Shown in pieces: positions 1-64,000 of a stretch of 64,000 nucleotides of DNA (its first letter is position 1; each line of letters begins with the position of its first letter). The position numbers were made by a program, and so were the translations under genes. The DNA lies in contig NZ_CP006367.1 in NCBI RefSeq assembly GCF_001442755.1, forward strand, positions 1,054,001 to 1,118,000, written 5' to 3'. The DNA comes from Aureimonas sp. AU20. Lineage in GTDB: Bacteria; Pseudomonadota; Alphaproteobacteria; Rhizobiales; Rhizobiaceae. The notes beneath the pieces are model-generated. The model was given only the letters and a program-made list of their open reading frames with translations, did not search any database and was not told where the DNA came from.

Positions 1-515
1 GCGAGATGGCTATGCGGGATCTCCTGCGCGAAGCGCAGCATGATGTCGGACAGGGCGCGGCGGCGGTTGCCGGCCAGGTGCTGGAGATCGTAGCCGTAGG
101 AGAACAGCGTTTCCGTGCCGCCGAACTCCAGCCACCATTCGGGGTCGACCGAACCCTCCACGAAGCGCAGCAGCATGTCGTCGTGGTTGCCGCGCAGGCA
201 GACGCGGCGAAAGCCCTCGGGCGGCGGGGCAATGAGATGATCCAGCACGCCAGCGCTGTTCGGCCCCCGGTCGACATAGTCGCCCAGCATGACGATGAGC
301 TTCAGGCCGGGCGTGCGCTTGCCGTCGGCCACGATCCGCTTTTCCAGCTGCTGCAGCTTGTCGAGGCAGCCATGCACGTCGCCGATCGCATAGATCAGGG
401 TCGGCTCGCCCGGCAGCGCGAGCCGGGGAAGAGGCTCGCGCCCAGGTTCGCTGCGCGAAGGCTTGGCGCGTCCGTTCGAAAGCGCAAGCAGCCGCTTGCT
501 GAACCAGTTCACCAT
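1..515 (-). CDS. Metallophosphoesterase (serine/threonine phosphatase-like), 3' end cut off
   Basis: The visible 171 residues are the N-terminal part of a calcineurin-like metallophosphoesterase. All early metal-binding motifs are present: GDVHG (residues 45-49), GDYVDRG (78-84) and RGNHDD (about 109-114). This spacing is typical of PPP-type bacterial phosphatases such as ApaH/PrpE-like enzymes, which hydrolyse phosphoproteins or dinucleoside polyphosphates in the cytoplasm. The ATG is at 515-513. A GGAGG lies directly against it, so the adjacent GTG or a GTG four codons upstream could be the real start. The gene runs off the left edge. The family is clear; the substrate is not. Confidence 0.85.
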   Translation of the reverse strand, partial: MVNWFSKRLLALSNGRAKPSRSEPGREPLPRLALPGEPTLIYAIGDVHGCLDKLQQLEKRIVADGKRTPGLKLIVMLGDYVDRGPNSAGVLDHLIAPPPEGFRRVCLRGNHDDMLLRFVEGSVDPEWWLEFGGTETLFSYGYDLQHLAGNRRRALSDIMLRFAQEIPHSHL

Positions 516-856
516 CCTCCGCTTCACCGTTCTTGCCAAATCGCTGTTTCCCTCATGCGGGCCTCGTTATAGGGAAGAGCGGCGGACCGTGCGACGGGTT
601 TGAGGCTAGAGCTTGTTATGAACCGAGGACGCACCCCCGCTGGGGGCAGCCAAGTCCGGCACGGCTCCAGCCTCAGGGTGTCCAGCGTTTCGCAGGCACC
701 GAACCGACCGGACAGGCAACGCCGCGCGGCCCGATACGCTCCCCGAAATCGCCACTGGTTGGGAGAGGTCTGGGGACCGTTGTGCGGCTTTTCAGAGCAG
801 GTTGCGCGGCTCCGTCGCAAACCGGAGCGGAGCTCAATGCACACGAGGCGGATGCG
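516..856. other. Gene-free stretch between divergent genes
   Basis: These 341 bases separate the phosphatase (-) from the polymerase (+) and must carry both promoters. The only structure seen is a short GC hairpin at 634-646 (five C, GCT, five G). The open frame of the next gene extends upstream through this region but lacks membrane-protein character before the ATG at 857. No convincing promoter boxes were recognised. Confidence 0.4.
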
Positions 857-2326
857 ATGGCCGGCTTGATCGGCGCCCGGCTCGACCCGCGTCGGCTGGG
901 GCGCCTCGCGTTCTGTTTGGTGCTGGCGGCCGGCTTCGTTTGGAAGGCGGCCGCGACGCCTATTCCGGCTCTTTTGTCGGCGCTCGCCTTCGCGCTTCTG
1001 GCGTCAGCTGCGACGTTCTGCCGGCCGGCCGGCGGGGCGGGCCGCCTGTTCGACCGCGCGCTTCTAATCGGCGGCGCTCTAGCCCTCTTCGCGCTGTTTC
1101 AGGCGTTTCGCGTCGAGGGAAATCCCTTGGCCCATCCCGTCTGGAGCGAGGCCTCACCCTTTCTCGGCGCGTTGCCCGGCGCCATCTCCGTCGCGCCCTA
1201 CGCGACGCTTCAGGCCATGCCGACCGCGCTCGCGCCCTTTCTCGCCTTCGCCGCGACGCTCGCCTTTTTCCACGACGATCGCTCGGCGACGCGGCTGCTG
1301 CGCCTTCTGGCGCTGCTCGGCGGAGCCTTCGCGGCCTTCGGCCTCGTGCAGGTCACGCTCGCGCCCGGCAGCCTGCTCCTGTTCGAGAAGCAGCATTATC
1401 TCGACAGTCTCACCGGCTTCTGGGTGAACCGAAACGCGGCCGGCGCGCTGCTGGGCGTCGCCAGCCTTGCCGCGCTCGCCTGGCTGGTGGACGCGGTGAA
1501 GGGGCTCGATCTCAGCCCGCGAACGCGGCTCCTGCCGGAGGACGGCGCCTTTTCGATTTCGCCCGACCGGCTGCTGCCGGCGGGGATTCTGGTGCTCTGC
1601 GTGCTCGCGCTGTTTCTCAGCAAATCGCGCGGAGCGCTGATGGCGACGGTCGGCGCCTATGCCGTGGTTCTGCCGCTGATCCTGCATGATCTCGGCAGCC
1701 GGCGCGGCACGGGCCATCGTGATGGGCCGGCGGATCGGCCGAGCCGCGTCCGGCGCTTCCTGCTCGCCGCCGCGTCCGGTCTGCTTCTGGTCGGGCTCGT
1801 GGTCGGCCTGTTCGGCGGCCTGTCCAGCGCGCGCCTCGCGCAAGAGGGCGTGGACGACGGACGCCTATGCTTCTACCGCGCGGCGCTGGAGGCCATTCGC
1901 GATCGCCCCGCGTTCGGGTTCGGTCTCGGCACGTTCGACTGGGTCTTCCCCGCCTATCGGCAGGCCGACTGCGCGGCGCTGCCGGTCAGCGTGTCGCGGG
2001 CGCACAATGTCTATCTGGAAGCGCTGGTGGATCTCGGCCTGCCGTTCCTGCTCCTCGCCTTTTGTCTGGTCGGCGCGCTTCTCCATATGCTGCTTGCGGG
2101 ATACCGCGCCCGCATCCGCCGCCGGCATGTGCCGATCGTCGGGCTGGGCGTGGTGATCCTTCTGGCGCTGCACGGCCTCGTGGACTTCTCGCTGCAAGTG
2201 CCCGGCATGGCGCTGTATGCCGCCGCCTTTTTGGGCGCGGTGGGCACGATCGGCTCCCGGCGCGCCGCCGGGCGGGGCGCAAGGCGAGAGGCGGCGCGCG
2301 CGAGCGCCGCTCAGCCCGCCGTTTGA
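857..2326 (+). CDS. O-antigen ligase / Wzy-like polysaccharide polymerase
   Basis: A 489-residue polytopic inner-membrane protein with about ten hydrophobic segments. It matches the Wzy_C/O-antigen ligase superfamily in layout: a large loop, the segment NRNAAGALLG in the middle (family members often have an invariant N near here), SKSRGA before a helix, and HNVYLEALVDLGLP near the C-terminus, which is the usual HN-YLE signature. In an EPS locus this family polymerises lipid-linked repeat units (ExoQ-type) or ligates glycans. The ATG at 857 was chosen because GAGG lies 8 nt upstream and the first helix follows. Its last 16 bases overlap the convergent neighbour. Polymerase rather than ligase is inferred from the wza/wzc context. 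Confidence 0.8.
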   Translation: MAGLIGARLDPRRLGRLAFCLVLAAGFVWKAAATPIPALLSALAFALLASAATFCRPAGGAGRLFDRALLIGGALALFALFQAFRVEGNPLAHPVWSEASPFLGALPGAISVAPYATLQAMPTALAPFLAFAATLAFFHDDRSATRLLRLLALLGGAFAAFGLVQVTLAPGSLLLFEKQHYLDSLTGFWVNRNAAGALLGVASLAALAWLVDAVKGLDLSPRTRLLPEDGAFSISPDRLLPAGILVLCVLALFLSKSRGALMATVGAYAVVLPLILHDLGSRRGTGHRDGPADRPSRVRRFLLAAASGLLLVGLVVGLFGGLSSARLAQEGVDDGRLCFYRAALEAIRDRPAFGFGLGTFDWVFPAYRQADCAALPVSVSRAHNVYLEALVDLGLPFLLLAFCLVGALLHMLLAGYRARIRRRHVPIVGLGVVILLALHGLVDFSLQVPGMALYAAAFLGAVGTIGSRRAAGRGARREAARASAAQPAV

Positions 2327-3228
2327 AGAAAGCGCACGGGCTTTCGCGGCGAAGGGGGCAGGGGGTGGCGCGCGTCGAAGCCGCAGGCTTCCACGGGAAG
2401 CGCCGGCGCCTCGGCGGCCCGCGCCAGAAGCTCGGTGACCTGAGCCTGTTCGAGCTTGGCCGCGCGGGCCAGAAGGGGCTCTCGCCGATCCAGGGGGACG
2501 GCGCTGAGCACGCCCACAAGTCCAACCCGCGTCTCCGGCCGGTCGAGCGCGGCGAGAAGCGCGAGGCTGTCGTCCGGCGCGCCGCCGGCCAGGAAGCGGC
2601 AGAGATCAACCCGCAGGAGCGGATCGGCGAGCTGCTCCGGTAGATCGGGGCTTTGGGCTAGCGACACCCAGCGCAGCGCCATGGCTGCGCCCTCATAGGG
2701 GGTCTGGCGCGCCGACAGGCGCATCATCGCGCCGTAGCGCACCGGCTCGAACGCGGCCAGGAACTCCAGCGAGGCAAGGCGCGCCCAGGTCTGGCCGTCC
2801 AGCGGCGCGCAGGCGAGCGAGGCGCGCGCGGCCGCGTCCGCTGCCTCGAAGCGCTGGAGGCGCGTGTCGAGATCGACCCCGTCCGCCACGTCGCGCTCGA
2901 GCAGGAACAAGGCGGCACTGAGCCGGGCGCGCAGCGGGCGCTCGGCGCAGCCGGAGCCGGCGGGCGAGGCCGCTTCCAGAACCGCACGCGAGGTGGGCGC
3001 GATGCGGGGCAGGGCGCGCGCCGCCTCCAGCGCCTCGGCCGTGCGCGTCAGCGGCAGAGCCGAAATCTCCGCCCGGAGAAAGCCGAGCGAGAGCGCGCCG
3101 ACTACGGCCGCGAGCGCCAGCGCGATCAGGCTCGGGCGTCGCCGCGCTAGGCGCTGGCTCGGCGAGGACGGGCCGGGCTCCCGGCGGTCTTCGGTGCCGG
3201 CCGATCGGGGCGAACGCTCCCTTGGCAT
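2311..3228 (-). CDS. Hypothetical single-TM protein at the end of the EPS export operon
   Basis: A 305-residue Ala/Leu/Arg-rich protein that I do not recognise. A basic, Pro/Ser-rich N-terminus (residues 1-32) precedes one membrane helix (about 33-52), and the rest is predicted to be a helical periplasmic domain. Two Cys residues (in GSGCAERPL and LACAPL) could form a disulfide. It starts 18 bp after the Wzc-like kinase gene on the same strand, so it is the fourth gene of the export operon. It may be an accessory to chain-length control or polymerisation, but this rests on position only. Its 3' end overlaps the polymerase gene by 16 bp tail to tail. Confidence 0.7.
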   Translation of the reverse strand: MPRERSPRSAGTEDRREPGPSSPSQRLARRRPSLIALALAAVVGALSLGFLRAEISALPLTRTAEALEAARALPRIAPTSRAVLEAASPAGSGCAERPLRARLSAALFLLERDVADGVDLDTRLQRFEAADAAARASLACAPLDGQTWARLASLEFLAAFEPVRYGAMMRLSARQTPYEGAAMALRWVSLAQSPDLPEQLADPLLRVDLCRFLAGGAPDDSLALLAALDRPETRVGLVGVLSAVPLDRREPLLARAAKLEQAQVTELLARAAEAPALPVEACGFDARHPLPPSPRKPVRFLQTAG

Positions 3229-3246
3229 CGAGCGGCGCTCTGTCCG

Positions 3247-5541
3247 TCAGTTCCGGTAATAGGCGTCGTAGCGCGAGGAATAGTACTCCGACGAGCCATA
3301 GGCGCGATAGAGCTTCATCCTGCTGCTGTCGGACTTGGTTAGGACGATGCCGAGGCACTTGGCGGCGACCGTCGGATTGTTGCGCAGGATGCTGCGCACG
3401 ACATGGCGCGCCGTGCGGCCCCATTCCACCACGAAGACGAAGGCGTCGACCCGGTGCGCGAAGGCCTTGGCGTCCACGATGGCGCCGAGCGGCGGCAGGT
3501 CCACCAGCACATAGTCGAAATGGGCGCGGGCTTCCTTCATCAGGGCGCCCATGCTGGCCGAGCTTAGAAGCTCGCTGGAATGCGAGATGCGCTGCTTCAT
3601 CACGGCGGGCAGCACGGCTAGCCGGCCCGAGGCGTCCCACAGGAGATGCGGCGCGGCGTCGCCGCGCCCGTCGAGAATGGTTTCCACGAGGCCCGTTTCG
3701 GGCCGGGTGGCGAGGCTGCGGGTGAGGCCGGGATTGCGCAGATCGCCGTCGATCAGGATCGTGCGCCGATCCTGCGAGGACAGGAGAACGGCAAGGTTGG
3801 AGGAGGTCGTGGACTTGCCCTCGGAGGGAAGGCACGACACGATTCCGATTACCTTGGAGCGCTCGTCCGGCAGGCTGACATCGGCGGCGATGCGCACGTT
3901 GCGCAGCGTTTCGGCGAAGGAGGACATGGGGTGGTCGCGCGTGTGCGCGGCTATCGCCCCCGGCGCCCAGAGAACGCCGCCCGCGGCCAACGCGCCGGCT
4001 TCCGAGACCTGTCGCGGATTGGGCTTGACCAGCGGCAGGTAGCCCAGGAACTCGAGGCCCGTCTCGCGGATGACCTGATCGCCGACGCGGAAGAAGCGAT
4101 CGCGATACTCGCGCCAGGCGCCCGCCGCCGTTCCGGCGCCGATGCCGAGGAAGGTGAAGAAGGCCAGCATCAGCGGCTTCTTGGGCGCGCTCGCCTTCTG
4201 CGGCACCTCGGCCCGGGTGATGATCCGCGCCTGCGTCACCGGGAAGGACTGCTGCTGGATCGTTTCCTGGTAGCGCTGGAGGAAGGTCTCGTAGAGCGTC
4301 TTGAAGGCCTGCGACTGGCGCTCCAACTCGCGCAGGCGCACCTGAGTGGTGTTGGCGTCGGCGTTCACCGCCAGGGACTGCGTGAGGTTGGCTTCGAGCG
4401 ACTGCTCGCGCGCCAGCGCCACCTTGTAGGCGTTGCCGTAGCTTTCCGAGATGCGGCCAAGCTCGGCGAAGATCAGCCGCTCGTAATCCTTCATCTGGTC
4501 GCGCAGGCGCACCGCCTGCACGTGGTTGGCGCCGAGCTTGGCGCTGATATCGGCCTCGCGGCGCGAGGCCGAGAGATATTGCTCGCGCAGGCTGTTGATC
4601 GTGGTGCTGACCAGCGCGTCGTTCACCACCGCGTCGGTCCGCCCGCTTTCCATCAGGCCGCGAATCTGGTCGTAGCGCGCCTTGGCCTCGGCGGTTTCGG
4701 CCTTGGCCGTCACCAGCTGCGAGCTGACGCCGGTCAGCTGCTGCTCGCTGACGAGCTGGCCGTTGCTGGCGATCAGGTTGTTGTCGGTGCGGAACTTCTC
4801 GACCGCGAGATCGGCGTCGTAGGACTGGCGCTGCAACTCGGCGATGCGGTCCTGCAGCCAGTTGCCGGCCCGGCGCGTCGCGTCGTACTTCGCCTCCAAC
4901 TGGTCGTCGAGATAGGCGTCGGCATAGCCCTGCGCGATCTGCTGGGCGAGAACCGGCGTTCCCGCCTTGTATTGCAGGTTCAGCACATAGGTGCGCCCGA
5001 CGCGCTCGACCTCGACATTGCGCACGAGGCGCGAGGCGGCCTCGGCGATCCGCTCCTCGTCCGAGCTCGGGTCGATCTCGGGCGACCAGAACAGGCTCGG
5101 CAGGAAGGTCACGAGGCTCTTCACCGCCCCGGTGATGCGCCCGATGACGGAAGGGGAGGCCTTCATGAAGGCCTCGTTCTCGGCGAGATGCAGCCGCTTG
5201 GCCACGCTTTCCGCCAGATGGGTCGACTTCAGAAGCTCGACCTGGCTCAGCATCTGCGCCTCGTCCTGAAGGATCGCGGTCGGCTCGCTGAACTGGTCCG
5301 TCAGGCGCGGCGCGCCCTTGTCGATGAAAATGTCGGCGGAGGCGGTGTAGACGGGAACGGCGGTCAGGATATAGGCGACGCCGAGAAGCAGACCGCCCAG
5401 CGCACAGGCGATGACGAGCTTGTATTGCCGGCGAACGGCCGAGAGAATCCGCTCGAAATCGATCAATCCACCCAACTGGTGATCGTCCGCCGCCTCGGAC
5501 GATCGAACGTCGGGGGCACGGGTCTCGGGGAAATGCAGCAC
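3247..5541 (-). CDS. Wzc/ExoP-like polysaccharide co-polymerase with tyrosine autokinase domain
   Basis: A 764-residue fusion of a Wzz chain-length domain and a cytoplasmic BY-kinase. Two TM helices (about 40-60 and 465-485) flank a long coiled-coil-rich periplasmic segment. The kinase has Walker A PSEGKSTT (about 572-579), Walker A' ILIDGDLRNP (595-604) and Walker B YVLVDLPPLG (677-686). It ends in a tyrosine cluster, seven Tyr in the last 20 residues, the autophosphorylation sites that tune polymer length in Wzc/ExoP. The GTG at 5541, with AGGA 7 nt upstream, was chosen. An in-frame ATG at 5649 exists, but it would put an AT-rich, promoter-like stretch (about 5598-5640) inside the gene. It is co-directional with the Wza-like gene. 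Confidence 0.9.
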   Translation of the reverse strand: MLHFPETRAPDVRSSEAADDHQLGGLIDFERILSAVRRQYKLVIACALGGLLLGVAYILTAVPVYTASADIFIDKGAPRLTDQFSEPTAILQDEAQMLSQVELLKSTHLAESVAKRLHLAENEAFMKASPSVIGRITGAVKSLVTFLPSLFWSPEIDPSSDEERIAEAASRLVRNVEVERVGRTYVLNLQYKAGTPVLAQQIAQGYADAYLDDQLEAKYDATRRAGNWLQDRIAELQRQSYDADLAVEKFRTDNNLIASNGQLVSEQQLTGVSSQLVTAKAETAEAKARYDQIRGLMESGRTDAVVNDALVSTTINSLREQYLSASRREADISAKLGANHVQAVRLRDQMKDYERLIFAELGRISESYGNAYKVALAREQSLEANLTQSLAVNADANTTQVRLRELERQSQAFKTLYETFLQRYQETIQQQSFPVTQARIITRAEVPQKASAPKKPLMLAFFTFLGIGAGTAAGAWREYRDRFFRVGDQVIRETGLEFLGYLPLVKPNPRQVSEAGALAAGGVLWAPGAIAAHTRDHPMSSFAETLRNVRIAADVSLPDERSKVIGIVSCLPSEGKSTTSSNLAVLLSSQDRRTILIDGDLRNPGLTRSLATRPETGLVETILDGRGDAAPHLLWDASGRLAVLPAVMKQRISHSSELLSSASMGALMKEARAHFDYVLVDLPPLGAIVDAKAFAHRVDAFVFVVEWGRTARHVVRSILRNNPTVAAKCLGIVLTKSDSSRMKLYRAYGSSEYYSSRYDAYYRN

Positions 5542-5792
5542 GGGGCGATCCTGTTCGAAACGGACGGGGCCGATCCTACCCCGTTCCGGCGCATTCGCAC
5601 ATGCAATAAAGTTTAAATTATGTAGGTTTCGCGTTCCGCGGGCCGCCATTCAACAGGTTTGGCCGGCTATGGATCGAAGCTGCTGGCGGGTTGCGCGAGG
5701 CGACACGGCACTTTGCCTCGGCATCTCGGCCAAGGGATTGTTGCGATGCAGCGATAACCTGGGGTGGCGGGGCGATCGGGTCGCGCCGACCC

Positions 5793-6806
5793 TCAGCTCG
5801 ACGGGCTGGCGTCCCGGTTTTCGGTGACGGGCGGCAGCGTCGTCGGGGCGGTGGTGATGTTGGTCGTGTTGGTGGTGTTGTTGATCGTCGTCGTGCCGGC
5901 GGGCGCGCCGAGAAGAACGAAGCTCGTGCCGCCGGACCCCGAGCCTTCGGTGAAGGACAGCGAGGTCGAGGGGCGCGAGGCGCTGGAGCCGGCGTCCGTG
6001 TTGGCCACCGTGCTGTTGCTGCCGGCGCCGTTGGAGGTGCCCGCCGCGCCGCCGCCCGAAAGCGAGCCCGCGCCGCCACCGGCGCCGCCGCCGGCCGCGC
6101 CACCACCCCCGCCGCCACCGCCCGCCGCGCCGAGCGCGGCCGTGGCGGGCTGGGCCAGGGCGGTGGTGAAGGCCGCGATCAGCGCCGGGTTGGCGGAGGC
6201 TGCGACGGTTTCCTGAATGAAGGCGGCATAGGACGGGGCGATGGACTGTCCGGCCTGCGCGGCGCGGGCGAGCCCGGCGCCGATCGCGGCGCGCTGCGAC
6301 GGCGACAGGCCATCCCCGGTGGACAGCGTCAGAAGCGCCGGCAGCGCCTCGGCCGAGGAGGCCGCGAGGCGGCGCACTTGGTTGGCCATGGCCGCGCCGC
6401 CCTCGGGATAGGTCGAGAGCATCTGCGCGGGATTGTCGAGAAACGCCCGCAGTTCGATGTCGCCGACCCGGCCGGGGCCGGTGAGATAGGCGGCCGGCGG
6501 CGTCGCGCCGCTATTGGGCGCGAGCGCGGCGACTTCCTGCGGCGCCGGGCTGCCTGCCGGGGCGCCGGTGGGCGGCGCGGCCTCGGCGGTGGGGCTGACA
6601 TTGGCCTGCGGCTCGGCTGTCGTTGATGCTGCCTGGGAGGGCGCTGCCTGGGAGGGCGATCCCTCGGAGGGCGATCCTTGAGTGGGCACGGGCGACGAGG
6701 CAGCGGGCGATGCGGGCGCGCCTGCGTCCTGCGCCAGCGCCGCGAGGTTGAGGCCGAGCGTCAGGGAAAGGGCTGCCGAGGCGGACAGGAGAAGGGAGCG
6801 GGTCAT
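5793..6806 (-). CDS. Secreted low-complexity Gly/Ala/Ser/Thr-rich protein
   Basis: A 337-residue protein with a clear Sec signal peptide (residues 1-25, cut after AALA). It then has a Pro/Ser/Ala-rich linker containing a short GSPSEGSPSQAAPSQAA-type repeat (about 43-60), a compact Ala-rich helical middle (about 85-220), a glycine-rich run (about 226-256) and a Thr/Asn-rich tail (TTTINNTTNTTNITT). I do not recognise a family. It lies between the Wza-like and Wzc-like genes on the same strand, so it is likely co-transcribed and exported to the periplasm or surface. It could be a cell-envelope linker or a matrix protein. The function is unknown. Confidence 0.75.
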   Translation of the reverse strand: MTRSLLLSASAALSLTLGLNLAALAQDAGAPASPAASSPVPTQGSPSEGSPSQAAPSQAASTTAEPQANVSPTAEAAPPTGAPAGSPAPQEVAALAPNSGATPPAAYLTGPGRVGDIELRAFLDNPAQMLSTYPEGGAAMANQVRRLAASSAEALPALLTLSTGDGLSPSQRAAIGAGLARAAQAGQSIAPSYAAFIQETVAASANPALIAAFTTALAQPATAALGAAGGGGGGGGAAGGGAGGGAGSLSGGGAAGTSNGAGSNSTVANTDAGSSASRPSTSLSFTEGSGSGGTSFVLLGAPAGTTTINNTTNTTNITTAPTTLPPVTENRDASPSS

Positions 6807-6901
6807 GACGGCATTCGTCCTATGGAGGCGGAATGCCTCGGCGCGGAATCGATTGGCCCGGACGCCGGCGAGACGTTCCGGGCCGCTGATGCGCTAGGGC
6901 C

Positions 6902-8110
6902 TCAGCGCAGGGTTCTCTCGGCGTTGCGAACCAGCACGGCGTCGGTCGCCGGGCCGGCGACGCCGGACGTCACCGTGTTCACGACCGCGAGGAACTTCGT
7001 CACCTCGGCCGAGTCGGAGTTCGAGATATAGAGAATGTCCTTGTCGCGCATCCCGAATTTCTGCGCGAGGAACAATCCGTCAGGCTTGCGCAGGTTCAGG
7101 CGGAAGATCACCGGGAACTGCCCGTCGCCGCCCTTGGTGACGCCGGTCTGAACGCCCATGCGCGCCAGGGTCTGCGCGTCCACGAGACGATACAGGAAGA
7201 CCTGGGCGGGGTCCGCGCGGCTGTCGAGCAGGCCGCCGACCTTGCCGATGGCCTCGGCCAGCGTGAGGTTCGACTCGTCGAAATCCACGCGCCCCGACAG
7301 ACCCGAAGCGCCGAAGGCCAGGAATGTGCGACGCTCGCGGTTCACGTAGACCACATCGCCTGGATACAGGAAGATGTTCTCGCGCGGGTTGGACAAAAGC
7401 TCCTCGAAGGGCACCGTCGCCGTGGTGCTGCCGCGCTGGAGCGTGACGTAGCTTTCGCGGCCCGGCGCGCTGAGGCCCCCGGCCCCGGAGATCGCGTCCA
7501 GCACCCGCTCGCCGTTCGGATTGATCTCGATCTTGGCCGCCCCGTTCACATCGCCCAGAACGGAAATCTGGCTGGACCGGCTTTGCACGAGGTTGATGAC
7601 GACCTGCGGCTCGATGGCGCGGTCGGCGAGGCGCTGCTCGATATCGGCGCGAATCTCTTCCGGCAGGCGGCCGGCGGCACGGATCGCCCCGGCATAGGGC
7701 ACGTTGATCTGGCCGCGCGTGTCGACCGTCTGGTTCGGCAGGGTGATGAAGTTGCCCGGGCGGCTGCCCGCGTCGGCGGGAATGAACAAGCCGCCGGCGG
7801 CCGACTCGAACAAGGTGATCGACACCACGTCGCCCACGCCCAGCGGCAGGCTCGGCGGCCCCTTGCGGCTCGGGCCGAAACCCGTGCTCAGCGTCTTGTT
7901 GGCTTCCAGCGGGAAGAAGCCCAGGACGTTGGCGGTGAGATCCACCAGCGCATAGGGGGTCTGCTCGGTCTTCTGGGCGGCGAGGTACACGGAAGCCTGC
8001 CGCTCGATCGCCTGATCGTCCGGCCCGGAGCGCGGCAACGTCGAGCAGCCCGACAAGGCGAGCAAGGCTGACGCAACGCTCGCGAAATAGGCTTTGCCGT
8101 AAGACCGCAT
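6902..8110 (-). CDS. Polysaccharide export outer-membrane lipoprotein (Wza family)
   Basis: A 402-residue lipoprotein with a signal peptide ending in lipobox LSGC (Cys about 22). It contains a Poly_export domain (about 90-170, VGDVVSITLFESAAGGLF...) followed by SLBB-type repeats (QISVLGDVNGAAKIEINPNGERVLDAISGAGGL and YPGDVVYVNRE). This is the layout of Wza/ExoF/KpsD proteins, which form the octameric outer-membrane channel for capsule or EPS. It is the first gene of a minus-strand operon followed by the Gly-rich protein, the co-polymerase/kinase and a one-TM protein. The ATG at 8110 directly precedes the signal peptide. Confidence 0.9.
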   Translation of the reverse strand: MRSYGKAYFASVASALLALSGCSTLPRSGPDDQAIERQASVYLAAQKTEQTPYALVDLTANVLGFFPLEANKTLSTGFGPSRKGPPSLPLGVGDVVSITLFESAAGGLFIPADAGSRPGNFITLPNQTVDTRGQINVPYAGAIRAAGRLPEEIRADIEQRLADRAIEPQVVINLVQSRSSQISVLGDVNGAAKIEINPNGERVLDAISGAGGLSAPGRESYVTLQRGSTTATVPFEELLSNPRENIFLYPGDVVYVNRERRTFLAFGASGLSGRVDFDESNLTLAEAIGKVGGLLDSRADPAQVFLYRLVDAQTLARMGVQTGVTKGGDGQFPVIFRLNLRKPDGLFLAQKFGMRDKDILYISNSDSAEVTKFLAVVNTVTSGVAGPATDAVLVRNAERTLR

Positions 8111-8487
8111 ACAAAACCTCTCATCCCGTCCGACGGCTTGCTGCCGTGCATCACGGTGCTTGGACCCGCTTCTTGCTTCGCGGAAGAACCGCGCCGCAGC
8201 GCCAGAACGCCCCTCCCGGCGAGGCTTGCGGGCTCGCCGTGGTAAAGGGCCGCTTAACGCGGCGTCATTTTTCTTCGGACTCAGATACCTAAAAAAGCCG
8301 GGTCAAGCGAATCTTCTCGCGATTTCGGGTGAAGAACCCTGTGGGTGATGTCGCACCGCAACAGAATTTAGGGTTCCGGGCAACTTCGCGGAGGTCGAAA
8401 AGCGGCCTTCTTATCCCCGATCTTTCCCCGATTTATCCCCCTCGCGCGCCGCGCCCCTACTCATGGGCCTCCCAACTCGGAGGTCCA
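8111..8487. promoter_or_regulatory. Divergent intergenic region between the Wza-like operon and the esterase-like pair
   Basis: These 377 bases must hold the start signals for the export operon (-) and for the two-gene unit beginning at 8488 (+). The region has a local drop in GC (about 8264-8300, with runs of T and A) and a short inverted repeat GCCGC-TTAAC-GCGGC near 8250. No known operator was recognised. Short open frames here (for example 8160-8348) have no coding character. Confidence 0.4.
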
Positions 8488-8841
8488 ATGCGAGCGTTTA
8501 TCGAGAACTTTCCCTTCAGCTCCAATCGGCCAGCGCTGGCGCCCGTCTTTCCCGACTATGTGGAGGAGGTGAAGCTCAGCGCCGACACCTCGACCCTCGT
8601 TCCGCTTCCCGACGGAGCGCGCTTCGCGCTCTTCTCGTTCGACGGTCATGTGCGGGTGCGCCTCGGCACGAAGACCACGAGCCTGTCCGATCCGCGCACC
8701 ACCAGCGACGGCTCGGGCGCGGAGTGGAATCCGGCGGCGCGCCGCATTCCCGAATTCCTGCCCGACGGCGTCACGCGCCCGACGCATCTATGCCTTCGCG
8801 CGCCGGCCGCGACGGTCGGCTCGGTGTCGTTCTACGCATGA
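8488..8841 (+). CDS. Small phage-structural-like protein
   Basis: A 117-residue, beta-rich protein with no signal peptide or TM helix. The pattern of LPDGARFALFSFDGHVRVRLG, then DGSGAEWNPAARRIPEF, then THLCLRAPAATVGSVSFYA resembles small proteins that sit next to tail-fibre or baseplate genes in prophages and tailocins. That resemblance is from memory of family style, not a search. The ATG at 8488 is preceded by GGAGGTCCA. Its stop codon overlaps the start of the next gene (ATGA at 8838-8841), so the two are translationally coupled. Confidence 0.65.
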   Translation: MRAFIENFPFSSNRPALAPVFPDYVEEVKLSADTSTLVPLPDGARFALFSFDGHVRVRLGTKTTSLSDPRTTSDGSGAEWNPAARRIPEFLPDGVTRPTHLCLRAPAATVGSVSFYA

Positions 8842-11732
8842 ATGCGCTGTTCCGCTCTCCCGTCAGCGCCCGCCCGTTCGGGGCGGGGCTCCTGTCACGC
8901 GCGCCGCGCCTCGTCTCCGCCCGGCTGCCCGACATGGCGTCCGGTCTTCCTTCCTTTACGTCCTATGGTTTCGGCTCGGCCAACCATCTGGAGGAGGCCG
9001 ACCAGCGCGGGCTCCTCTTTCCCGCTGGCGCCTCGGCCCTGCCGCTGGTGACGGAGGACTGGTTTCAGGGCTTCTTCTTCGGCGTCGATGAAATGCTGCG
9101 CCAGCAGGCGGTGAACTTCGTTCTAGCCGCCAAGGGCGCATCAGGCAGCAGCGACGTATCGCGCATCACGCTGCGCGGCGGCTTCGAGGCTGGCGGCCTC
9201 ACGCCGCTCAGCGTCCTGGTTTCGGCGCAGAATGCCATCACGCGGGGCTGGGGTACGGGCCTCAATCGCAGCGCCAGCCTGGAGCGCGGCGCCGACTATC
9301 TCCTGGTCTACGGCCAGAAGGGCAACCTGCCGTTTCAATGCGTCGTGCGCGTGTCCGCCGACGGCGAGGCCGCGCCGGACCTGACCTCGCTTCAGGTCGG
9401 CACGCCCAACGATGGGCCGAGCTCCTGGCGCTATCTCGACCGCAACAGCACGCAGCCGGCCTGGACGGCGGCCGGGTCCTACGAGTTCCTGTCCGGGCTC
9501 GGCGGCATCGTGGATATCGCAGACGGCGGCAATCGCTTCGCGGCCGGCGGCACGGTGGCGGGCTTCTTCAATGTTTGGGGCTCGTTTCCCTTCCAGAGTG
9601 GGCTGCCCGACGGGGCCACCCTGTTGGAGCTGGCTGGCGGCACGCTGGACCCGGCGGGCCTCGCCGCGCGCCTGCCCGGCACGCTGCGCTTCGCTGCCGA
9701 TCTGAAGGGGCCGGGCGATGTCGCGGCCGACCCGCGCGGCGCGGTGACGCAAGCCATGGTGGAGACGGGCAAGGCCCCGCTGGCTCCGCCCTATGCCGCC
9801 GCGCCGCTGCGCCGGCCGCCCGCGCTGCGCCTGCGCCCGTTCGGCGACCGGTTCGTTCTGCCGCTGCGCGACGCGACGCGGATCGGCACCGTGCCGTTCA
9901 GCGGCACCTATGCGGGGGAGGCGCCGGCGGACGGGTTCGAGGTGCGGCTGTTGCGCGCCGACACGGGCGCCGAGCTCGTCGGCTGGACCGCGCTGAATGC
10001 CGAGATCGACAAGACGGCGCGCCGCTTTTCCGGCACGCTCAAGGACGTTCCCGCCGCCATCGCCTTTCGCCGCGAGATCCGGCGCAAGGGCCAGCCGTCG
10101 AACGTGGTGAACGGGGGCGACCGGCTCGCCATCGGCCTCGTTCTGGTGGATATCGGCCAGTCGCAGCTGGCCTATCAGGGCTATGCGATGGACGACACGG
10201 TGGGCGGCGGGGGCGGGCGCCAGCTGGCGCCGACGCTGGACCCGAACCTCTTCTTCTCGATTCTCAAGCAGCCCTCCTCGTTGCATGGGCAGGCGCAGGG
10301 CTTCGGCGGCCCCAAGGGCTCGGTCGCGCTGTTTCAGCCCTACAAGGCGGACCAGCACGGCGACGGCAACATCGTCACCTTCGAGGCGATCCGTCGTCTT
10401 GCCGGCCTGCCGGTGATGATCGTCGACACCGCCGTGCCCGGCTCCCATCCCAATGGCTGGAGCTTCGACCGCAAGCGCTTTGCCTATGCCACCCTGTTCA
10501 CCCCGGACGGTGCCGCCACGGCGTTCACCTTCACGCCCACGGCCGCCGGCCTGTCGGGCGAGGGCTTCAACCCGGCGCCGGCCGTGGTGCCCGGCTCCTT
10601 CGCGATCCGCGTCGGCACGATCGATATCGTGGACGACGGTGCGGGCAATCTGACGGGCAGCGGCGTGACGGCCGGGACGATCGACTATGCGACGGGCAAG
10701 GTGTCGAACCTCACCTTCGCGGCGGCGCCCGCCAGCGGAACCGCCGTCTCGGGCTCGTTCCGCTTTTTCGCCACCGCGCCCGAAACCAGCCAGACCATCG
10801 CGGCCGGTCGCTGGTCGCTCTGGGGCGAAGAGGGTATGCCGCTCGACCGAACCAACCGGACCGGGCGCCTTCAGGTGCATCTGGCGCGACTTCGCGGCGT
10901 CGCCCCCTCGCTCTATCGGATGTACTGGTACACCTCGATGGAAAGCGCGGCCGGCAACGCCGGCTTCCCTGCGGTGATGGATCGGTTCAAGGCGCGGCTC
11001 GACGCGCTTTATCCGCAAGGCGCCGACACGCCCTGGGGCCTCGCCTTTCCCGGCCGCTCCGCCTCCGCAGAGGAGCGCCTTACCTACCGGCCGATGGCGC
11101 TACGCCAGCGGCAATGGGCGGCGGCGCGCGCTTTCGTGCGCTCACTCGGCGACACGCTCGACCTGGAACTGGCCAACAACACCGGCCCGCACCCGTCCGC
11201 GCGGATCGGCAGCCGGACGCTGGGAGAGCGGCTCGGCGTCGGCTGCGCCGCGCTCTTCACGCCGGGGCTTGGCGCCGAAGGGCCGGTTCTGCGCTCGGCG
11301 CGCTTTACCGACAGCAGCCGGCAGGCGATCGAGCTGCGCTTCGATCTGGCCACTGGGCGCGCGCTGGCGAGTGCCGACGGCAGCACCTCCGGCCTTGCCG
11401 GCTTTCGCGTCGCGCCCCCGGTCGGCGGCTCGGTGCAGGTCGGTTCGGGCTGGCTGGAGACCGGCTTCTCGGCCGCGATCTCGGGCGCGGACCGCATCAC
11501 GCTGACGGCGTCTGGCTCGCCCTTCGTCGCCGGCCAGCGGGTCGCCTTCGGCAACGGCTCGCCGATCTTCACCGGCAGCGGCGCGACGCAGGAGGCGGTC
11601 GACAACGCGACGCTTCTCAAGATGCCCGGCGACGACGACCGCTTCTTCGCCGGCATCGACAAGTTCGAGCGCAGCGGACGGCGCGGCAATCTCCTGCGCC
11701 CGTTCGATGACGTGACCGTCGCCGAAGCCTGA
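8838..11732 (+). CDS. Large protein with SGNH/sialate O-acetylesterase-like blocks
   Basis: A 964-residue protein without an obvious signal peptide. Residues 436-450 read LVLVDIGQSQLAYQG, resembling the GQS nucleophile block of SASA-type SGNH hydrolases (Ser442). VDTAVPGSHPNGW (529-541) fits the next block. NNTGPHPSARIGSRTLGERLG (about 780-800) resembles the C-terminal D-x-x-H block with His785, but the Asp is replaced (TGPH). The flanks (1-430 and 800-964) are beta-rich and unassigned. It would be a glycan deacylase or a phage-tail-derived depolymerase/esterase. It is coupled to the upstream 117-aa gene and embedded in the EPS locus. Catalysis is not certain because of the missing Asp. Confidence 0.7.
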   Translation: MNALFRSPVSARPFGAGLLSRAPRLVSARLPDMASGLPSFTSYGFGSANHLEEADQRGLLFPAGASALPLVTEDWFQGFFFGVDEMLRQQAVNFVLAAKGASGSSDVSRITLRGGFEAGGLTPLSVLVSAQNAITRGWGTGLNRSASLERGADYLLVYGQKGNLPFQCVVRVSADGEAAPDLTSLQVGTPNDGPSSWRYLDRNSTQPAWTAAGSYEFLSGLGGIVDIADGGNRFAAGGTVAGFFNVWGSFPFQSGLPDGATLLELAGGTLDPAGLAARLPGTLRFAADLKGPGDVAADPRGAVTQAMVETGKAPLAPPYAAAPLRRPPALRLRPFGDRFVLPLRDATRIGTVPFSGTYAGEAPADGFEVRLLRADTGAELVGWTALNAEIDKTARRFSGTLKDVPAAIAFRREIRRKGQPSNVVNGGDRLAIGLVLVDIGQSQLAYQGYAMDDTVGGGGGRQLAPTLDPNLFFSILKQPSSLHGQAQGFGGPKGSVALFQPYKADQHGDGNIVTFEAIRRLAGLPVMIVDTAVPGSHPNGWSFDRKRFAYATLFTPDGAATAFTFTPTAAGLSGEGFNPAPAVVPGSFAIRVGTIDIVDDGAGNLTGSGVTAGTIDYATGKVSNLTFAAAPASGTAVSGSFRFFATAPETSQTIAAGRWSLWGEEGMPLDRTNRTGRLQVHLARLRGVAPSLYRMYWYTSMESAAGNAGFPAVMDRFKARLDALYPQGADTPWGLAFPGRSASAEERLTYRPMALRQRQWAAARAFVRSLGDTLDLELANNTGPHPSARIGSRTLGERLGVGCAALFTPGLGAEGPVLRSARFTDSSRQAIELRFDLATGRALASADGSTSGLAGFRVAPPVGGSVQVGSGWLETGFSAAISGADRITLTASGSPFVAGQRVAFGNGSPIFTGSGATQEAVDNATLLKMPGDDDRFFAGIDKFERSGRRGNLLRPFDDVTVAEA

Positions 11733-12035
11733 AGCTCAAGGAGGAGGGCTCCGGCCCTCCTTCCGCCCTCGGGCAGCGGCGCGCGCGGCCGGCCGCCCAT
11801 GCCTGGCATTTGCGGAAAATGCGCCACAAATGCCCGCCGAATTCAACTCAAAAAAAGCCTGCTTTCGCGGCAAATTCGGAGAAAATCATCTTCGGCTTGT
11901 CGATGATGTATTGTCGATGCGGACGGATATACATCCAAAAATGCGGTTTTAATAAAATGCAAAGGTGCGGTTGAACCCTCTGTCGGGAGGCGGCGTGGTG
12001 CCATTGGGCAAAGAACAGCGGAAGGAGTCCCGCCT
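11733..12035. other. AT-rich intergenic stretch
   Basis: Apart from the hairpin at 11742-11761, these 303 bases contain an unusually AT-rich patch (about 11845-11965) with two close TGTCGATG copies (about 11898-11917). It probably includes the promoter of the transglutaminase-like gene at 12036. No gene is seen. Confidence 0.4.
11742..11761 (+). terminator. Hairpin after the esterase-like gene
   Basis: A perfect 8-bp stem (AGGAGGGC / GCCCTCCT) with loop TCCG, 9 bases after the stop codon of the large esterase-like gene. There is no T-run after it, so it may be a weak terminator or an mRNA 3' stabiliser. Confidence 0.5.
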
Positions 12036-12611
12036 GTGTCCCGAGCCTCGTTCCTCACCTTGACGGGTGCGCTTCTCCTGTCCATCGCCGCGTTTCCCGG
12101 CGAGGTTTCGGCCGTGGAGGGCAAGGCGACGCGCGCCTCCCACGTGCCGGCCGGCGCCGGCGCGCTGGCGCCCTTTCCCTATATCCAGTTCTGCCTCGCC
12201 AATGCGGGCGACTGCGCGACCGCCAGCGGCGTCGCGGTGATCGACTGGACGCCCGCCAACCGGGCGCTTCTGACCAACACCAATCTTGCGGTGAACCGGC
12301 GCATCAAGCCGGTGCGGGACGCGGTGGACATCTGGCGCGCCGATGTCGCGCAGGGGGACTGCAACGACTACGCACTGACCAAGCGACGCGCACTCCTGCA
12401 AAAAGGCCTGCCCCCCGGCGCGCTGCGCATGGCGGTGGCCACCACGGCGGAGGGCGAGTGGCACGCGGTGCTGGTGGTCGCCACCACGGCGGGCGACATG
12501 GTTCTCGACAATCGCTTCGGCCAGTTGAAACGCTGGAACGAGACCGATCTTCATTGGTCGAAGATCGCCTCTGCGGAGGACCCGCGCGTCTGGCGCGCCG
12601 TGTCGCGCTGA
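12036..12611 (+). CDS. Periplasmic transglutaminase-like cysteine peptidase (BTLCP family)
   Basis: A 191-residue protein with a Sec signal peptide (1-26) and a bacterial transglutaminase-like cysteine proteinase domain. The candidate triad is Cys109 (GDCNDYAL), His143 (GEWHAVLVV) and Asp158 (LDNRFG). Family relatives include LapG, the periplasmic protease that cuts surface adhesins under c-di-GMP control, and uncharacterised rhizobial DUF920 proteins. Translation starts at GTG 12036 with GAAGGAG 8 nt upstream. It sits among EPS genes, so a role in envelope or matrix protein processing is plausible. Its substrate is unknown. No LapD-like gene is adjacent. Confidence 0.82.
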   Translation: MSRASFLTLTGALLLSIAAFPGEVSAVEGKATRASHVPAGAGALAPFPYIQFCLANAGDCATASGVAVIDWTPANRALLTNTNLAVNRRIKPVRDAVDIWRADVAQGDCNDYALTKRRALLQKGLPPGALRMAVATTAEGEWHAVLVVATTAGDMVLDNRFGQLKRWNETDLHWSKIASAEDPRVWRAVSR

Positions 12612-12623
12612 CGCCGGCCGGCG

Positions 12624-13559
12624 TCAGGCGCCCGTGCTGGGGCTGGCCTCGGCCGGCACGCGCGCCTTGATGGCGGCAATGGCGGCGCGACGCTTCTCGA
12701 TCGGGATCGGGTTGGTGGACTGGATCAGCATGGCGACATGCTGGGGCTCGACGGTGGCCACGATCGCCTCGATATCCACCGTTTCCTCCGGCGACCAGAC
12801 GGAATTGTAGAGCTTGCGATCGGCCGCCGCATGGCCGCTTGGCTCGGCCAGCCCTTCGGCCACGAACTCGCCGTAGAGAATGTATTCCGACACGGTGCGC
12901 GCCTTGGTCAGCGCGCGCTGCCAGGTCTGGCCGGTGACGGTTTCCACGCGGGCGAGCAGCGCTTCGAGCACCGGGCGGCGCCAGATGATAAGCACGCCGA
13001 TATAGTTGAAGGCTTCCTCGGCCTTGGGCTTGGTGACGCCCAGCAGGCGATGGGCGGTCGCGCGCCAGCCGCGATGCGTGTCGAGATCGCGGCCCTGCAC
13101 ATGGCGCTGGAGATGCAGCGCGTCGCCCAGGCGCAGCATGTCGAAGGTGAAGGGGCGGAACAGATGCACGTCGCTGTCGGCGAAGATGAAGATGTCGGCC
13201 TTCGAGAACTCGGCGGCCGAAAGCTTCACGATCTGCTGCACCAGCCAACCGCTGATGCGCCCGGCGCCTCGCAGGTAATATTGCTCCCGCAGCCGGCGCG
13301 ACTTGCCGAAGGGCAGGGGAATGCGGGTCGGCAGCGGCAGACGGTGAATGCCGTGGCGATGCAGGATGCTTTCCGGCGTCAGGATGCGCCGGTTGGGCCC
13401 GGCCAGCGGCGCAAACAGCGCCTCGTCGCGCTTGGGAACGATCAGGATATGCTCGTGGTCGAAGCGGACGAACTCGTCGACGCTCCGGCAGAGATCGCGC
13501 GCCAGTTCGAAATCGTTGCGATAGGACGGCGTGATGATGGCAACGCGCGGATTCGTCAT
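12624..13559 (-). CDS. DUF6492-type glycosyltransferase
   Basis: A 311-residue cytosolic protein with a GT-A-like start (VAIITPSYRNDFELARDLCRSV) and a DxD-type motif in IFIFADSDVHLFRPF (about 118-132), which would hold the nucleotide-sugar metal ion. C-terminal NSVWSPEETVD and the overall length fit the DUF6492 family found in alphaproteobacterial polysaccharide loci. The donor sugar and acceptor are unknown. It is the last gene of a minus-strand operon behind a GT4 (38 bp upstream) and an ExoA-like GT2. Confidence 0.75.
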   Translation of the reverse strand: MTNPRVAIITPSYRNDFELARDLCRSVDEFVRFDHEHILIVPKRDEALFAPLAGPNRRILTPESILHRHGIHRLPLPTRIPLPFGKSRRLREQYYLRGAGRISGWLVQQIVKLSAAEFSKADIFIFADSDVHLFRPFTFDMLRLGDALHLQRHVQGRDLDTHRGWRATAHRLLGVTKPKAEEAFNYIGVLIIWRRPVLEALLARVETVTGQTWQRALTKARTVSEYILYGEFVAEGLAEPSGHAAADRKLYNSVWSPEETVDIEAIVATVEPQHVAMLIQSTNPIPIEKRRAAIAAIKARVPAEASPSTGA

Positions 13560-13597
13560 GGCGGACGGACTTTCGCTGGAACGGGCAGGGGGCTGGG

Positions 13598-14770
13598 TCA
13601 CCGCGGCGCGGCTCGCTCGGTGATCGCGCCCTCGTAGACGCGGCGGGTGGCAAGGCCGATCTCGGCCCAGCTTTCGCCGGTGCCGGCTGGCCGGGGAGGG
13701 GGGCGCCTGAGAAAGGCGTCGGCGAGCGCCGAACTCAAGCTCTCGATGTCTTCGGGCGGAACCAGCGTTCCGCCTTCGCCCTCGAGGATGTCCTGCGCGA
13801 AGATGCCGACGCGGCTCGCCACCATCCATTTGCCGAGGGGTTTGAGAAGGAAATAAACGCCACTGGCGTCGATCTGGCGATAGGGAAACACGAAGCCGTC
13901 GGCCTCGTGGAAGAGATCGGCCATGGCCTGCGTGTCGAGCCGGCCGAGGCGCAGCTCGAGCGAGGCGCCGAGCCCCAGCGTCTCGGCGCGCGCGGTGATC
14001 GGCGCCATGTCCATCATCGCAGCTCCGGCCACAATCACCCGCCCCTTCGCGCGCAACGCCGGATCGAGCCGCCCCAGCGCCTCCACCAAGAGGTCGAGCC
14101 CCTTGTAGGGCTTGATCTGGCCGAACAGGACGAGCGTGAAACGGGGATCGCGCGCCCTCGCGAGCGCGGCCGCGCCCGGCTGGGCTTTCAGGGCGAGAGG
14201 CCCGTGAGGGATGACGTGGATTTTCTCGGCCGAAAGTCCGCGCTCCAGAAGATTGCCTCGTGCCGCCTCGGTGTGGACGATCAGCCTGTCCGCTACTCGC
14301 AGCGGCAGGTCGAAGCCCTTGTTCTGCAGGAAGGAAATGCGCTCGCCGTTGAACGGCACGGTGTCGTGGACGGTCATCACCACGGGGCAGCGCCGGCGCA
14401 GCGCCAGGATCGCCGCCGCGTCGAAGGCCGGCAGGACGGCCCATTGCAGGTGAAGCACGTCCGGCCGCTCCCGCCCGGCACGGCGCAGCAGCGCGGCCAA
14501 ATCTGCCAAATGCGACACGCCCTTGGCCAGCGCGCGTAGCTTGGCGCGGGCGGGCGCGATGCGCTCGACGCGGCGGTAGAAGGCCGGCTCGCATTCGGCG
14601 GGGTCGAGTTCGGCTTCCTCCCCGGCGCGCAAGGGGCGCGTCAGCCAGCGCGGGCGAACGCCCGCCTGCCGGAGGCCGCCGGAAAGACCGGCATCATAGG
14701 CCGGCGTGAAGAGCGAAGGGTCGAGAAGCAGGGCGTCGAGCGAAGGCGCGCCGGTGGGCGCGTCCCTCAT
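13598..14770 (-). CDS. GT4-family glycosyltransferase
   Basis: A 390-residue GT-B enzyme. The N-terminal Rossmann part contains PVVMTVHDTVPFNG. The C-terminal part has FTLVLFGQIKPYKGLDLLVEAL, then RLGRLDTQAMADLFHEADGFVFPYRQIDASGV, the usual GT4 nucleotide-sugar binding region with an E/D-rich loop. It transfers a sugar from a nucleotide donor to the growing lipid-linked repeat unit on the cytoplasmic side. The ATG at 14770 overlaps the TGA of the upstream ExoA-like gene (ATGA), so the two are coupled. The particular linkage cannot be read from sequence. Confidence 0.85.
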   Translation of the reverse strand: MRDAPTGAPSLDALLLDPSLFTPAYDAGLSGGLRQAGVRPRWLTRPLRAGEEAELDPAECEPAFYRRVERIAPARAKLRALAKGVSHLADLAALLRRAGRERPDVLHLQWAVLPAFDAAAILALRRRCPVVMTVHDTVPFNGERISFLQNKGFDLPLRVADRLIVHTEAARGNLLERGLSAEKIHVIPHGPLALKAQPGAAALARARDPRFTLVLFGQIKPYKGLDLLVEALGRLDPALRAKGRVIVAGAAMMDMAPITARAETLGLGASLELRLGRLDTQAMADLFHEADGFVFPYRQIDASGVYFLLKPLGKWMVASRVGIFAQDILEGEGGTLVPPEDIESLSSALADAFLRRPPPRPAGTGESWAEIGLATRRVYEGAITERAAPR

Positions 14771-15804
14771 GCCGTCTTCGCCAGGGTTTTCGCGTCGTCG
14801 GGTTGCCAGCGCTCCTCGCGCGTCTTGATCAGCCCGGTGTAGAAGCCGCAGGCCCAGGCCGCGTGCATGACGCCCGCCACGGGCCCGGCCAGAAGGCCGC
14901 AAAGCGAGCGGTGCTTCCACATGATCTGCAGCGAGGTCGCCGCCAGCGCCGCGAGATAGACCAGCGGCAGGAGCAGCCATTCGGCGCGGAAAGGCGAGGC
15001 GAGAAGGCAGGCAAAGCAAAGCGCCAGGAAACTCGGCACCGCGAACTGGCGCGGACGCAGCGAGGTCGGGTGCCGGCGCACGGTGCGCGAGCGGCCCTTG
15101 CCGTAGTTGAAATATTGCCGCCAGAGGCGGTGGAAACTATCGCGTGGGTGATATTCCAGCCGAATGCGACCGTCGAGATAGATCGTGCCGCCGAGCGCCC
15201 GCAGCCGGCAGTCGAACTCGGCGTCCTCGTTGTGTGTGAAGCTTTCGTCGTAGCCGCCGACGCGCCGGAACAGGTCGAGCGAGATCAGCGCGTGGTGGCC
15301 GTGATCGACGAAGCCGCTCCTGCGCCCGCCGCGATGGGCCGATCCGCCCGAGCCGACGAGGCTATCCGACACCCAGGCGACGGCCTTCTGGAAGCGCGTG
15401 CAGCCGATCGAATCCATCGGCACCACGACGGAACTGGCGGCGGTCTGGGCTTGCGTTCGCAGGAGGCGGCGCAGGAAATCACGGGGGTAGTTCGCATGGG
15501 CGTCGCAGCGAACCAGCCAGCGCGCGCCCTCGCCATGAAGGGCGACCGCGAGGTTCACGCCAGCGCTCTGAATGCGCCGACTGTTGCATTCCAGAAACAC
15601 GAAAGGGTGCTGCCGGGCGTAGGCGCGAACGAGCTCGGTGGTCCCGTCGGTACTGCCGCCATCCACCACGCAGACACGCAGGTCATATCCTTTGGGGGGA
15701 TTGCGGGTCAGCCGCTCGAGGACGCCGATGATGGTGTTGGCTTCGTTCAGGGCCGGTATCGCAAGCAGAATCGCTTCGCGAGCCGGCGGCGTGCCGTCGT
15801 TCAT
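14767..15804 (-). CDS. ExoA-like family 2 glycosyltransferase
   Basis: A 345-residue GT2 enzyme with a C-terminal membrane anchor. The catalytic half has AIPALNEANTI, VVDGGSTDGT, LVRCDAHANYPRDF (the DxD-like donor site), then HNEDAEFDCRLRALGG, followed by RLWRQYFNYGKGRSRTVRRHP. Two to three hydrophobic helices follow (about 245-300). This closely follows the pattern of rhizobial ExoA, a succinoglycan beta-1,3-glucosyltransferase. Whether the polymer here is succinoglycan is not shown, because other exo genes are absent from the window. It is the first gene of the minus-strand three-GT operon. Confidence 0.82.
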   Translation of the reverse strand: MNDGTPPAREAILLAIPALNEANTIIGVLERLTRNPPKGYDLRVCVVDGGSTDGTTELVRAYARQHPFVFLECNSRRIQSAGVNLAVALHGEGARWLVRCDAHANYPRDFLRRLLRTQAQTAASSVVVPMDSIGCTRFQKAVAWVSDSLVGSGGSAHRGGRRSGFVDHGHHALISLDLFRRVGGYDESFTHNEDAEFDCRLRALGGTIYLDGRIRLEYHPRDSFHRLWRQYFNYGKGRSRTVRRHPTSLRPRQFAVPSFLALCFACLLASPFRAEWLLLPLVYLAALAATSLQIMWKHRSLCGLLAGPVAGVMHAAWACGFYTGLIKTREERWQPDDAKTLAKTA

Positions 15805-16068
15805 CGGATGTTGCTCCGGCGTGGAAATTCGTTAGGGCGACAGGCCCGATCAGCCCTTCGGCAGCGAGCAGTGGAACCTCAAGCGTTGCACACCATGAGC
15901 TGTCTCAATTTTGCTTCACCCAAACTATGTAGGATATAAGATAAAAGTCAACCGTTTGCCGTTGCGCCGCAGCAATGTCATGAACAGGGCCAAGAACCGG
16001 CGGTTTTGCCCCGCCGAATGCGCGATGGGCGCGGCGGGGCGCTTCTCGCTCCAAGGGTATGATGGCGC
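15805..16068. promoter_or_regulatory. Divergent promoter region of the two GT operons
   Basis: These 264 bases separate the ExoA-like operon (-) from the GT4/ExoM-like/flippase operon (+). A low-GC core (about 15900-15955, including TTTTGC and TATAAGATAAAA) is the likely shared promoter zone. No named operator was recognised. Confidence 0.45.
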
Positions 16069-17109
16069 ATGAAGATCAGCATGTTTCCGGGAAACATGGC
16101 CCGGAACGACTACGTCACCCTGGTTCGCCAGGGCTTGGCGGAAAGCGGTGTCGAGGCGGCGGATTTCCGGTTGCTGCGCGACGGGCTCATGGGCCGCGAG
16201 ATCGCCGCGGTCCACGTCCAGATGCTGGAGGTGCTGTTTCACCGCCGGCCCTATCGCTATGTCGACGAACTGGCCCTTGGCTGGCTGAAGATCTTCACGC
16301 GGGGCATGGAGCGGCTGCGCGCGCGCGGTGGACATTTCGTGTGGACGGCGCACAATGTCGTGCCGCACGATCGGCTGACGGATCGCTTTCCAAAGGCCTG
16401 GCGCCATTGGCGCGAGGAAACGACGCCGCTGGTGGACCGGGTCGTGGCGCTCAGCGCCGACTCCATTCCGCAGGTGCAGGCCGCCTGGCCGAGCCTTGCT
16501 CAGGCGCGGTTCGACGTCATTCCGCACCCGCATTATCGCAGCATCTACACCAGCCGGCGCCCGCGCGCCGAGCAGCGCCGCCAGCTCGGCCTGCCGGAAG
16601 ACGCGCTGGTGCTGGGCTCCATCGGCACGGTGCGCCCTTACAAGGGGCTGATCGAGCTGATCGAGATCGCGCGGCGCGTCTTGCTGCCCGAGCACCGTCT
16701 CCTGATCGCCGGCCATTGCTACGACGAGGTGCTGGACGGGCAGATCCGCGCCGCGATCGGGGGTGACGAGCGCATCGTCTACGCGCCCAAGCCCTTGGAA
16801 AACGACGAATACGCCTCGATCCTCGGCTGCGTCGACATCAACGTTCTGAACTACCGCAACATCCTGAACTCGGGCAGCGTCTTCGCCTCGCTGTCGCTCG
16901 ACGTGCCGGTGATCGCGCCCAATCTCGGCAGCATCGCCGCCCTTGCGCGCGAGATCGGGCCGCCCTGGGTGCGGGTCTTCGACGACACGGTCGAGGAGCC
17001 GATCCGCGCCTTGATTCACGAGGGCGCGCTCTCGCCCGGCGCATCGGTGGATCTGTCGGCCTACGACCCCGCCCGGGTCGGCGCCCTGCACGCGCAGACC
17101 TATCGCTGA
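16069..17109 (+). CDS. GT-B glycosyltransferase (GT4-like)
   Basis: A 346-residue cytoplasmic enzyme. The N-terminal half contains FVWTAHNVVPHDRL. The C-terminal half contains LGSIGTVRPYKGLIELIEIARRV and INVLNYRNILNSGSVFASLSLDVPVIAPNLGS, where a GT4-like donor-binding loop is expected. It presumably adds one sugar of the EPS repeat unit. The gene opens a plus-strand operon. Its TGA overlaps the next start (TGATG at 17107-17111). Family assignment beyond GT-B is tentative. Confidence 0.82.
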   Translation: MKISMFPGNMARNDYVTLVRQGLAESGVEAADFRLLRDGLMGREIAAVHVQMLEVLFHRRPYRYVDELALGWLKIFTRGMERLRARGGHFVWTAHNVVPHDRLTDRFPKAWRHWREETTPLVDRVVALSADSIPQVQAAWPSLAQARFDVIPHPHYRSIYTSRRPRAEQRRQLGLPEDALVLGSIGTVRPYKGLIELIEIARRVLLPEHRLLIAGHCYDEVLDGQIRAAIGGDERIVYAPKPLENDEYASILGCVDINVLNYRNILNSGSVFASLSLDVPVIAPNLGSIAALAREIGPPWVRVFDDTVEEPIRALIHEGALSPGASVDLSAYDPARVGALHAQTYR

Positions 17110-18149
17110 TGGCCTCCCCGCCTCCTGCAACGGAATCGCCCATGAACGCCCCGTCTTCCACCGCCTCGGCTCGAAGCGGGCTCGCCGTCGGCCTGTGCAC
17201 CTACAAGCGCCTCGACTCCCTCCTGCGTCTGCTCGACCACATCGCGGAGAGCGCCAAGGCGCTGCCCGAGCGCCCGACGATCATCGTGGTCGACAATGAC
17301 GGGCAGGACCCGGCCGTGGGGCTCGCCATGGGCGCCTTCGCCAGCCGCACGGGGCTGGACCTGCGCTATCGCATCGAGGCCCATCCCGGCATTTCGGCCG
17401 CGCGCAACGCCGTGTTCGACGAGGCGGAAAAGCTGCGCGTGCGCTTCGTGGCGATGATCGACGACGACGAATGGCCCTCGCCCGACTGGCTCGCCGCGCT
17501 CCTGCGCCGGCAGGCGGAGGAGGGGGCGGCCGTGGTCGGCGGGCCGGTGCGCCCCGTCTTTCCCGAAGACGCCGCGCGTCTTGAGCGCTACGCCCGCTAC
17601 TGGTCGGTGCAGAAGCAGTTTCTCGAAGGCAAGCCCTTCGTCTTCTGCACCTGCAATTTCCTGATCGACCTCGATGCCGCCGGCTCCGTTCCGCGCCCCT
17701 TCTTCGACGAGGCCTTCGGCCTCAGCGGCGGCGGCGACACGGTGTTCTTCCGCCGCCTCTTCTATGCCGGCTTGCCCATGGCGTGGTCTGAGGAGGCCTT
17801 CGTCTACGAGGAGGTGCCGCCTTCGCGCGCTTCGCTCAAATGGATGCGCCAGCGCCGCTTCCGCGTCGGCAATCATGCCGTGCGCTGGGAAAGCCTCGAT
17901 GCCGGACCCCGGCGCTCGCTGGCCAAGACGCTGGGGCTCACCGCGCGCCTCGCGATCTATCCGCTGCTGCGGCGCGAGCCCGAATCGCCGTTTCTCGGCT
18001 GGCTCTTGGAGATGGACAAGGTGCGTGGGCGCTTCAAGGCGCATCTGGGGGGCGTCTTCGTGGAATACGCGCGGCCGAAGCCCGCAGACGCTGCCGCTGC
18101 CAAGCCGGGCGGCCCGCCTGCCCACGAGAACGACCATGCCTGCGGCTGA
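17109..18149 (+). CDS. ExoM-like family 2 glycosyltransferase
   Basis: A 346-residue GT2 enzyme with AVGLCTYKRLDSLLRLL, IIVVDNDGQD, GISAARNAVFD, and MIDDDEWPSPDWL with the metal-binding DDD. GLSGGGDTVFFRRLFYAGLP and EVPPSRASLKWMRQRRFRVGN follow. The last two closely resemble the acceptor and base region of rhizobial ExoM (a succinoglycan beta-1,4-glucosyltransferase). Start: the ATG at 17109 overlaps the preceding stop; ATG 17142 is an alternative. A hydrophobic C-terminal patch may touch the membrane. Confidence 0.82.
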   Translation: MASPPPATESPMNAPSSTASARSGLAVGLCTYKRLDSLLRLLDHIAESAKALPERPTIIVVDNDGQDPAVGLAMGAFASRTGLDLRYRIEAHPGISAARNAVFDEAEKLRVRFVAMIDDDEWPSPDWLAALLRRQAEEGAAVVGGPVRPVFPEDAARLERYARYWSVQKQFLEGKPFVFCTCNFLIDLDAAGSVPRPFFDEAFGLSGGGDTVFFRRLFYAGLPMAWSEEAFVYEEVPPSRASLKWMRQRRFRVGNHAVRWESLDAGPRRSLAKTLGLTARLAIYPLLRREPESPFLGWLLEMDKVRGRFKAHLGGVFVEYARPKPADAAAAKPGGPPAHENDHACG

Positions 18150-18161
18150 GGGGCAAGCGCG

Positions 18162-19481
18162 ATGCGGGCGCTGAAGCAGCGGCTCGGCCCGCTGGCGGCG
18201 CAGCTGGAAAAGCGCTTCCGCCTTCTGACCTTCGCCGGCACGCTGCTTCCCACGGTGTCGGCGCTCGGCGTGCAACTCGTCGCCTTCGCGCTGACGGCGC
18301 GCAGCCTGGGGCTGGAGCCGTTCGGCGTCTACACCGCGCTTCTGGCGGTTTCGGTGCTCAGCGTCGAGCTGGTGGGTCTGGGCGGGGCGGATCTTCTGGT
18401 GCGCGGCGTCGCGCATGAGCCGGCGCGCTTTCCCGCCCTGTTCGGAAATCTTCTGATCCTGACCGTGCTGACGCTGCCGCCGGTTGTGCTGGGCGGCGTC
18501 TTCGTGGCGCGCGATCTCATGGGCACGCCGCTCGGGTTCCTACCGGTCGCGCTGGTGATCGGCGGCGAGATCCTGGTCGGCCGAGCGGCGGCCTCGCTGG
18601 AGCTCATCATGGTGGCCCATCGGCACACCGTGCGCGCCGGCGCCATCCGCTTCGCCACGGCCTCGATCCGGCTGCTGACGGCGGCGGTCTTCTTTCTCGC
18701 GCTCGGGCGCTCCGATCTCGGCGGCTGGATCTGGGCGGCGTTCATCCAGTCCGTGGCGACGACGCTGGTCTATGTCGCGCTCGCCATCGGCCTTTATGGC
18801 CGGCCGAAACCGGTGCTGCTGACCGCCGACCTGAAGGCGGGCTTCGCCTTTTGCGTCAACCAGGCCTCGCGCTCCTCGCAGGGGAGCCTCGACCGGATCG
18901 TGCTCAGCCGCTTCGCGGACGCGGCCAGCGTCGGCATCTACGGCGCGGCGTCTCGGGTTCTGGCGCTCGGCCTGTTTCCGATCCAGGTCGTCACGCGAAT
19001 GACCTATCCCAACTTCTTCGTGCACGGCAAAGGCGGCATCCGGGCCAGCCGGCGCTACGCCCTGCGCGTCATGCCGGTAATGCTTCTGGTGGGGCTCGCC
19101 GCCAGCGCCGCCGTGGCGCTGGCCGGCTGGTTCGCGCCCGATGTCCTGGGGCGAGATTTCGAGAGCATGGTCGGCATCACTGCCGCGCTCGGCCTCAGCC
19201 TGCCGCTGATCGCCATTCAATATCCCGCCGCCGACGCGCTGACGGGGGCGGGGCGACAGGGACTGCGCGCCATTCTCTCGGTGATCGCCGCCTTCGGCTT
19301 CGGTATCGTCATGGCGCTCGGCGCGCGGTTGGACGGGATCGAAGGGCTCGTGATCGCCTTTCTCGCGAGCCACGCCCTGTTCGCGCTGGCGCTTTGGACG
19401 GCGGCGTTCGTGGCGCAGGACAAGCCGGCGAAGCGGGCCGAAACCGCCGTGGTCTCCGAAGCGGACGCCGCTTCGGCTTGA
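18162..19481 (+). CDS. Wzx-like oligosaccharide flippase
   Basis: A 439-residue inner-membrane protein with about 12 to 14 hydrophobic helices and the MATE/Wzx-type layout. It opens with LLTFAGTLLPTVSALGVQLVAFALTARSLG and has GAASRVLALGLFPIQVVTR in the middle. It would flip undecaprenyl-linked repeat units to the periplasm for the Wzy-like polymerase. It is the last gene of the plus-strand operon, 12 bp after the ExoM-like gene, and is followed by a strong hairpin. Confidence 0.85.
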   Translation: MRALKQRLGPLAAQLEKRFRLLTFAGTLLPTVSALGVQLVAFALTARSLGLEPFGVYTALLAVSVLSVELVGLGGADLLVRGVAHEPARFPALFGNLLILTVLTLPPVVLGGVFVARDLMGTPLGFLPVALVIGGEILVGRAAASLELIMVAHRHTVRAGAIRFATASIRLLTAAVFFLALGRSDLGGWIWAAFIQSVATTLVYVALAIGLYGRPKPVLLTADLKAGFAFCVNQASRSSQGSLDRIVLSRFADAASVGIYGAASRVLALGLFPIQVVTRMTYPNFFVHGKGGIRASRRYALRVMPVMLLVGLAASAAVALAGWFAPDVLGRDFESMVGITAALGLSLPLIAIQYPAADALTGAGRQGLRAILSVIAAFGFGIVMALGARLDGIEGLVIAFLASHALFALALWTAAFVAQDKPAKRAETAVVSEADAASA

Positions 19482-19521
19482 CCGACTCTCGGCTGGATGG
19501 GCCATCGGCCCTCAAAATGCC

Positions 19522-19560
19522 AATCGAGCGGAAGACAGGTTCGCCGTCTTCCGCTCGATT
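19522..19560. terminator. Strong bidirectional hairpin between convergent genes
   Basis: A perfect 15-bp stem (AATCGAGCGGAAGAC and its complement) with a 9-base loop lies between the flippase (+) and the DUF2171 gene (-). Each arm starts or ends in AAT/ATT but lacks a long U-run. It probably terminates both transcripts. Confidence 0.7.
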
Positions 19561-19618
19561 CGCGAATGCACCGATTTTTAACAGGCGGCCTTCGAGGCCA
19601 TCGGGAGGGGGAAGGCGA

Positions 19619-19870
19619 TCAGGCCGCCTTTCCGTCCTCTTCTTCCTCGAAGGTCACGGCGACATCGGCGTTGGCGGACAGGCGCACCTTGTCGCCCTCG
19701 ACCTCGGCCACGAGGCCGCCCGAGATGAAGTGGTGATGGCCTTCGTGATGGCCCTCGCCGCTGTCCTTCTTGGTCAGCTTGATGCGATCGCCCACGACGC
19801 GGTCGACCGTGCCCACATGCACGCCGTCCGCGCCGATCACTTCCATATGTTCCTTGATCCGATCGAGCAT
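19619..19870 (-). CDS. DUF2171 domain protein
   Basis: An 83-residue acidic protein with the short beta-barrel-like pattern of DUF2171 (IKEHMEVIGADGVHVGTVDRVVGDRIKLTKKD...). It carries a His-rich insertion (GHHEGHHHF, about 39-47). Proteins of this family are common in alphaproteobacteria, often near stress genes, and have no known biochemical function. The His cluster may bind metal, which is inference only. It lies downstream of the small DUF2934 gene on the same strand. Confidence 0.8.
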   Translation of the reverse strand: MLDRIKEHMEVIGADGVHVGTVDRVVGDRIKLTKKDSGEGHHEGHHHFISGGLVAEVEGDKVRLSANADVAVTFEEEEDGKAA

Positions 19871-19954
19871 AGCTTCTTTCCCTGCGGTTGGATCAGGGAA
19901 ACGCGCCAGGCGCGATCGGGATGCATGCCCGAGGTCGATCTTTCGAATCGCTAA

Positions 19955-20131
19955 TCAGCGCGCCACGAATCGATTTTCGCGCACAGGCGCCTCGAACGGC
20001 TCCTCGCCCTCGACCGTGCGTGCCGCCTCGGCCCAGAAGTCGTGCTCCTTGCCGGTCGGGCGTCCCGCCTTTTCCCAGAGGAAATAAGCCAGATTGCGGA
20101 TTTCTTGGTCCCTGTCGGATGCTGTCGTCAT
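19955..20131 (-). CDS. DUF2934 protein
   Basis: A 58-residue protein matching DUF2934 in pattern (DQEIRNLAYFLWEKAGRPTGKEHDFWAEAARTV). This short helix-turn motif is common in rhizobia and has unknown function. The ATG at 20131 follows GAGG with 6 nt spacing and was preferred over an upstream in-frame start at 20179. It may be co-transcribed with the DUF2171 gene, 84 bp downstream. Confidence 0.8.
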   Translation of the reverse strand: MTTASDRDQEIRNLAYFLWEKAGRPTGKEHDFWAEAARTVEGEEPFEAPVRENRFVAR

Positions 20132-20699
20132 GTGATCCTCGCCTTCGTCCCCGCCAATCCCTTCGCGTCGACCTCGCAACCGGTCTCTACGGGAACGGAG
20201 CGGGGGAGGCGCATGAGCAGGTCTTCCCTTAAGACATATCCCCTGTAACCCTCACGAACAGTCACGAACGTCATATGATCGCTAATTTTATTGGCGTGAG
20301 GACGAGACGAGGGCGGGATAGCACCCGAACATGTTCCGGGCCTGTGCCTTCCTTTGTGCGGCTAAAGATGAGAGCGGATGGAGGCTTGCCGAGATCGCGG
20401 GAGACGAAACGGCGCGAGGCGTAGGCACGAGCCACTGCATCGGAGCCGTCCGGCCGGTTGGTCAGGCAGGCTTATCTCCGGTGCTTCAAAGGGTTGCGAA
20501 GGGCCGCGACGGCGTCGCCCTTTGCCTTGTCTGCGTTCCGTGTTAGACGCACGCGATCTTATCGTCGGAGTTCGGGCGTGTTCCACCCGCAGCTCTTCTT
20601 CCATGGAACTGTGGTCGCGGCCGCTCCAGGTCGCCCGGAAGTCGGCGCTGCGCTTTTCTGCTCCATGATGTCCATTCCACCGGAGGCCTCGTCAGAGGA
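20132..20699. other. Long leader or promoter region upstream of kup
   Basis: This 568-bp stretch has no convincing gene. An AT-rich patch at about 20220-20300 contains the direct repeat CACGAAC-AGT-CACGAAC and probably the DUF2934 promoter. A 10-bp palindrome GAACATGTTC lies at 20327-20336. A two-part hairpin (AAGGG...CCCTT enclosing CGAC/GTCG) lies around 20498-20525. The length before kup would suit a structured leader, but no known riboswitch was recognised. Confidence 0.4.
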
Positions 20700-22610
20700 A
20701 TGATCAGCGGCGAAGCGGCCTCCACGGCCGAGACGACAGCGCACGGCCATGACGGTCACGCGCGCAAGAGCCTGCCCGTCGTCGTCCTCGGCAGCATCGG
20801 TGTCGTTTACGGCGATATCGGGACAAGTCCCCTCTACGCGATGAAGGAATCGCTGCTGCATGTCGGCGGCGTTCCCTCTGCGTCCGAGATCATCGGCATC
20901 GTGTCGCTGCTGGTCTGGTCGCTGGTGATCGTCGTCACGGTGAAATACGTGATGCTGGTCCTGCGCGCCGACAACCAGGGCGAGGGTGGGGCGCTATCGC
21001 TCATGGCGCTGGCGCAGACAGCCTTGAAGCGGCCCAACCGCGTGATCCTGACGCTCGGCATGATCGGCGCCGCGCTGTTCTACGGCGACGCCATCCTGAC
21101 CCCGGCCGTCTCGGTTCTATCGGCGGTGGAGGGCCTCAAGGTCACGACGCCGGGGCTCGATCCCTATATCGTGCCGATCGCGCTCGCCATCATCATCGGC
21201 CTCTATGCCGTGCAGTCCTTCGGAACGGCCAAGGTCGCGGTGTTCTTCGGGCCGATCATGGCGGTCTGGTTCGTCACGCTGGCGCTGATGGGCCTGTCCC
21301 ATATCGGCGACGCGCCGCAGATCCTCCATGCCCTGAACCCGGTCAACGGGTTCTGGTTCATGACCTCGCACGGCATTCTCGGCTTCACGGTCCTCGGCTC
21401 GGTGTTCCTTGCCGTCACCGGCGCCGAGGCGCTCTATGCCGACATGGGCCATTTCGGAAAGCGGCCGATCCGCATCGCCTGGCTCGGCTTCGTCGGTCCC
21501 GCGCTGATCCTCAACTATCTCGGCCAGGGCGCCTTCGCGCTCAACAATGCCGAGGCCCTGCCCAATCTCTTCTTCCTGTCGGCGCCTGACTGGTTCCGGC
21601 TGCCGCTGGTGATCCTCGCCACGCTCGCCACGATCATCGCCGGCCAGGCTGTCATCACCGGCGCCTTCTCGCTGACCCAGCAGGCGATCCAGCTCGGCCT
21701 CCTGCCGCGCCTCCAGATCGAGCACACATCCGAATCCGAGCGCGGGCAGATCTATCTGCCGACCGTCAACTGGCTGATGCTGGTGGGCGTGGTGATCCTG
21801 ATCGTCTTCTTCCAGGACTCGTCCTCGCTGGCCGCAGCCTACGGCATCGCCGTCACCGGCACGATGATCATCACGAGCCTGCTCGGCATCGTCGTCTTCG
21901 CCTATGGCTGGGGCTGGGGCCTCGGGCTTGCCGTCCTCGTGGTCACGCCCCTTATCGCGATCGACAGCGCCTTCCTGGCGGCCAATCTCCTGAAGCTCGC
22001 GGACGGCGGCTACCTGCCGCTGGTGATCGGCGGCTGCATCATGGTGCTGATGGCCATCTGGGTGCGGGGCACGCGGCTTCTCAACACCAAGGCCCAGCAG
22101 CAGAACCTCTCGTTGGAGACCTTCATCAAGGCGATGGAGACCTCCTCCGTCACCCACGTCTCCGGCACGGCGATGTATTTGACCTCGACGCCCGAGACGG
22201 TGCCCTCCGCGCTTCTGCACAACCTCAAGCACAATCGCGTCCTGCACGAGAAGAACGTCATCGTCACGATCCGCACTGCCGACGTGCCCTATGTCTCCTC
22301 GGCGGACCGGCTGACCTACCATCCGCTTTCGCCCGCCTTCGCGCGCGTCGAGCTGCATTACGGCTTCCTGGACGAGCCCAATCTCCTGCAGGCGCTGATC
22401 CAGCTGCGCGAGCTCGGCGTGAAGTTCGACGTCATGTCGACCACGTTCTTCGTTGGCCGGCGGCGCATCAAGGCGGCGGCGCGCAGCGACATGCCGCGCT
22501 GGCAAAGCCAGCTCTTCATCAAGATGGCGCGCCATTCCTACGATGCGATCGACTATTACCGCATCCCGGCCAACCGCGTGGTGGAACTCGGCACCTACGT
22601 CACGCTTTAG
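20700..22610 (+). CDS. kup: Kup-type low-affinity potassium transporter
   Basis: A 636-residue KUP/HAK/KT transporter. The family signature LGSIGVVYGDIGTSPLYAMKE is at about 30-50. Roughly 12 TM helices end near residue 455, followed by a cytosolic C-terminal domain (about 460-636). It imports K+ with protons across the inner membrane. The length matches E. coli Kup (622 aa). The start ATG at 20700 has AGAGGA directly before it, which is close spacing. A perfect 8-bp hairpin follows the stop. Confidence 0.93.
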   Translation: MISGEAASTAETTAHGHDGHARKSLPVVVLGSIGVVYGDIGTSPLYAMKESLLHVGGVPSASEIIGIVSLLVWSLVIVVTVKYVMLVLRADNQGEGGALSLMALAQTALKRPNRVILTLGMIGAALFYGDAILTPAVSVLSAVEGLKVTTPGLDPYIVPIALAIIIGLYAVQSFGTAKVAVFFGPIMAVWFVTLALMGLSHIGDAPQILHALNPVNGFWFMTSHGILGFTVLGSVFLAVTGAEALYADMGHFGKRPIRIAWLGFVGPALILNYLGQGAFALNNAEALPNLFFLSAPDWFRLPLVILATLATIIAGQAVITGAFSLTQQAIQLGLLPRLQIEHTSESERGQIYLPTVNWLMLVGVVILIVFFQDSSSLAAAYGIAVTGTMIITSLLGIVVFAYGWGWGLGLAVLVVTPLIAIDSAFLAANLLKLADGGYLPLVIGGCIMVLMAIWVRGTRLLNTKAQQQNLSLETFIKAMETSSVTHVSGTAMYLTSTPETVPSALLHNLKHNRVLHEKNVIVTIRTADVPYVSSADRLTYHPLSPAFARVELHYGFLDEPNLLQALIQLRELGVKFDVMSTTFFVGRRRIKAAARSDMPRWQSQLFIKMARHSYDAIDYYRIPANRVVELGTYVTL

Positions 22611-22628
22611 CTGTCCGGCCTCAGAGGG

Positions 22629-22648
22629 GTCCCGCCGCATGGCGGGAC
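22629..22648 (+). terminator. Hairpin after kup
   Basis: A perfect 8-bp stem (GTCCCGCC / GGCGGGAC) with tetraloop GCAT, 18 bases after the kup stop. There is no T-tract, so strength is uncertain. Confidence 0.55.
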
Positions 22649-22780
22649 GCCTCGTCGCACTCGTTGTTTGGCGTGCCTGCCCTATGTGAATTCTGACGCG
22701 GTCTTCTCTGGCCGCGCCGCCGGACGCCACAGCCGCATGATGCGGCCAAGCGCGGGTTCCGGCCAGACAGGGGCACTTCC

Positions 22781-23059
22781 ATGGACGCGCAAACCTCGAC
22801 CCAACAGCGTGAAAACACGCGTCTTGGCGACATCGCGAACCGTTCGGAGAAGGGAACCGCGCTGACGCTGATCCGTGCCGAAACCAAGGCGCGCGACGAG
22901 AAGACCGCTCGCCTCAAGGCCATGCGCCTCGCCCAGGAAGCAGAGGCTACCGTGCTGGCCGAGCAGATTGCGGCCGCCGCGCCCAAGCGCAAGACAGCCA
23001 AGTCGTCCACCAAGGTTGCGAAAGCTGCCCCCAAGCGCAAGGCCGCCTCGGCGGCCTGA
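22781..23059 (+). CDS. Small basic Lys/Ala-rich protein
   Basis: A 92-residue protein. Residues 1-60 form a charged, probably helical segment (LIRAETKARDEKTARLKAMRLAQEAEA). The C-terminal 32 residues are histone-H1-like, with two APKRK motifs separated by AKSSTKVAKA. It could bind nucleic acid through the basic tail, which is inferred from composition only. It is a single gene with no partner. The ATG at 22781 is the first start in the frame. Confidence 0.6.
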   Translation: MDAQTSTQQRENTRLGDIANRSEKGTALTLIRAETKARDEKTARLKAMRLAQEAEATVLAEQIAAAAPKRKTAKSSTKVAKAAPKRKAASAA

Positions 23060-23195
23060 CAAGCGCAAGGTTTCCGCCCGCAGATTGGGGGGTGCAACGA
23101 CAAGTTTTGTTGGCCGCCTCACATTGCTTAAAAATCTAACCGTTTCGCAATTTGTTGTGGGCTAATCTTCTCTGGTCACCAGGGAGAGCCAAATC

Positions 23196-24320
23196 ATGAC
23201 CGCCCGCATCGATCTTCTGAATCGTCTCGAGTTTTTGCAGCTCGACGAGGCAGCGCTTCAGAAGATCGGGTCCAAGGCGGAACTGATCAGCGAAGCGACG
23301 GCGAGCGGCATCACGGCTTTTTACGAGCAGATGGTGAAGGTGCCGGAGCTTCAGGCCTTCTTCGCCAACGAAGGCATGCGCCAGAGCGCCGAAACCTCCC
23401 AGAACAAGCATTGGGCCAAGATCGCGAGCGGCCAGATCGACGACAGCTATGTCGGAGACGTGGAGCGCATCGGCCGTACCCATGCGCGGATCGGGCTGGA
23501 GCCGCGCTGGTATCTCGGCGGCTATGCGCTGATCCTGGAAGAGGCGATCAAGGTCATGCTGCCGCGTCTCCTGGCCGGCGGCCTCCTGCGGCGGGGTAAG
23601 GTGGACGAGGCGGCCGCTGTCCTCGGCCTTCTGGTCAAGGTCGCCATTCTCGACATGGACTATGGCGTGTCGACCTATCTGGAGGCGCTCGCCGCCGACA
23701 AGACGCGCATGGAATCCGAGCGCGAGCATGTGGCGAGCGAACAGGCGCGCGCGCTCGGCGACGCCTCGGCCGCCATGGAAGAGATGACCGCCAATATCCG
23801 CCAGAACGCGGACAACGCCACCACCACGGAAAAGATCGCCGGCCAGGCGTCGATGAACGCCGATCGCGGCGGCGATGCCGTGGGCAAGGCGGTGGAGGCG
23901 ACGCGCACCATTGCCGGCAAGATCCAGGTCATTCAGGAAATCGCGCGCCAGACCGATCTTCTGGCCCTCAACGCCGCGATCGAAGCGGCGCGCGCGGGAT
24001 CGCACGGCAAGGGCTTCGCGGTGGTCGCCTCGGAGGTGCGGAAGCTGGCCGAGCGCGTGACGATCGCGGCCGGCGAGATCGGCGAGCTGTCCGCCCGCTC
24101 GCTGGAAGTCTCTGAAGAAGCGGGCGGCGCCCTGCGCGCCCTGGTCCCCGATATCCGCCGCACGGCAGAGCTCGTCTCGGAAATCTCCGCCGCCTGCCGC
24201 GAACAGTCGATCGGCGCCGAGCAGATCAGCCAGGCGATCAACCATCTCGACCGGACAGGCCAGCAGTTGAGCGCCAAGCAGAGCGAACGGGCGGCGCCGC
24301 GCCTGCGCAAGGCGGCCTGA
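23196..24320 (+). CDS. Soluble globin-coupled chemoreceptor (HemAT-like)
   Basis: A 374-residue cytoplasmic methyl-accepting protein. The N-terminal protoglobin domain (about 10-170) has Tyr43 in the distal region and the proximal heme His96 in [17 protein letters not shown]. The C-terminal half is a coiled-coil MCP signalling domain with the conserved tip [21 protein letters not shown] (about 249-270). No TM helix is present. It should sense O2 (or another heme ligand) and act on CheA/CheW. No che genes are nearby, so it would work in trans. The RBS AGGGAGAG precedes the ATG. Confidence 0.9.
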
Positions 24321-24460
24321 CGAAGCCGCAGGGTCGCGACGCCGGGGTCGGGAGTGCGGGGTTTCCCGGTCTTCCGTTTCGGCTGAGCGCATCGGACGGC
24401 TGGGGTTTCATGGCTAGCCGCACCGTCTCTCCGCTGCCTTCGAAGCGAGGGGGGTCGAGA

Positions 24461-24495
24461 CAAAACAGGGCCGGCCTTTCGGCCAGCCCTGCTTA
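24461..24495 (-). terminator. Intrinsic terminator of the betaine ABC operon
   Basis: On the minus strand a 10-bp stem (one G-T pair) with loop GAAA is followed by GTTTTG. It lies about 80 bases after the stop codon of the substrate-binding protein gene. Confidence 0.75.
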
Positions 24496-24576
24496 GTCAA
24501 ACCTTCGTTCGAGGTTTGTCGCCCAATCGACGCCGTGCTCCAAACGGGGCGCCGGCGCCGCGAAGAGGGCTTCAGC

Positions 24577-25416
24577 CTACTTGGTCCAGGCCGCGACCTT
24601 GTCCGGGTTGGCGGCGATCCAGGCCTTGGCGGTGGCGGCGGGATCGGTGCCCTTCTGCTCGTTCTGCAGCATCAGCTTCTGCTCGTCGTCGAGCGAGAGC
24701 TTGAAGTTGGTCAGGATCTTGTGAACCTCCGGCATGTCCGCTGCGAGACCCTTGCGGGCGACCGTGTTCACCGTTTCCTCGCCGCCGAAGGAGCCCTTGG
24801 GGTCGGCGAGATATTTCAGGTCCCAGCGGCCGAACATCCAATGCGGCGTCCAAGTGGTGACGACGATCGGCTCCTTGCGGTCGATCGCGTCCTTCAGCGC
24901 GGCGGTCATCGTGGCGTCGGAACCGTCCACCAGATTGACGGAGGAGAGGTCGTAGTCCTTGATGGCCTTTTCCGAGGCCTGCATCAGCCCGGCGCCGGGG
25001 TCGATGCCGATCACCTTGTTGCCGACCTCGCTGCCCTTGGTCTTCAGGTCCTCGACCGAGGCGATGTCGACATAGGCGGGAACGGCCCAACCGATCTTGG
25101 CGCCCTGGACGTTGGGGCCGACGAGATCGATCTGGTCCTTCAGCTTGGCGTAATAGGCCGCATGCGTGGCGGGCAGCCAGGCGGCGACCATTGCGTCCGC
25201 CTCGCCGGTGGCGACGGCCTGCCACATGGCGGCGGCCGGCAGCGGCGTCAGCGTGACGTCGTAGCCTTTGCCCTTCAGGGTCTCGGCCAGGAGATTGGTC
25301 GCGACCACCGCGTCGGACCATTCGACATAGGCGAGGTTCACCTTCTTCTCCGCGGCCGAGGCTAGGCCCGTCATGAGGCTTGAGGCGAGAGCGGCGGCTG
25401 TCAGGATCTTCAGCAT
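24577..25416 (-). CDS. Glycine betaine/proline ABC transporter substrate-binding protein
   Basis: A 279-residue OpuAC/ProX-type periplasmic binding protein. It has a signal peptide (1-21), then VNLAYVEWSDAVVATNLLAETL and VTTWTPHWMFGRWDLKYLADP, where aromatic residues typically form the cage around quaternary amines. Substrates would be glycine betaine, proline betaine or choline. It is the last gene of a minus-strand operon (ATPase, permease, binding protein), 55 bp after the permease, and is followed by an intrinsic terminator. The regulator gene next to the operon supports betaine or choline as ligand. Confidence 0.87.
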   Translation of the reverse strand: MLKILTAAALASSLMTGLASAAEKKVNLAYVEWSDAVVATNLLAETLKGKGYDVTLTPLPAAAMWQAVATGEADAMVAAWLPATHAAYYAKLKDQIDLVGPNVQGAKIGWAVPAYVDIASVEDLKTKGSEVGNKVIGIDPGAGLMQASEKAIKDYDLSSVNLVDGSDATMTAALKDAIDRKEPIVVTTWTPHWMFGRWDLKYLADPKGSFGGEETVNTVARKGLAADMPEVHKILTNFKLSLDDEQKLMLQNEQKGTDPAATAKAWIAANPDKVAAWTK

Positions 25417-25471
25417 GGGTCTCGGAACTCCGTCGAGAGGAAAAGGGGACTTGCGAAAAGAGGAGAAGGGG

Positions 25472-26332
25472 TCAGGCCGGGCGCGTGCGGCGCGCCATGG
25501 CCTGGGTGACGCGGTCGAGCACCACTGCGAGGATGACGATCGCGATGCCGGCCTGAAAGCCCGAACCCGCGTCGAGCCGTTGGATCGAGCGCCAGACTTC
25601 GCGGCCGAGGCCGCCGGCGCCGATCATGGAGGCGATCACCACCATGGACAGGCCGAGCATGATGGTCTGGTTGATGCCGGCCATGATCGTGGGCAGGGCG
25701 AGCGGCAGCTGCACCTTCACGAGCTTCTGGACGGGCGAGGTGCCGAAGGCGTCGGCCGCCTCCGTCAGGTCATGCGGCACGCCGCGAATGCCGAGCGCCG
25801 TCAGGCGGATCACCGGCGGCATGGAGAAGATGACCGTGGCGAACACCGCCGAAACCGAGCCGAGCCCGAAGAACGGAATGGCCGGAATGAGATAAACGAA
25901 GCTCGGCATGGTCTGCATCATGTCGAGCGCAGGCGACACGGTTTTCCAGGCGCGCTCCGACAGGGCGCAGCCGATGCCGATCGGCAAGCCGACCAGCAGC
26001 GCGGCAAGCGTCGAGAGCGTGACGAGAACCAGCGTCTCGACCGTCGCGCCCCAGAGCCGGAGGTTCCAGAGGAACAGGAAGCCGATAAGCGCCAGCAGCC
26101 CGACGCGCCGCCCGGCTAGCAGAAACGCGCCGCCCGCCAGCGCCACGATCAGGAGCCAGGGCGGTATGAAGAGAAGAAGCTCCGTGCCGGTCTGAATCCA
26201 CGCCGCGACGAAGGCCGAAAGGCCGCGCGTCAGTGACGAGAGATGGAGGGTGAGCCAATCGAGGGCGTTGCTGGAGATGTCGTCCAGAGGGAATTTGCGG
26301 ATGCTTCCATCGTCGGTGAGGAGCCATTCCAT
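25472..26332 (-). CDS. Glycine betaine/proline ABC transporter permease (ProW/OpuAB-like)
   Basis: A 286-residue inner-membrane protein with about six helices. It carries the BPD permease EAA-type loop EAADAFGTSPVQKLVKVQLPLALPTIMAGI (about 195-225), where the ATPase docks. The ATG at 26332 has AAAGGGA 7 nt upstream. It overlaps the 3' end of the ATPase gene by 103 bases in another frame. It forms the membrane channel for the adjacent binding protein. Confidence 0.88.
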   Translation of the reverse strand: MEWLLTDDGSIRKFPLDDISSNALDWLTLHLSSLTRGLSAFVAAWIQTGTELLLFIPPWLLIVALAGGAFLLAGRRVGLLALIGFLFLWNLRLWGATVETLVLVTLSTLAALLVGLPIGIGCALSERAWKTVSPALDMMQTMPSFVYLIPAIPFFGLGSVSAVFATVIFSMPPVIRLTALGIRGVPHDLTEAADAFGTSPVQKLVKVQLPLALPTIMAGINQTIMLGLSMVVIASMIGAGGLGREVWRSIQRLDAGSGFQAGIAIVILAVVLDRVTQAMARRTRPA

Positions 26333-27564
26333 GCGGTATCCCTTTCCTCGTTCGGCCGCTGGCCCGACAGGGCGCGCAGGGCGGTTTCGCGGGTGAGAAG
26401 GCCAAGAAAGCGGTTGTCGTCGTCCACCACCGCGATGCCGTGCGGCTCGCTGGCCAGAAGCGGGAGAACGCTTTTTAGAACGGTGCCGGCCGGGGCGCGG
26501 GCGATGCCGCCATCCATCAGCCGGTCGAGCCGCTGGCCGCGCGAGGCGGGCGCGGTGAGCCGGTTCCGGTCGATGCGCCCGACCGGCATGTCGCGCTCGC
26601 AGGTGACGACGAAAATGTCCTCCGCCCTGCCGCCGCGTGGCTCGACCAGCGGCCAGGCGTCCTCGGCCGCCGCGCCCTCGAAGAGGCGCGGCTGCGGGCG
26701 CACGAGGCGACCGAGCGTCACCACGGAGGACACGTCGATATGCTCCACGAAGCGCCGGACATATTCGCCCTGCGGATCGAGCAGGATTTCCTCCGCCGTG
26801 CCGCTCTGTGCGATGGCGCCGTCCTTCATCAGGACGATGCGGCCGCCCAGATGAATGGCCTCGTCGAGATCGTGGCTGACGAAGACGATGGTTTTGCGCA
26901 GCTTGCGCTGCAGCGCGCGAAGCTCGTTCTGCATGTCGCGGCGGATCAGCGGGTCGAGCGCCGAGAAGGCCTCGTCCATCAGGAGAATGCCGGCGTCGGC
27001 GCAAAGCGCGCGAGCCAGACCCGCCCGCTGCTGCATGCCGCCCGACAGCTGGCGCGGCACCTTGCTGTCCCAGCCCTTGAGGCCGACCAGCTCGATTGCC
27101 TCCAGCGCGCGCTCGCGGCGCGTCTTGCGGTCCAACCCCTGGATTTCCAGGCCGTACTCGACATTCTCGGCGATGGTGCGGTTGGGAAACAGCGCGAAGT
27201 GCTGGAACACCATGCCGAAGGTCTCGCGGCGAAATTCGCGCAAAGCCTTGGTGGAAAGGCTGGTGACCTCGGTCCCGTCGACCCGGATGGAGCCGGCGGT
27301 GGGCTCCACCAGCCGGTTCAGGCAGCGCAGCATGGTGGACTTGCCGGAGCCCGACAGGCCCATGACGACGAGGATTTCCCCCTCGTTGACGGAAAAGCTC
27401 ACGCGGTCGAGCCCCAGCACCGAGCCGGTCTCGGCCAGGATTTCGGCCTTGCTCGCGCCCTCGTTCAACCGGGCGAGCGCAGCTTTCTCACGGTCGCCGA
27501 AGAGCTTTACGATGTCGGAAACGCGAATGCGCTCCGTAGCGGGGGGAGAGGGGACTTGCGTGAT
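26230..27564 (-). CDS. Glycine betaine/proline ABC transporter ATPase (ProV-like) with non-canonical start
   Basis: An ABC ATPase with Walker A GLSGSGKST, signature LSGGMQQR, Walker B ILLMDEAFSALDP and H-loop VSHD, followed by a CBS-type C-terminal part (about 290-400). Recognisable ProV sequence (VSDIVKLFGDREKAALARLNEG) extends well upstream of the first ATG/GTG/TTG-type codon (TTG at 27468), and no normal start exists in that extension. An ATC at 27564, 8 nt after a GGAGG (27577-27573), is the best candidate; the coordinates given use it (444 aa). The last about 34 residues overlap the permease gene out of frame and have no ProV character. It is the first gene of the operon. Confidence 0.82.
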   Translation of the reverse strand: MTQVPSPPATERIRVSDIVKLFGDREKAALARLNEGASKAEILAETGSVLGLDRVSFSVNEGEILVVMGLSGSGKSTMLRCLNRLVEPTAGSIRVDGTEVTSLSTKALREFRRETFGMVFQHFALFPNRTIAENVEYGLEIQGLDRKTRRERALEAIELVGLKGWDSKVPRQLSGGMQQRAGLARALCADAGILLMDEAFSALDPLIRRDMQNELRALQRKLRKTIVFVSHDLDEAIHLGGRIVLMKDGAIAQSGTAEEILLDPQGEYVRRFVEHIDVSSVVTLGRLVRPQPRLFEGAAAEDAWPLVEPRGGRAEDIFVVTCERDMPVGRIDRNRLTAPASRGQRLDRLMDGGIARAPAGTVLKSVLPLLASEPHGIAVVDDDNRFLGLLTRETALRALSGQRPNEERDTAWNGSSPTMEASANSLWTTSPATPSIGSPSISRH

Positions 27565-27728
27565 CGAACCGTCCTCCGTCGCGGAAAGCCGATCCTTTCT
27601 AAGAACGGCTCCAAATGGCGATGGAGGGATCGTGACGAGAGTGCGACGGGGTTACGATGTCGATCCAGACATTCACCTGTAGAAAGCCGACATCTCTTTA
27701 TTCGTGATGACTATTTGTTAGGCCCTGT

Positions 27729-28793
27729 TCAGATGCGCGGCATCGGCGGCATAGGCGCGTCGATCGAGGCCGCCGGATGCGCGCCGGCCATCAGGGGCGT
27801 ATCGGGCGCGCGCATGTCGCGCGGGGCAATGCCGAAATGGGCGCGGAACTGGCGGGCGAAATGCGCGCCGTCGCAGAAACCGGCCTCCACCGCGATATCG
27901 GTGACGCTCTTGCGCGTCGTCTGCAGGAGGCGCTTGGCATAGCCCAGGCGCAACTGGCGATAGGCGACCGCGGGGCTGACGGCGAGCGTTTCCTGGAACA
28001 GGCGCTCCAGCTGGCGCGAGGAAAGCTGCAGGCGCATCGCGATGGTTTCTACCGAAAGCGGCTCGGCCATGTGCTGCTCCATCAGGAGAATGGCGCGGCG
28101 CACGCGGTCGTCGCCGCCGGACGAGCCGGTTGCCGCATGAGGCTGGGCGTCGCTGCCCTGCCGCCGGTTCTGCAACTGGAGCACGTGCAGGCTCTTCTGC
28201 GCGGCCGAGGCGCCGACATGGCGTTCGATCAGGAAGGCTGCGAGATCGGCGACGCCCGAGCCGCCGGCACAGGTGATGCGGTCGCGGTCCACCACGAAGA
28301 GCTGGTCGGCATCCGGCACGATGTCGGAAAACTCCGCCTCGAAATCGGCATGGTGATACCACGAGACGCAGCAGCGCCGCCCCCGCATCAGGCCGGCGCG
28401 CGCCAGTACGAAGGAGCCGGTGCAGACGCCGACGAGCGGCACGCCCGCGCTGGCGGCCGAACGCAGGTAGGTGACGGCGGCGTCTTCCATCTGGTCGCCG
28501 GCATGGAGCAGGCCGCCGACCACGACGATATAGTCGAACTGACGGGGGTCGGTGAGCGGCGCCGTGCGCGACACCTGCACGCCGCAGGACGATCGCACCG
28601 GCTCGGGCCGCGCGGCCATGACGCTCCAGCCGCAGCGGATCGGGCGAGAGCGATCGCCTTCGTCGCCGGCGAGGCGCAGCGCGTCCACGAAGAGGGAAAG
28701 CGCCGACAGGGTGAAATTGTGCGCGAGAACGAAGCCGACCTTCAGGGCCGGCGTTTCGGGCGTGGAGGCGCGGCCGGCGGACAAGCGGTTCAC
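27729..28793 (-). CDS. GATase1-AraC family transcriptional regulator (GlxA/GbdR-like)
   Basis: A 354-residue regulator. A DJ-1/PfpI-like sensor domain (about 18-195) has GVCTGSFVLARAGL at the nucleophile-elbow position. A C-terminal AraC helix-turn-helix pair (about 235-330) follows: LSVETIAMRLQLSSRQLERLF and VTDIAVEAGFCDGAHFARQFRAHFG. Members such as GbdR and CdhR control glycine betaine, choline or carnitine metabolism. Here the gene lies just upstream of, and on the same strand as, a betaine-type transporter operon. It is a likely activator of that operon, which is inferred. Translation starts at GTG 28793, with GGGAG 8 nt before. Confidence 0.85.
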   Translation of the reverse strand: MNRLSAGRASTPETPALKVGFVLAHNFTLSALSLFVDALRLAGDEGDRSRPIRCGWSVMAARPEPVRSSCGVQVSRTAPLTDPRQFDYIVVVGGLLHAGDQMEDAAVTYLRSAASAGVPLVGVCTGSFVLARAGLMRGRRCCVSWYHHADFEAEFSDIVPDADQLFVVDRDRITCAGGSGVADLAAFLIERHVGASAAQKSLHVLQLQNRRQGSDAQPHAATGSSGGDDRVRRAILLMEQHMAEPLSVETIAMRLQLSSRQLERLFQETLAVSPAVAYRQLRLGYAKRLLQTTRKSVTDIAVEAGFCDGAHFARQFRAHFGIAPRDMRAPDTPLMAGAHPAASIDAPMPPMPRI

Positions 28794-28932
28794 GAGGCGA
28801 TCTCCCTTTTCACCATGCTAACGCAAGCATCATGGCGAAAATTGCGGCAAGCGCCAAGTGTTTCGTCCGCCTCCCGGCGCTTGCAGGCAGATGAGAGGGG
28901 TGACCCGCCGGGGCGGGCCTCCCCCAAGCGGC

Positions 28933-29979
28933 TCAGGCCGCGAGCCGCTGCCAGACGGAGGGCGGGATGGGCACGAGATTGCTTTCGAACTCGCGCGAGC
29001 ATTGCTCCCAGGAATAGGTCTCGGCATGGCGACGGCAGCCGGCGCGGTCGATCTCCAACGCCTGGAGCGCGGCGCTGCGCAGATCCTCCGACAGGACGGC
29101 GTGAGGCGTGCCGCCCACGATGTCCATCGGACCGGGCACGGGAAGGGCCGCCACCGGTGTTCCGCAGGCGAGCGATTCCAGAACCACGAGACCGAAGGTC
29201 TCGAAGCGCGAGGGGAAAACGAAGACGTCGGCCGCCGAGAAATGCTCGGCCAGCGCGCGCCCGGTGCGGCGCCCGAGGAAATGCGCCTTGGGATAGCGGC
29301 TCTTCAAGCCCTCCATCGCCGGCCCGTCGCCCACCAGGACCTTGGAGCCCGGCAGGTCGAGGCCGAGGAAGGCGTCGAGATTCTTTTCCGGCGAGATGCG
29401 GCCGAGATAAAGGAAGATCGGGCGCGGCAGGCGTAAAAAATCCGGGTCGAAGCCCGGTTCCAAACGGCAGGGAGTGAAGAGCTCGGTGTCCACCGCCCGG
29501 CCCCAGCGGCGGATGTTGCGATAGCCCCGCTCCGCCAGTTCGTGCTCCAGCGTCTCGGTCTGCACCATGATGCCGTTGCCGCCATTGTGGAACCAGCGCT
29601 GGAACCCGTAGGCCAGCGGCGAGCCGACGCCGAGGCGCTTCTCGAAATAGTCGCCGAAGCGGGTATGGAAGGACGTGGTGAAGGGAATGCCGCGCCGCCG
29701 GCAATAGTGGCGGGCGGCAAGGCCGATGGTGCCCTCAACCGGAATGTGGATCGTGTCGGGCTGGAAATCCTCGATAATGCGGCCGAGCGTGCGGCCGAGC
29801 GTCAGGGCCAGGCGCACCTCGGGATAGCCCGGGGCGGGCAGGCTGGCGGAAAAGTCCGCCGGGCCGACCAGCCGGACCTCGTGACCGAAACGCCTCAGCC
29901 AGTCGGCCGTGGTGTCGAGAACCCGGACCACGCCGTTGATCTGCGGCGGGGCGGCATCAGAAGCAATGAGAATACGCAT
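28933..29979 (-). CDS. GT4 glycosyltransferase, candidate sulfoquinovosyl- or glycolipid synthase
   Basis: A 348-residue GT4 enzyme. It contains DAAPPQINGVVRVL near the N-terminus, TTSFHTRFGDYFEKR, FLYLGRISPEKNLDAFL, and VFPSRFETFGLVVLESLACGTPV with the E-x7-E signature. This subgroup (MgtA/SqdX/SQD2-like) often acts on diacylglycerol or lipid acceptors. It is divergent from sqdB, 123 bp away, so it may be the SqdX/SQD2-type enzyme that moves sulfoquinovose from UDP to diacylglycerol. The pairing is from context; a glucuronosyl- or mannosyl-transferase is also possible. Confidence 0.82.
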   Translation of the reverse strand: MRILIASDAAPPQINGVVRVLDTTADWLRRFGHEVRLVGPADFSASLPAPGYPEVRLALTLGRTLGRIIEDFQPDTIHIPVEGTIGLAARHYCRRRGIPFTTSFHTRFGDYFEKRLGVGSPLAYGFQRWFHNGGNGIMVQTETLEHELAERGYRNIRRWGRAVDTELFTPCRLEPGFDPDFLRLPRPIFLYLGRISPEKNLDAFLGLDLPGSKVLVGDGPAMEGLKSRYPKAHFLGRRTGRALAEHFSAADVFVFPSRFETFGLVVLESLACGTPVAALPVPGPMDIVGGTPHAVLSEDLRSAALQALEIDRAGCRRHAETYSWEQCSREFESNLVPIPPSVWQRLAA

Positions 29980-29992
29980 GTCGCGCTCTTTT

Positions 29993-30028
29993 GGTCCCGA
30001 GAAAGTTTCGGTCCGTTTCTCTCGGACC
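29993..30028. promoter_or_regulatory. Interrupted inverted repeat in the sqdB/GT4 divergent promoter
   Basis: Arms GGTCC-C-GAGAAA (29993-30004) and TTTCTC-TC-GGACC (30016-30028) pair over 11 bases with one small internal loop and an 11-base spacer. They lie between the two divergent starts. It could be an operator for shared control or a 5' UTR hairpin of either gene. No rhizobial Pho box (CTGTCAT repeats) was seen. Confidence 0.45.
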
Positions 30029-30102
30029 TACGCAATGCTAGAGCTTGCGCCAGATAGCACCGTCAAGATGCATGCGGGAAAAATGTTCGAGGTGTTCCGG
30101 TC

Positions 30103-31270
<1,168 letters not shown>

Positions 31271-31281
<11 letters not shown>

Positions 31282-31319
31282 GGCGTCGATCGGGTCCGCC
31301 CGCCGGACCTATTCGGCGG
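31271..31319. terminator. Inverted repeat carrying both convergent stop codons
   Basis: Arms CCGCCGAATAGG (31271-31282) and CCTATTCGGCGG (31308-31319) are a perfect 12-bp inverted repeat. The sqdB stop TAG is in the left arm and the MFS stop TAG in the right arm. An alternative inner stem GGTCCG/CGGACC lies between. It probably serves as a bidirectional terminator. Confidence 0.65.
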
Positions 31320-32718
31320 GGTTGCGAGCAGTGGCGGCGGGCAGGGGCTCCGAAGGGGCGTCGGGCTCCTGCTCCACCCTGCGCAGGGCGCTCGGCACCA
31401 CGCCGATGGCGGCGAGCACGGTCGCGAGACCCAGCGCCGCGCCGATCGCATGGTCGGGCGCGAGGCCGAAGATCACCGCAAGAAGCGCCACGCCCATGGA
31501 CTGGCCGACGAGACGCGCGGTGGATTGGATGCCGCTCGCCCCACCGGCGCGCTCGCGCGGGGCGCTGGTAACGAGGATCTTGTTGTTGGGCGCCTGAAAC
31601 ATTCCAAAGCCAAGGCCCGCGACGACGAGGCGCCAGACCAGATCGAGATCGGCGGGCTGCGCCGGCAGGAGCGCCAGCGACAGGAGGCCCGCCGAGAAGA
31701 CCGCGAGGCCGACGGCGGCGAGGCGGCCGGGCTCGCGCAGATGATCCGACACGCGGCCCGACACGAAGGCGGCGAGCGCGGTGGCGATCGGCCAGGGCGT
31801 CATCAGAAGACCCGTTTCCGAGGCGCTGCGTCCCAGCGTGTCGTGCAGGAAGAAGGGCAGCGCGACGAAGGCCAGCATCTGCGCGGAAAAGGACAGGACG
31901 GAGGTCAGGGCCGAAAGGGCGAAGATCGGCCGCGCCAGGAGATCCACCGGCAGGATGGGCGCCGACAGGCGCAGCTGCGAGCGCACGAAGACCGTGCCGA
32001 TCGCAAGCCCCGCCGCGATCTGGCCGAGTGCCAGCACCAGCCCTTCGGAATGGCCGAGCGCGTTGACGCCCGAGATCACGAGACCGAAGGTCGCCGCGCT
32101 CAGGGCCGCGCTCTTGAAGTCGAACCGCTCGCCCGAGGCGGGCGTGACGGGCAGGGTCCGCGCGCCGACCAGAAGCGCGAGAAGGCCCACCGGCACGTTG
32201 ACCAGGAACAGCGCCTGCCAGGGCGCGACGGCGAGGATCAGACCCGCGATGGTCGGCCCCGTGGCGGCGGACACGCCGACGATCACGGCGACGTTGCCGA
32301 CCGCCCGGCCAAGCTGGGCACGCGGAAAGATGAAGCGCACGAGCGCGATGTTGACGCTCATGATGCCGGCGGCGCCAAGGCCCTGGACGGCGCGGGCGAA
32401 GATCAGCATTCCCAGCGAATCGGCGACCGCGCAAAGGCCGGAGGCGAGCGTGAACAGCGCCAGCCCGCAGAGATAGACGCGCTTGTAGCCGACCACTTCG
32501 CCGAGCTTGGCGAGCGGCAGCAGCATCATGGTGACGGCGAGCTGATAGGCGTTCACCACCCAGATCGCGTCCACCGGCCGAATGCCGAGGCTCTGCGTGA
32601 TGGGCGGCAGGGCGATGTTGGCGATCGCGCCGTCGAGCACGGCGACGAAAAGCGTCAGCGCGACGGTCGCGAAGGCGAGCGTGCGCTGGGGTTGGGCAAG
32701 TCCGTCGAGAGGCTGCAT
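31309..32718 (-). CDS. MFS drug exporter, DHA2 (EmrB/QacA-like) type
   Basis: A 469-residue inner-membrane protein with about 14 helices. TM1 motif D1 is LFVAVLDGAIANIALPPI and motif A-like LAKLGEVVGYKRVYLCGL follows, then RAVQGLGAAGIMSVNIAL (motif B). It exports drugs or organic compounds by proton antiport; no partner membrane-fusion protein is beside it, so single-component action is likely. It is convergent with sqdB, and the 3' ends share a hairpin. The substrate is not predictable. Confidence 0.85.
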   Translation of the reverse strand: MQPLDGLAQPQRTLAFATVALTLFVAVLDGAIANIALPPITQSLGIRPVDAIWVVNAYQLAVTMMLLPLAKLGEVVGYKRVYLCGLALFTLASGLCAVADSLGMLIFARAVQGLGAAGIMSVNIALVRFIFPRAQLGRAVGNVAVIVGVSAATGPTIAGLILAVAPWQALFLVNVPVGLLALLVGARTLPVTPASGERFDFKSAALSAATFGLVISGVNALGHSEGLVLALGQIAAGLAIGTVFVRSQLRLSAPILPVDLLARPIFALSALTSVLSFSAQMLAFVALPFFLHDTLGRSASETGLLMTPWPIATALAAFVSGRVSDHLREPGRLAAVGLAVFSAGLLSLALLPAQPADLDLVWRLVVAGLGFGMFQAPNNKILVTSAPRERAGGASGIQSTARLVGQSMGVALLAVIFGLAPDHAIGAALGLATVLAAIGVVPSALRRVEQEPDAPSEPLPAATARNPAE

Positions 32719-32855
32719 GAAAACGATCCGAGGAGGCGTCCGGCCGGTCGCGGGTGTCGCGGCCGGGAGCCTGCTCGAGATAAGCCAGCATTAAGAGTTT
32801 CGCCAGCTTTTCCCCGGTCGCGTCCTCTTTCCCCTCAGCCGACTTTCCCCGACCT

Positions 32856-33173
32856 TCAGTCGCGGGCAATGGTCTGGATGACGTCGAAGCCCTCGAATTC
32901 GGGATGGCCGAGATAAAGCGGCTTGGTGCCGCCGGCGCCCCGATGCGAGGCGCGGAAGGCTTCCGAGCGCGTCCAGGCCTCGAAATCCTCGCGGCTCGCC
33001 CAGATCGTGTGCGAGGAATAAAGGTGATGGTCCTCGCGCTCCGGGCCTTTCAAGAGATGGAATTCCTCGAAGCCGGGAACGGTGGTGAGATGCGATTCGC
33101 GGCTCTTCCAGAGCGTCTCGAAATCCTCCGCCGCCTCCTTGATGACCTTGAAGCGGTTCATGGCGATGAACAT
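32856..33173 (-). CDS. Antibiotic-biosynthesis-monooxygenase/IsdG-family heme monooxygenase (HmuQ-like)
   Basis: A 105-residue ferredoxin-fold ABM protein: MFIAMNRFKVIKEAAEDFETLW, then ESHLTTVPGFEEFHLLKGPEREDHHLYSSHTIWASREDFEAWTRSEAFRASHR. This is very close in pattern to the rhizobial heme-degrading HmuQ/HmuD enzymes, which dimerise and open heme to release iron; catalytic residues are N6, W near 58 and H near 83 by family analogy. The ATG at 33173 has GGAGG 7 nt upstream. No heme uptake genes are next to it. Confidence 0.83.
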   Translation of the reverse strand: MFIAMNRFKVIKEAAEDFETLWKSRESHLTTVPGFEEFHLLKGPEREDHHLYSSHTIWASREDFEAWTRSEAFRASHRGAGGTKPLYLGHPEFEGFDVIQTIARD

Positions 33174-33424
33174 GGAAGGGCCTCCGGCTTTCTGGTTGCG
33201 CTGGGAACATAGGGGAGGGCGCGGGGAAGCCCAAGGGCGGGCGCGCCTCGCGCGATCGTGAGGCGAATCAAGTCTTCCGTAACCCTACGCAAACCTTTCC
33301 ATGTCCTCTATGAAGCCAATCCATGGCGCTCCGCTCGGGCCTCGCCGCCCTCCTCTCCGGGGTTGGCGAACGGGCGAACTCTCCCGCTCGCGCGGACGAA
33401 CACTGACAAAAAGGGAACAGCCTC

Positions 33425-34243
33425 TTGCGCGTCCTCCAGACCCTGAAAGCCGCGGCGCTTGGCGCCGCCGTCCTCCTTGCGGCTTCGCCCGCCTTCGCCC
33501 AGAGCTGCGGCAACGGCCCGGCCGGCTTCCCCTCCTGGCTCGAGAGCTTCAAGCGGCAAGCCGCCTCGCAGGGCATTTCGCAGAACACGCTTCAGACCGC
33601 GCTCGGCGGCGTGACCTACGACAGCAAGGTCATCGGCCTCGACCGCAACCAGAAGAGCTTCAAGCTCTCGCTCGACGCCTTCATGGAGCGCCGCGCGCCG
33701 GCCTCCTTTGTCAAGAAGGGCAAGAGCATCATCGCGCAGAACCGCGATCTCCTGAACCGGATCGAGCAGCGCTTCGGCGTCCAGAAGGAGATCCTCGTCG
33801 CCATCTGGGGCATGGAAACCGGCTTCGGCGCCAATTCCGGCAACATGAACATCTTCCGTTCGCTGGCGACCCTGTCCTACGACTGCCGCCGCTCGGACTT
33901 CTTCACCGAGGAACTGCTCGCCGCGCTGCAGATCGTCGACCGGGGCGACAAGCAGGCCAGCGACATGAAGGGCGCCTGGGCCGGCGAGATCGGCCAAACG
34001 CAGTTCCTGGCCAAGAACTACCTGCGCTACGCCGTGGATTTCGACGGCGACGGCCGCCGCGACCTGATCCGCTCCAAGGCCGACGTGCTCGCCTCCACCG
34101 CCAACTTCCTGAAGCAGCACGGCTGGATCGCGGGCGCCGGCTACAATCCGGGCGAGCCGAACTTCGCGCGCCTGGAAGACTGGAACCGCGCCAGCGTCTA
34201 CCAGCAGGGCCTCGCCCTCTTTGCCTCCAAGCTCGCCAACTGA
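33425..34243 (+). CDS. Lytic murein transglycosylase (MltB/SLT_2 family)
   Basis: A 272-residue periplasmic enzyme with signal peptide (1-25, cut after AFA). It is an SLT_2 domain with catalytic Glu in WGMETGFGANSGN (about 129-141), EIGQTQFLAKNYL (about 189-201) and FDGDGRRDL. It cleaves peptidoglycan glycosidic bonds to give 1,6-anhydro products. It lacks the C-terminal peptidoglycan-binding domain of longer homologues. Translation starts at TTG 33425, with AAAGGGA about 10 nt before. Confidence 0.87.
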   Translation: MRVLQTLKAAALGAAVLLAASPAFAQSCGNGPAGFPSWLESFKRQAASQGISQNTLQTALGGVTYDSKVIGLDRNQKSFKLSLDAFMERRAPASFVKKGKSIIAQNRDLLNRIEQRFGVQKEILVAIWGMETGFGANSGNMNIFRSLATLSYDCRRSDFFTEELLAALQIVDRGDKQASDMKGAWAGEIGQTQFLAKNYLRYAVDFDGDGRRDLIRSKADVLASTANFLKQHGWIAGAGYNPGEPNFARLEDWNRASVYQQGLALFASKLAN

Positions 34244-34262
34244 CGGCAGGGCTCGGGCTCGC

Positions 34263-34736
34263 ATGGGCGAGACGGGCTGGACCTTGAGACGGGCGGTGGC
34301 GCGGGACGCCGCCGCTCTTTTTCACATCCGCACCAGCGTTCGCGAGAACGCGATGTCCCTGGCGGACCTTGCGGCGATCGGCCTGACGGAAACAACGGTG
34401 GCGGCGATGCTGTCCGCCTCCCGCCCCTGCGCCTGGGTCGCCTCCGTGGATGACCGCGTGGTTGGCTTCTCGATGATCGACGAGGAAGAGGGTAGTCTTT
34501 TCGCGGCTTTCGTTCTGCCTGCCTTTGAGGGACGGGGCATCGGCCGAGCCCTGATCGCGCGCGCCGAGGCGGCCTTGTTCAGCCAGTTCGATCGGATCTG
34601 GCTGGAGACCGACCGGAATAGCCGGGCGGCCGAATTGTATCGGCGTCGCGGCTGGCGCGAGACGAGCGCCTCGGGCCAGGATATCCGCATGGAAAAGTCT
34701 CGTCCGACCGACTACTCCCCGTCGAGTTCGGGATAG
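34263..34736 (+). CDS. GNAT family N-acetyltransferase
   Basis: A 157-residue GNAT fold protein: LRRAVARDAAALFHIRTSV at the start, the acetyl-CoA loop PAFEGRGIGRALIARAEAAL (motif A, Q/R-x-x-G-x-G/A as EGRGIG), and a C-terminal RAAELYRRRGWRETS motif. The substrate is unknown. The ATG at 34263 was chosen over an upstream in-frame start at 34221 because the acetyltransferase fold begins soon after. Its 3' end overlaps the convergent GST gene by 25 bp. Confidence 0.82.
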   Translation: MGETGWTLRRAVARDAAALFHIRTSVRENAMSLADLAAIGLTETTVAAMLSASRPCAWVASVDDRVVGFSMIDEEEGSLFAAFVLPAFEGRGIGRALIARAEAALFSQFDRIWLETDRNSRAAELYRRRGWRETSASGQDIRMEKSRPTDYSPSSSG

Positions 34737-35443
34737 GGGCGGAAGATGCCGCTTTCGTTGAAGGGGATGCGGCGGGGGCTCGCGAGATAGCGGGCAACGG
34801 CCGGCATTTCGGCCACGCGATCGTGGATCGCGAGGGCGGCCGGGCTGTTCGCCTCGATCCGCGCCATGCGCCGGGGGAAGGCGTAGCGCAGCCCTTCCAC
34901 CACCTGAAACAGACCGAGATCGACATAGGTCATATGCTCGCCCACCAGCCAGCCCGAAAGGGACGGGTTGGCCTTGGCGACGCGCTCGTACCAGCCGAGG
35001 AACTTGGTCATGCGCTGGTGGCGGAACTCGCCGGCCCGGCGCAGCGCCTCGGGCTTCTGATCTTCGTAATAGAGGCTGGTGCCCACGGGATGATGCGTGT
35101 CGTGCGCCTCGGCCACGAAATCGGCCGTGGTCTCGGCTACCGCGCGCGCGAAGAGCCGGTCGGTCTCGCCCGCCGGCGCGAGCCCCAGACGTTCGCCGCA
35201 ATAGGCGCTGATCGCGGCGGCCTGGGACAGGACGAGCGCCCCATGCACGAGAAAGGGCGGGGCGAAGGGCGGTCGGTCGGCTTGGTCCATCAGCCGCATC
35301 ATCGCCTCCGCGCCGCCGCCCTCGCTCGCCGGCAGGCGCGCCACGTCGCGATAGGGCGCCTCGGCGGCTTCAAGCACGAGCCGCGGAAATTCGCCGCGTC
35401 CCTGGATTTCTGGCCAGTAGTAGAGGTCGAAACGATCGTTCAT
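34712..35443 (-). CDS. Glutathione S-transferase family protein
   Basis: A 243-residue GST with thioredoxin-like N-domain (FDLYYWPEIQGRGEFPRLVLEAAEAPYRDV, then PPFLVHGALVLSQAAAISAYCGERLGL with the cis-Pro and SQ motif for glutathione) and an all-helical C-domain (about 95-243). The pattern YYWP-IQGRGE resembles sigma/mu-like bacterial GSTs. The catalytic Tyr is probably Tyr8 or Tyr9. The ATG at 35443 begins exactly at the fold; a longer frame to 35530 looks untranslated. Confidence 0.83.
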   Translation of the reverse strand: MNDRFDLYYWPEIQGRGEFPRLVLEAAEAPYRDVARLPASEGGGAEAMMRLMDQADRPPFAPPFLVHGALVLSQAAAISAYCGERLGLAPAGETDRLFARAVAETTADFVAEAHDTHHPVGTSLYYEDQKPEALRRAGEFRHQRMTKFLGWYERVAKANPSLSGWLVGEHMTYVDLGLFQVVEGLRYAFPRRMARIEANSPAALAIHDRVAEMPAVARYLASPRRIPFNESGIFRPYPELDGE

Positions 35444-35719
35444 CGGGACTCGGCGGGTTGCGCTGCGGGGCCGCGCCAAGGCGGCGGGAAGGCTTCTGAA
35501 ACCCGTGACAATGCTCGGAAGTTCCCACACCTTCCGTTAAGGTAAGATCGGGTTTTCGTATAACTTGAAGGTGTTATGCTGCACTGCCCATAATGCCGTC
35601 ATCGCCGCGTAACGAACAAATGTTCACCATCGCAGTGCTGGACAAACCCGCTCCGGCTGTGATTGAAGACGCGCTTTCCGCTGGTCGGTTCTTAGGCCAA
35701 GCTCAAGGAGGTTCAACCT

Positions 35720-37306
35720 TTGACGATGTCCTTCCGCTCCTTTCTCGGCGCCGCGTCCCTCGCCACGCTCATGGCGGTCTCTGCCGCCGACGCCGCCACG
35801 CTGAACCTGCACAATGGGGGTGACGTCACCTCGCTCGACCCGCAGCGCCTTTCGGGCGACTGGGAGAACCGGGTGGCCGGCGACATTTTCGAGGGGCTGG
35901 TGACGGAGGATGCCAAGGCCCATCCGATCCCCGGCATGGCGGAAAGCTGGACCATCTCGCCGGACGGCCTCGTCTACACGTTCAAGCTGCGCGACGGCGT
36001 GAAGTGGTCGGACGGCGAGCCGGTGAAGGCCTCGGACTTCGTCTTCGCCTTCCGTCGCCTGATGGACCCCAAGCAGGCCGCGCAGTACGCCTATCTGCAG
36101 TACCCGATGAAGAACGCCGAGGCGATCAACAAGGGCAAGCTGGCCGACATGGATCAGCTCGGCATCAAGGCGATCGACGACAAGACCGTCGAGATCACGC
36201 TGGAGAACCCGACGCCCTTCTATCTCGGCGCGCTCACCCACTACACCGCCTATCCGCTGCCCGAGCATGTCGTGAAGGCCAAGGGCGACGCCTGGGTCCA
36301 GATCGGCAACATCGCGACCAACGGCCCCTACAAGCCGGTGGAATGGGTGCCGGGCAGCCATGTCCTGACCGAGAAGAATCCCAATTGGTACGACACCGCC
36401 TCGCTGAAGATCGACGGCACCAAGTTCTTCACGCTGGAGGACATTCCGGCCGCGCTGCGCCGCTACCGCTCCGGCGAGTTCGACATGCTCACCCAGTTCC
36501 CGGCCGACCAGTACAAGTGGCTGCAGGAGAACATGCCGGGCCAGGCGCATGTGACGCCCTTCGCCGGCCTCTATTACTACGTGCTGAACAGCTCCAAGCC
36601 GCCGCTCGACAACGCCAATGTGCGCAAGGCCCTGTCCATGGCCGTGGTGCGCGAGGCGATCGGCCCGCAGATTCTGGGCACCGGCGAGCTTCCCGCTTAT
36701 AGCTGGGTGCCGCCCGGCATCGCCAACTACGAAGGCGGCCCGGCCTATGTCGATTGGAAGGACCTGCCGCAGGGCCAGAAGATCGCCGAAGCCAAGAAGC
36801 TTCTGGAGGCCGAGGGCTATTCCGCCTCCAAGCCGCTGAAGCTGCAGCTTCGCTACAACACGGACGAGAACCACAAGCGCGTCGCCGTCGCCATCGCCTC
36901 CATGTGGAAGCCGCTCGGCGTCGAGGTCGAACTCGTCAACAGCGAGGTCAAAGTCCACTACGCCGACCTGCGGGCCGGCGAGTTCCAGGTCGGCCGCGCC
37001 GGCTGGCTGGCCGACTACGACGATCCGACGAACTTCCTCGACCTGCTCAAGGGCGGGATCGAGATGAACTACGGCCGCTGGACGAACGCGGAGTACGACA
37101 AGCTTCTGACGGAAGCGCAGACGACGCAGGATCTGAAGGCGCGCGCCGGCCTTCTGAAGCAGGCCGAGACGATCGCCCTCAACGATTCGGCGGCGGTGCC
37201 GATCTACTATTACGTGACCAAGAACGTCGTCTCGCCGAAGATCACCGGCTTCGAGGACAATGTGAAGGACATTCACCGCACGCGCTGGTTGGCCAAGGCC
37301 GAGTAA
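35720..37306 (+). CDS. Peptide/oligopeptide ABC transporter substrate-binding protein (OppA/DppA family)
   Basis: A 528-residue SBP_bac_5 protein with signal peptide (1-25, cut after ADA). The core has LDPQRLSGDWENRVAGDIFEGLVTED, the lipid-like SWTISPDGLVYTFKLRDGVKWSDGEPV segment (family signature) and a C-terminal lobe. It binds peptides in the periplasm for the downstream permeases. TTG 35720 is 8 nt after AAGGAGG; ATG 35726 would be 14 nt away, so TTG is preferred. A 330-bp spacer with a hairpin separates it from the permease. Confidence 0.88.
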   Translation: MTMSFRSFLGAASLATLMAVSAADAATLNLHNGGDVTSLDPQRLSGDWENRVAGDIFEGLVTEDAKAHPIPGMAESWTISPDGLVYTFKLRDGVKWSDGEPVKASDFVFAFRRLMDPKQAAQYAYLQYPMKNAEAINKGKLADMDQLGIKAIDDKTVEITLENPTPFYLGALTHYTAYPLPEHVVKAKGDAWVQIGNIATNGPYKPVEWVPGSHVLTEKNPNWYDTASLKIDGTKFFTLEDIPAALRRYRSGEFDMLTQFPADQYKWLQENMPGQAHVTPFAGLYYYVLNSSKPPLDNANVRKALSMAVVREAIGPQILGTGELPAYSWVPPGIANYEGGPAYVDWKDLPQGQKIAEAKKLLEAEGYSASKPLKLQLRYNTDENHKRVAVAIASMWKPLGVEVELVNSEVKVHYADLRAGEFQVGRAGWLADYDDPTNFLDLLKGGIEMNYGRWTNAEYDKLLTEAQTTQDLKARAGLLKQAETIALNDSAAVPIYYYVTKNVVSPKITGFEDNVKDIHRTRWLAKAE

Positions 37307-37636
37307 CGCGGAGCGGGTGATGCAGCCGGGGAGGGCGGAGCACCGCCCACCCTTCGCCGCCCGCCCGTCGGCTCAGGCCTGCGCCGGGCATCCGGCGCCG
37401 GCCTTTCTCCCGGGTTCAGGCCGAACCTCGGCCCGCCCCCGCAGTGGCGGCAGGCCGAAGCCGCCGGGACGCCCCGCGGCTCGATGCTCGATCGCCGCCG
37501 TCCCTTCGCGCTTTGCTCCGACGTGCCGCCCGGTCATGGGCCGAGACGCCCCGCGCGCAACTTTCGAAATCCACGCATCCGGCCGCCCGGGGATCGCCCC
37601 CGCGCCTTTCGCCGATGCCCCTTTGGACTCCAAGCG
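37307..37636. other. Spacer between the peptide-binding protein and permease genes
   Basis: No gene is seen in these 330 bases. A hairpin (GGGCGG-AGCA-CCGCCC) lies at 37333-37348, 26 bases after the binding-protein stop, and further GC-rich inverted repeats follow (about 37381-37415). Such structure often protects the binding-protein mRNA and lowers permease expression, which is inference here. Confidence 0.5.
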
Positions 37637-38560
37637 ATGCTGTCCTTCGCCCTTCGCCGTCTCTTGACGGCGATCCCGGTGGTGCTGTTCGCAGTCACCG
37701 CCTGCTTCTTCATTCTCCGGCTGGCGCCGGGCGGCCCGTTCGATCAGGAGCGCGCCCTGCCGCCGGAGATTCTCGCCAACCTGCGGGCCCACTACAATCT
37801 CGACCTGCCGCTGGTGCAGCAGTACCTGCTCTATCTCGGCCGGCTCCTGCAGGGCGATCTCGGGCCGTCCTTCGTGACCAAGGACTTCACGGTCGGGCAG
37901 CAGATCGCCATCGGCCTGCCCTACACGCTGATTCTCGGCGGTTCGGCCTTCGTGGTCGCGGTCGTGGTGGGGCTGGCGGCCGGCATCTACGGCGCGCTCT
38001 ACCAGAACCGGGGCGCGGACTATCTGATTGCGGGCGTCATCATGATCGGCGTCGTGGTGCCGAACTTCCTGGTCGCGCCCATTCTGCAGCTCGTCTTCGG
38101 CGTCCGGCTCGGCTGGTTGCCGGTGGGCGGCTGGGGCGACGGGTCCTGGCCGCATCTGGTGCTGCCGGTCTTCGTGCTCGCCTTTCCCCATGCCGGGCGC
38201 ATCTCGCGCCTCATGCGCGGCTCGATGATAGAGGTCTTGAACTCCAACTACATCCGCACGGCCCGCGCCAAGGGCGTCGGCTCGCGGCTGGTGGTGATGC
38301 GCCATGCGCTCAAACCCGCGCTGACGCCGGTCGTCTCCTATCTCGGCCCCGCCGCCGGCTATCTCCTCACCGGCTCGATCGTCGTGGAGCAGATCTTCGG
38401 CATTCCCGGCCTTGGCCGCTACTTCATCCAGGCCGCCCTCAACCGCGACTACGGCATGGTTCTGGGGACGGTCGTCTTCTACATGGTGCTGATCGTGATC
38501 CTCAATCTTCTCGTCGATCTCGCCTATGCCTGGCTCGACCCGAGGGTGCGCGCGCGATGA
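37637..38560 (+). CDS. oppB: Peptide ABC transporter permease OppB
   Basis: A 307-residue inner-membrane protein of the OppB/DppB type: RRLLTAIPVVLFAVTACFFILRLAPGGPF at the N-terminus, about six helices, and the EAA loop YIRTARAKGVGSRLVVMRHALKPALTPVVSYLGP (about 208-241). It pairs with OppC. The last codon overlaps the next ATG (ATGA at 38557-38560). The symbol is by family; whether the substrates are oligo- or dipeptides is unresolved. Confidence 0.9.
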   Translation: MLSFALRRLLTAIPVVLFAVTACFFILRLAPGGPFDQERALPPEILANLRAHYNLDLPLVQQYLLYLGRLLQGDLGPSFVTKDFTVGQQIAIGLPYTLILGGSAFVVAVVVGLAAGIYGALYQNRGADYLIAGVIMIGVVVPNFLVAPILQLVFGVRLGWLPVGGWGDGSWPHLVLPVFVLAFPHAGRISRLMRGSMIEVLNSNYIRTARAKGVGSRLVVMRHALKPALTPVVSYLGPAAGYLLTGSIVVEQIFGIPGLGRYFIQAALNRDYGMVLGTVVFYMVLIVILNLLVDLAYAWLDPRVRAR

Positions 38561-39477
38561 CCCTTTACGTCGACAAGCGCGAGGCGCTCGAACCCTTCGT
38601 CGTCCACGAGGCGGAGGCCTTTCACGGCAAGCCCCGCTCGCTGACGCGCGACGCGCTGCGGCGCTTCGGCTCCAACAAGGCGGCGATGGTGTCGCTGGCG
38701 GTCTTCCTCTTCATCGTGCTGGCTGCCGTGGTCGGCCCCTGGCTCGTCCCGTTCGACTACGAGACGCCGGACTGGGCCGCGTTCCGCGCCCCGCCCTCGA
38801 TCGAGACCGGGCACTATTTCGGCACCGATCAGAACGGGCGCGATCTCCTCGCCCGCACGCTCTACGGCACGCGCGTCTCGCTTCTGGTGGCGCTCATCGC
38901 CACCGCCGTCTCGGTGCTGGTCGGCATTCTCTACGGCGCGGTGTCGGGCTTCGTCGGCGGGCGCGTCGACGCAGCCATGATGCGCTTCGTCGATGTCATG
39001 TACGCGCTGCCCTACATCCTCTTCGTCATCCTCCTGATGGTGATCTTCGGGCGCAACGTCTACCTACTCTTCGCCGCGATCGGCCTTCTGGAATGGCTGA
39101 CCATGGCGCGCATCGTGCGGGGCCAGACCTTGTCGCTGAAGGAGCGCGAGTTCGTGGAGGCGGCGCGCGCCTCGGGCGTCTCGACCTTCACGATCATCCG
39201 CCGCCATATCGTGCCCAATCTGGTCGGCCCGGTGGTGATCTTCGCGACGCTGACCATTCCCGAAATCATCGCGACGGAAAGCTTCCTGTCCTATCTCGGC
39301 TTTGGCGTGCAGGAGCCGCTGACCTCGCTGGGAACGCTGATCTCGGAAGGCGCGGACACGCTGGAGATCATGCCCTGGCTGCTGCTCTTTCCCGGCGGCG
39401 TTCTCGTGTCGCTTCTCCTGTCGCTCGCCTTTATCGGCGACGGCCTGCGCGATGCCTTCGACCCGAAGGACCGGTGA
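38557..39477 (+). CDS. oppC: Peptide ABC transporter permease OppC
   Basis: A 306-residue DppC/OppC-type permease with a cytosolic N-terminal tail, TM1 at about 45-65, the periplasmic segment HYFGTDQNGRDLLARTLYGTRVSL (family-typical GTD-x-GRD) and the EAA loop EFVEAARASGVSTFTIIRRHIVPNLVGP (about 195-222). It is coupled to oppB by a 4-bp overlap and followed at 5 bp by the ATPase gene. Confidence 0.9.
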   Translation: MTLYVDKREALEPFVVHEAEAFHGKPRSLTRDALRRFGSNKAAMVSLAVFLFIVLAAVVGPWLVPFDYETPDWAAFRAPPSIETGHYFGTDQNGRDLLARTLYGTRVSLLVALIATAVSVLVGILYGAVSGFVGGRVDAAMMRFVDVMYALPYILFVILLMVIFGRNVYLLFAAIGLLEWLTMARIVRGQTLSLKEREFVEAARASGVSTFTIIRRHIVPNLVGPVVIFATLTIPEIIATESFLSYLGFGVQEPLTSLGTLISEGADTLEIMPWLLLFPGGVLVSLLLSLAFIGDGLRDAFDPKDR

Positions 39478-39481
39478 TCCC

Positions 39482-40505
39482 ATGACCCCAGACAACAAGA
39501 CGGCGCCGGTCCTGGCCCTTTCCAACTATTCCATCCGCTTCTCGACGCCCGACGGCGACGTGCAGGCGGTGAGCGATCTCAGCTTCGAGGTCCATCCCGG
39601 CGAGACGCTGGCAATCGTCGGCGAATCGGGCTCGGGCAAGTCGCAGACCTTCAACGGCGTCTTCGGCCTCCTGGCCAAGAACGGGCGGACCGAAGGCCAG
39701 GCGAAGCTCGACGGCACGGACCTTCTGAAGCTCTCGCTGCGCGATCTCGACCGCGTGCGCGGGCGCGACATGGCCATGGTGTTTCAGGACCCCATGACCG
39801 CGCTCAACCCGACGCTGAAGATCAAGCGCCAGCTGGCCGAGACGCTGGAGGTCCACAAAGGCGTCCGGCGGCGCGAGGCGGAGGCCGAGGCGCTGGCTAT
39901 GCTGAAGCGCGTCGGCATTCCCGACGCCGAGCGGCGCATCGAGCAATATCCGCACGAGCTTTCGGGCGGCATGCGCCAGCGCGTCGTGATCGCCATGGCG
40001 CTTCTCTGCCGACCCAAGGTCATCGTCGCCGACGAGCCGACCACGGCGCTGGACGTGACGATCCAGGCGCAGATCCTGGAGCTCTTCGCCGAACTCACCG
40101 GCGATAAGACGGCGCTGGTGCTCATCACCCACGATCTCGGCGTGGTGGCCGGCGTCGCCGATCGCATCGCGGTCATGTATGCCGGTCGCATCGTGGAGGA
40201 GGGGCGCGTGGACGATGTCTTCGCCGCGCCCGCCCATCCCTACACGGCGGCGCTGCTGGGCTCGATCCCGCGCGTCGACCGGGACGCCGCCGGCGTCGAG
40301 CCGATCCCCGGCCGTCCGCCCAATCTGATCCGTCCGCCGTCCGGCTGCGCCTTCCACACCCGCTGCGGTTTCGCGGTGGAGCGCTGCACGGTGGAGCGCC
40401 CGCCGCTCGATGCGGTGGCTCGCGAGGGTACGGGCCCGCGCCGGGCCGCCTGCTGGCGCGCCTTCGTGGACGCGGCCAAGGGAACTGCCAAGACGGAGTT
40501 CGCCC

Positions 40506-40513
<8 letters not shown>
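39482..40513 (+). CDS. oppD: Peptide ABC transporter ATPase OppD
   Basis: A 343-residue ABC ATPase with Walker A GESGSGKSQT, Q-loop FQDPMTALNP, signature LSGGMRQR, Walker B VIVADEPTTALD and His switch ITHD. It has the oligopeptide-specific C-terminal extension with cysteines (PPSGCAFHTRCGFAVERC...C) that holds an iron-sulfur cluster in some homologues. In its Walker A the usual GKST is GKSQ. The ATG at 39482 follows a weak AAGGA. It overlaps OppF by 8 bp. Confidence 0.9.
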
Positions 40514-41588
<1,075 letters not shown>

Positions 41589-41708
41589 GGTCGAACTGAC
41601 ACCGCGGAGAGCCTCGGCTCGGCGCCTATCCCGTAGCAAGCCCGTCGTCTCGTCCTCGTCACAGACAAGTGCTACCTCCGAGGCCCTTTGGATCGGGAGG
41701 CGGGGCGC

Positions 41709-42509
41709 ATGGATGGGGAGAGAATGGATGCCAAGGCGGTGGCCGCGCATTGGGAGAGCAATGCGGCGACCTGGACGGCCCTGTCCCGCGCCGGGCATGA
41801 CCGATACCGCGACGCGCTGAACACGCCGGCCTTTCTCGCCCTGTTGCCCCCGGTCGAGGGGCTGAAGGGGCTGGACCTCGGCTGCGGGGAGGGCACCAAC
41901 ACGCGGGCCGTCGCGCGGCTGGGGGCTGCCATGACCGGGCTCGACATCGCGCCGACCTTTCTGCAGCACGCCCGCGAAACGGAAGCCGCGGACCCGCTCG
42001 ACATCCGCTATGTCCTGGGCGACGGGCTGATCCTGCCGTTCGAAGGCGGGAGCTTCGACTTCGTCACGGCCTTCATGTCGATGATGGACATGGCCGATCA
42101 GGCCGAGGTGCTGAAGGAAGTGGCCCGTGTCCTGAAGCCGGGTGGCTTCCTGCAGTTCTCGATCCTGCATCCCTGCTTCGTGCCGCCCAGGCGCCGCAAC
42201 ATCCGCAACGAACGCGGCGAGGCGGTTGCGGTCGAACTCGCGGATTACTTCAATGAAACGGGCGGGCGCGTCGAGCGCTGGCTCTTCTCGGGCGTCTCCG
42301 ACGAGGAGCGCGCGGGGCTCGAACCCTTCTCCGTTCCCCGCTTTCACCGGACACTCTCGTCCTGGGTGGCGATGCTGGTGGGGGCGGGGCTCTCCATTCA
42401 AGCCTTCGGGGAGCCCATGGCGTCGGAGGAGGTAGCTTGCGCCGAACCGATCGTGGCCGACACCCGCGTCGCGCCGATCTTCCTGCATGTCCGGGCCGGG
42501 CGCGGCTGA
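41709..42509 (+). CDS. Class I SAM-dependent methyltransferase
   Basis: A 266-residue Rossmann-fold enzyme (Methyltransf_11/25 type). SAM site GLDLGCGEGTNTRAVARLG (motif I) is at about 55-75, DIAPTFLQHAR (motif II-like) follows, then FDFVTAFMSMMDM and a post-motif loop VLKPGGFLQFSILHPCF. The acceptor is unknown. ATG 41709 was taken (GGGAGG 9 nt before); ATG 41724 with GGGGAGAG is a near alternative. It ends just before a bidirectional terminator. Confidence 0.83.
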   Translation: MDGERMDAKAVAAHWESNAATWTALSRAGHDRYRDALNTPAFLALLPPVEGLKGLDLGCGEGTNTRAVARLGAAMTGLDIAPTFLQHARETEAADPLDIRYVLGDGLILPFEGGSFDFVTAFMSMMDMADQAEVLKEVARVLKPGGFLQFSILHPCFVPPRRRNIRNERGEAVAVELADYFNETGGRVERWLFSGVSDEERAGLEPFSVPRFHRTLSSWVAMLVGAGLSIQAFGEPMASEEVACAEPIVADTRVAPIFLHVRAGRG

Positions 42510-42594
42510 GCGCGCTCGCTTCGTGGTTCGAAAACGAAAAGGCCGGCGCCCCGAAGGGTGCCGGCCTTTCGCTTGGGATGGGATCGGCCGCGTG

Positions 42595-43386
<792 letters not shown>

Positions 43387-43387
43387 G

Positions 43388-44464
43388 TCAGGCCGATACC
43401 TTCCGGATCCACTGGTCGGCCGCGACGGCCAGGATGATGAGGGCCCCGACGGTGAGGCGCGTCCATTGCGGGTCGGTGCCGTAAATGCGCAGGCCCATGG
43501 CGAAGACGCCGACGATCAGGGCGCCGACCAGCGTGCCGATCACCGACCCGCGTCCGCCGAAGAGCGAGGTGCCGCCGATGACCACCGCCGTGATGGCCTG
43601 GATGTTGGCCTCATAGCCCGATGTCGGGGAGACCGAGCCGATGCGCCCGATCAGGGCCCAGCCGGCAAAGGCGCAGATCAGACCCGACACGGCGTAGACC
43701 GAGATCAGAACGCGGCTGGAGCTGATGCCCGACAGGCGCGCTGCGTCCTCGTCGTCGCCGATGGCGTAGACATGTCGGCCCCAGGCCGTGTTGTTGAGGA
43801 TGTAGTAGAACAGCGCCACGAGAAGCAGCACCGAGACCACGGCATAGGTGAACACCGCGCCGCCGATCTGGAACGTGTTGCCAAGGAACTGCAGAAGCGG
43901 CGCCGCCGCCTCCACGTCCTGCGCGCGGATCGTGGCGTTCTGCGTGTAGATGAAGTTGACCGCCTCGAACACGAACCACATGCCCAGCGTCACGATGAAG
44001 GGCGGCAGCTTGACCTTGGCGACGAGCACGCCGTTCACCGCGCCGCAGAACGTGCCGACGGCAAAGCCGATCAGGAGCGCCAGCGGGGCCGGCACGCCGT
44101 TCACCACCGCCAGATTGCCCATGATCACCGAGGAAAGGACCATGATCGCGCCCACCGAAAGGTCGATGCCGGCGGTGAGGATGATGAGGGTCTGCGCCAC
44201 GCCGACGATGCCGACGATCGCCACCTGCTGAAGGATCAGCGTCATGGTGAAGGCGTTGAAGAAGCGGCCGCCGATCAGCGAGCCGAAAATGCCGATGCCG
44301 ACCAGAAGGACGATCACCGGAACCATGGTCGGATTGCCATGGAGGAAATGCTGGAGATGCTGGAGCGGGGTGCGACCGTGACCGGAAAACTCGGCGACGC
44401 GCGTGTCGCTCTTGTCGAGCTGCTGCTCGAAGTCGCTGCCCTTGCGGGTGGATGTTTCGCTCAT
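43388..44464 (-). CDS. frcC: Fructose-type sugar ABC transporter permease
   Basis: A 358-residue CUT2 permease of about ten helices with a cytosolic N-terminus. AGIDLSVGAIMVLSSVI and GGTSLFGGRGSVIGTLVGALIVGVFAMGL are family-typical segments. AGGAGG precedes the ATG at 44464. The gene is separated from frcB by a 227-bp spacer packed with palindromes and is immediately followed by frcA. Confidence 0.88.
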   Translation of the reverse strand: MSETSTRKGSDFEQQLDKSDTRVAEFSGHGRTPLQHLQHFLHGNPTMVPVIVLLVGIGIFGSLIGGRFFNAFTMTLILQQVAIVGIVGVAQTLIILTAGIDLSVGAIMVLSSVIMGNLAVVNGVPAPLALLIGFAVGTFCGAVNGVLVAKVKLPPFIVTLGMWFVFEAVNFIYTQNATIRAQDVEAAAPLLQFLGNTFQIGGAVFTYAVVSVLLLVALFYYILNNTAWGRHVYAIGDDEDAARLSGISSSRVLISVYAVSGLICAFAGWALIGRIGSVSPTSGYEANIQAITAVVIGGTSLFGGRGSVIGTLVGALIVGVFAMGLRIYGTDPQWTRLTVGALIILAVAADQWIRKVSA

Positions 44465-44524
44465 GCGCCGGAGCCTCCTGAGGGGGTGAGGTCGTTCGTG
44501 CGGGGCTGCCGCCCCGATCCCCGC

Positions 44525-44680
44525 CCGGGAACGGCGTTCCCGGACCCTTGCCCATTTTTTGGAACTTTCCCCGATCCGGCAGGGCCGCCGGCCCTGCCGG
44601 ATCGGGGACACATCGCAAAATGGCGTGGGGTCCAGGGGACATCATGTCCCCTGGTGGGGTGCAGGGGCTTAAGCCCCTGC
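44525..44680. repeat. Four consecutive palindromes between frcB and frcC
   Basis: In order: CCGGGAAC-ggc-GTTCCCGG (44525-44543); a 19-bp perfect stem with a 3-base loop (44568-44608); CCAGGGGACAT-C-ATGTCCCCTGG (44632-44654); and GCAGGGGCTTAAGCCCCTGC (44661-44680). On the frcBCA transcript they sit just after the frcB stop. They look like mosaic palindromic intergenic elements of alphaproteobacteria and could protect frcB mRNA from 3' decay. Confidence 0.8.
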
Positions 44681-44691
44681 GTTGCGGCCGA

Positions 44692-45723
44692 TCAGCCCCA
44701 GCAGGCCTTGGAGGCGGCGGCGGAGTCCATCGACTTCACGCCGTCGACCGGCTTGTCGGTGACGAGGTCGACGCCCGTGTTGGTGATGTCGAGACCGGCC
44801 GAGGCTTCCGGCTTCTTGCCCGATTCCACGAAGGTCTTGACCGCTTCCACGCCCATCGCCGCCATTTTCAGCGGGTACTGCATGGAGGTCGCGCCGATCA
44901 CGCCGGCCTTGACGTTGGCGATGCCGGGGCAGCCGCCGTCGACGGAGACGATCGTCACCTTGTCGGCGACGCCGAGGCTCTTCAGCGCTTCGTAGGCGCC
45001 GGCGGCGGCCGGCTCGTTGATCGTGTAGACGAGGTTGATCGAAGGATCCTTCTGGAGAAGGTTCTCCATGGCCTGACGGCCGCCTTCCTCGTTGCCGTTG
45101 GTCACGTCATGGCCGACGATACGCTTGTCGCTTTCGTCGCCGACGATCGCCTTGTCCTTCACGTCGATGCCGAAGCCCTGCATGAAGCCCTGGTCGCGCA
45201 GGACGGCGACGGAGGGCTGCTGCGGGGTGAGGTCGAGGAAGGCGATCTTGGCGTTGGCGGCTTCAGCGCCCATCTTGGCCTTGGCCCACTGGCCGATCAG
45301 CACGCCGGCTTCGTAATTGTCGGTCGCGAAGGTGGCGTCGGCCGAGGCCAGCGGCTCCAGCGGCGTGTCGAGCGCGATCACGATGAGGCCGGCGTCGCGC
45401 GCCTTCTTCACGGTCGGCACGATGCCCTTGGTATCGGAGGCCGCGATCAGAATGCCCTTGGCGCCACCGGCGATGCAGCTCTCGATCGCCTGGACCTGGC
45501 TGTCGGAATCGCCGTCCACGCGGCCGGCATAGGACTGGAGGTTGATGCCCAGTTCCTTGGCCTTGGCCTCGGCGCCTTCCTTCATCTTCACGAAGAACGG
45601 GTTGGTGTCGGTCTTGGTGATGAGACAGACCGTCGTGGCGCCCTGGGCCGAAGCCGTGCCGGACAGCGCGAGAAGGCCGAAGGCGCCCACGGCGGCGGAC
45701 GCGAAGAGATGACGCAGATTCAC
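44692..45723 (-). CDS. frcB: Fructose-type sugar ABC transporter periplasmic binding protein
   Basis: A 343-residue CUT2 periplasmic binding protein (Peripla_BP_4). It has a signal peptide (about 1-27), then [51 protein letters not shown] and [19 protein letters not shown]. Pattern and length fit FrcB of rhizobia. It starts at GTG 45723, with GGGAGG 8 nt before; an in-frame start further upstream would place the putative operator inside the gene. It is the first gene of the operon, divergent from the ROK regulator. Confidence 0.87.
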
Positions 45724-45827
45724 CAGAAATCCTCCCGAAACAGACCGGTCCCGCTCGGGCGACACGGCCCGATCCCAGCCTCCACGCCGGGATCGAATGA
45801 CCCAAGCTGACACGATCCCAAGTTGCC

Positions 45828-45864
45828 TGTCAATCAATAACTCACATGGATTTATTTATTGACA
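45828..45864. promoter_or_regulatory. Inverted repeat, probable FrcR operator
   Basis: Arms TGTCAATCAATAA (45828-45840) and TTATTTATTGACA (45852-45864) are complementary except for one base, with an 11-base spacer. It lies between frcB (-) and the ROK regulator (+), and both arms contain outward-facing TTGACA hexamers, one per strand. A ROK repressor binding here would block both promoters. The -10 boxes are weak, so the promoters are inferred. Confidence 0.65.
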
Positions 45865-45906
45865 CCTCGGTAAGGTCTCCGTCATGGTCGCGTCACGAAC
45901 CGCGTA

Positions 45907-45978
45907 AGAGACTGTTTGACAACTCGGCGGCGGAGAAGCGCCGAGAGGCCGACCCGGCCGGGTTGTCACACAGTCTCT
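45907..45978 (-). repeat. MITE-like element, copy 1 (72 bp)
   Basis: Terminal inverted repeats AGAGACTGTTTGACAAC (45907-45923) and GTTGTCACACAGTCTCT (45962-45978) match in 16 of 17 positions. The ends are nearly identical to the 174-bp element at 54049-54222 but in inverted orientation, and the middle is shorter. No transposase is encoded. No clear target duplication was seen. It lies just upstream of the ROK regulator start. Confidence 0.85.
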
Positions 45979-46014
45979 AGGGGCAGGGCGGACGTCGACG
46001 GGGAGGGTCGGCCT

Positions 46015-47247
46015 TTGGGTGTGGATGCGGCGACGACATCGGTCGCGGACGGCCGCTCGGTCGAGCGGGACGAATCGCTTCGCGGATCGAACCAAGCGGG
46101 ACTGCGCGCCCACAACGAGCGGGCCGTGCTTTCGCTCATCCGCCGACACGGGGAACTGGCGAAATCCGAGATCGCGCGCCTGTCGCGCCTGTCGCCGCAG
46201 ACGGCCTCCGTCATCATGCGTTCGCTGGAGGCGGACGGGCTGGTTCTGGCGGGCGAGCCGCGGCGCGGCCGCGTCGGGCAGCCCTCCGTTCCCATGCGGC
46301 TCAATCCGGACGGCGCCTTCGCGCTCGGCCTCAAGCTCGGCCGGCGCACCAGCGAGATGGTGCTGATGGATTTCGTCGGCCGCGTGCGCGAGAGCCGGGC
46401 CATCCTTTATCGCTTCCCCCGCCGAACCGAGGTCATGCGCTTCGTGGAGAAGGCGAGCGTCGAACTGCGCCAGTCGCTCTCGCCCGTCCATCGCCGGCGC
46501 ATCGTGGGCCTGGGCGTCGGCATGCCCTTCGAGATTTGGTCCTGGGGCGAGGCCAACGGCGCGCCGCCGGGCGAGATGGAGGATTGGCGCAGCGTCGATT
46601 TCGGCGCCGAACTGGAGCAGGCGACGGGCGAATCCGTCTTCATCGCCAACGACGTGACCGCTGCCTGCGGCGCCGAACAGGCCTTCGGCACGGATGTCTC
46701 GGCCAATTTCGTCTATTTCTTCGTGGGCGCCTTTGTCGGCGGGGGCATCGTGATGGACGGCGCGCTGGTGCCGGGGCGGCTCGGCAATGCCGGCGCGCTC
46801 GGCTCCATGCCGGTGCCGACGCGTATCGGCGAGCGGCGCCAGCTTGTCCATGTCGCCTCGATCCATGTGCTGGAGCGCATGGTCGAGGCCTCGGGCCGCT
46901 CGGCCGTCGAGCTATGGCGGCGCGACGCGGACTGGACCGATCTCGGACCTCTTCTGGACGAATGGATCGGCATCGCCGCCGAGGGGCTCGCCCATGCCAT
47001 CGCCGCCTCGATCGCGGTCTATGATTTCGAGCGCGCGGTGATCGACGGCAGCTTTCCCGCCGCCGTGCGCGCCCGGCTGGTGGACGCCACGCGCCAGGCG
47101 CTGAGCGATTTCGATTTCCAGGGCCTGCAGCCGATCGCGGTCACTGAAGGCTCGATCGGCCGCTCGGCGCGCGAGGTCGGCTCGGCCAGCCTGCCCTTCT
47201 TCGCCAAGTTCCTGCTCGACCACCGGGTTCTCCTGGCCGAGCGATAG
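46015..47247 (+). CDS. ROK family repressor divergent from frcBCA (FrcR-like)
   Basis: A 410-residue regulator. An N-terminal winged helix (about 32-85, VLSLIRRHGELAKSEIARLSRLSPQTASVIMRSLEADGLV) is followed by a ROK domain (VGLGVGMPFE, FIANDVTAACGAEQAFG, VGAFVGGGIVMDGALVPGRLGNAGALGS). The ROK zinc-Cys motif is absent. TTG 46015 is 7 nt after GGGAGGG; GTG 46021 is 13 nt away. A longer frame to 45916 would run through the MITE copy and is not accepted. Probably a sugar-responsive repressor of frcBCA. Confidence 0.85.
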   Translation: MGVDAATTSVADGRSVERDESLRGSNQAGLRAHNERAVLSLIRRHGELAKSEIARLSRLSPQTASVIMRSLEADGLVLAGEPRRGRVGQPSVPMRLNPDGAFALGLKLGRRTSEMVLMDFVGRVRESRAILYRFPRRTEVMRFVEKASVELRQSLSPVHRRRIVGLGVGMPFEIWSWGEANGAPPGEMEDWRSVDFGAELEQATGESVFIANDVTAACGAEQAFGTDVSANFVYFFVGAFVGGGIVMDGALVPGRLGNAGALGSMPVPTRIGERRQLVHVASIHVLERMVEASGRSAVELWRRDADWTDLGPLLDEWIGIAAEGLAHAIAASIAVYDFERAVIDGSFPAAVRARLVDATRQALSDFDFQGLQPIAVTEGSIGRSAREVGSASLPFFAKFLLDHRVLLAER

Positions 47248-47256
47248 GGATCGCTC

Positions 47257-47700
47257 TCAATCGGCCGCCGGCCGCACCTTGAGAAGCGAGCCCTGCACCG
47301 ATTCGATCACGACCGGAGCTCCGACGGGCAGGTCCGGCCCTTCGGCGCTCCACCAGCCATCATCCACGGCGACGCGCCCGCGCCCGCCCTCGATCGCCTC
47401 GCTGACCTTCGCCCGGCGCCCGACAAGCCGGAGCCCCGGCTCGTTGAGCGGCGCTCCGCCCGCCCGGCGGGCGCGCTGGCCGTAGAAGCGATGGCCGATC
47501 AGGGCCGCGACGCCGGACACCACGGCGAAGCCGACGAGCTGGCTCTGCCAGCTGAGATCGGGAAGCCAGAGCGCGTTGGCGCCGACCACGATCGCGCCGA
47601 TTCCCAGAAACAGGAGATAGACGCCCGGCAGCAGAAGCTCGCCCAAAAGGAGCAGCACGCCGAGAAGCCACCAGCCATAGCTCGACACGAGGCCCGCCAT
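47257..47700 (-). CDS. NfeD family membrane protein
   Basis: A 147-residue protein with two or three N-terminal TM helices (about 9-75) and a C-terminal OB-fold-like NfeD domain (about 88-147). NfeD partners SPFH/stomatin proteins in membrane microdomains. It lies 5 bp after the SPFH gene on the same strand, the typical pairing. It converges on the ROK gene. Confidence 0.86.
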   Translation of the reverse strand: MAGLVSSYGWWLLGVLLLLGELLLPGVYLLFLGIGAIVVGANALWLPDLSWQSQLVGFAVVSGVAALIGHRFYGQRARRAGGAPLNEPGLRLVGRRAKVSEAIEGGRGRVAVDDGWWSAEGPDLPVGAPVVIESVQGSLLKVRPAAD

Positions 47701-47705
47701 GGCGC

Positions 47706-48806
47706 TCAGGCCTCGGGCCGGGGAAACACGACGCCGCGCCCGGCGGTGGACGAGGGGGACGATGATTGCCCCGCCGGGGAGGCGGCCGGCCGGGATTGGC
47801 CCGCCAGGGAGGCGGGGGAGGGCTTGGCGGAGGCAGCTCTCGCCGCGCCGCCGGGCTCCGGGCGGTTCTCGGGAAAGCTCGCGCGCGCCAGTTCCGCGAT
47901 GCCGCCGAGCGAGCCGATGAGCGAGGAGGCTTCGAGCGGCATCAGGATGACACGCTGGTTGGGCGCGGACGCCAGCTTCGACAGGGCTTCGGTGTAGCGC
48001 TGGGCGATGAAGTAGTTGATCGCCTGCACGTCGCCGGCCGCGATCGCCTCGGAGACCATCTGCGTCGCCTTGGCCTCGGCCTCGGCCAGACGCTCGCGCG
48101 CCTCCGCCTCGCGATAGGCCGCCTCGCGCTTGCCCTCCGCCTCCAGGATCTGCGCCTGCTTCTCACCCTCGGCGCGCAGGATCTTGGCCGCCCTCGCGCC
48201 CTCGGCCTCCAGGATTTCGGCGCGCTTCTCGCGCTCGGCCATCATCTGCCGGCCCATGGATTCCACCAGCTTGGCCGGCGGGTTGATGTCCTTGATCTCG
48301 ATGCGGGTGATCTTGATGCCCCAGGCGTGGGCCGCCTGGTCCACCACGCGCAGGATGCGCTCGGAAATGGCGTCGCGGTTCGACAGGAGATCGTCGAGGT
48401 CCATCGAGCCCATGACCGAGCGCAGGTTGGTCATCACCAGATTGAGGACGGCGTTCTGCAGGTTCGCCACCTCATAGGCCGCCGAGGCGGCGTCGAGGAT
48501 CTGATAGAAGGCGACGCCGTCGGCGGCGACGGAGGCGTTGTCGCGGGTGATGACCTCCTGCGTGGGGACGTCGAGCACCTGCTCCATCATGTTGATCCGC
48601 CGGCCGATGCGCTCGACGAAGGGCACGATGAGGTTGAGCCCGGGCGTCAGCGTGCGCACGTAGCGGCCGAAATTCTCGACCGTGTAGTTGTAGCCCTGCG
48701 GCACGATCTTGACCGTCGAGGCCAGGACCACGAGCACCGCGAAGGCGGCCACCACCACGAGCACGCTGCCCAGCCCGAACTCCGCTCCCATCGAAAACCC
48801 GTTCAT
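47706..48806 (-). CDS. SPFH/band-7 (stomatin, QmcA-like) membrane protein
   Basis: A 366-residue protein with one N-terminal TM helix (about 14-32), a band-7 domain (about 34-200, KIVPQGYNYTVENFGRYVRTLTPGLNLIVPF), a coiled coil rich in AEGE/EAEGK repeats (about 195-260) and a Pro/Ser/Ala tail. SPFH proteins assemble microdomains that hold proteases and transport complexes. An alternative start is ATG 48791. It forms a unit with the downstream NfeD gene and follows the UshA gene by 12 bp. Confidence 0.87.
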   Translation of the reverse strand: MNGFSMGAEFGLGSVLVVVAAFAVLVVLASTVKIVPQGYNYTVENFGRYVRTLTPGLNLIVPFVERIGRRINMMEQVLDVPTQEVITRDNASVAADGVAFYQILDAASAAYEVANLQNAVLNLVMTNLRSVMGSMDLDDLLSNRDAISERILRVVDQAAHAWGIKITRIEIKDINPPAKLVESMGRQMMAEREKRAEILEAEGARAAKILRAEGEKQAQILEAEGKREAAYREAEARERLAEAEAKATQMVSEAIAAGDVQAINYFIAQRYTEALSKLASAPNQRVILMPLEASSLIGSLGGIAELARASFPENRPEPGGAARAASAKPSPASLAGQSRPAASPAGQSSSPSSTAGRGVVFPRPEA

Positions 48807-48818
48807 CCCTGCCTCGCT

Positions 48819-50426
48819 CTACTCGACTTCGCGGATGCGCCCGTCCGTATAGGGCTTGTAGGGCGCGTTCTTGGCCTGGAGATAGCTGACCACCGCTTCC
48901 TCCATGTTCGGACCGTAATCATAAGCGTTCACGGCCTTTTCCGCGAAGGTCTTGTAGCCATCGCCGCCCTGGCGCAGGAAGTTGTTGGAAACGACGGTAT
49001 AGGTGGCGGCGGGGTCGATCGGCACCCACTGGCCGCCCGCGTCCTTGACGCGCACCGCCTTCACGCGATCGACGCCCGGCTGGCCCTTGCGCGACCAGTC
49101 GAACTGGAGGCCGGCGACCTGCGGGAAGCGGCCTGCGCCGTCCTCGACCTGGCTGACGCCGTTTTCCAGCGCAGCCTTGATGTCGGCGCCGGTGAGTTGG
49201 AAGGTCGCGATCGTGTTCTGGAACGGCAGGACGGTGAGGATTTCGCCCATCGTCACGTCGCCCGCGTCGATCGAGGCGCGCACATTGCCGCCATTGCCGA
49301 TGGCGATGGTGACGCCCTGGTCCTTGGTGCGGTCGAGCAGCGCGTCGGCCACGAGATCGCCCATGGCGCATTCGGCCTTGCGGCAGGTCTCGCGCGCGCC
49401 GTCGATCGGCTCGGCGGTCTGGGCCACGACCTTGTTGCGGATTTCCTCCAAGGGCTTGGCGAGTTCGGCGACGCGCGCCACAAAGCTTTCATCTTCCGGC
49501 ACCGAGGCGTCGAGCAGGATCGGCGCCCCTTCCGCCTTCGTCACATGGCCTTCGTCGTCGAAGCTCACGTCCAGCTTGCCGAGATATTTCGAATAGGCAT
49601 AGGCCTGGACGATCGGCACTTCGCGCCCGTCCGGCCCCTTGACGCGGGTCGGATAAGGACCGGCGGCCTTGGGGTCGGTGCTGGACAGGAGCGTGTGCGA
49701 ATGGCCGCCGACGATCACGTCGAGGCCCGGCACCTCGGCCGCGAGGCGCTTGTCCACCTCGTAGCCGGAATGGCTGAGGAGGATGATCTTGTTGACGCCC
49801 TCGGCCGTCAGCTTTTCCGCCTCGCGCTTGGCCGCTTCCACCGGGTCGGTGAAGGTGATGGACTTGCCGGCGGCGGTCAGCTCCTGGTTGTCGCGCGGGG
49901 TGAGGCCGATGATCCCGATGCGCTCGCCGTCCTTCTCGATCACGGTCGAGGGTTTGACGAGCTCGGCGAGCTCCGGCTCGCGGGCGAGATCGGCGTTGGC
50001 CATGAGCATGGGAAACTTCACCGCGCCGGCAAAGCTCTGTATCACCGGCACGCCGTCGTCGAACTCGTGATTGCCGACCGCCATGGCCTCGAAGCCGATG
50101 CGGTTCATGAACTCGGCCGAGTCCTTGTCCTTGTAGTAGGTGTAGAAGAGCGAGCCCTGGCTCTGGTCTCCCGCGTCGAGAAGCAGGACGGGGCGGCTGC
50201 CGGCTGCCTTGCGCTCGGCCGCGACGGCGGAGGCGATGCGCGCGATGCCGCCGAAGCAGCTCTTTTCCGCCGCCTCCTTGGCCGAGCAGGGGCCGTCATA
50301 CTTGTTGATCGGCTCGACCCGGCTGTGAAAATCGTTGATGTGCAGGATGGTCAGGTCGAAGGCCTGGGCGGGCAGGGCGGTGCCGGCGGCGAGAAGGGCG
50401 GCGAGACCGAAGAGGCAGGATTTCAT
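48819..50426 (-). CDS. Periplasmic 5'-nucleotidase / metallophosphatase (UshA family)
   Basis: A 535-residue protein. Signal peptide 1-22, then the metallophosphoesterase domain: DLTILHINDFHSR, LLLDAGDQSQGS, GNHEFDDG and GGHSH (di-metal ligands), followed by the 5'-nucleotidase C domain with IAIGNGGNVRASIDAGDVTMGEI and VVSNNFLRQGGDGYKTF (substrate binding). It dephosphorylates nucleotides in the periplasm for salvage. The ATG at 50426 begins the signal peptide. It is 12 bp upstream of the SPFH gene and may form one transcript with SPFH and NfeD. Confidence 0.9.
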   Translation of the reverse strand: MKSCLFGLAALLAAGTALPAQAFDLTILHINDFHSRVEPINKYDGPCSAKEAAEKSCFGGIARIASAVAAERKAAGSRPVLLLDAGDQSQGSLFYTYYKDKDSAEFMNRIGFEAMAVGNHEFDDGVPVIQSFAGAVKFPMLMANADLAREPELAELVKPSTVIEKDGERIGIIGLTPRDNQELTAAGKSITFTDPVEAAKREAEKLTAEGVNKIILLSHSGYEVDKRLAAEVPGLDVIVGGHSHTLLSSTDPKAAGPYPTRVKGPDGREVPIVQAYAYSKYLGKLDVSFDDEGHVTKAEGAPILLDASVPEDESFVARVAELAKPLEEIRNKVVAQTAEPIDGARETCRKAECAMGDLVADALLDRTKDQGVTIAIGNGGNVRASIDAGDVTMGEILTVLPFQNTIATFQLTGADIKAALENGVSQVEDGAGRFPQVAGLQFDWSRKGQPGVDRVKAVRVKDAGGQWVPIDPAATYTVVSNNFLRQGGDGYKTFAEKAVNAYDYGPNMEEAVVSYLQAKNAPYKPYTDGRIREVE

Positions 50427-50606
50427 GAGGCAGGGGTCCTTCGGATGCGGTCGGGCGGGGCCTTTGCATGATTCCCAGCCCGCGCGCCGTTTGGGAAGCC
50501 CGTTCCTCGCAGCTTTCGGTAAAGTCCGTTTGACAGGCGCCCGGCCATGCCCGACACAGCTTTCCCGACCCGTCTTACTCAAGACCGTATGCGAGGGGAG
50601 CGTCCC

Positions 50607-52787
50607 ATGTCCGATTACGTCGAGCTTCATGGCCTGAAGGTCTCGCCCATCCTCAAGGATTTCGCCGAGACCGAGGCGCTGCCGGGAACCGGCATCGAGC
50701 CCGACCGCTTCTGGCACGCGCTCGCCGATCTCCTGACCGACCTCGCCCCGCGCAACCGCGAGCTTCTCCAGCGCCGCGACGAGCTGCAGGCTCAGATCGA
50801 CGCCTGGTGCCGCGAGCACAAGGGCGCGGCGGTGGACGGCGCGGAGGCCGAGAGCTTCCTGCGCGAGATCGGCTATCTCGTGCCCGAAGGCCCGGCCTTT
50901 TCGGTCGAGACCGCCAATGTCGATCCCGAGATCGCCACCATCGCCGGACCGCAGCTCGTCGTGCCGGTGCTGAACGCCCGCTTCGCGCTGAACGCGGCGA
51001 ACGCGCGTTGGGGTTCGCTCTACGACGCGCTCTACGGCACCGACGCCATTTCCGACGAGGGCGGCGCCGAGCGCGGCAAGGGCTACAACGCGCAGCGCGG
51101 CGCCAAGGTCGTCGCTTGGGCGCGCGACTTCCTCGACCGCGCCGTGGCGCTGAACGGCGCCTCCTGGCGCGACGCCAAAAGCTTCGAGATCGAGAACGGC
51201 CGGCTCTGCGCGCGCCTGGGCGACGCGCGCCTCGTGCCGCTGGCCGACCCCGCTGCCTTCGCCGGCTACAAGGGCGAGGTGTCGAGCCCGACCGGGCTGC
51301 TCCTGCGCAACAACGGCCTGCACCTCGAAATCGTCATCGACCGCACGTCCGCGATCGGACGCACCGACCATGCCGGCATTTCCGACGTGCTGCTCGAAAG
51401 CGCGGTGACGACGATCCAGGATTGCGAGGATTCCGTCGCGGCGGTGGACGCCGAGGACAAGGCGGCTGTCTATCGTAACTGGCTGGGTCTGATGCGGGGC
51501 GACCTCGTCGAAACCTTCCAGAAGGGCGGCGAGACCGTGACCCGCCGCCTGGAGGCGGACCGAACCTACACCGCGCCGGACGGCTCGACGCTCACCCTGC
51601 CGGGCCGCTCGCTCATGCTGGTGCGCAATGTCGGCCACCTCATGACCAACCCCGCCGTGCTCCTGGCCGATGGCTCGGAGGCGCCCGAAGGTCTGCTCGA
51701 CGCGCTGTTCACCGTCACGATCGCGCTGCACGACCTGCAGAAGACCGAAGGCCCGCGCAACAGCCGAGCCGGCTCGGTCTATATCGTGAAGCCCAAGATG
51801 CACGGGCCGGACGAGGTGGAGTTCGCCGACGAAATCTTCGCCCGCGTCGAGGCCGCGCTGGGCCTCGAGCCCAACACGGTGAAGATGGGCATCATGGATG
51901 AGGAGCGCCGCACCACGGCCAACCTCAAGGAGTGCATCCGCCGGGCGCGCCGCCGCGTCGTCTTCATCAACACCGGCTTCCTCGACCGGACCGGCGACGA
52001 GATGCACACGTCGATGGAACTCGGCCCCATGATCCGCAAGGGCGACATGAAGGCCTCAACCTGGATCAAGGCCTACGAGGACCGCAATGTCGACACCGGC
52101 CTTGCCTGCGGCCTGAAGGGGCATGCGCAGATCGGCAAGGGCATGTGGGCCATGCCCGACAAGATGGCCGCGATGCTGGAGCAGAAGATCGGCCATCCCA
52201 AGGCCGGCGCCAACACGGCTTGGGTGCCATCGCCTACCGCCGCGACGCTGCACGCCACGCATTATCACGAGGTGGATGTCGCCGAGGTGCAGGCCAAGCT
52301 CGAGGGCCACCCGCGCACCCAGCTCACCGACATCCTCACCATTCCCGTCGCCGTGCGCCCGAACTGGACGCCCGAGGATGTGCAGGCCGAGCTCGACAAC
52401 AACGCGCAGGGCATTCTCGGCTATGTCGTGCGCTGGGTGGATGCCGGCGTCGGCTGTTCCAAGGTGCCAGACATCAACAATGTCGGCCTGATGGAAGACC
52501 GCGCCACCTGCCGCATCTCCTCGCAGCACATCGCCAACTGGCTGCTGCACGGCGTCGTCACGCAGGCGCAGGTGGTGGAGACGATGAAGCGCATGGCCGC
52601 CGTGGTGGATGGGCAGAACGCGGGCGATCCGCTCTATCAGCCGATGGCGCCCGAGTTCGACCGCTCCATCGCCTTCCAGGCGGCGCTCGATCTCGTGCTC
52701 AAGGGCCGTGAGCAGCCGAACGGCTATACCGAGCCGGTCCTGCACCGCCGCCGCCTGGAGAAGAAGGCCGACGCGCGCCGCGCCTGA
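50607..52787 (+). CDS. glcB: Malate synthase G
   Basis: A 726-residue isoform-G malate synthase, condensing glyoxylate with acetyl-CoA to malate. Motifs: [54 protein letters not shown], the [16 protein letters not shown] region with catalytic residues and GRGRR-like loop, and [23 protein letters not shown]. Length equals E. coli GlcB (723). GAGGGGAG precedes the ATG at 50607. It stands alone; the partner glycolate or isocitrate lyase genes are not in the window. Confidence 0.95.
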
Positions 52788-52796
52788 GCTATCGAC

Positions 52797-52824
52797 GCCG
52801 AGCGCTCCCTCGGGGGGCCTCGGC
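52797..52824 (+). terminator. Hairpin after glcB
   Basis: A 6-bp stem GCCGAG/CTCGGC with a GC-rich loop starts 10 bases after the malate synthase stop. There is no T-run, so termination is uncertain. Confidence 0.4.
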
Positions 52825-52926
52825 TCTCCTCGTTCGTCACACCGAGCGGTCGAGTCGCTTGCGATCTGAGTCGCTGCCTGATCGAAACCGGCGACGTTCT
52901 TCCCTTGTGATCCGACAATACCCGCG

Positions 52927-53373
52927 ATGATGTTCGAGCTTTGGCCCTATCTCGCGGTGTTCTCCAGCGGCTTCGTCGCGGCGACGCTTTTTCCCGCCTC
53001 GTCGGAGGCGGTGCTGGCGGGCTTGCTCGTGAGCGGCGAGGGTGATGCGGCCGGGCTGGTGGCGGCCGCGACGCTGGGCAACACGCTGGGCGCGGTGTTC
53101 AACTGGGGCTGCGGCCGGGCTCTGGCGCATTACCGCGATCGCAGCTGGTTTCCCGCCAAGGGCGCACAACTCGCGCGCGCCGAGCGTCAGTTCAAGCGCT
53201 TCGGCCTGCCCTCGCTCCTCTTCGCCTGGCTTCCCGTCGTGGGCGACGCGTTGACCGTCATCGCCGGACTGCTGCATGTCCGGCTGGTCTGGTTCGTGCC
53301 GCTCGTGGGCGTCGGCAAAGGCGCGCGCTATATCGCGGTGGCGGCCGCAACGCTCGGCCTCTGGGGCGGCTGA
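52927..53373 (+). CDS. YqaA-like (SNARE-associated/DedA) membrane protein
   Basis: A 148-residue inner-membrane protein with about four helices. It resembles YqaA in layout: FSSGFVAATLFPASSEAVLAGLL, then GNTLGAVFNWGCGRAL and ERQFKRFGLPSLLFAWLPVVGDALTVIAGLLHV, the DedA-like re-entrant segments. DedA proteins are flippases or transporters of lipids; the function of YqaA is not known. The next gene starts 28 bp downstream. Confidence 0.82.
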   Translation: MMFELWPYLAVFSSGFVAATLFPASSEAVLAGLLVSGEGDAAGLVAAATLGNTLGAVFNWGCGRALAHYRDRSWFPAKGAQLARAERQFKRFGLPSLLFAWLPVVGDALTVIAGLLHVRLVWFVPLVGVGKGARYIAVAAATLGLWGG

Positions 53374-53401
53374 CGCGCCCCTCGCGCGTGGAGGCTCGGG
53401 T

Positions 53402-54061
53402 ATGGACTGGACGGCGCCGATCGATGCCTATTGCGAGCGCTTGAGTCCCGGCTTCTGGGCGGAGCCGGTGAATGCGCTCAGCAATGCCGCCTTTCTGCTC
53501 GCCGCCCTCTGGGCCTTCGCGCGCTGGCGGCGGCAGGGGCGGGGCGACGGCGCGGTGCTCATGCTGATCGCCCTCGTCGCCGTGATCGCGCTCGGCTCCT
53601 TCCTGTTCCACACCTTCGCCAATCGCTGGTCGGCCCTGGCCGACGTGCTGCCGATCGCGCTGTTCATCTACGGTTTCTTTGCGCTGGCGCTGCATCGTCT
53701 GGTCGGCCTCCGGCTGACCGCCAGCCTTTTTGGCACGCTTGCCTTCGCGCTGGCGGGCCAGTTCGGCGCGCCGCTGGCCGAGCCGCTTCTCGGCTCCTCC
53801 GCCGCCTACTTGCCGGCCCTGCTGGCGCTTCTCGGCATCGGCGCCTGGCTGGTGTGGGAAGGGCGGCCGGGCGGGCGAGGGCTGCTTTGGGCCGCCGGAA
53901 TCTTCACCCTCTCGCTCGCCTTCCGCATGATGGACGAGCCGCTTTGCCCTCGCTGGCCGCTCGGCACGCATTTCCTCTGGCATGGGCTGAACGCGCTGGT
54001 GCTGGCGCTCTGCCTGCGCGTCGCGCTGCGCCGGCTCGAGCCTCGCCAAGAGACTGTTTGA
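53402..54061 (+). CDS. Ceramidase-domain (alkaline ceramidase-like) membrane protein ending inside a MITE
   Basis: A 219-residue, seven-helix protein of the CREST/alkaline ceramidase type. The first hydrophilic part MDWTAPIDAYCERLSPGFWAEPVNALSNAAFLLAALW matches the family, with GSFLFHTFANRWSALADVLPI (H and D residues for zinc) and FRMMDEPLC, GTHFLWHGLNAL near the end. It would be a membrane hydrolase of ceramide-like lipids. The last 4 codons and the stop come from the MITE copy 2, so the original C-terminus may be missing. Confidence 0.83.
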   Translation: MDWTAPIDAYCERLSPGFWAEPVNALSNAAFLLAALWAFARWRRQGRGDGAVLMLIALVAVIALGSFLFHTFANRWSALADVLPIALFIYGFFALALHRLVGLRLTASLFGTLAFALAGQFGAPLAEPLLGSSAAYLPALLALLGIGAWLVWEGRPGGRGLLWAAGIFTLSLAFRMMDEPLCPRWPLGTHFLWHGLNALVLALCLRVALRRLEPRQETV

Positions 54062-54222
54062 CAACCCGGTCGGGTCGGTCCGCCAGCGTTTTTCGCCGTC
54101 GCCCGTCCCCATGGACCGTTGCCAATCCTTGTCGATGGCGCTGGCATCACTCTAGTTTGGCGCCTTGCGACACCGAAAAATCATCCCGCGGCCTTCCGCC
54201 GCCGAGTTGTCAAACAGTCTCT
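54049..54222 (+). repeat. MITE-like element, copy 2 (174 bp)
   Basis: Perfect 17-bp terminal inverted repeats AGAGACTGTTTGACAAC (54049-54065) and their complement (54206-54222). The outer 27 to 34 bases are shared with copy 1 at 45907-45978, in opposite orientation; the middle differs. It has no coding capacity and no obvious target duplication. It overlaps the last 13 bases of the ceramidase-like gene. Confidence 0.85.
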
Positions 54223-54241
54223 GAGTCGAAGGCCATAAACG

Positions 54242-54277
54242 AAAAAAGGCCGGGCGCTTCCCCCGAAGCGCCCGGCC
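54242..54277 (-). terminator. Intrinsic terminator of the L,D-transpeptidase gene
   Basis: On the minus strand a perfect 13-bp stem (GGCCGGGCGCTTC and complement) with a 4-base G loop is followed by TTTTTT. It lies 31 bases after the L,D-transpeptidase stop. It is a textbook intrinsic terminator. Confidence 0.9.
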
Positions 54278-54307
54278 AGAGCGGTCCCCCGCCCTTGAAA
54301 CTGTGTC

Positions 54308-55072
54308 TTAGCTCTGCGGCGCCGAGCGGCGGTGATCCTCGAGCGTTTCCTTGCCCTGGAGCACGATGACGCGGGCGTTCATCGGAACGCGGTCATAGAG
54401 ATCGACGATGTCCTGGTTCATCAGGCGGATGCAGCCCGAGGAGACCGACTTGCCGATCGACCACCATTCCGGCGTGCCGTGCAGGCGGAACAGCGTGTCC
54501 TTGTTGCCCTGGTAGAGATACAGGGCGCGGGCGCCGAGCGGGTTCTGCAGGCCGGGGTTCATGCCGACTTCGTTGCCGTAGGGCTTGAGCTCGGGGCGAC
54601 GCGCGATCATCTCGACCGGCGGAAACCACTTCGGCCAGTGCTGCTTGTCCTTGATCTGAGCCTCGCCGGACCAGGCAAATCCCGCCTTGCCGACGCCGAT
54701 GCCGTAGCGCATCGCCGTGCCGCGCGGCTCGACCACGTAGAGGAAGTGGTTGTTGGTGTCGACCACGACGGTGCCGGGCTCCAGGCCCTCGCCGTTGTAG
54801 ACCACGCGCTGGCGCAGGAACTGCGCGTCGATCTTGTTGGCCGGGATCTTGGGAAGCTTGAAGCCGCCGTCCTCGAACGCGTCGTAGGCGGTCAGTTCGA
54901 CCGGACCCAGGGGCCCGCCCGACTTGATCTCCTCCGCCGGCGCGACATAGGCCTGAGCCAACGGCGCGGTCTGGGAGATCGAGGCGCGCTGCTGTGTCGT
55001 GGTGCAGGCGCCCAGGGCAGCCATGGCAACGAGGCAAACGCCGAGGAGAAGCGGATTCGAGCGGGTCTTCAT
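54308..55072 (-). CDS. Lipoprotein L,D-transpeptidase (ErfK/YbiS/YcfS family)
   Basis: A 254-residue protein with a lipoprotein signal (LGAC lipobox, about residue 23). The YkuD domain (about 100-235) has HG-type RLHGTPEWWSIG and the catalytic SSGCIRLMNQDIVDL with nucleophilic Cys. It crosslinks peptidoglycan 3-3 or attaches proteins to it on the outer side of the inner membrane or as an outer-membrane anchor. The ATG at 55072 starts the signal sequence; a frame further upstream to 55114 adds nothing useful. Confidence 0.9.
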   Translation of the reverse strand: MKTRSNPLLLGVCLVAMAALGACTTTQQRASISQTAPLAQAYVAPAEEIKSGGPLGPVELTAYDAFEDGGFKLPKIPANKIDAQFLRQRVVYNGEGLEPGTVVVDTNNHFLYVVEPRGTAMRYGIGVGKAGFAWSGEAQIKDKQHWPKWFPPVEMIARRPELKPYGNEVGMNPGLQNPLGARALYLYQGNKDTLFRLHGTPEWWSIGKSVSSGCIRLMNQDIVDLYDRVPMNARVIVLQGKETLEDHRRSAPQS

Positions 55073-55269
55073 GAAACGTCCGGTGCAGGCTGCGGGGGTC
55101 GAGCGGCCAAGCAACGGCCCAAGTCCCCGGACAAGCGATCCCGATGGGGTTGCTTGTTCGTACGCCTCTGACCCATCGCTGGCAACGAGGGTAGTAGAGA
55201 CCTTGTGTGGTTAAGATTTTGTTGTTGCGGTGCGAACACAGTTGACGATCCACAAGGCCGCGACATCTC

Positions 55270-55300
55270 TTGCCCTGTCCTGTGGAAACGGGGTGACACT
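55270..55300 (+). promoter_or_regulatory. cueR: CueR-type promoter with 19-bp spacer
   Basis: TTGCCC (55270-55275) and GACACT (55295-55300) flank a 19-base spacer, the long spacing typical of MerR-regulated promoters. The dyad CCC-TG-TCC-TGT-GGA-AAC-GGG lies between. It precedes the MerR gene, so autoregulation is likely. The transcript would have a very short leader (about 6 nt). Confidence 0.55.
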
Positions 55301-55312
55301 CCGGGGGTTGGG

Positions 55313-55732
55313 ATGAATATCGGAGAGGCTTCGCGGCGGTCCGGCCTGCCGCCGAAGACCATTCGCTATTACGAGGACGTGGGTCTCGTGCGGCCTGCGC
55401 GGGCGGCCAACGGCTATCGCGACTATGTCGAGCGCGACGTGCATGTCCTGCGCTTTCTTCAGCGCTCGCGCTCGCTCGGCTTCTCCATCGAAGAAGCGCG
55501 CAAGCTCCTGTCGCTCTATGCGGGGGAGGGGAGCCAGCGCGACGAGGTGCGCCGCCTCGCCAGCCGCCGCCTGGTCGAGATCGACCGCAAGATCGAGGAA
55601 CTCCAGACCCTCAAGCGCTCGCTCGCCTCGCTGACGCAGGATTGCGAAAAGGGCCAGGGGCCGGACTGCCCGATTCTCGACGAGATCAGCGGCGAGCGCG
55701 CCCGCGTGGCCCAGCGCGCCACCGGCGCCTGA
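55313..55732 (+). CDS. cueR: Copper-responsive MerR regulator (CueR/HmrR)
   Basis: A 139-residue MerR protein. The N-terminal winged helix (IGEASRRSGLPPKTIRYYEDVGLVRPARAANGYRDY, 3-38) and a long dimerisation helix are followed by the Cu(I)/Ag(I) site C-x7-C in DCEKGQGPDCPILDE (about 112-120). This Cys spacing identifies the CueR/HmrR group. It would activate copA-type genes, but none is adjacent. It ends before a hairpin (55753-55783). Confidence 0.88.
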   Translation: MNIGEASRRSGLPPKTIRYYEDVGLVRPARAANGYRDYVERDVHVLRFLQRSRSLGFSIEEARKLLSLYAGEGSQRDEVRRLASRRLVEIDRKIEELQTLKRSLASLTQDCEKGQGPDCPILDEISGERARVAQRATGA

Positions 55733-55752
55733 GCGCTCCGCTCCCGTTCCGG

Positions 55753-55783
55753 GGCCTCGCATCTCGTCCTTCGCGGCGAGGCC
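55753..55783 (+). terminator. Hairpin after cueR
   Basis: An 8-bp perfect stem GGCCTCGC/GCGAGGCC with a loop of 15 bases, 20 bases after the cueR stop, with no T-tract. Likely terminator. Confidence 0.45.
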
Positions 55784-56010
55784 GCCGGTCCGGGCGTTTC
55801 CTTCGATATGCTCCCTGGTTGCGTGTCTTCGAGCTGTCATGGCCGAGGCGATCTATTGTCGCACTATTGGCTGAGCACCGATGATATCGTGCCGACGAGG
55901 CGAATCCTTACCCCATACGGGTGAAAATTCTTTGGGAGACTGACCAAATACGATTGACCAAGGCGTGAAGACGGAACAGGTTTTAGTCAAAATTTACACG
56001 TCTTAGGCGA

Positions 56011-57834
56011 ATGGAAATGCCGCTCACAGCGATTCGGACATCCGTCGGTTGGGTTCCCACGGTCGCTCTTTCCTGGCTCTGGGGGCTGGGCTTCTTTTAT
56101 TCGCTGCACATGGCGCGCAGCTATGGCTGGACGGGCTTCCTTGCCTTCGCTCTGCCCAACGCGCTGGGCCTCTTCCTGTTCGGTTGGGTGCTGGGACGGC
56201 GGGGACGCGACCCCGCCGCGCTCTTCTCCCGTCTTCAAGGACCCTTCGCCGGCCTCTTCCTGCTGGCGCAGGTGGCGGCGGTGGGCATCAGCCTCCACGC
56301 TTTCGTTTCCTATCTCGCGCCGCTCGGCGGCACGGCGGGCATGGCGCTTCTGGCGGGGCTGACACTGCTGGTCGCCTGCGCCACGGGGCAGGCCTTCTCG
56401 CTGCGCGTTCTGCGTTGGGCGCATGCCGTTTATCTTCCGCTTGGCATCGGCGCGGCGCTCTACGCGCTGTTTGCGCTGCGCGGCGCGCTCCCGCCCCTGC
56501 CGGAGGCGGTGCTGGGCTGGGACGGGCGCTTCTTCGGCCTGGTCGTGCCCTCGCTGGTGGGCTTTCTGCTCGGCCCCTGGACGGACGTCCAGCAGTGGCA
56601 GCGCGTCGTCGAGATCCATCGCTCCGGCGGCTCGCCGACGCTGAGCTACGGTCTCGGCTCGATCATGTTTCTCGGGCTGATCGGCCTCAATGCCGCTCTC
56701 GCCATGGCGGCGGGCATCGTGCCGCCACTCGCCTTCTTCGACGGAAGCTTCGGCGAGCAGGCGGCGGTGGCGACGGCCCTGGCCGGGGCGCCGAACACGC
56801 TGGCCGCAGTGGCTTTCGTGGTCTGGGCGACGATCGCGCTCCTGTCCACGGCGGACAGCAGCTACTGCGCCCTGCGCTGGCTTCTCACCTCGGTGACGGC
56901 CCGCAGCAAGAGTCCGCTTCTGGCCATCGTCCCTGCGGCGCTCGTCGCCTCGCCGCTTTGGGTGCTGGGTGCGGCCGTGGGGCTGGCCGCCCTTGGCGTC
57001 CAGTCGGACCTGCCGATGATCTATCTCATGGCGCCTTTCGCCACGCTCTTCGCCGGGCCGGCGGCCTCGCTGGTGGCGCGCGTCCTCGGGCGCGGCGGGC
57101 GCTACGATTCCACCCTCTGCTATCTCATCGGCCTCGCCGCGCTGCTTCTCTTCGCTCTTGGCTATGCCGGGCCGGTGCCGAGCCTCATGGCCCTTTCGGG
57201 ACTCGTCGGTCTGGTCGGCGCGCTGCCCGTTCTTCTCGGCGAGCCGAAGGCGGCGGAGGTTCCGCTATCCACTGAGGGCACCGGCGCGGCGCCGCGTTTC
57301 ACGCCGCTCGTGCCCGCGCAGCCCGTGGGCCATGTCGCGCAATTGTCGGCCGCGCACGGGTTCGACGGCGACTGGTTCGTCATGCGCATGACGCCGACCT
57401 ATGACGACACGAATTCGGTCGGCAACGTCTACTTCGCCAATTACATGCGCTGGGTCGGCAAGGCGCGCGAGCTTTTCTTCAATCTCTGCATGCCGGAATT
57501 CAGTCTGGCCGACACGTCCTTCTATGTGCTGACGCGCTCGTTCCAGCACGACTTCCGCCGCGAGGCGCAGGAGTTCGAGCCGATCGTGGTGCGCATCCGC
57601 ATCGCCTCGCACAATCGGAAATTCGTGACGCTGGAGCACGAGATCCACAGCGAGAACCATGGCCTTCTCGGGCGCGGCTCGCAGTCGCTGATGTTCGTGG
57701 ACATCAAGGATTACCGTCCACTCGACATTCCCGGCAGCATCATTCGCGGCTTCCTGCCCTATTGGCCGAAGGGCTCCTCGATCACGGACCGCGTGCGCGA
57801 GGCCGGGCCGAGCCTGTCCGACGCGGTGATGTGA
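56011..57834 (+). CDS. SSS-like membrane transporter fused to a hotdog thioesterase
   Basis: A 607-residue protein with two parts. Residues 1-430 hold about 11 to 13 TM helices with a sodium:solute symporter-like signature: GPWTDVQQWQRVVEIHRS (about 190-207), and LLSTADSSYCALRW (about 277-290), which is the LSTADS sequence found in TM8 of the SSS family. Residues 454-595 form a 4HBT hotdog thioesterase: MTPTYDDTNSVGNVYFANYMRWVGKARELFF, then HDFRREAQEFEPIVVRIRI and FVTLEHEIHSENHGLLGRGSQSLMFVD. The two parts are in one frame without a stop. It may couple acyl-CoA hydrolysis to a membrane sensor/transport part. A strange fusion, function unknown. Confidence 0.8.
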   Translation: MEMPLTAIRTSVGWVPTVALSWLWGLGFFYSLHMARSYGWTGFLAFALPNALGLFLFGWVLGRRGRDPAALFSRLQGPFAGLFLLAQVAAVGISLHAFVSYLAPLGGTAGMALLAGLTLLVACATGQAFSLRVLRWAHAVYLPLGIGAALYALFALRGALPPLPEAVLGWDGRFFGLVVPSLVGFLLGPWTDVQQWQRVVEIHRSGGSPTLSYGLGSIMFLGLIGLNAALAMAAGIVPPLAFFDGSFGEQAAVATALAGAPNTLAAVAFVVWATIALLSTADSSYCALRWLLTSVTARSKSPLLAIVPAALVASPLWVLGAAVGLAALGVQSDLPMIYLMAPFATLFAGPAASLVARVLGRGGRYDSTLCYLIGLAALLLFALGYAGPVPSLMALSGLVGLVGALPVLLGEPKAAEVPLSTEGTGAAPRFTPLVPAQPVGHVAQLSAAHGFDGDWFVMRMTPTYDDTNSVGNVYFANYMRWVGKARELFFNLCMPEFSLADTSFYVLTRSFQHDFRREAQEFEPIVVRIRIASHNRKFVTLEHEIHSENHGLLGRGSQSLMFVDIKDYRPLDIPGSIIRGFLPYWPKGSSITDRVREAGPSLSDAVM

Positions 57835-57880
57835 CCCGACGGCGCACCTGAAGCGTGTCCGGTTCATCGAACAGGCGTCG

Positions 57881-60250
57881 TCAGCCCGCCATCTTCAAGG
57901 AATTGGGCCGCTCGCCGACCGGGCGGACCAGGGCGTTGGCGGCCTCGGCCGGCATGGCCGGACCGAACAGGTAGCCCTGGCATTCGTCGCAGCCGAGATC
58001 CACAAGGCAAGCGTGCTGGGCTTCGTTCTCCACGCCCTCGGCGATCACGGTCATGCCCAGCGCTTTGGCGAGCGAGACGATGGCCTGAACGATCGGCAGG
58101 CTGGCGCCTTCGCCGGGTAGGTCGGTGATGAAGCTGCGGTCGATCTTCAGCTTGTCGAAGGCGATGCGGCTGAGATAGGCCAAGCTGGAATAGCCCGTGC
58201 CGAAATCGTCCAGCGCCAGCCGCACGTTGAGCGCGCGCAGCCGCGCGATCGAAGCGTTGACGTTGGACCCCGCGTCGAGAAGCACGGATTCGGTGATCTC
58301 CAGTTCCAGCCGCTCGGGCGCGAGGCCGGAGCCGACCAGCGCCTCCTCCACCAGGGCCGGCACGTCGGAATGGCGCAGCTGGATCGGCGATAGATTGACC
58401 GCAATGCCGATCGTCTCCGGCCAGAGCGTGGCGACCCGGCAGGCTTCGCGCAGCGCCCAGCGACTGAGCGGCATGATGACGCCAGTCTCCTCCGCGATGG
58501 GGATGAAGTCGGACGGCGGGACTTTGCCGCGCAAGGGATGGTTCCAGCGGAGCAGCGCCTCGAAGCCACAGACGAGGCCGGTGCGCGCGTCGACCTGCGG
58601 CTGGTAGTGGAGCTGGAACTCGCCGCGATCCAGCGCGCCGCGCAGGTCCGAGGCCAGCGCCCGCTGCTTCTCCTGCCGCTCGTCCATCTCGGCCTCGTAG
58701 AAGCGGAAGCCGTTCCTGCCTTCGCGCTTGGTGCGGTAGAGCGCAAGGTCCGCCCGGCGCACGAGATCGGTTGCGCCGTCAGCCGGGGCCAGCGCGATGC
58801 CGATGCTGACGCCGACGCCCAGATGAATGTCGCCGATTCGGCAGGGACGGCCGACCGCCGAGACAATGCGCTCGGCCAGGCACCTGACGGCGGCCCGGTC
58901 GGCGGTCTCGTGCAGCACCATGAACTCGTCGCCCGCCAGCCGGGCGACGAAGGTGCCCGGCTTGACGAAACTCTGCAGCCGGCGCGCTACCTCCTTGAGC
59001 AGAGCGTCGCCCACCGCGTGGCCGAAGGCGTCGTTGGCGTTCTTGAACTCGTCGAGGTCGAGGCACATCACGGCGAAGCACGCGGCCGGCTCGCGCGCCA
59101 GCAGCGCGTCGAGCCTTTGCTGAAACAGGGCGCGGTTGGGCAGGTCGGTCAGCGGATCGTGGGTGGCCAGATGGGACAGGCGCTCCTGCGAGCGTTTTTG
59201 GACCGTGATGTCTGAGCCGACGCCGCGATAGCCAGTGAAGACCCCGTCGCAATCCTGGATCGGCTTGCCGCTGAGGCTCCACCAACGCTGCTCGCCGACC
59301 ACCGACAGGCGGATCTGCAGCCCGTGAAACTCCTTATGCGCCCGCATGGTCTCGAACAGGCGGGCCAGATCCCCGCTTTCCTCCAAGGCACTGGCCGAGG
59401 CGCCGATGCCGCCCACCAGCCGGTCGAAGGTGAGGCCGTGAAGGACGCTCTCGGGCAGTTCCACCACCTCCGCCAGACGCGGCGAAATGTGCTGGAGCTT
59501 CAGGTCGGCGTCGGTTTCCCACAGCCAGTCGCTGGCATGGGCCTCGAAATCGTTGAGGAGGAGATTGGTCAGCTCCTGCTGGCGGCCGAGCTCGATCTGC
59601 GTCAGTACCCGCTTGGTCACGAGGCGGCGCAGGTGGAACATCGCGGTGAAGATGAACAGCGCGTAGAAGGCGAGCAGCAGCGCGACATAGACGTTCACCG
59701 CCTCGCCCGTCATCGCCAGCGCCAGAAAGGAGCCGAAGACGATCGGCCCGACATAGGCGAAGGAGGCGCGCGGCACCGTGGCGAGGCACATGCCCGTCGC
59801 GATCAGGCCGGCACAGGTCGAGGCGATCACGAGCCGCCCGTTCATGTCGCTATCGGCGAAGAGCACGATCGGGATCGACGCCAGGAACAGGCCCGCCAGG
59901 AGAGAGACCCAGGTCATCAACGCCCTGAAGCGCGGGCCGATCGGCAGGTTGGGCGCGCGCGAGCGCCAGCGCCAGCAGCTTTCCAGCGTGCACAGGGCCA
60001 GCGCGACGCTGCCGACCTGAAGTCCCACGAGATAGGGCACGTAGCTTCTATGCCAGAAGAGGACGATGATGACCTGCACCACCATGAAGGCGGTGATCGC
60101 GGTCAGCGGCGCCAGGCGCAGCGCGACGTCCACCCGCTCGACATGGACTTGGTCGGGCAGGGGGCCGACGGCGCGCGCTTCCCGCGGATCGTAGTCGATC
60201 AGGAAGGCCGTCAGACGTGTGAACGGCGCCACCAAACTCGCTCGCGTCAT
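57881..60250 (-). CDS. Membrane PAS-GGDEF-EAL cyclic-di-GMP protein
   Basis: A 789-residue inner-membrane protein. Several N-terminal helices (about 47-210) are followed by a PAS domain (about 240-360), a GGDEF domain with degenerate motif RLAGDEFMVL (AGDEF, about 439-443; I-site is not typical), and an EAL domain with GFEALLRWNHP (EAL at 564-566), ALDDFGTGYSSLAYL and KIDRSFITDL. EAL metal residues are intact, so phosphodiesterase activity is likely; the cyclase may be weak or regulatory. The LapG-like protease family (a c-di-GMP-linked BTLCP) is encoded elsewhere in the window but not beside it. Confidence 0.9.
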   Translation of the reverse strand: MTRASLVAPFTRLTAFLIDYDPREARAVGPLPDQVHVERVDVALRLAPLTAITAFMVVQVIIVLFWHRSYVPYLVGLQVGSVALALCTLESCWRWRSRAPNLPIGPRFRALMTWVSLLAGLFLASIPIVLFADSDMNGRLVIASTCAGLIATGMCLATVPRASFAYVGPIVFGSFLALAMTGEAVNVYVALLLAFYALFIFTAMFHLRRLVTKRVLTQIELGRQQELTNLLLNDFEAHASDWLWETDADLKLQHISPRLAEVVELPESVLHGLTFDRLVGGIGASASALEESGDLARLFETMRAHKEFHGLQIRLSVVGEQRWWSLSGKPIQDCDGVFTGYRGVGSDITVQKRSQERLSHLATHDPLTDLPNRALFQQRLDALLAREPAACFAVMCLDLDEFKNANDAFGHAVGDALLKEVARRLQSFVKPGTFVARLAGDEFMVLHETADRAAVRCLAERIVSAVGRPCRIGDIHLGVGVSIGIALAPADGATDLVRRADLALYRTKREGRNGFRFYEAEMDERQEKQRALASDLRGALDRGEFQLHYQPQVDARTGLVCGFEALLRWNHPLRGKVPPSDFIPIAEETGVIMPLSRWALREACRVATLWPETIGIAVNLSPIQLRHSDVPALVEEALVGSGLAPERLELEITESVLLDAGSNVNASIARLRALNVRLALDDFGTGYSSLAYLSRIAFDKLKIDRSFITDLPGEGASLPIVQAIVSLAKALGMTVIAEGVENEAQHACLVDLGCDECQGYLFGPAMPAEAANALVRPVGERPNSLKMAG

Positions 60251-60692
60251 TCGCTTCCACCCTGCGACCTTGCCGAACCGGCCTTTTCGGGCGGTCCGCC
60301 GGCTCAGGTCAGACGCGGCTTCGATCCTAGCGAACCCATGTCTGCCCCGACGCCCAGGACCTGCCTCTCTCGCTCTGCACGAATGCCTAACGCGCGCTTC
60401 ACCAATTGGCCCACAGCGACCCCCATAGACCTCCCTGTTTGCTGAAGAGGAGGTTAAAAATGGCGCCGAAACACTGGAGATAAGACCATCAGTATTACTT
60501 CGAGCTTACGATCGGGGCCTCGATTTGCGCCCATCGCGCTGCCGAGGCCGGCGGTGCGGTCGGCGGGGAGACGGCGTCGGATTTCAGACTAGGGGGTGCA
60601 GTGGAAGCTGGCGGCCGAGCCTTCAGGCTTCGACGACGCAAGCGGGCAGAGGTCTTGCTGTGCAAACCTCCCGCAAGTCTCGTCCCGGGTTT
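60251..60692. other. Gene-free stretch upstream of the GGDEF-EAL gene
   Basis: No full-size gene is seen in these 442 bases. A strong AAGAGGAGG ribosome-binding sequence (60445-60453) sits 6 bases before an ATG at 60460 that reads only seven codons (MAPKHWR) before TAA. The rest is GC-rich spacer with the GGDEF-EAL promoter presumably near 60260-60330. Confidence 0.4.
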
Positions 60693-60872
60693 CTAGTGCA
60701 GTCGTGCGGGGCGCGAGCCGATAATGTCGAGCGCCACCATGCAGGCGTCCAGAAACGCCTGATGCGGAAGCTCGGGATGGGTTTCCCGGAACCGCTGTGT
60801 CAGTTCGGTTGGGTCGTCGGTTTCTTCCGAAAGCCGCAACACCGTGATGATCGGATCCTCGTCCGATGGCAT
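60693..60872 (-). CDS. Small hypothetical protein (59 aa)
   Basis: A 59-residue soluble protein starting at ATG 60872 with GGAG 6 nt upstream. Its sequence is acidic at the N-terminus (PSDEDPIITVLRLSEETDDP) and ends in LDACMVALDIIGSRPARLH. The third codon positions are G/C-biased as in real genes of this chromosome. It is not one of the larger frames and has no close match that I recognise. It lies upstream of the outer-membrane barrel's terminator on the same strand. Confidence 0.6.
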   Translation of the reverse strand: MPSDEDPIITVLRLSEETDDPTELTQRFRETHPELPHQAFLDACMVALDIIGSRPARLH

Positions 60873-60980
60873 GACATTCTCCGGCCTCGATGCGCCATGA
60901 CCTATGGCTCGCGCGCCTTGCGAAAAGATGCGCGATCGCCCAAGTCTCGGATCGGGCCGATGTTTTTTGCCCTGCGTGAC

Positions 60981-61015
60981 AAAAAAAGCCCGCCGCGGCT
61001 TAGCACCGGGCGGGC
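60981..61015 (-). terminator. Intrinsic terminator of the beta-barrel gene
   Basis: On the minus strand a 7-bp stem GCCCGCC/GGCGGGC with further pairing inside is followed by seven T (60981-60987). It lies 56 bases after the outer-membrane protein stop codon. Confidence 0.8.
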
Positions 61016-61071
61016 CTCTCTTGGGCCGCGTGGGGAACGCGCGACCCGCATCGGATCAGTTCGAGGTCGTA

Positions 61072-61896
61072 TCAGTTGAAGCGGTAGGAGAGCTTCGCCG
61101 TCACGGTGTGGAAGTCGAAGTCGCCGCGCGTGCGGAAGTCGGTGTACTGGCCGGCGATCACCGCCGCGCCCGAACCGTCGAACGGGCCGCCGTTCAGGCG
61201 GGTGAAGGAGCCGCCGTCGCCGAGGTTGGTGTAGAGATATTCGGCACCGAAGGAGATGTTCTGCGTCACCTTCACTTCCATGCCGCCGCCGACCGAGTAG
61301 CCCCACTCGTCTTCGTTCTCGCGCGAGATCGCCGGGAAGGCGGCCGTCACGGCCGGGCTGTTGGTGCCGAAGCGGTAGTCCACCTGACCATAGGCGAAAC
61401 CGCCCGTGGCGTAGAGCAGCGCGCTGTCGGTGACGAGGTAGCCAGCGCGCAGGCGGCCGGTCACGAGATAGTCGAGGCTGCGCTCGGCGGTGTAGACGGC
61501 CGGCGTGTTGGAGAAGGCGCTGGCGCGCTGCGAGATGTCGAGCGCATTGATGTCGGCCAGCGCGCCGATCACGAAGGCGCCGGCCTGATAGTCGTAGCCG
61601 ACATGCGCGCCGCCGACGAAGCTCGACTCGAATTCCGAGGTGAAGCTGGAGCCGAAGGCGTTGGTCAGGAAGGCCGCGCCCGCGCCGCCGAAGTTCGGCA
61701 CGATGGCGAGATTGTCGCCATTGTCAGGGTTGAACGCGCCGCCGGCCTGCACGCCGAGATAAAGGCCGGTCCAGGTCATGACCGGGGCCATGGCGACCGG
61801 GGGAGCCGGCTCGGAATAGACGACGTCGGCGGCGAGCGCCTGCGAGGCGAGGCCCAGCGTCGCGGCCGAAGCGAGAAGGAGAGCGAGGGTCTTCAT
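61072..61896 (-). CDS. Outer-membrane beta-barrel protein (Omp25/31-like)
   Basis: A 274-residue protein with signal peptide 1-22 (cut after ALA), DVVYSEPAPPVAMAPVMTWTGLYLGVQAGG (the typical start of rhizobial and Brucella Omp25/31 proteins), alternating aromatic strands, and a C-terminal strand ending in Tyr-Arg-Phe-Asn. About eight strands. Such barrels are abundant surface proteins. GGAG lies 8 nt before the ATG at 61896. An intrinsic terminator follows. Confidence 0.87.
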   Translation of the reverse strand: MKTLALLLASAATLGLASQALAADVVYSEPAPPVAMAPVMTWTGLYLGVQAGGAFNPDNGDNLAIVPNFGGAGAAFLTNAFGSSFTSEFESSFVGGAHVGYDYQAGAFVIGALADINALDISQRASAFSNTPAVYTAERSLDYLVTGRLRAGYLVTDSALLYATGGFAYGQVDYRFGTNSPAVTAAFPAISRENEDEWGYSVGGGMEVKVTQNISFGAEYLYTNLGDGGSFTRLNGGPFDGSGAAVIAGQYTDFRTRGDFDFHTVTAKLSYRFN

Positions 61897-62370
61897 GGCA
61901 CAAACTCCGGTTGCGAAAGGCACTGGCGGCCCCCGTCGAGGATCGGGGCGCCGTGCCGCGACGAGGACTTGCCTCTTCGCCAGCGTTGCGCCGTTGCTCA
62001 GAAGATGCCTGAAATTTTTCGCCGCTCAAGCCGCCTTCCGCATGAATCCCATCCGTGTTGCTGAGATGTAACGCAGTTCACCGGCGCGTGATGAATGAGT
62101 TGTTCTTCGAAATAGCGGAAAGGACGAGAGGTGAGGCAGGGAAAAACCCGACAGGCTGGGGTTTTTGAAGTCTCTCAACAGTCTTGAATTGGCCCATGTG
62201 AGAATAGAATCACGCTGACGTGAGCTTGGGACGTTTAAGTAGCCGCATGCGGGTTAGACGCCAGCGTTGCAATTTTGACGCGTCCGGACGTCGGCCCCAC
62301 GCGAAAATGGCCCGGCGCCGCAGGACGGGGCCGAGCCATGGGGAATGGAAATGGGACCGGAATGGTTCGG
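61897..62370. other. Gene-free stretch holding the barrel promoter and an orphan hairpin
   Basis: These 474 bases lie between two minus-strand genes. They must contain the outer-membrane protein promoter (near 61940-62060). A perfect hairpin AAAAACCC-N9-GGGTTTTT (62142-62166) stands in the middle and resembles a terminator in both directions without an adjacent gene. A weak hairpin followed by TTTT (62303-62339, minus) terminates the 39-aa gene upstream of it. Confidence 0.5.
62142..62166. terminator. Orphan intrinsic terminator-like hairpin
   Basis: AAAAACCC / GGGTTTTT, an 8-bp stem with A5 and T5 on both sides and loop GACAGGCTG. No protein gene ends here, so it may close a small RNA or leader on either strand. 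On the minus strand, TATTCT (62205-62210) is a possible -10 box for a transcript of about 60 nt. Speculative. Confidence 0.45.
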
Positions 62371-62490
62371 TCAGCGCGCGCCACGCGGCTTGGGACGGTG
62401 GTCGCCGGAAAGCTGGAGGGCGACGGAGACCAGAACCGCAAAGCCGCCCATCGTCAGGATGAATGAGAACAAGGTCGTCACGAGATCCAT
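62371..62490 (-). CDS. Small single-helix membrane protein (39 aa)
   Basis: A 39-residue protein with one TM helix (about 3-25, LVTTLFSFILTMGGFAVLVSVAL) and a basic tail GDHRPKPRGAR. ATG 62490 has AAGG 8 nt before. It is transcribed downstream of the bestrophin-like gene on the same strand (95 bp apart). It may assist a membrane complex; the role is unknown. A weak terminator follows (62303-62339). Confidence 0.6.
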   Translation of the reverse strand: MDLVTTLFSFILTMGGFAVLVSVALQLSGDHRPKPRGAR

Positions 62491-62584
62491 GGTTCAAACC
62501 TTCGAACGCTTGGGAAGGGTTCAGAAACCATGGTCGGGGTTAACGAAGTCTTGCCGGGGAGTGAGGCGCCCTCCGGCCTTCGAC

Positions 62585-63484
62585 CTACCAGAGAACGTGG
62601 TTAACCGGGCGCACGGGGGCCGGCGCGTCCATCTTGCCGCGAAGATGTTCGAGATCGATCTGGATCGTGCGGCAGATCGAGGTGAGGGGTACGTCGTGGT
62701 CCCGGTTCTCGAACGGGTCCTGCAGGTCGCTGCCGATCTGGTCCATGGCCAGCATCATGAACCCGACGATCGTGGAGGCGAGCGGCGTGTAGATGCCGAG
62801 GCTGTCGACCAGCCCGACGGGCAGGAGCACGCAGAAGACATGGACGAAGAGCGTGGGAAAGTAGTCGTACTCGCGCGGCAGCGGCGTGTTCTTGATCCGC
62901 TCCATGCCGCCCTGGGCATTGCTCATGTCCACCAGAAGCTGCTCGACCTGCGTGCGGCGGATCGAGTCCATCCAGCCTTGCCGGGTGGCGTCCGAGAGAA
63001 GCGCGGCGGTCTCGTTGAGAACCGCGTTGGGCACGTTGGAGACGTCGGTCAGACCCTCCGTCTCGGCCTCGCCGAGAAAAGGGCGGATCTCGTCCAGGCA
63101 GGGCTGGCGGCGCAGATGGCAGCGCAGCGCGTTGACATAGGCGATCTGCCGCATCACCAGCGCCTGGCGCAGGTCGTGGCTTTCCGGCCGTGTATCGATG
63201 AGATGGAACACGGCGCGGCCATAGGAGCGCGAGGCGTTGACCATGGCACCCCAGAGCGTTCGCGCTTCCCACCAGCGATTATAGGCGTTGTTGTTGCGAA
63301 AGCCCAGAAACAGCGCCAGCGCCGAACCGAGCAGCGTCATCGGCAGGATCGGCAGGTCAAAGCCGGGATGCGGCAGGTAGACATAGGCCAGCGTGACGAT
63401 GACGTCCCAGATCAGGAGCAGCACCAGCGGCCAGCCTACATAGCGAAGCATGCGCGGCAGACGGGCAGACTCGGGCAAGACCAT
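62585..63484 (-). CDS. Bestrophin-like (UPF0187/RFP-TM) ion channel
   Basis: A 299-residue inner-membrane protein of the bestrophin family: MLRYVGWPLVLLLIWDVIVTLAYVYL, FRNNNAYNRWWEARTLWGAMVNASRSYGR and GIYTPLASTIVGFMMLAMDQIGSDLQDPFENRDHDVPLTSICRTIQIDLEHL. Bacterial homologues (KpBest) are pentameric cation channels. AAGGAG lies 6 nt before the ATG at 63484. A frame further upstream to 63544 is not needed. Confidence 0.87.
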   Translation of the reverse strand: MVLPESARLPRMLRYVGWPLVLLLIWDVIVTLAYVYLPHPGFDLPILPMTLLGSALALFLGFRNNNAYNRWWEARTLWGAMVNASRSYGRAVFHLIDTRPESHDLRQALVMRQIAYVNALRCHLRRQPCLDEIRPFLGEAETEGLTDVSNVPNAVLNETAALLSDATRQGWMDSIRRTQVEQLLVDMSNAQGGMERIKNTPLPREYDYFPTLFVHVFCVLLPVGLVDSLGIYTPLASTIVGFMMLAMDQIGSDLQDPFENRDHDVPLTSICRTIQIDLEHLRGKMDAPAPVRPVNHVLW

Positions 63485-63748
63485 GCGCAACTCCTTATGT
63501 GGACGGCCAAACGAACCGAAGAACGCTTGGTTGCATTGCAGCATGAGAAAGCGGCCTCGGTTCGGCCCCGCGAAGGCGAGAGGATGACGCGCCGCTCGCT
63601 CGGGAGCGGGGTCCTGATCGTGCCGGTCTTATCCGTCTGGTAGGGTTGATGATTTAGGCGCAACAGTGCGCCTTCTTTTGAAAGGGGCTGGAACCTCGAA
63701 GGCCGCTCGCGAATTCTTGAGGCGACATCTTCCAACGGATCAACGCCC

Positions 63749-63913
63749 ATGCGCAGCCGCAGTCGCAGCCCTTTCCACCTTCGTGCCCTTCGCTACAGCC
63801 TTCTTATTCTCAGCCTTCTGTTCGCTGGGGGCGTCGTGTTCCTCGGGATCACCAACATGACCAAGGTCGAAGCCGACCCGCTGGTGGACTATCGCGGCGT
63901 GTCGCAGAACTGA
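63749..63913 (+). CDS. Small membrane protein (54 aa)
   Basis: A 54-residue protein with a basic N-terminus (MRSRSRSPFHLRALRYS), one TM helix (about 17-36, LLILSLLFAGGVVFLGI) and a short acidic tail (KVEADPLVDYRGVSQN). Similar-style small proteins occur in rhizobia with no assigned role. The ribosome site is weak. The overlapping larger frame at 63666-63860 lacks coding character and is rejected. It is followed by a clear terminator. Confidence 0.6.
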   Translation: MRSRSRSPFHLRALRYSLLILSLLFAGGVVFLGITNMTKVEADPLVDYRGVSQN

Positions 63914-63942
63914 GCGACCGGGCCGGTTGAGGCCGGCCCATA

Positions 63943-63978
63943 AAAAGCCCTCCCGGCCTGACGGCGGAGAGGGCTTTT
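63943..63978. terminator. Intrinsic terminator at the right end
   Basis: AAAAGCCCTC (63943-63952) pairs perfectly with GAGGGCTTTT (63969-63978). It lies 29 bases after the small membrane protein stop and has A/T runs on both sides, so it can act in both directions. Confidence 0.8.
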
Positions 63979-64000
63979 CGCTGCCTGCGAAAGCGAGCGA

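Follow-up and report, generated by a model that had tools for sequence, protein, structure and literature searches.

Aureimonas sp. AU20 encodes a protein in which a membrane part and a thioesterase are joined in one chain, and it was shown by computation that this fusion is a real two-part membrane protein, with about 12 helices in a predicted SSS/SLC5 fold (SSS, sodium:solute symporter), a linker and a hotdog thioesterase. The gene lies in a window of 64,000 nucleotides (the whole stretch of DNA that was analysed; contig NZ_CP006367.1, positions 1,054,001 to 1,118,000 of the forward strand), and its features and those of the convergent neighbour are collected in Table 1. Translation confirmed the single uninterrupted frame of the original prediction, free of internal stops and with both SSS-like signatures in place; the database version of the same protein (P0002) has 605 residues. 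The full-length AlphaFold model, which had been proposed as a check, showed an SSS-type fold at a mean pLDDT of 89.3 and a pTM of 0.73. The home genome gave one match to the fusion.

Table 1. Coordinates in the window of the fusion gene, its parts and the convergent partner gene
Feature	Position	Strand	Basis or remarks
SSS-fold/hotdog thioesterase fusion gene, 607 aa (P0001)	56011..57834	+	Single frame, full-length homologues, AlphaFold
Membrane part, residues 5-408	56023..57234	+	About 12 predicted transmembrane helices, SSS/SLC5 (LeuT-type) fold, first SSS helix absent
TDVQQWQR motif, residues 191-198	56581..56604	+	D192, W196 and R198 invariant in 72/72 aligned sequences
LSTADS motif, residues 278-283	56842..56859	+	Inside long helix 263-298
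Linker, residues 409-447	57235..57351	+	Variable, poorly ordered; pLDDT <50 at 419-446; consensus mostly absent
Hotdog thioesterase part, residues 448-584, CalE7/SgcE10/DynE7 type	57352..57762	+	Pfam, solved-structure searches, Foldseek
Gap between the stop codons of the convergent gene pair, 46 bp	57835..57880	.	Sequence
Partner gene, 789 aa: hydrophobic N-terminal part, PAS, GGDEF (RLAGDEF), EAL (FEALLRW)	57881..60250	-	Pfam, motifs, conserved neighbour
Partner N-terminal 225 residues	59576..60250	-	About six hydrophobic segments (by eye); no Pfam family over cut-off

The fusion is conserved. The join was found in all 120 homologues listed (of 710 found), which come from several sources; their identity to the query is 46-100%, and the alignments cover 91-100% of its length. 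When residues 1-430 were used as the query, 117 of the 120 matches listed (130 found) carried the hotdog domain; orthologues that are always two separate genes, the outcome named beforehand as fatal to the fusion, were therefore not what was observed. Among the three matches lacking the domain, P0122 and P0123 end in what, read by eye, is apparently a frame-shifted thioesterase, and P0130 (426 aa) stops within the linker and could, from its sequence, be a lone membrane part. Short matches to the thioesterase alone numbered 33, of which 28 are on contigs smaller than 4 kb. Seven of these matches were inspected: P0159 and P0170, on long contigs, start inside membrane sequence, P0175 starts in linker-like sequence and P0182 within the hotdog part; P0163 is recorded without the length of its contig. 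No clear split gene pair was found among the three N-terminal and the seven inspected thioesterase matches. The reading that a frame error or a mis-assembly merged two genes is refuted by the homologue search and by searches of the order, family and G389-genus genome samples, in which no stop codon interrupted a match except for one TAG in G795, and its probability is practically negligible. Where the homologues are named at source, they are mostly called 'thioesterase' or 'acyl-CoA thioesterase', and two thirds of the protein length are thereby ignored. Two partial thioesterase parts carrying the Asn/Arg motif described below (P0174 and P0175) are named Verrucomicrobia/Chthoniobacterales, and P0174 opens with a membrane-like stretch; going by these names, the fusion family may reach beyond Alphaproteobacteria.

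Carriers of the fusion made up 5 of 397 genomes in the order sample and 9 of 199 in the family sample, in which two other genomes of the home genome's genus gave no fusion. The class sample contained one carrier in 385, the home genome itself, and the phylum sample two in 398. Within the genus of genome G389, which may be Methylobacterium-like, judging from homologue names, 29 of 111 genomes carry the fusion, and within that of genome G367, 2 of 18. Because the distribution is patchy, frequent gain and loss of the fusion is suggested. Methylobacterium, Methylorubrum, Aureimonas, Aurantimonas, Phyllobacterium and Methylocapsa are among the source names of the homologues; the nearest named relatives are those of Aureimonas ureilytica (72-78% identity in the best segment), and a single-sequence scan of genome contigs returned two loci only. 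In Methylorubrum extorquens AM1, the copy is found on the megaplasmid, where LuxR- and LuxI-like quorum-sensing genes (recognised by eye; L056:15245-16793) lie approximately 5-7 kb downstream of it.

The original prediction had placed the membrane part among SSS proteins with a LeuT-like fold. The predicted structure bore this out, with a LeuT-type fold of the SSS kind, but the profile searches came close to showing no SSS similarity at all, a result that had been named as grounds for rejection. No significant Pfam or NCBIfam match to the membrane part was obtained; PF00474 (Pfam SSF) matched neither the whole protein at E values up to 1 nor residues 1-417 at E values up to 10, a PF00474 search of the home genome was empty, and a match to ENOD93 at E 0.4-0.6 was discarded as chance. 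A profile of 72 homologues searched against the PDB returned thioesterases and, besides these, two PLP enzyme rows at chance level (E 0.28). A home-made profile comparison started from 18 SSS loci, with ORFs taken by a hydrophobicity filter; 11 sequences were used after five duplicates and two apparently misframed ones (L077 and L078) had been left out. Together, the 11 gave E 0.0039 and a probability of 8.7%; singly, they ranged from E 0.058 to 0.58, while the 10 unrelated membrane proteins listed as controls ranged from 0.12 to 0.89, and the comparison is uneven in that the controls are single sequences and the SSS set is an alignment. It weakly favours an SSS relation of the membrane part, and the assignment is supported by the predicted fold and the motifs. 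The helices of the model, as assigned by the author, number about 12 as against the 13 or more, with a first helix ahead of the core, by which SSS proteins are recognised, and the structural alignment starts at residue 47 of CHT1. In the 72 aligned sequences, position 279 is S in 55, T in 14 and A in 3, and position 280 is T in 68; LSTADS falls in register with an SSS protein in a weak profile alignment. S279 and T280 probably correspond to the Na2-site hydroxyls of SSS proteins in core helix 8, where we take hydroxyls of this type to have a residue-level role. The Na2 site of SSS proteins is located between core helices 1 and 8 (PMC7918813).

Polar or charged residues within the helices (D192, R198, H138 and N227) are invariant. 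Since a passive anchor would need neither these nor the largely kept S/T pair at 279-280, it is argued that the membrane half would be more than an anchor. It is accordingly regarded as unlikely that the membrane part, once a transporter, now serves only to keep the enzyme close to the membrane as the site of use of acyl-ACP or acyl-CoA products, even though Pfam SSF fails to recognise it, the first SSS helix is absent and the enzyme part is much better conserved (74% against 43% in G891). It is this difference in conservation that tells most strongly against a demanding role for the membrane half.

The hotdog fold has been surveyed before (PMC2698920), and in the fusion it begins about where it had been predicted, near residue 454: Pfam 4HBT_2 matched residues 465-577 (E 1.8e-12) and 4HBT residues 471-552. 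A sequence search of the PDB ranked thioesterases of enediyne pathways highest, SgcE10 at 2e-11, CalE7 at 9e-11 and DynE7 at 2e-9, whereas E. coli YbgC scored 0.18, and the 72-sequence profile gave CalE7 at 1e-14 against YbgC at 8e-5. With the model as the query, Foldseek placed CalE7 first, with TM-scores by target length of 0.80-0.85 to the chains of 2w3x. On alignment, N468 and R486 stand opposite N19 and R37 of CalE7 and are present in 71/72 and 72/72 sequences, respectively; the loop beside N468 (469-472) has a pLDDT below 50. We take N19 and R37 to be catalytic residues of CalE7, a role that Kotaka reportedly described in 2009, and YbgC proteins presumably have a catalytic Asp where the fusion has N468. 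The fold, the closest sequence relatives and the Asn/Arg pair in place of an acidic residue are all those of the CalE7/SgcE10 type. CalE7, SgcE10, DynE7 and EspE7 are free-standing proteins of enediyne pathways. CalE7 cleaves the polyene made by the CalE8 synthase off that synthase's ACP by hydrolysis (PMC3107222). The label 'acyl-CoA thioesterase' of the original prediction was too narrow, as its nearest relatives of known structure work on polyenes carried by ACP.

A different product has been considered on the strength of a YbgC-like hotdog thioesterase of Sinorhizobium meliloti, which hydrolyses 3-oxo-myristoyl-ACP to give the infochemical 2-tridecanone and whose catalytic Asp is D27 (PMC12794305). 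The fusion might, on this precedent, release 3-oxo acids that decarboxylate to methylketones as volatile signals, with the membrane part incidental; however, it has Asn where YbgC proteins presumably have that Asp, and the YbgC/FadM models of NCBIfam score under their cut-offs on it (TIGR00051, 35.7 against 68.7 bits; TIGR02799, 34.1 against 141.35 bits), which leaves methylketone formation very improbable.

GGDEF/EAL proteins make or break the signal molecule cyclic di-GMP (c-di-GMP), and it is such a gene that meets the fusion tail to tail. Neighbours were compared in 35 loci (the window, two of Aureimonas ureilytica, AM1 and 31 other genomes, among which are 21 of the G389 genus's 29 carriers); the ORFs were selected on length and third-position GC, and BLASTP served to sort them into families. 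The GGDEF-EAL family was found in 24 of the 35 loci, convergent and adjoining the fusion in 21 and upstream on the same strand in three, and the second commonest family was found in five. The domains were checked with Pfam in the window, L009, L049 and L059. In 20 convergent cases, the distance between the stop codons is 4-189 bp in all but one; it is 742 bp in L008, where the picked ORF is truncated and a short overlapping ORF lies between the fusion and its partner. The N-terminal part of the partner showed 41-77% identity in 19 other loci, and in a further two the figure was 27-30%; among the 20 convergent partners, A/S-GDEF is present in 20, DDFGTG in 19 and the EAL pattern in 15.

In the 111 genomes of the G389 genus, the N-terminal part of the partner was matched in 51 at E ≤1e-10, comprising all 29 carriers of the fusion and 22 of the 82 non-carriers. 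The matches fall into a close class (E ≤1.3e-44; 19 genomes) and a weaker one (E 4e-24 or worse). Close matches were found in 19 of 29 carriers vs 0 of 82 non-carriers (Fisher p 1.7e-14, a value that overstates the case, since the class boundary was set after the gap had been seen and the genomes are related and non-independent). The two genes are convergent on one contig in 16 of the 19, and the matches are on different contigs in three; in five of the other 10 carriers (G973, G989, G991, G1003 and G1004), a distant relative of the partner lies just upstream of the fusion. One match of the N-terminal part in a non-carrier (G994:C1:1805635-1806105; E 2e-30, one TAG, 202-aa frame) falls between the two classes and looks like a decayed partner copy, as if the pair had been lost. 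The partner is the best lead on the function of the fusion, and because it is a c-di-GMP enzyme, a signalling use is suggested.

The frequent pairing with a signalling gene also speaks for a sensor reading, in which the SSS-fold half would bind or import a small solute and its state would switch the cytosolic thioesterase on or off. Fusions of SSS domains to sensor kinases are known (PMC7918813), and the domains may switch histidine kinases such as CbrA; in the fusion, however, the STAC and kinase parts are absent by Pfam, the variable, low-confidence linker would be a poor route for conformational coupling, and regulation by a solute is purely putative, so that the sensor is held to be doubtful.

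Other neighbours were also considered. The MerR gene upstream in the window (55205-55732) was rejected as a partner, being beside the fusion only there and in the two Aureimonas ureilytica loci. Further upstream, the window holds a ceramidase-family (PF05875) membrane protein (53276-54061, + strand), with a related ORF in the same place in both Aureimonas ureilytica loci, preceded by a VTT-domain ORF (52927-53373). At loci without the partner, G978, G1034 and G1040 have a convergent gene of the acyl-CoA dehydrogenase family (Pfam on one of the three), and in G795, G890 and G956 an OYE/FadH-type oxidoreductase and, as read by eye, a TetR-like regulator lie close to the fusion (scanned in G890 only). 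A polyketide synthase (PKS) adjoins the fusion in 2 of the 35 loci (Pfam scan of part of the neighbours). In G119, a KS-AT-DH-ER-KR-ACP synthase, which gave no thioesterase by Pfam at E 1e-5, and a BioF-like acyltransferase precede the fusion; the three stand in line at L011:19-10850. In G367, the stretch read before the fusion comprises the ER-KR-ACP end of such a synthase together with the BioF-like gene, an SDR, two genes of capsule-synthesis families and an export gene. A capsule-cluster identity, considered on account of the Rkp-like genes beside the fusion in G367, was rejected, as in G119 no capsule genes adjoin the PKS and the BioF-like gene. An enoyl-ACP-reductase-like gene follows 14 bp after the fusion in both genomes; a close copy is present in 11 of the 18 genomes of the G367 genus vs the fusion in only two, and that pairing is therefore a local event and the gene, present independently of the fusion, was rejected as a partner. 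With the fusion and the BioF-like gene as the queries, no match was found in about 15.5 kb around the reductase-like gene in five fusion-less sister genomes, and the ORF lists of three such stretches showed no large synthase frame. These results fit the view that the synthase, the BioF-like gene and the fusion arrived together (n = 2). The neighbours at the partner-less loci hint at acyl or polyketide chemistry.

The reading preferred, though tentatively and as possible rather than probable, is that of a membrane thioesterase that frees an acyl chain, with the SSS half passing the acid along with Na+ and the c-di-GMP partner tied to the process; it is slightly preferred over solute sensing. 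The enzyme half would face the cytosol, as the positive charges in the loops indicate, and would hydrolyse an acyl chain, probably derived from fatty acids or polyketides, off ACP (or CoA) at the membrane's inner face. The transporter-fold half may then carry the freed acid, or some related small molecule, across the membrane with Na+; acyl release and membrane passage would thus be joined in one protein, and the tail-to-tail c-di-GMP enzyme may respond to the same process or help to control it. A more far-reaching version, considered unlikely, is a vectorial thioesterase by which the acid is cut from its carrier and passed across, and which with GGDEF-EAL would form a mobile two-gene signalling module with the lipid acid as the signal. 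If the membrane part works, an SSS-fold transporter would be joined to a metabolic enzyme rather than to a signalling kinase, and the fusion would permit a direct test of the coupling of thioester cleavage to membrane passage. The patchy c-di-GMP pairing offers a way into the purpose of either gene, for example in Methylobacterium or Aureimonas.

The original prediction, which knew of no symporter fusion with an acyl-CoA thioesterase, agreed with the literature covered: no SSS-thioesterase fusion was found among the listed titles and abstract beginnings of open-licence PMC articles, a set in which subscription papers are mostly not represented, and a review from 2021 that deals with prokaryotic SSS proteins, fusions included, does not use the word 'thioesterase' (PMC7918813). 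Within this coverage, the thioesterase is new as the partner of an SSS-fold part; SSS fusions with kinases were already known. Compared with the SSS family (TC 2.A.21, SLC5; CHT1, SGLT, SiaT and NIS) and the related DUR3, the membrane part has the same predicted fold, but only 10-15% identity in structural alignments; it differs from SSS proteins in lacking a Pfam SSF match and the first helix and in the added C-terminal hotdog enzyme, and its transport role is putative. With the YbgC/FadM acyl-CoA thioesterases, the fusion has the Pfam hotdog families in common, and several homologues are so named at source; it differs in missing the NCBIfam cut-offs and in having Asn for the presumed catalytic Asp. 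It resembles CalE7, SgcE10, DynE7 and EspE7 in the hotdog fold, as its closest PDB sequences, and in Asn and Arg at the N19/R37 positions; those enzymes are free-standing and have an iterative PKS alongside, whereas the fusion's thioesterase is attached to a membrane part, and a search of the home genome for the type I PKS associated domain PF16197 gave one match under the cut-off and none over it. The vectorial thioesterase would be the mirror-image counterpart of the vectorial acylation performed by FadL/FadD. The SSS-sensor kinase fusions CbrA and MxtR have, like the fusion, an SSS-fold N-terminal part followed by a cytosolic enzyme; the fusion has about 12 helices, against the 13 given for CbrA (PMC7918813), and after its membrane part only hotdog families match by Pfam, so that a thioesterase stands where CbrA and MxtR have STAC-PAS-kinase and there is no phosphotransfer part.
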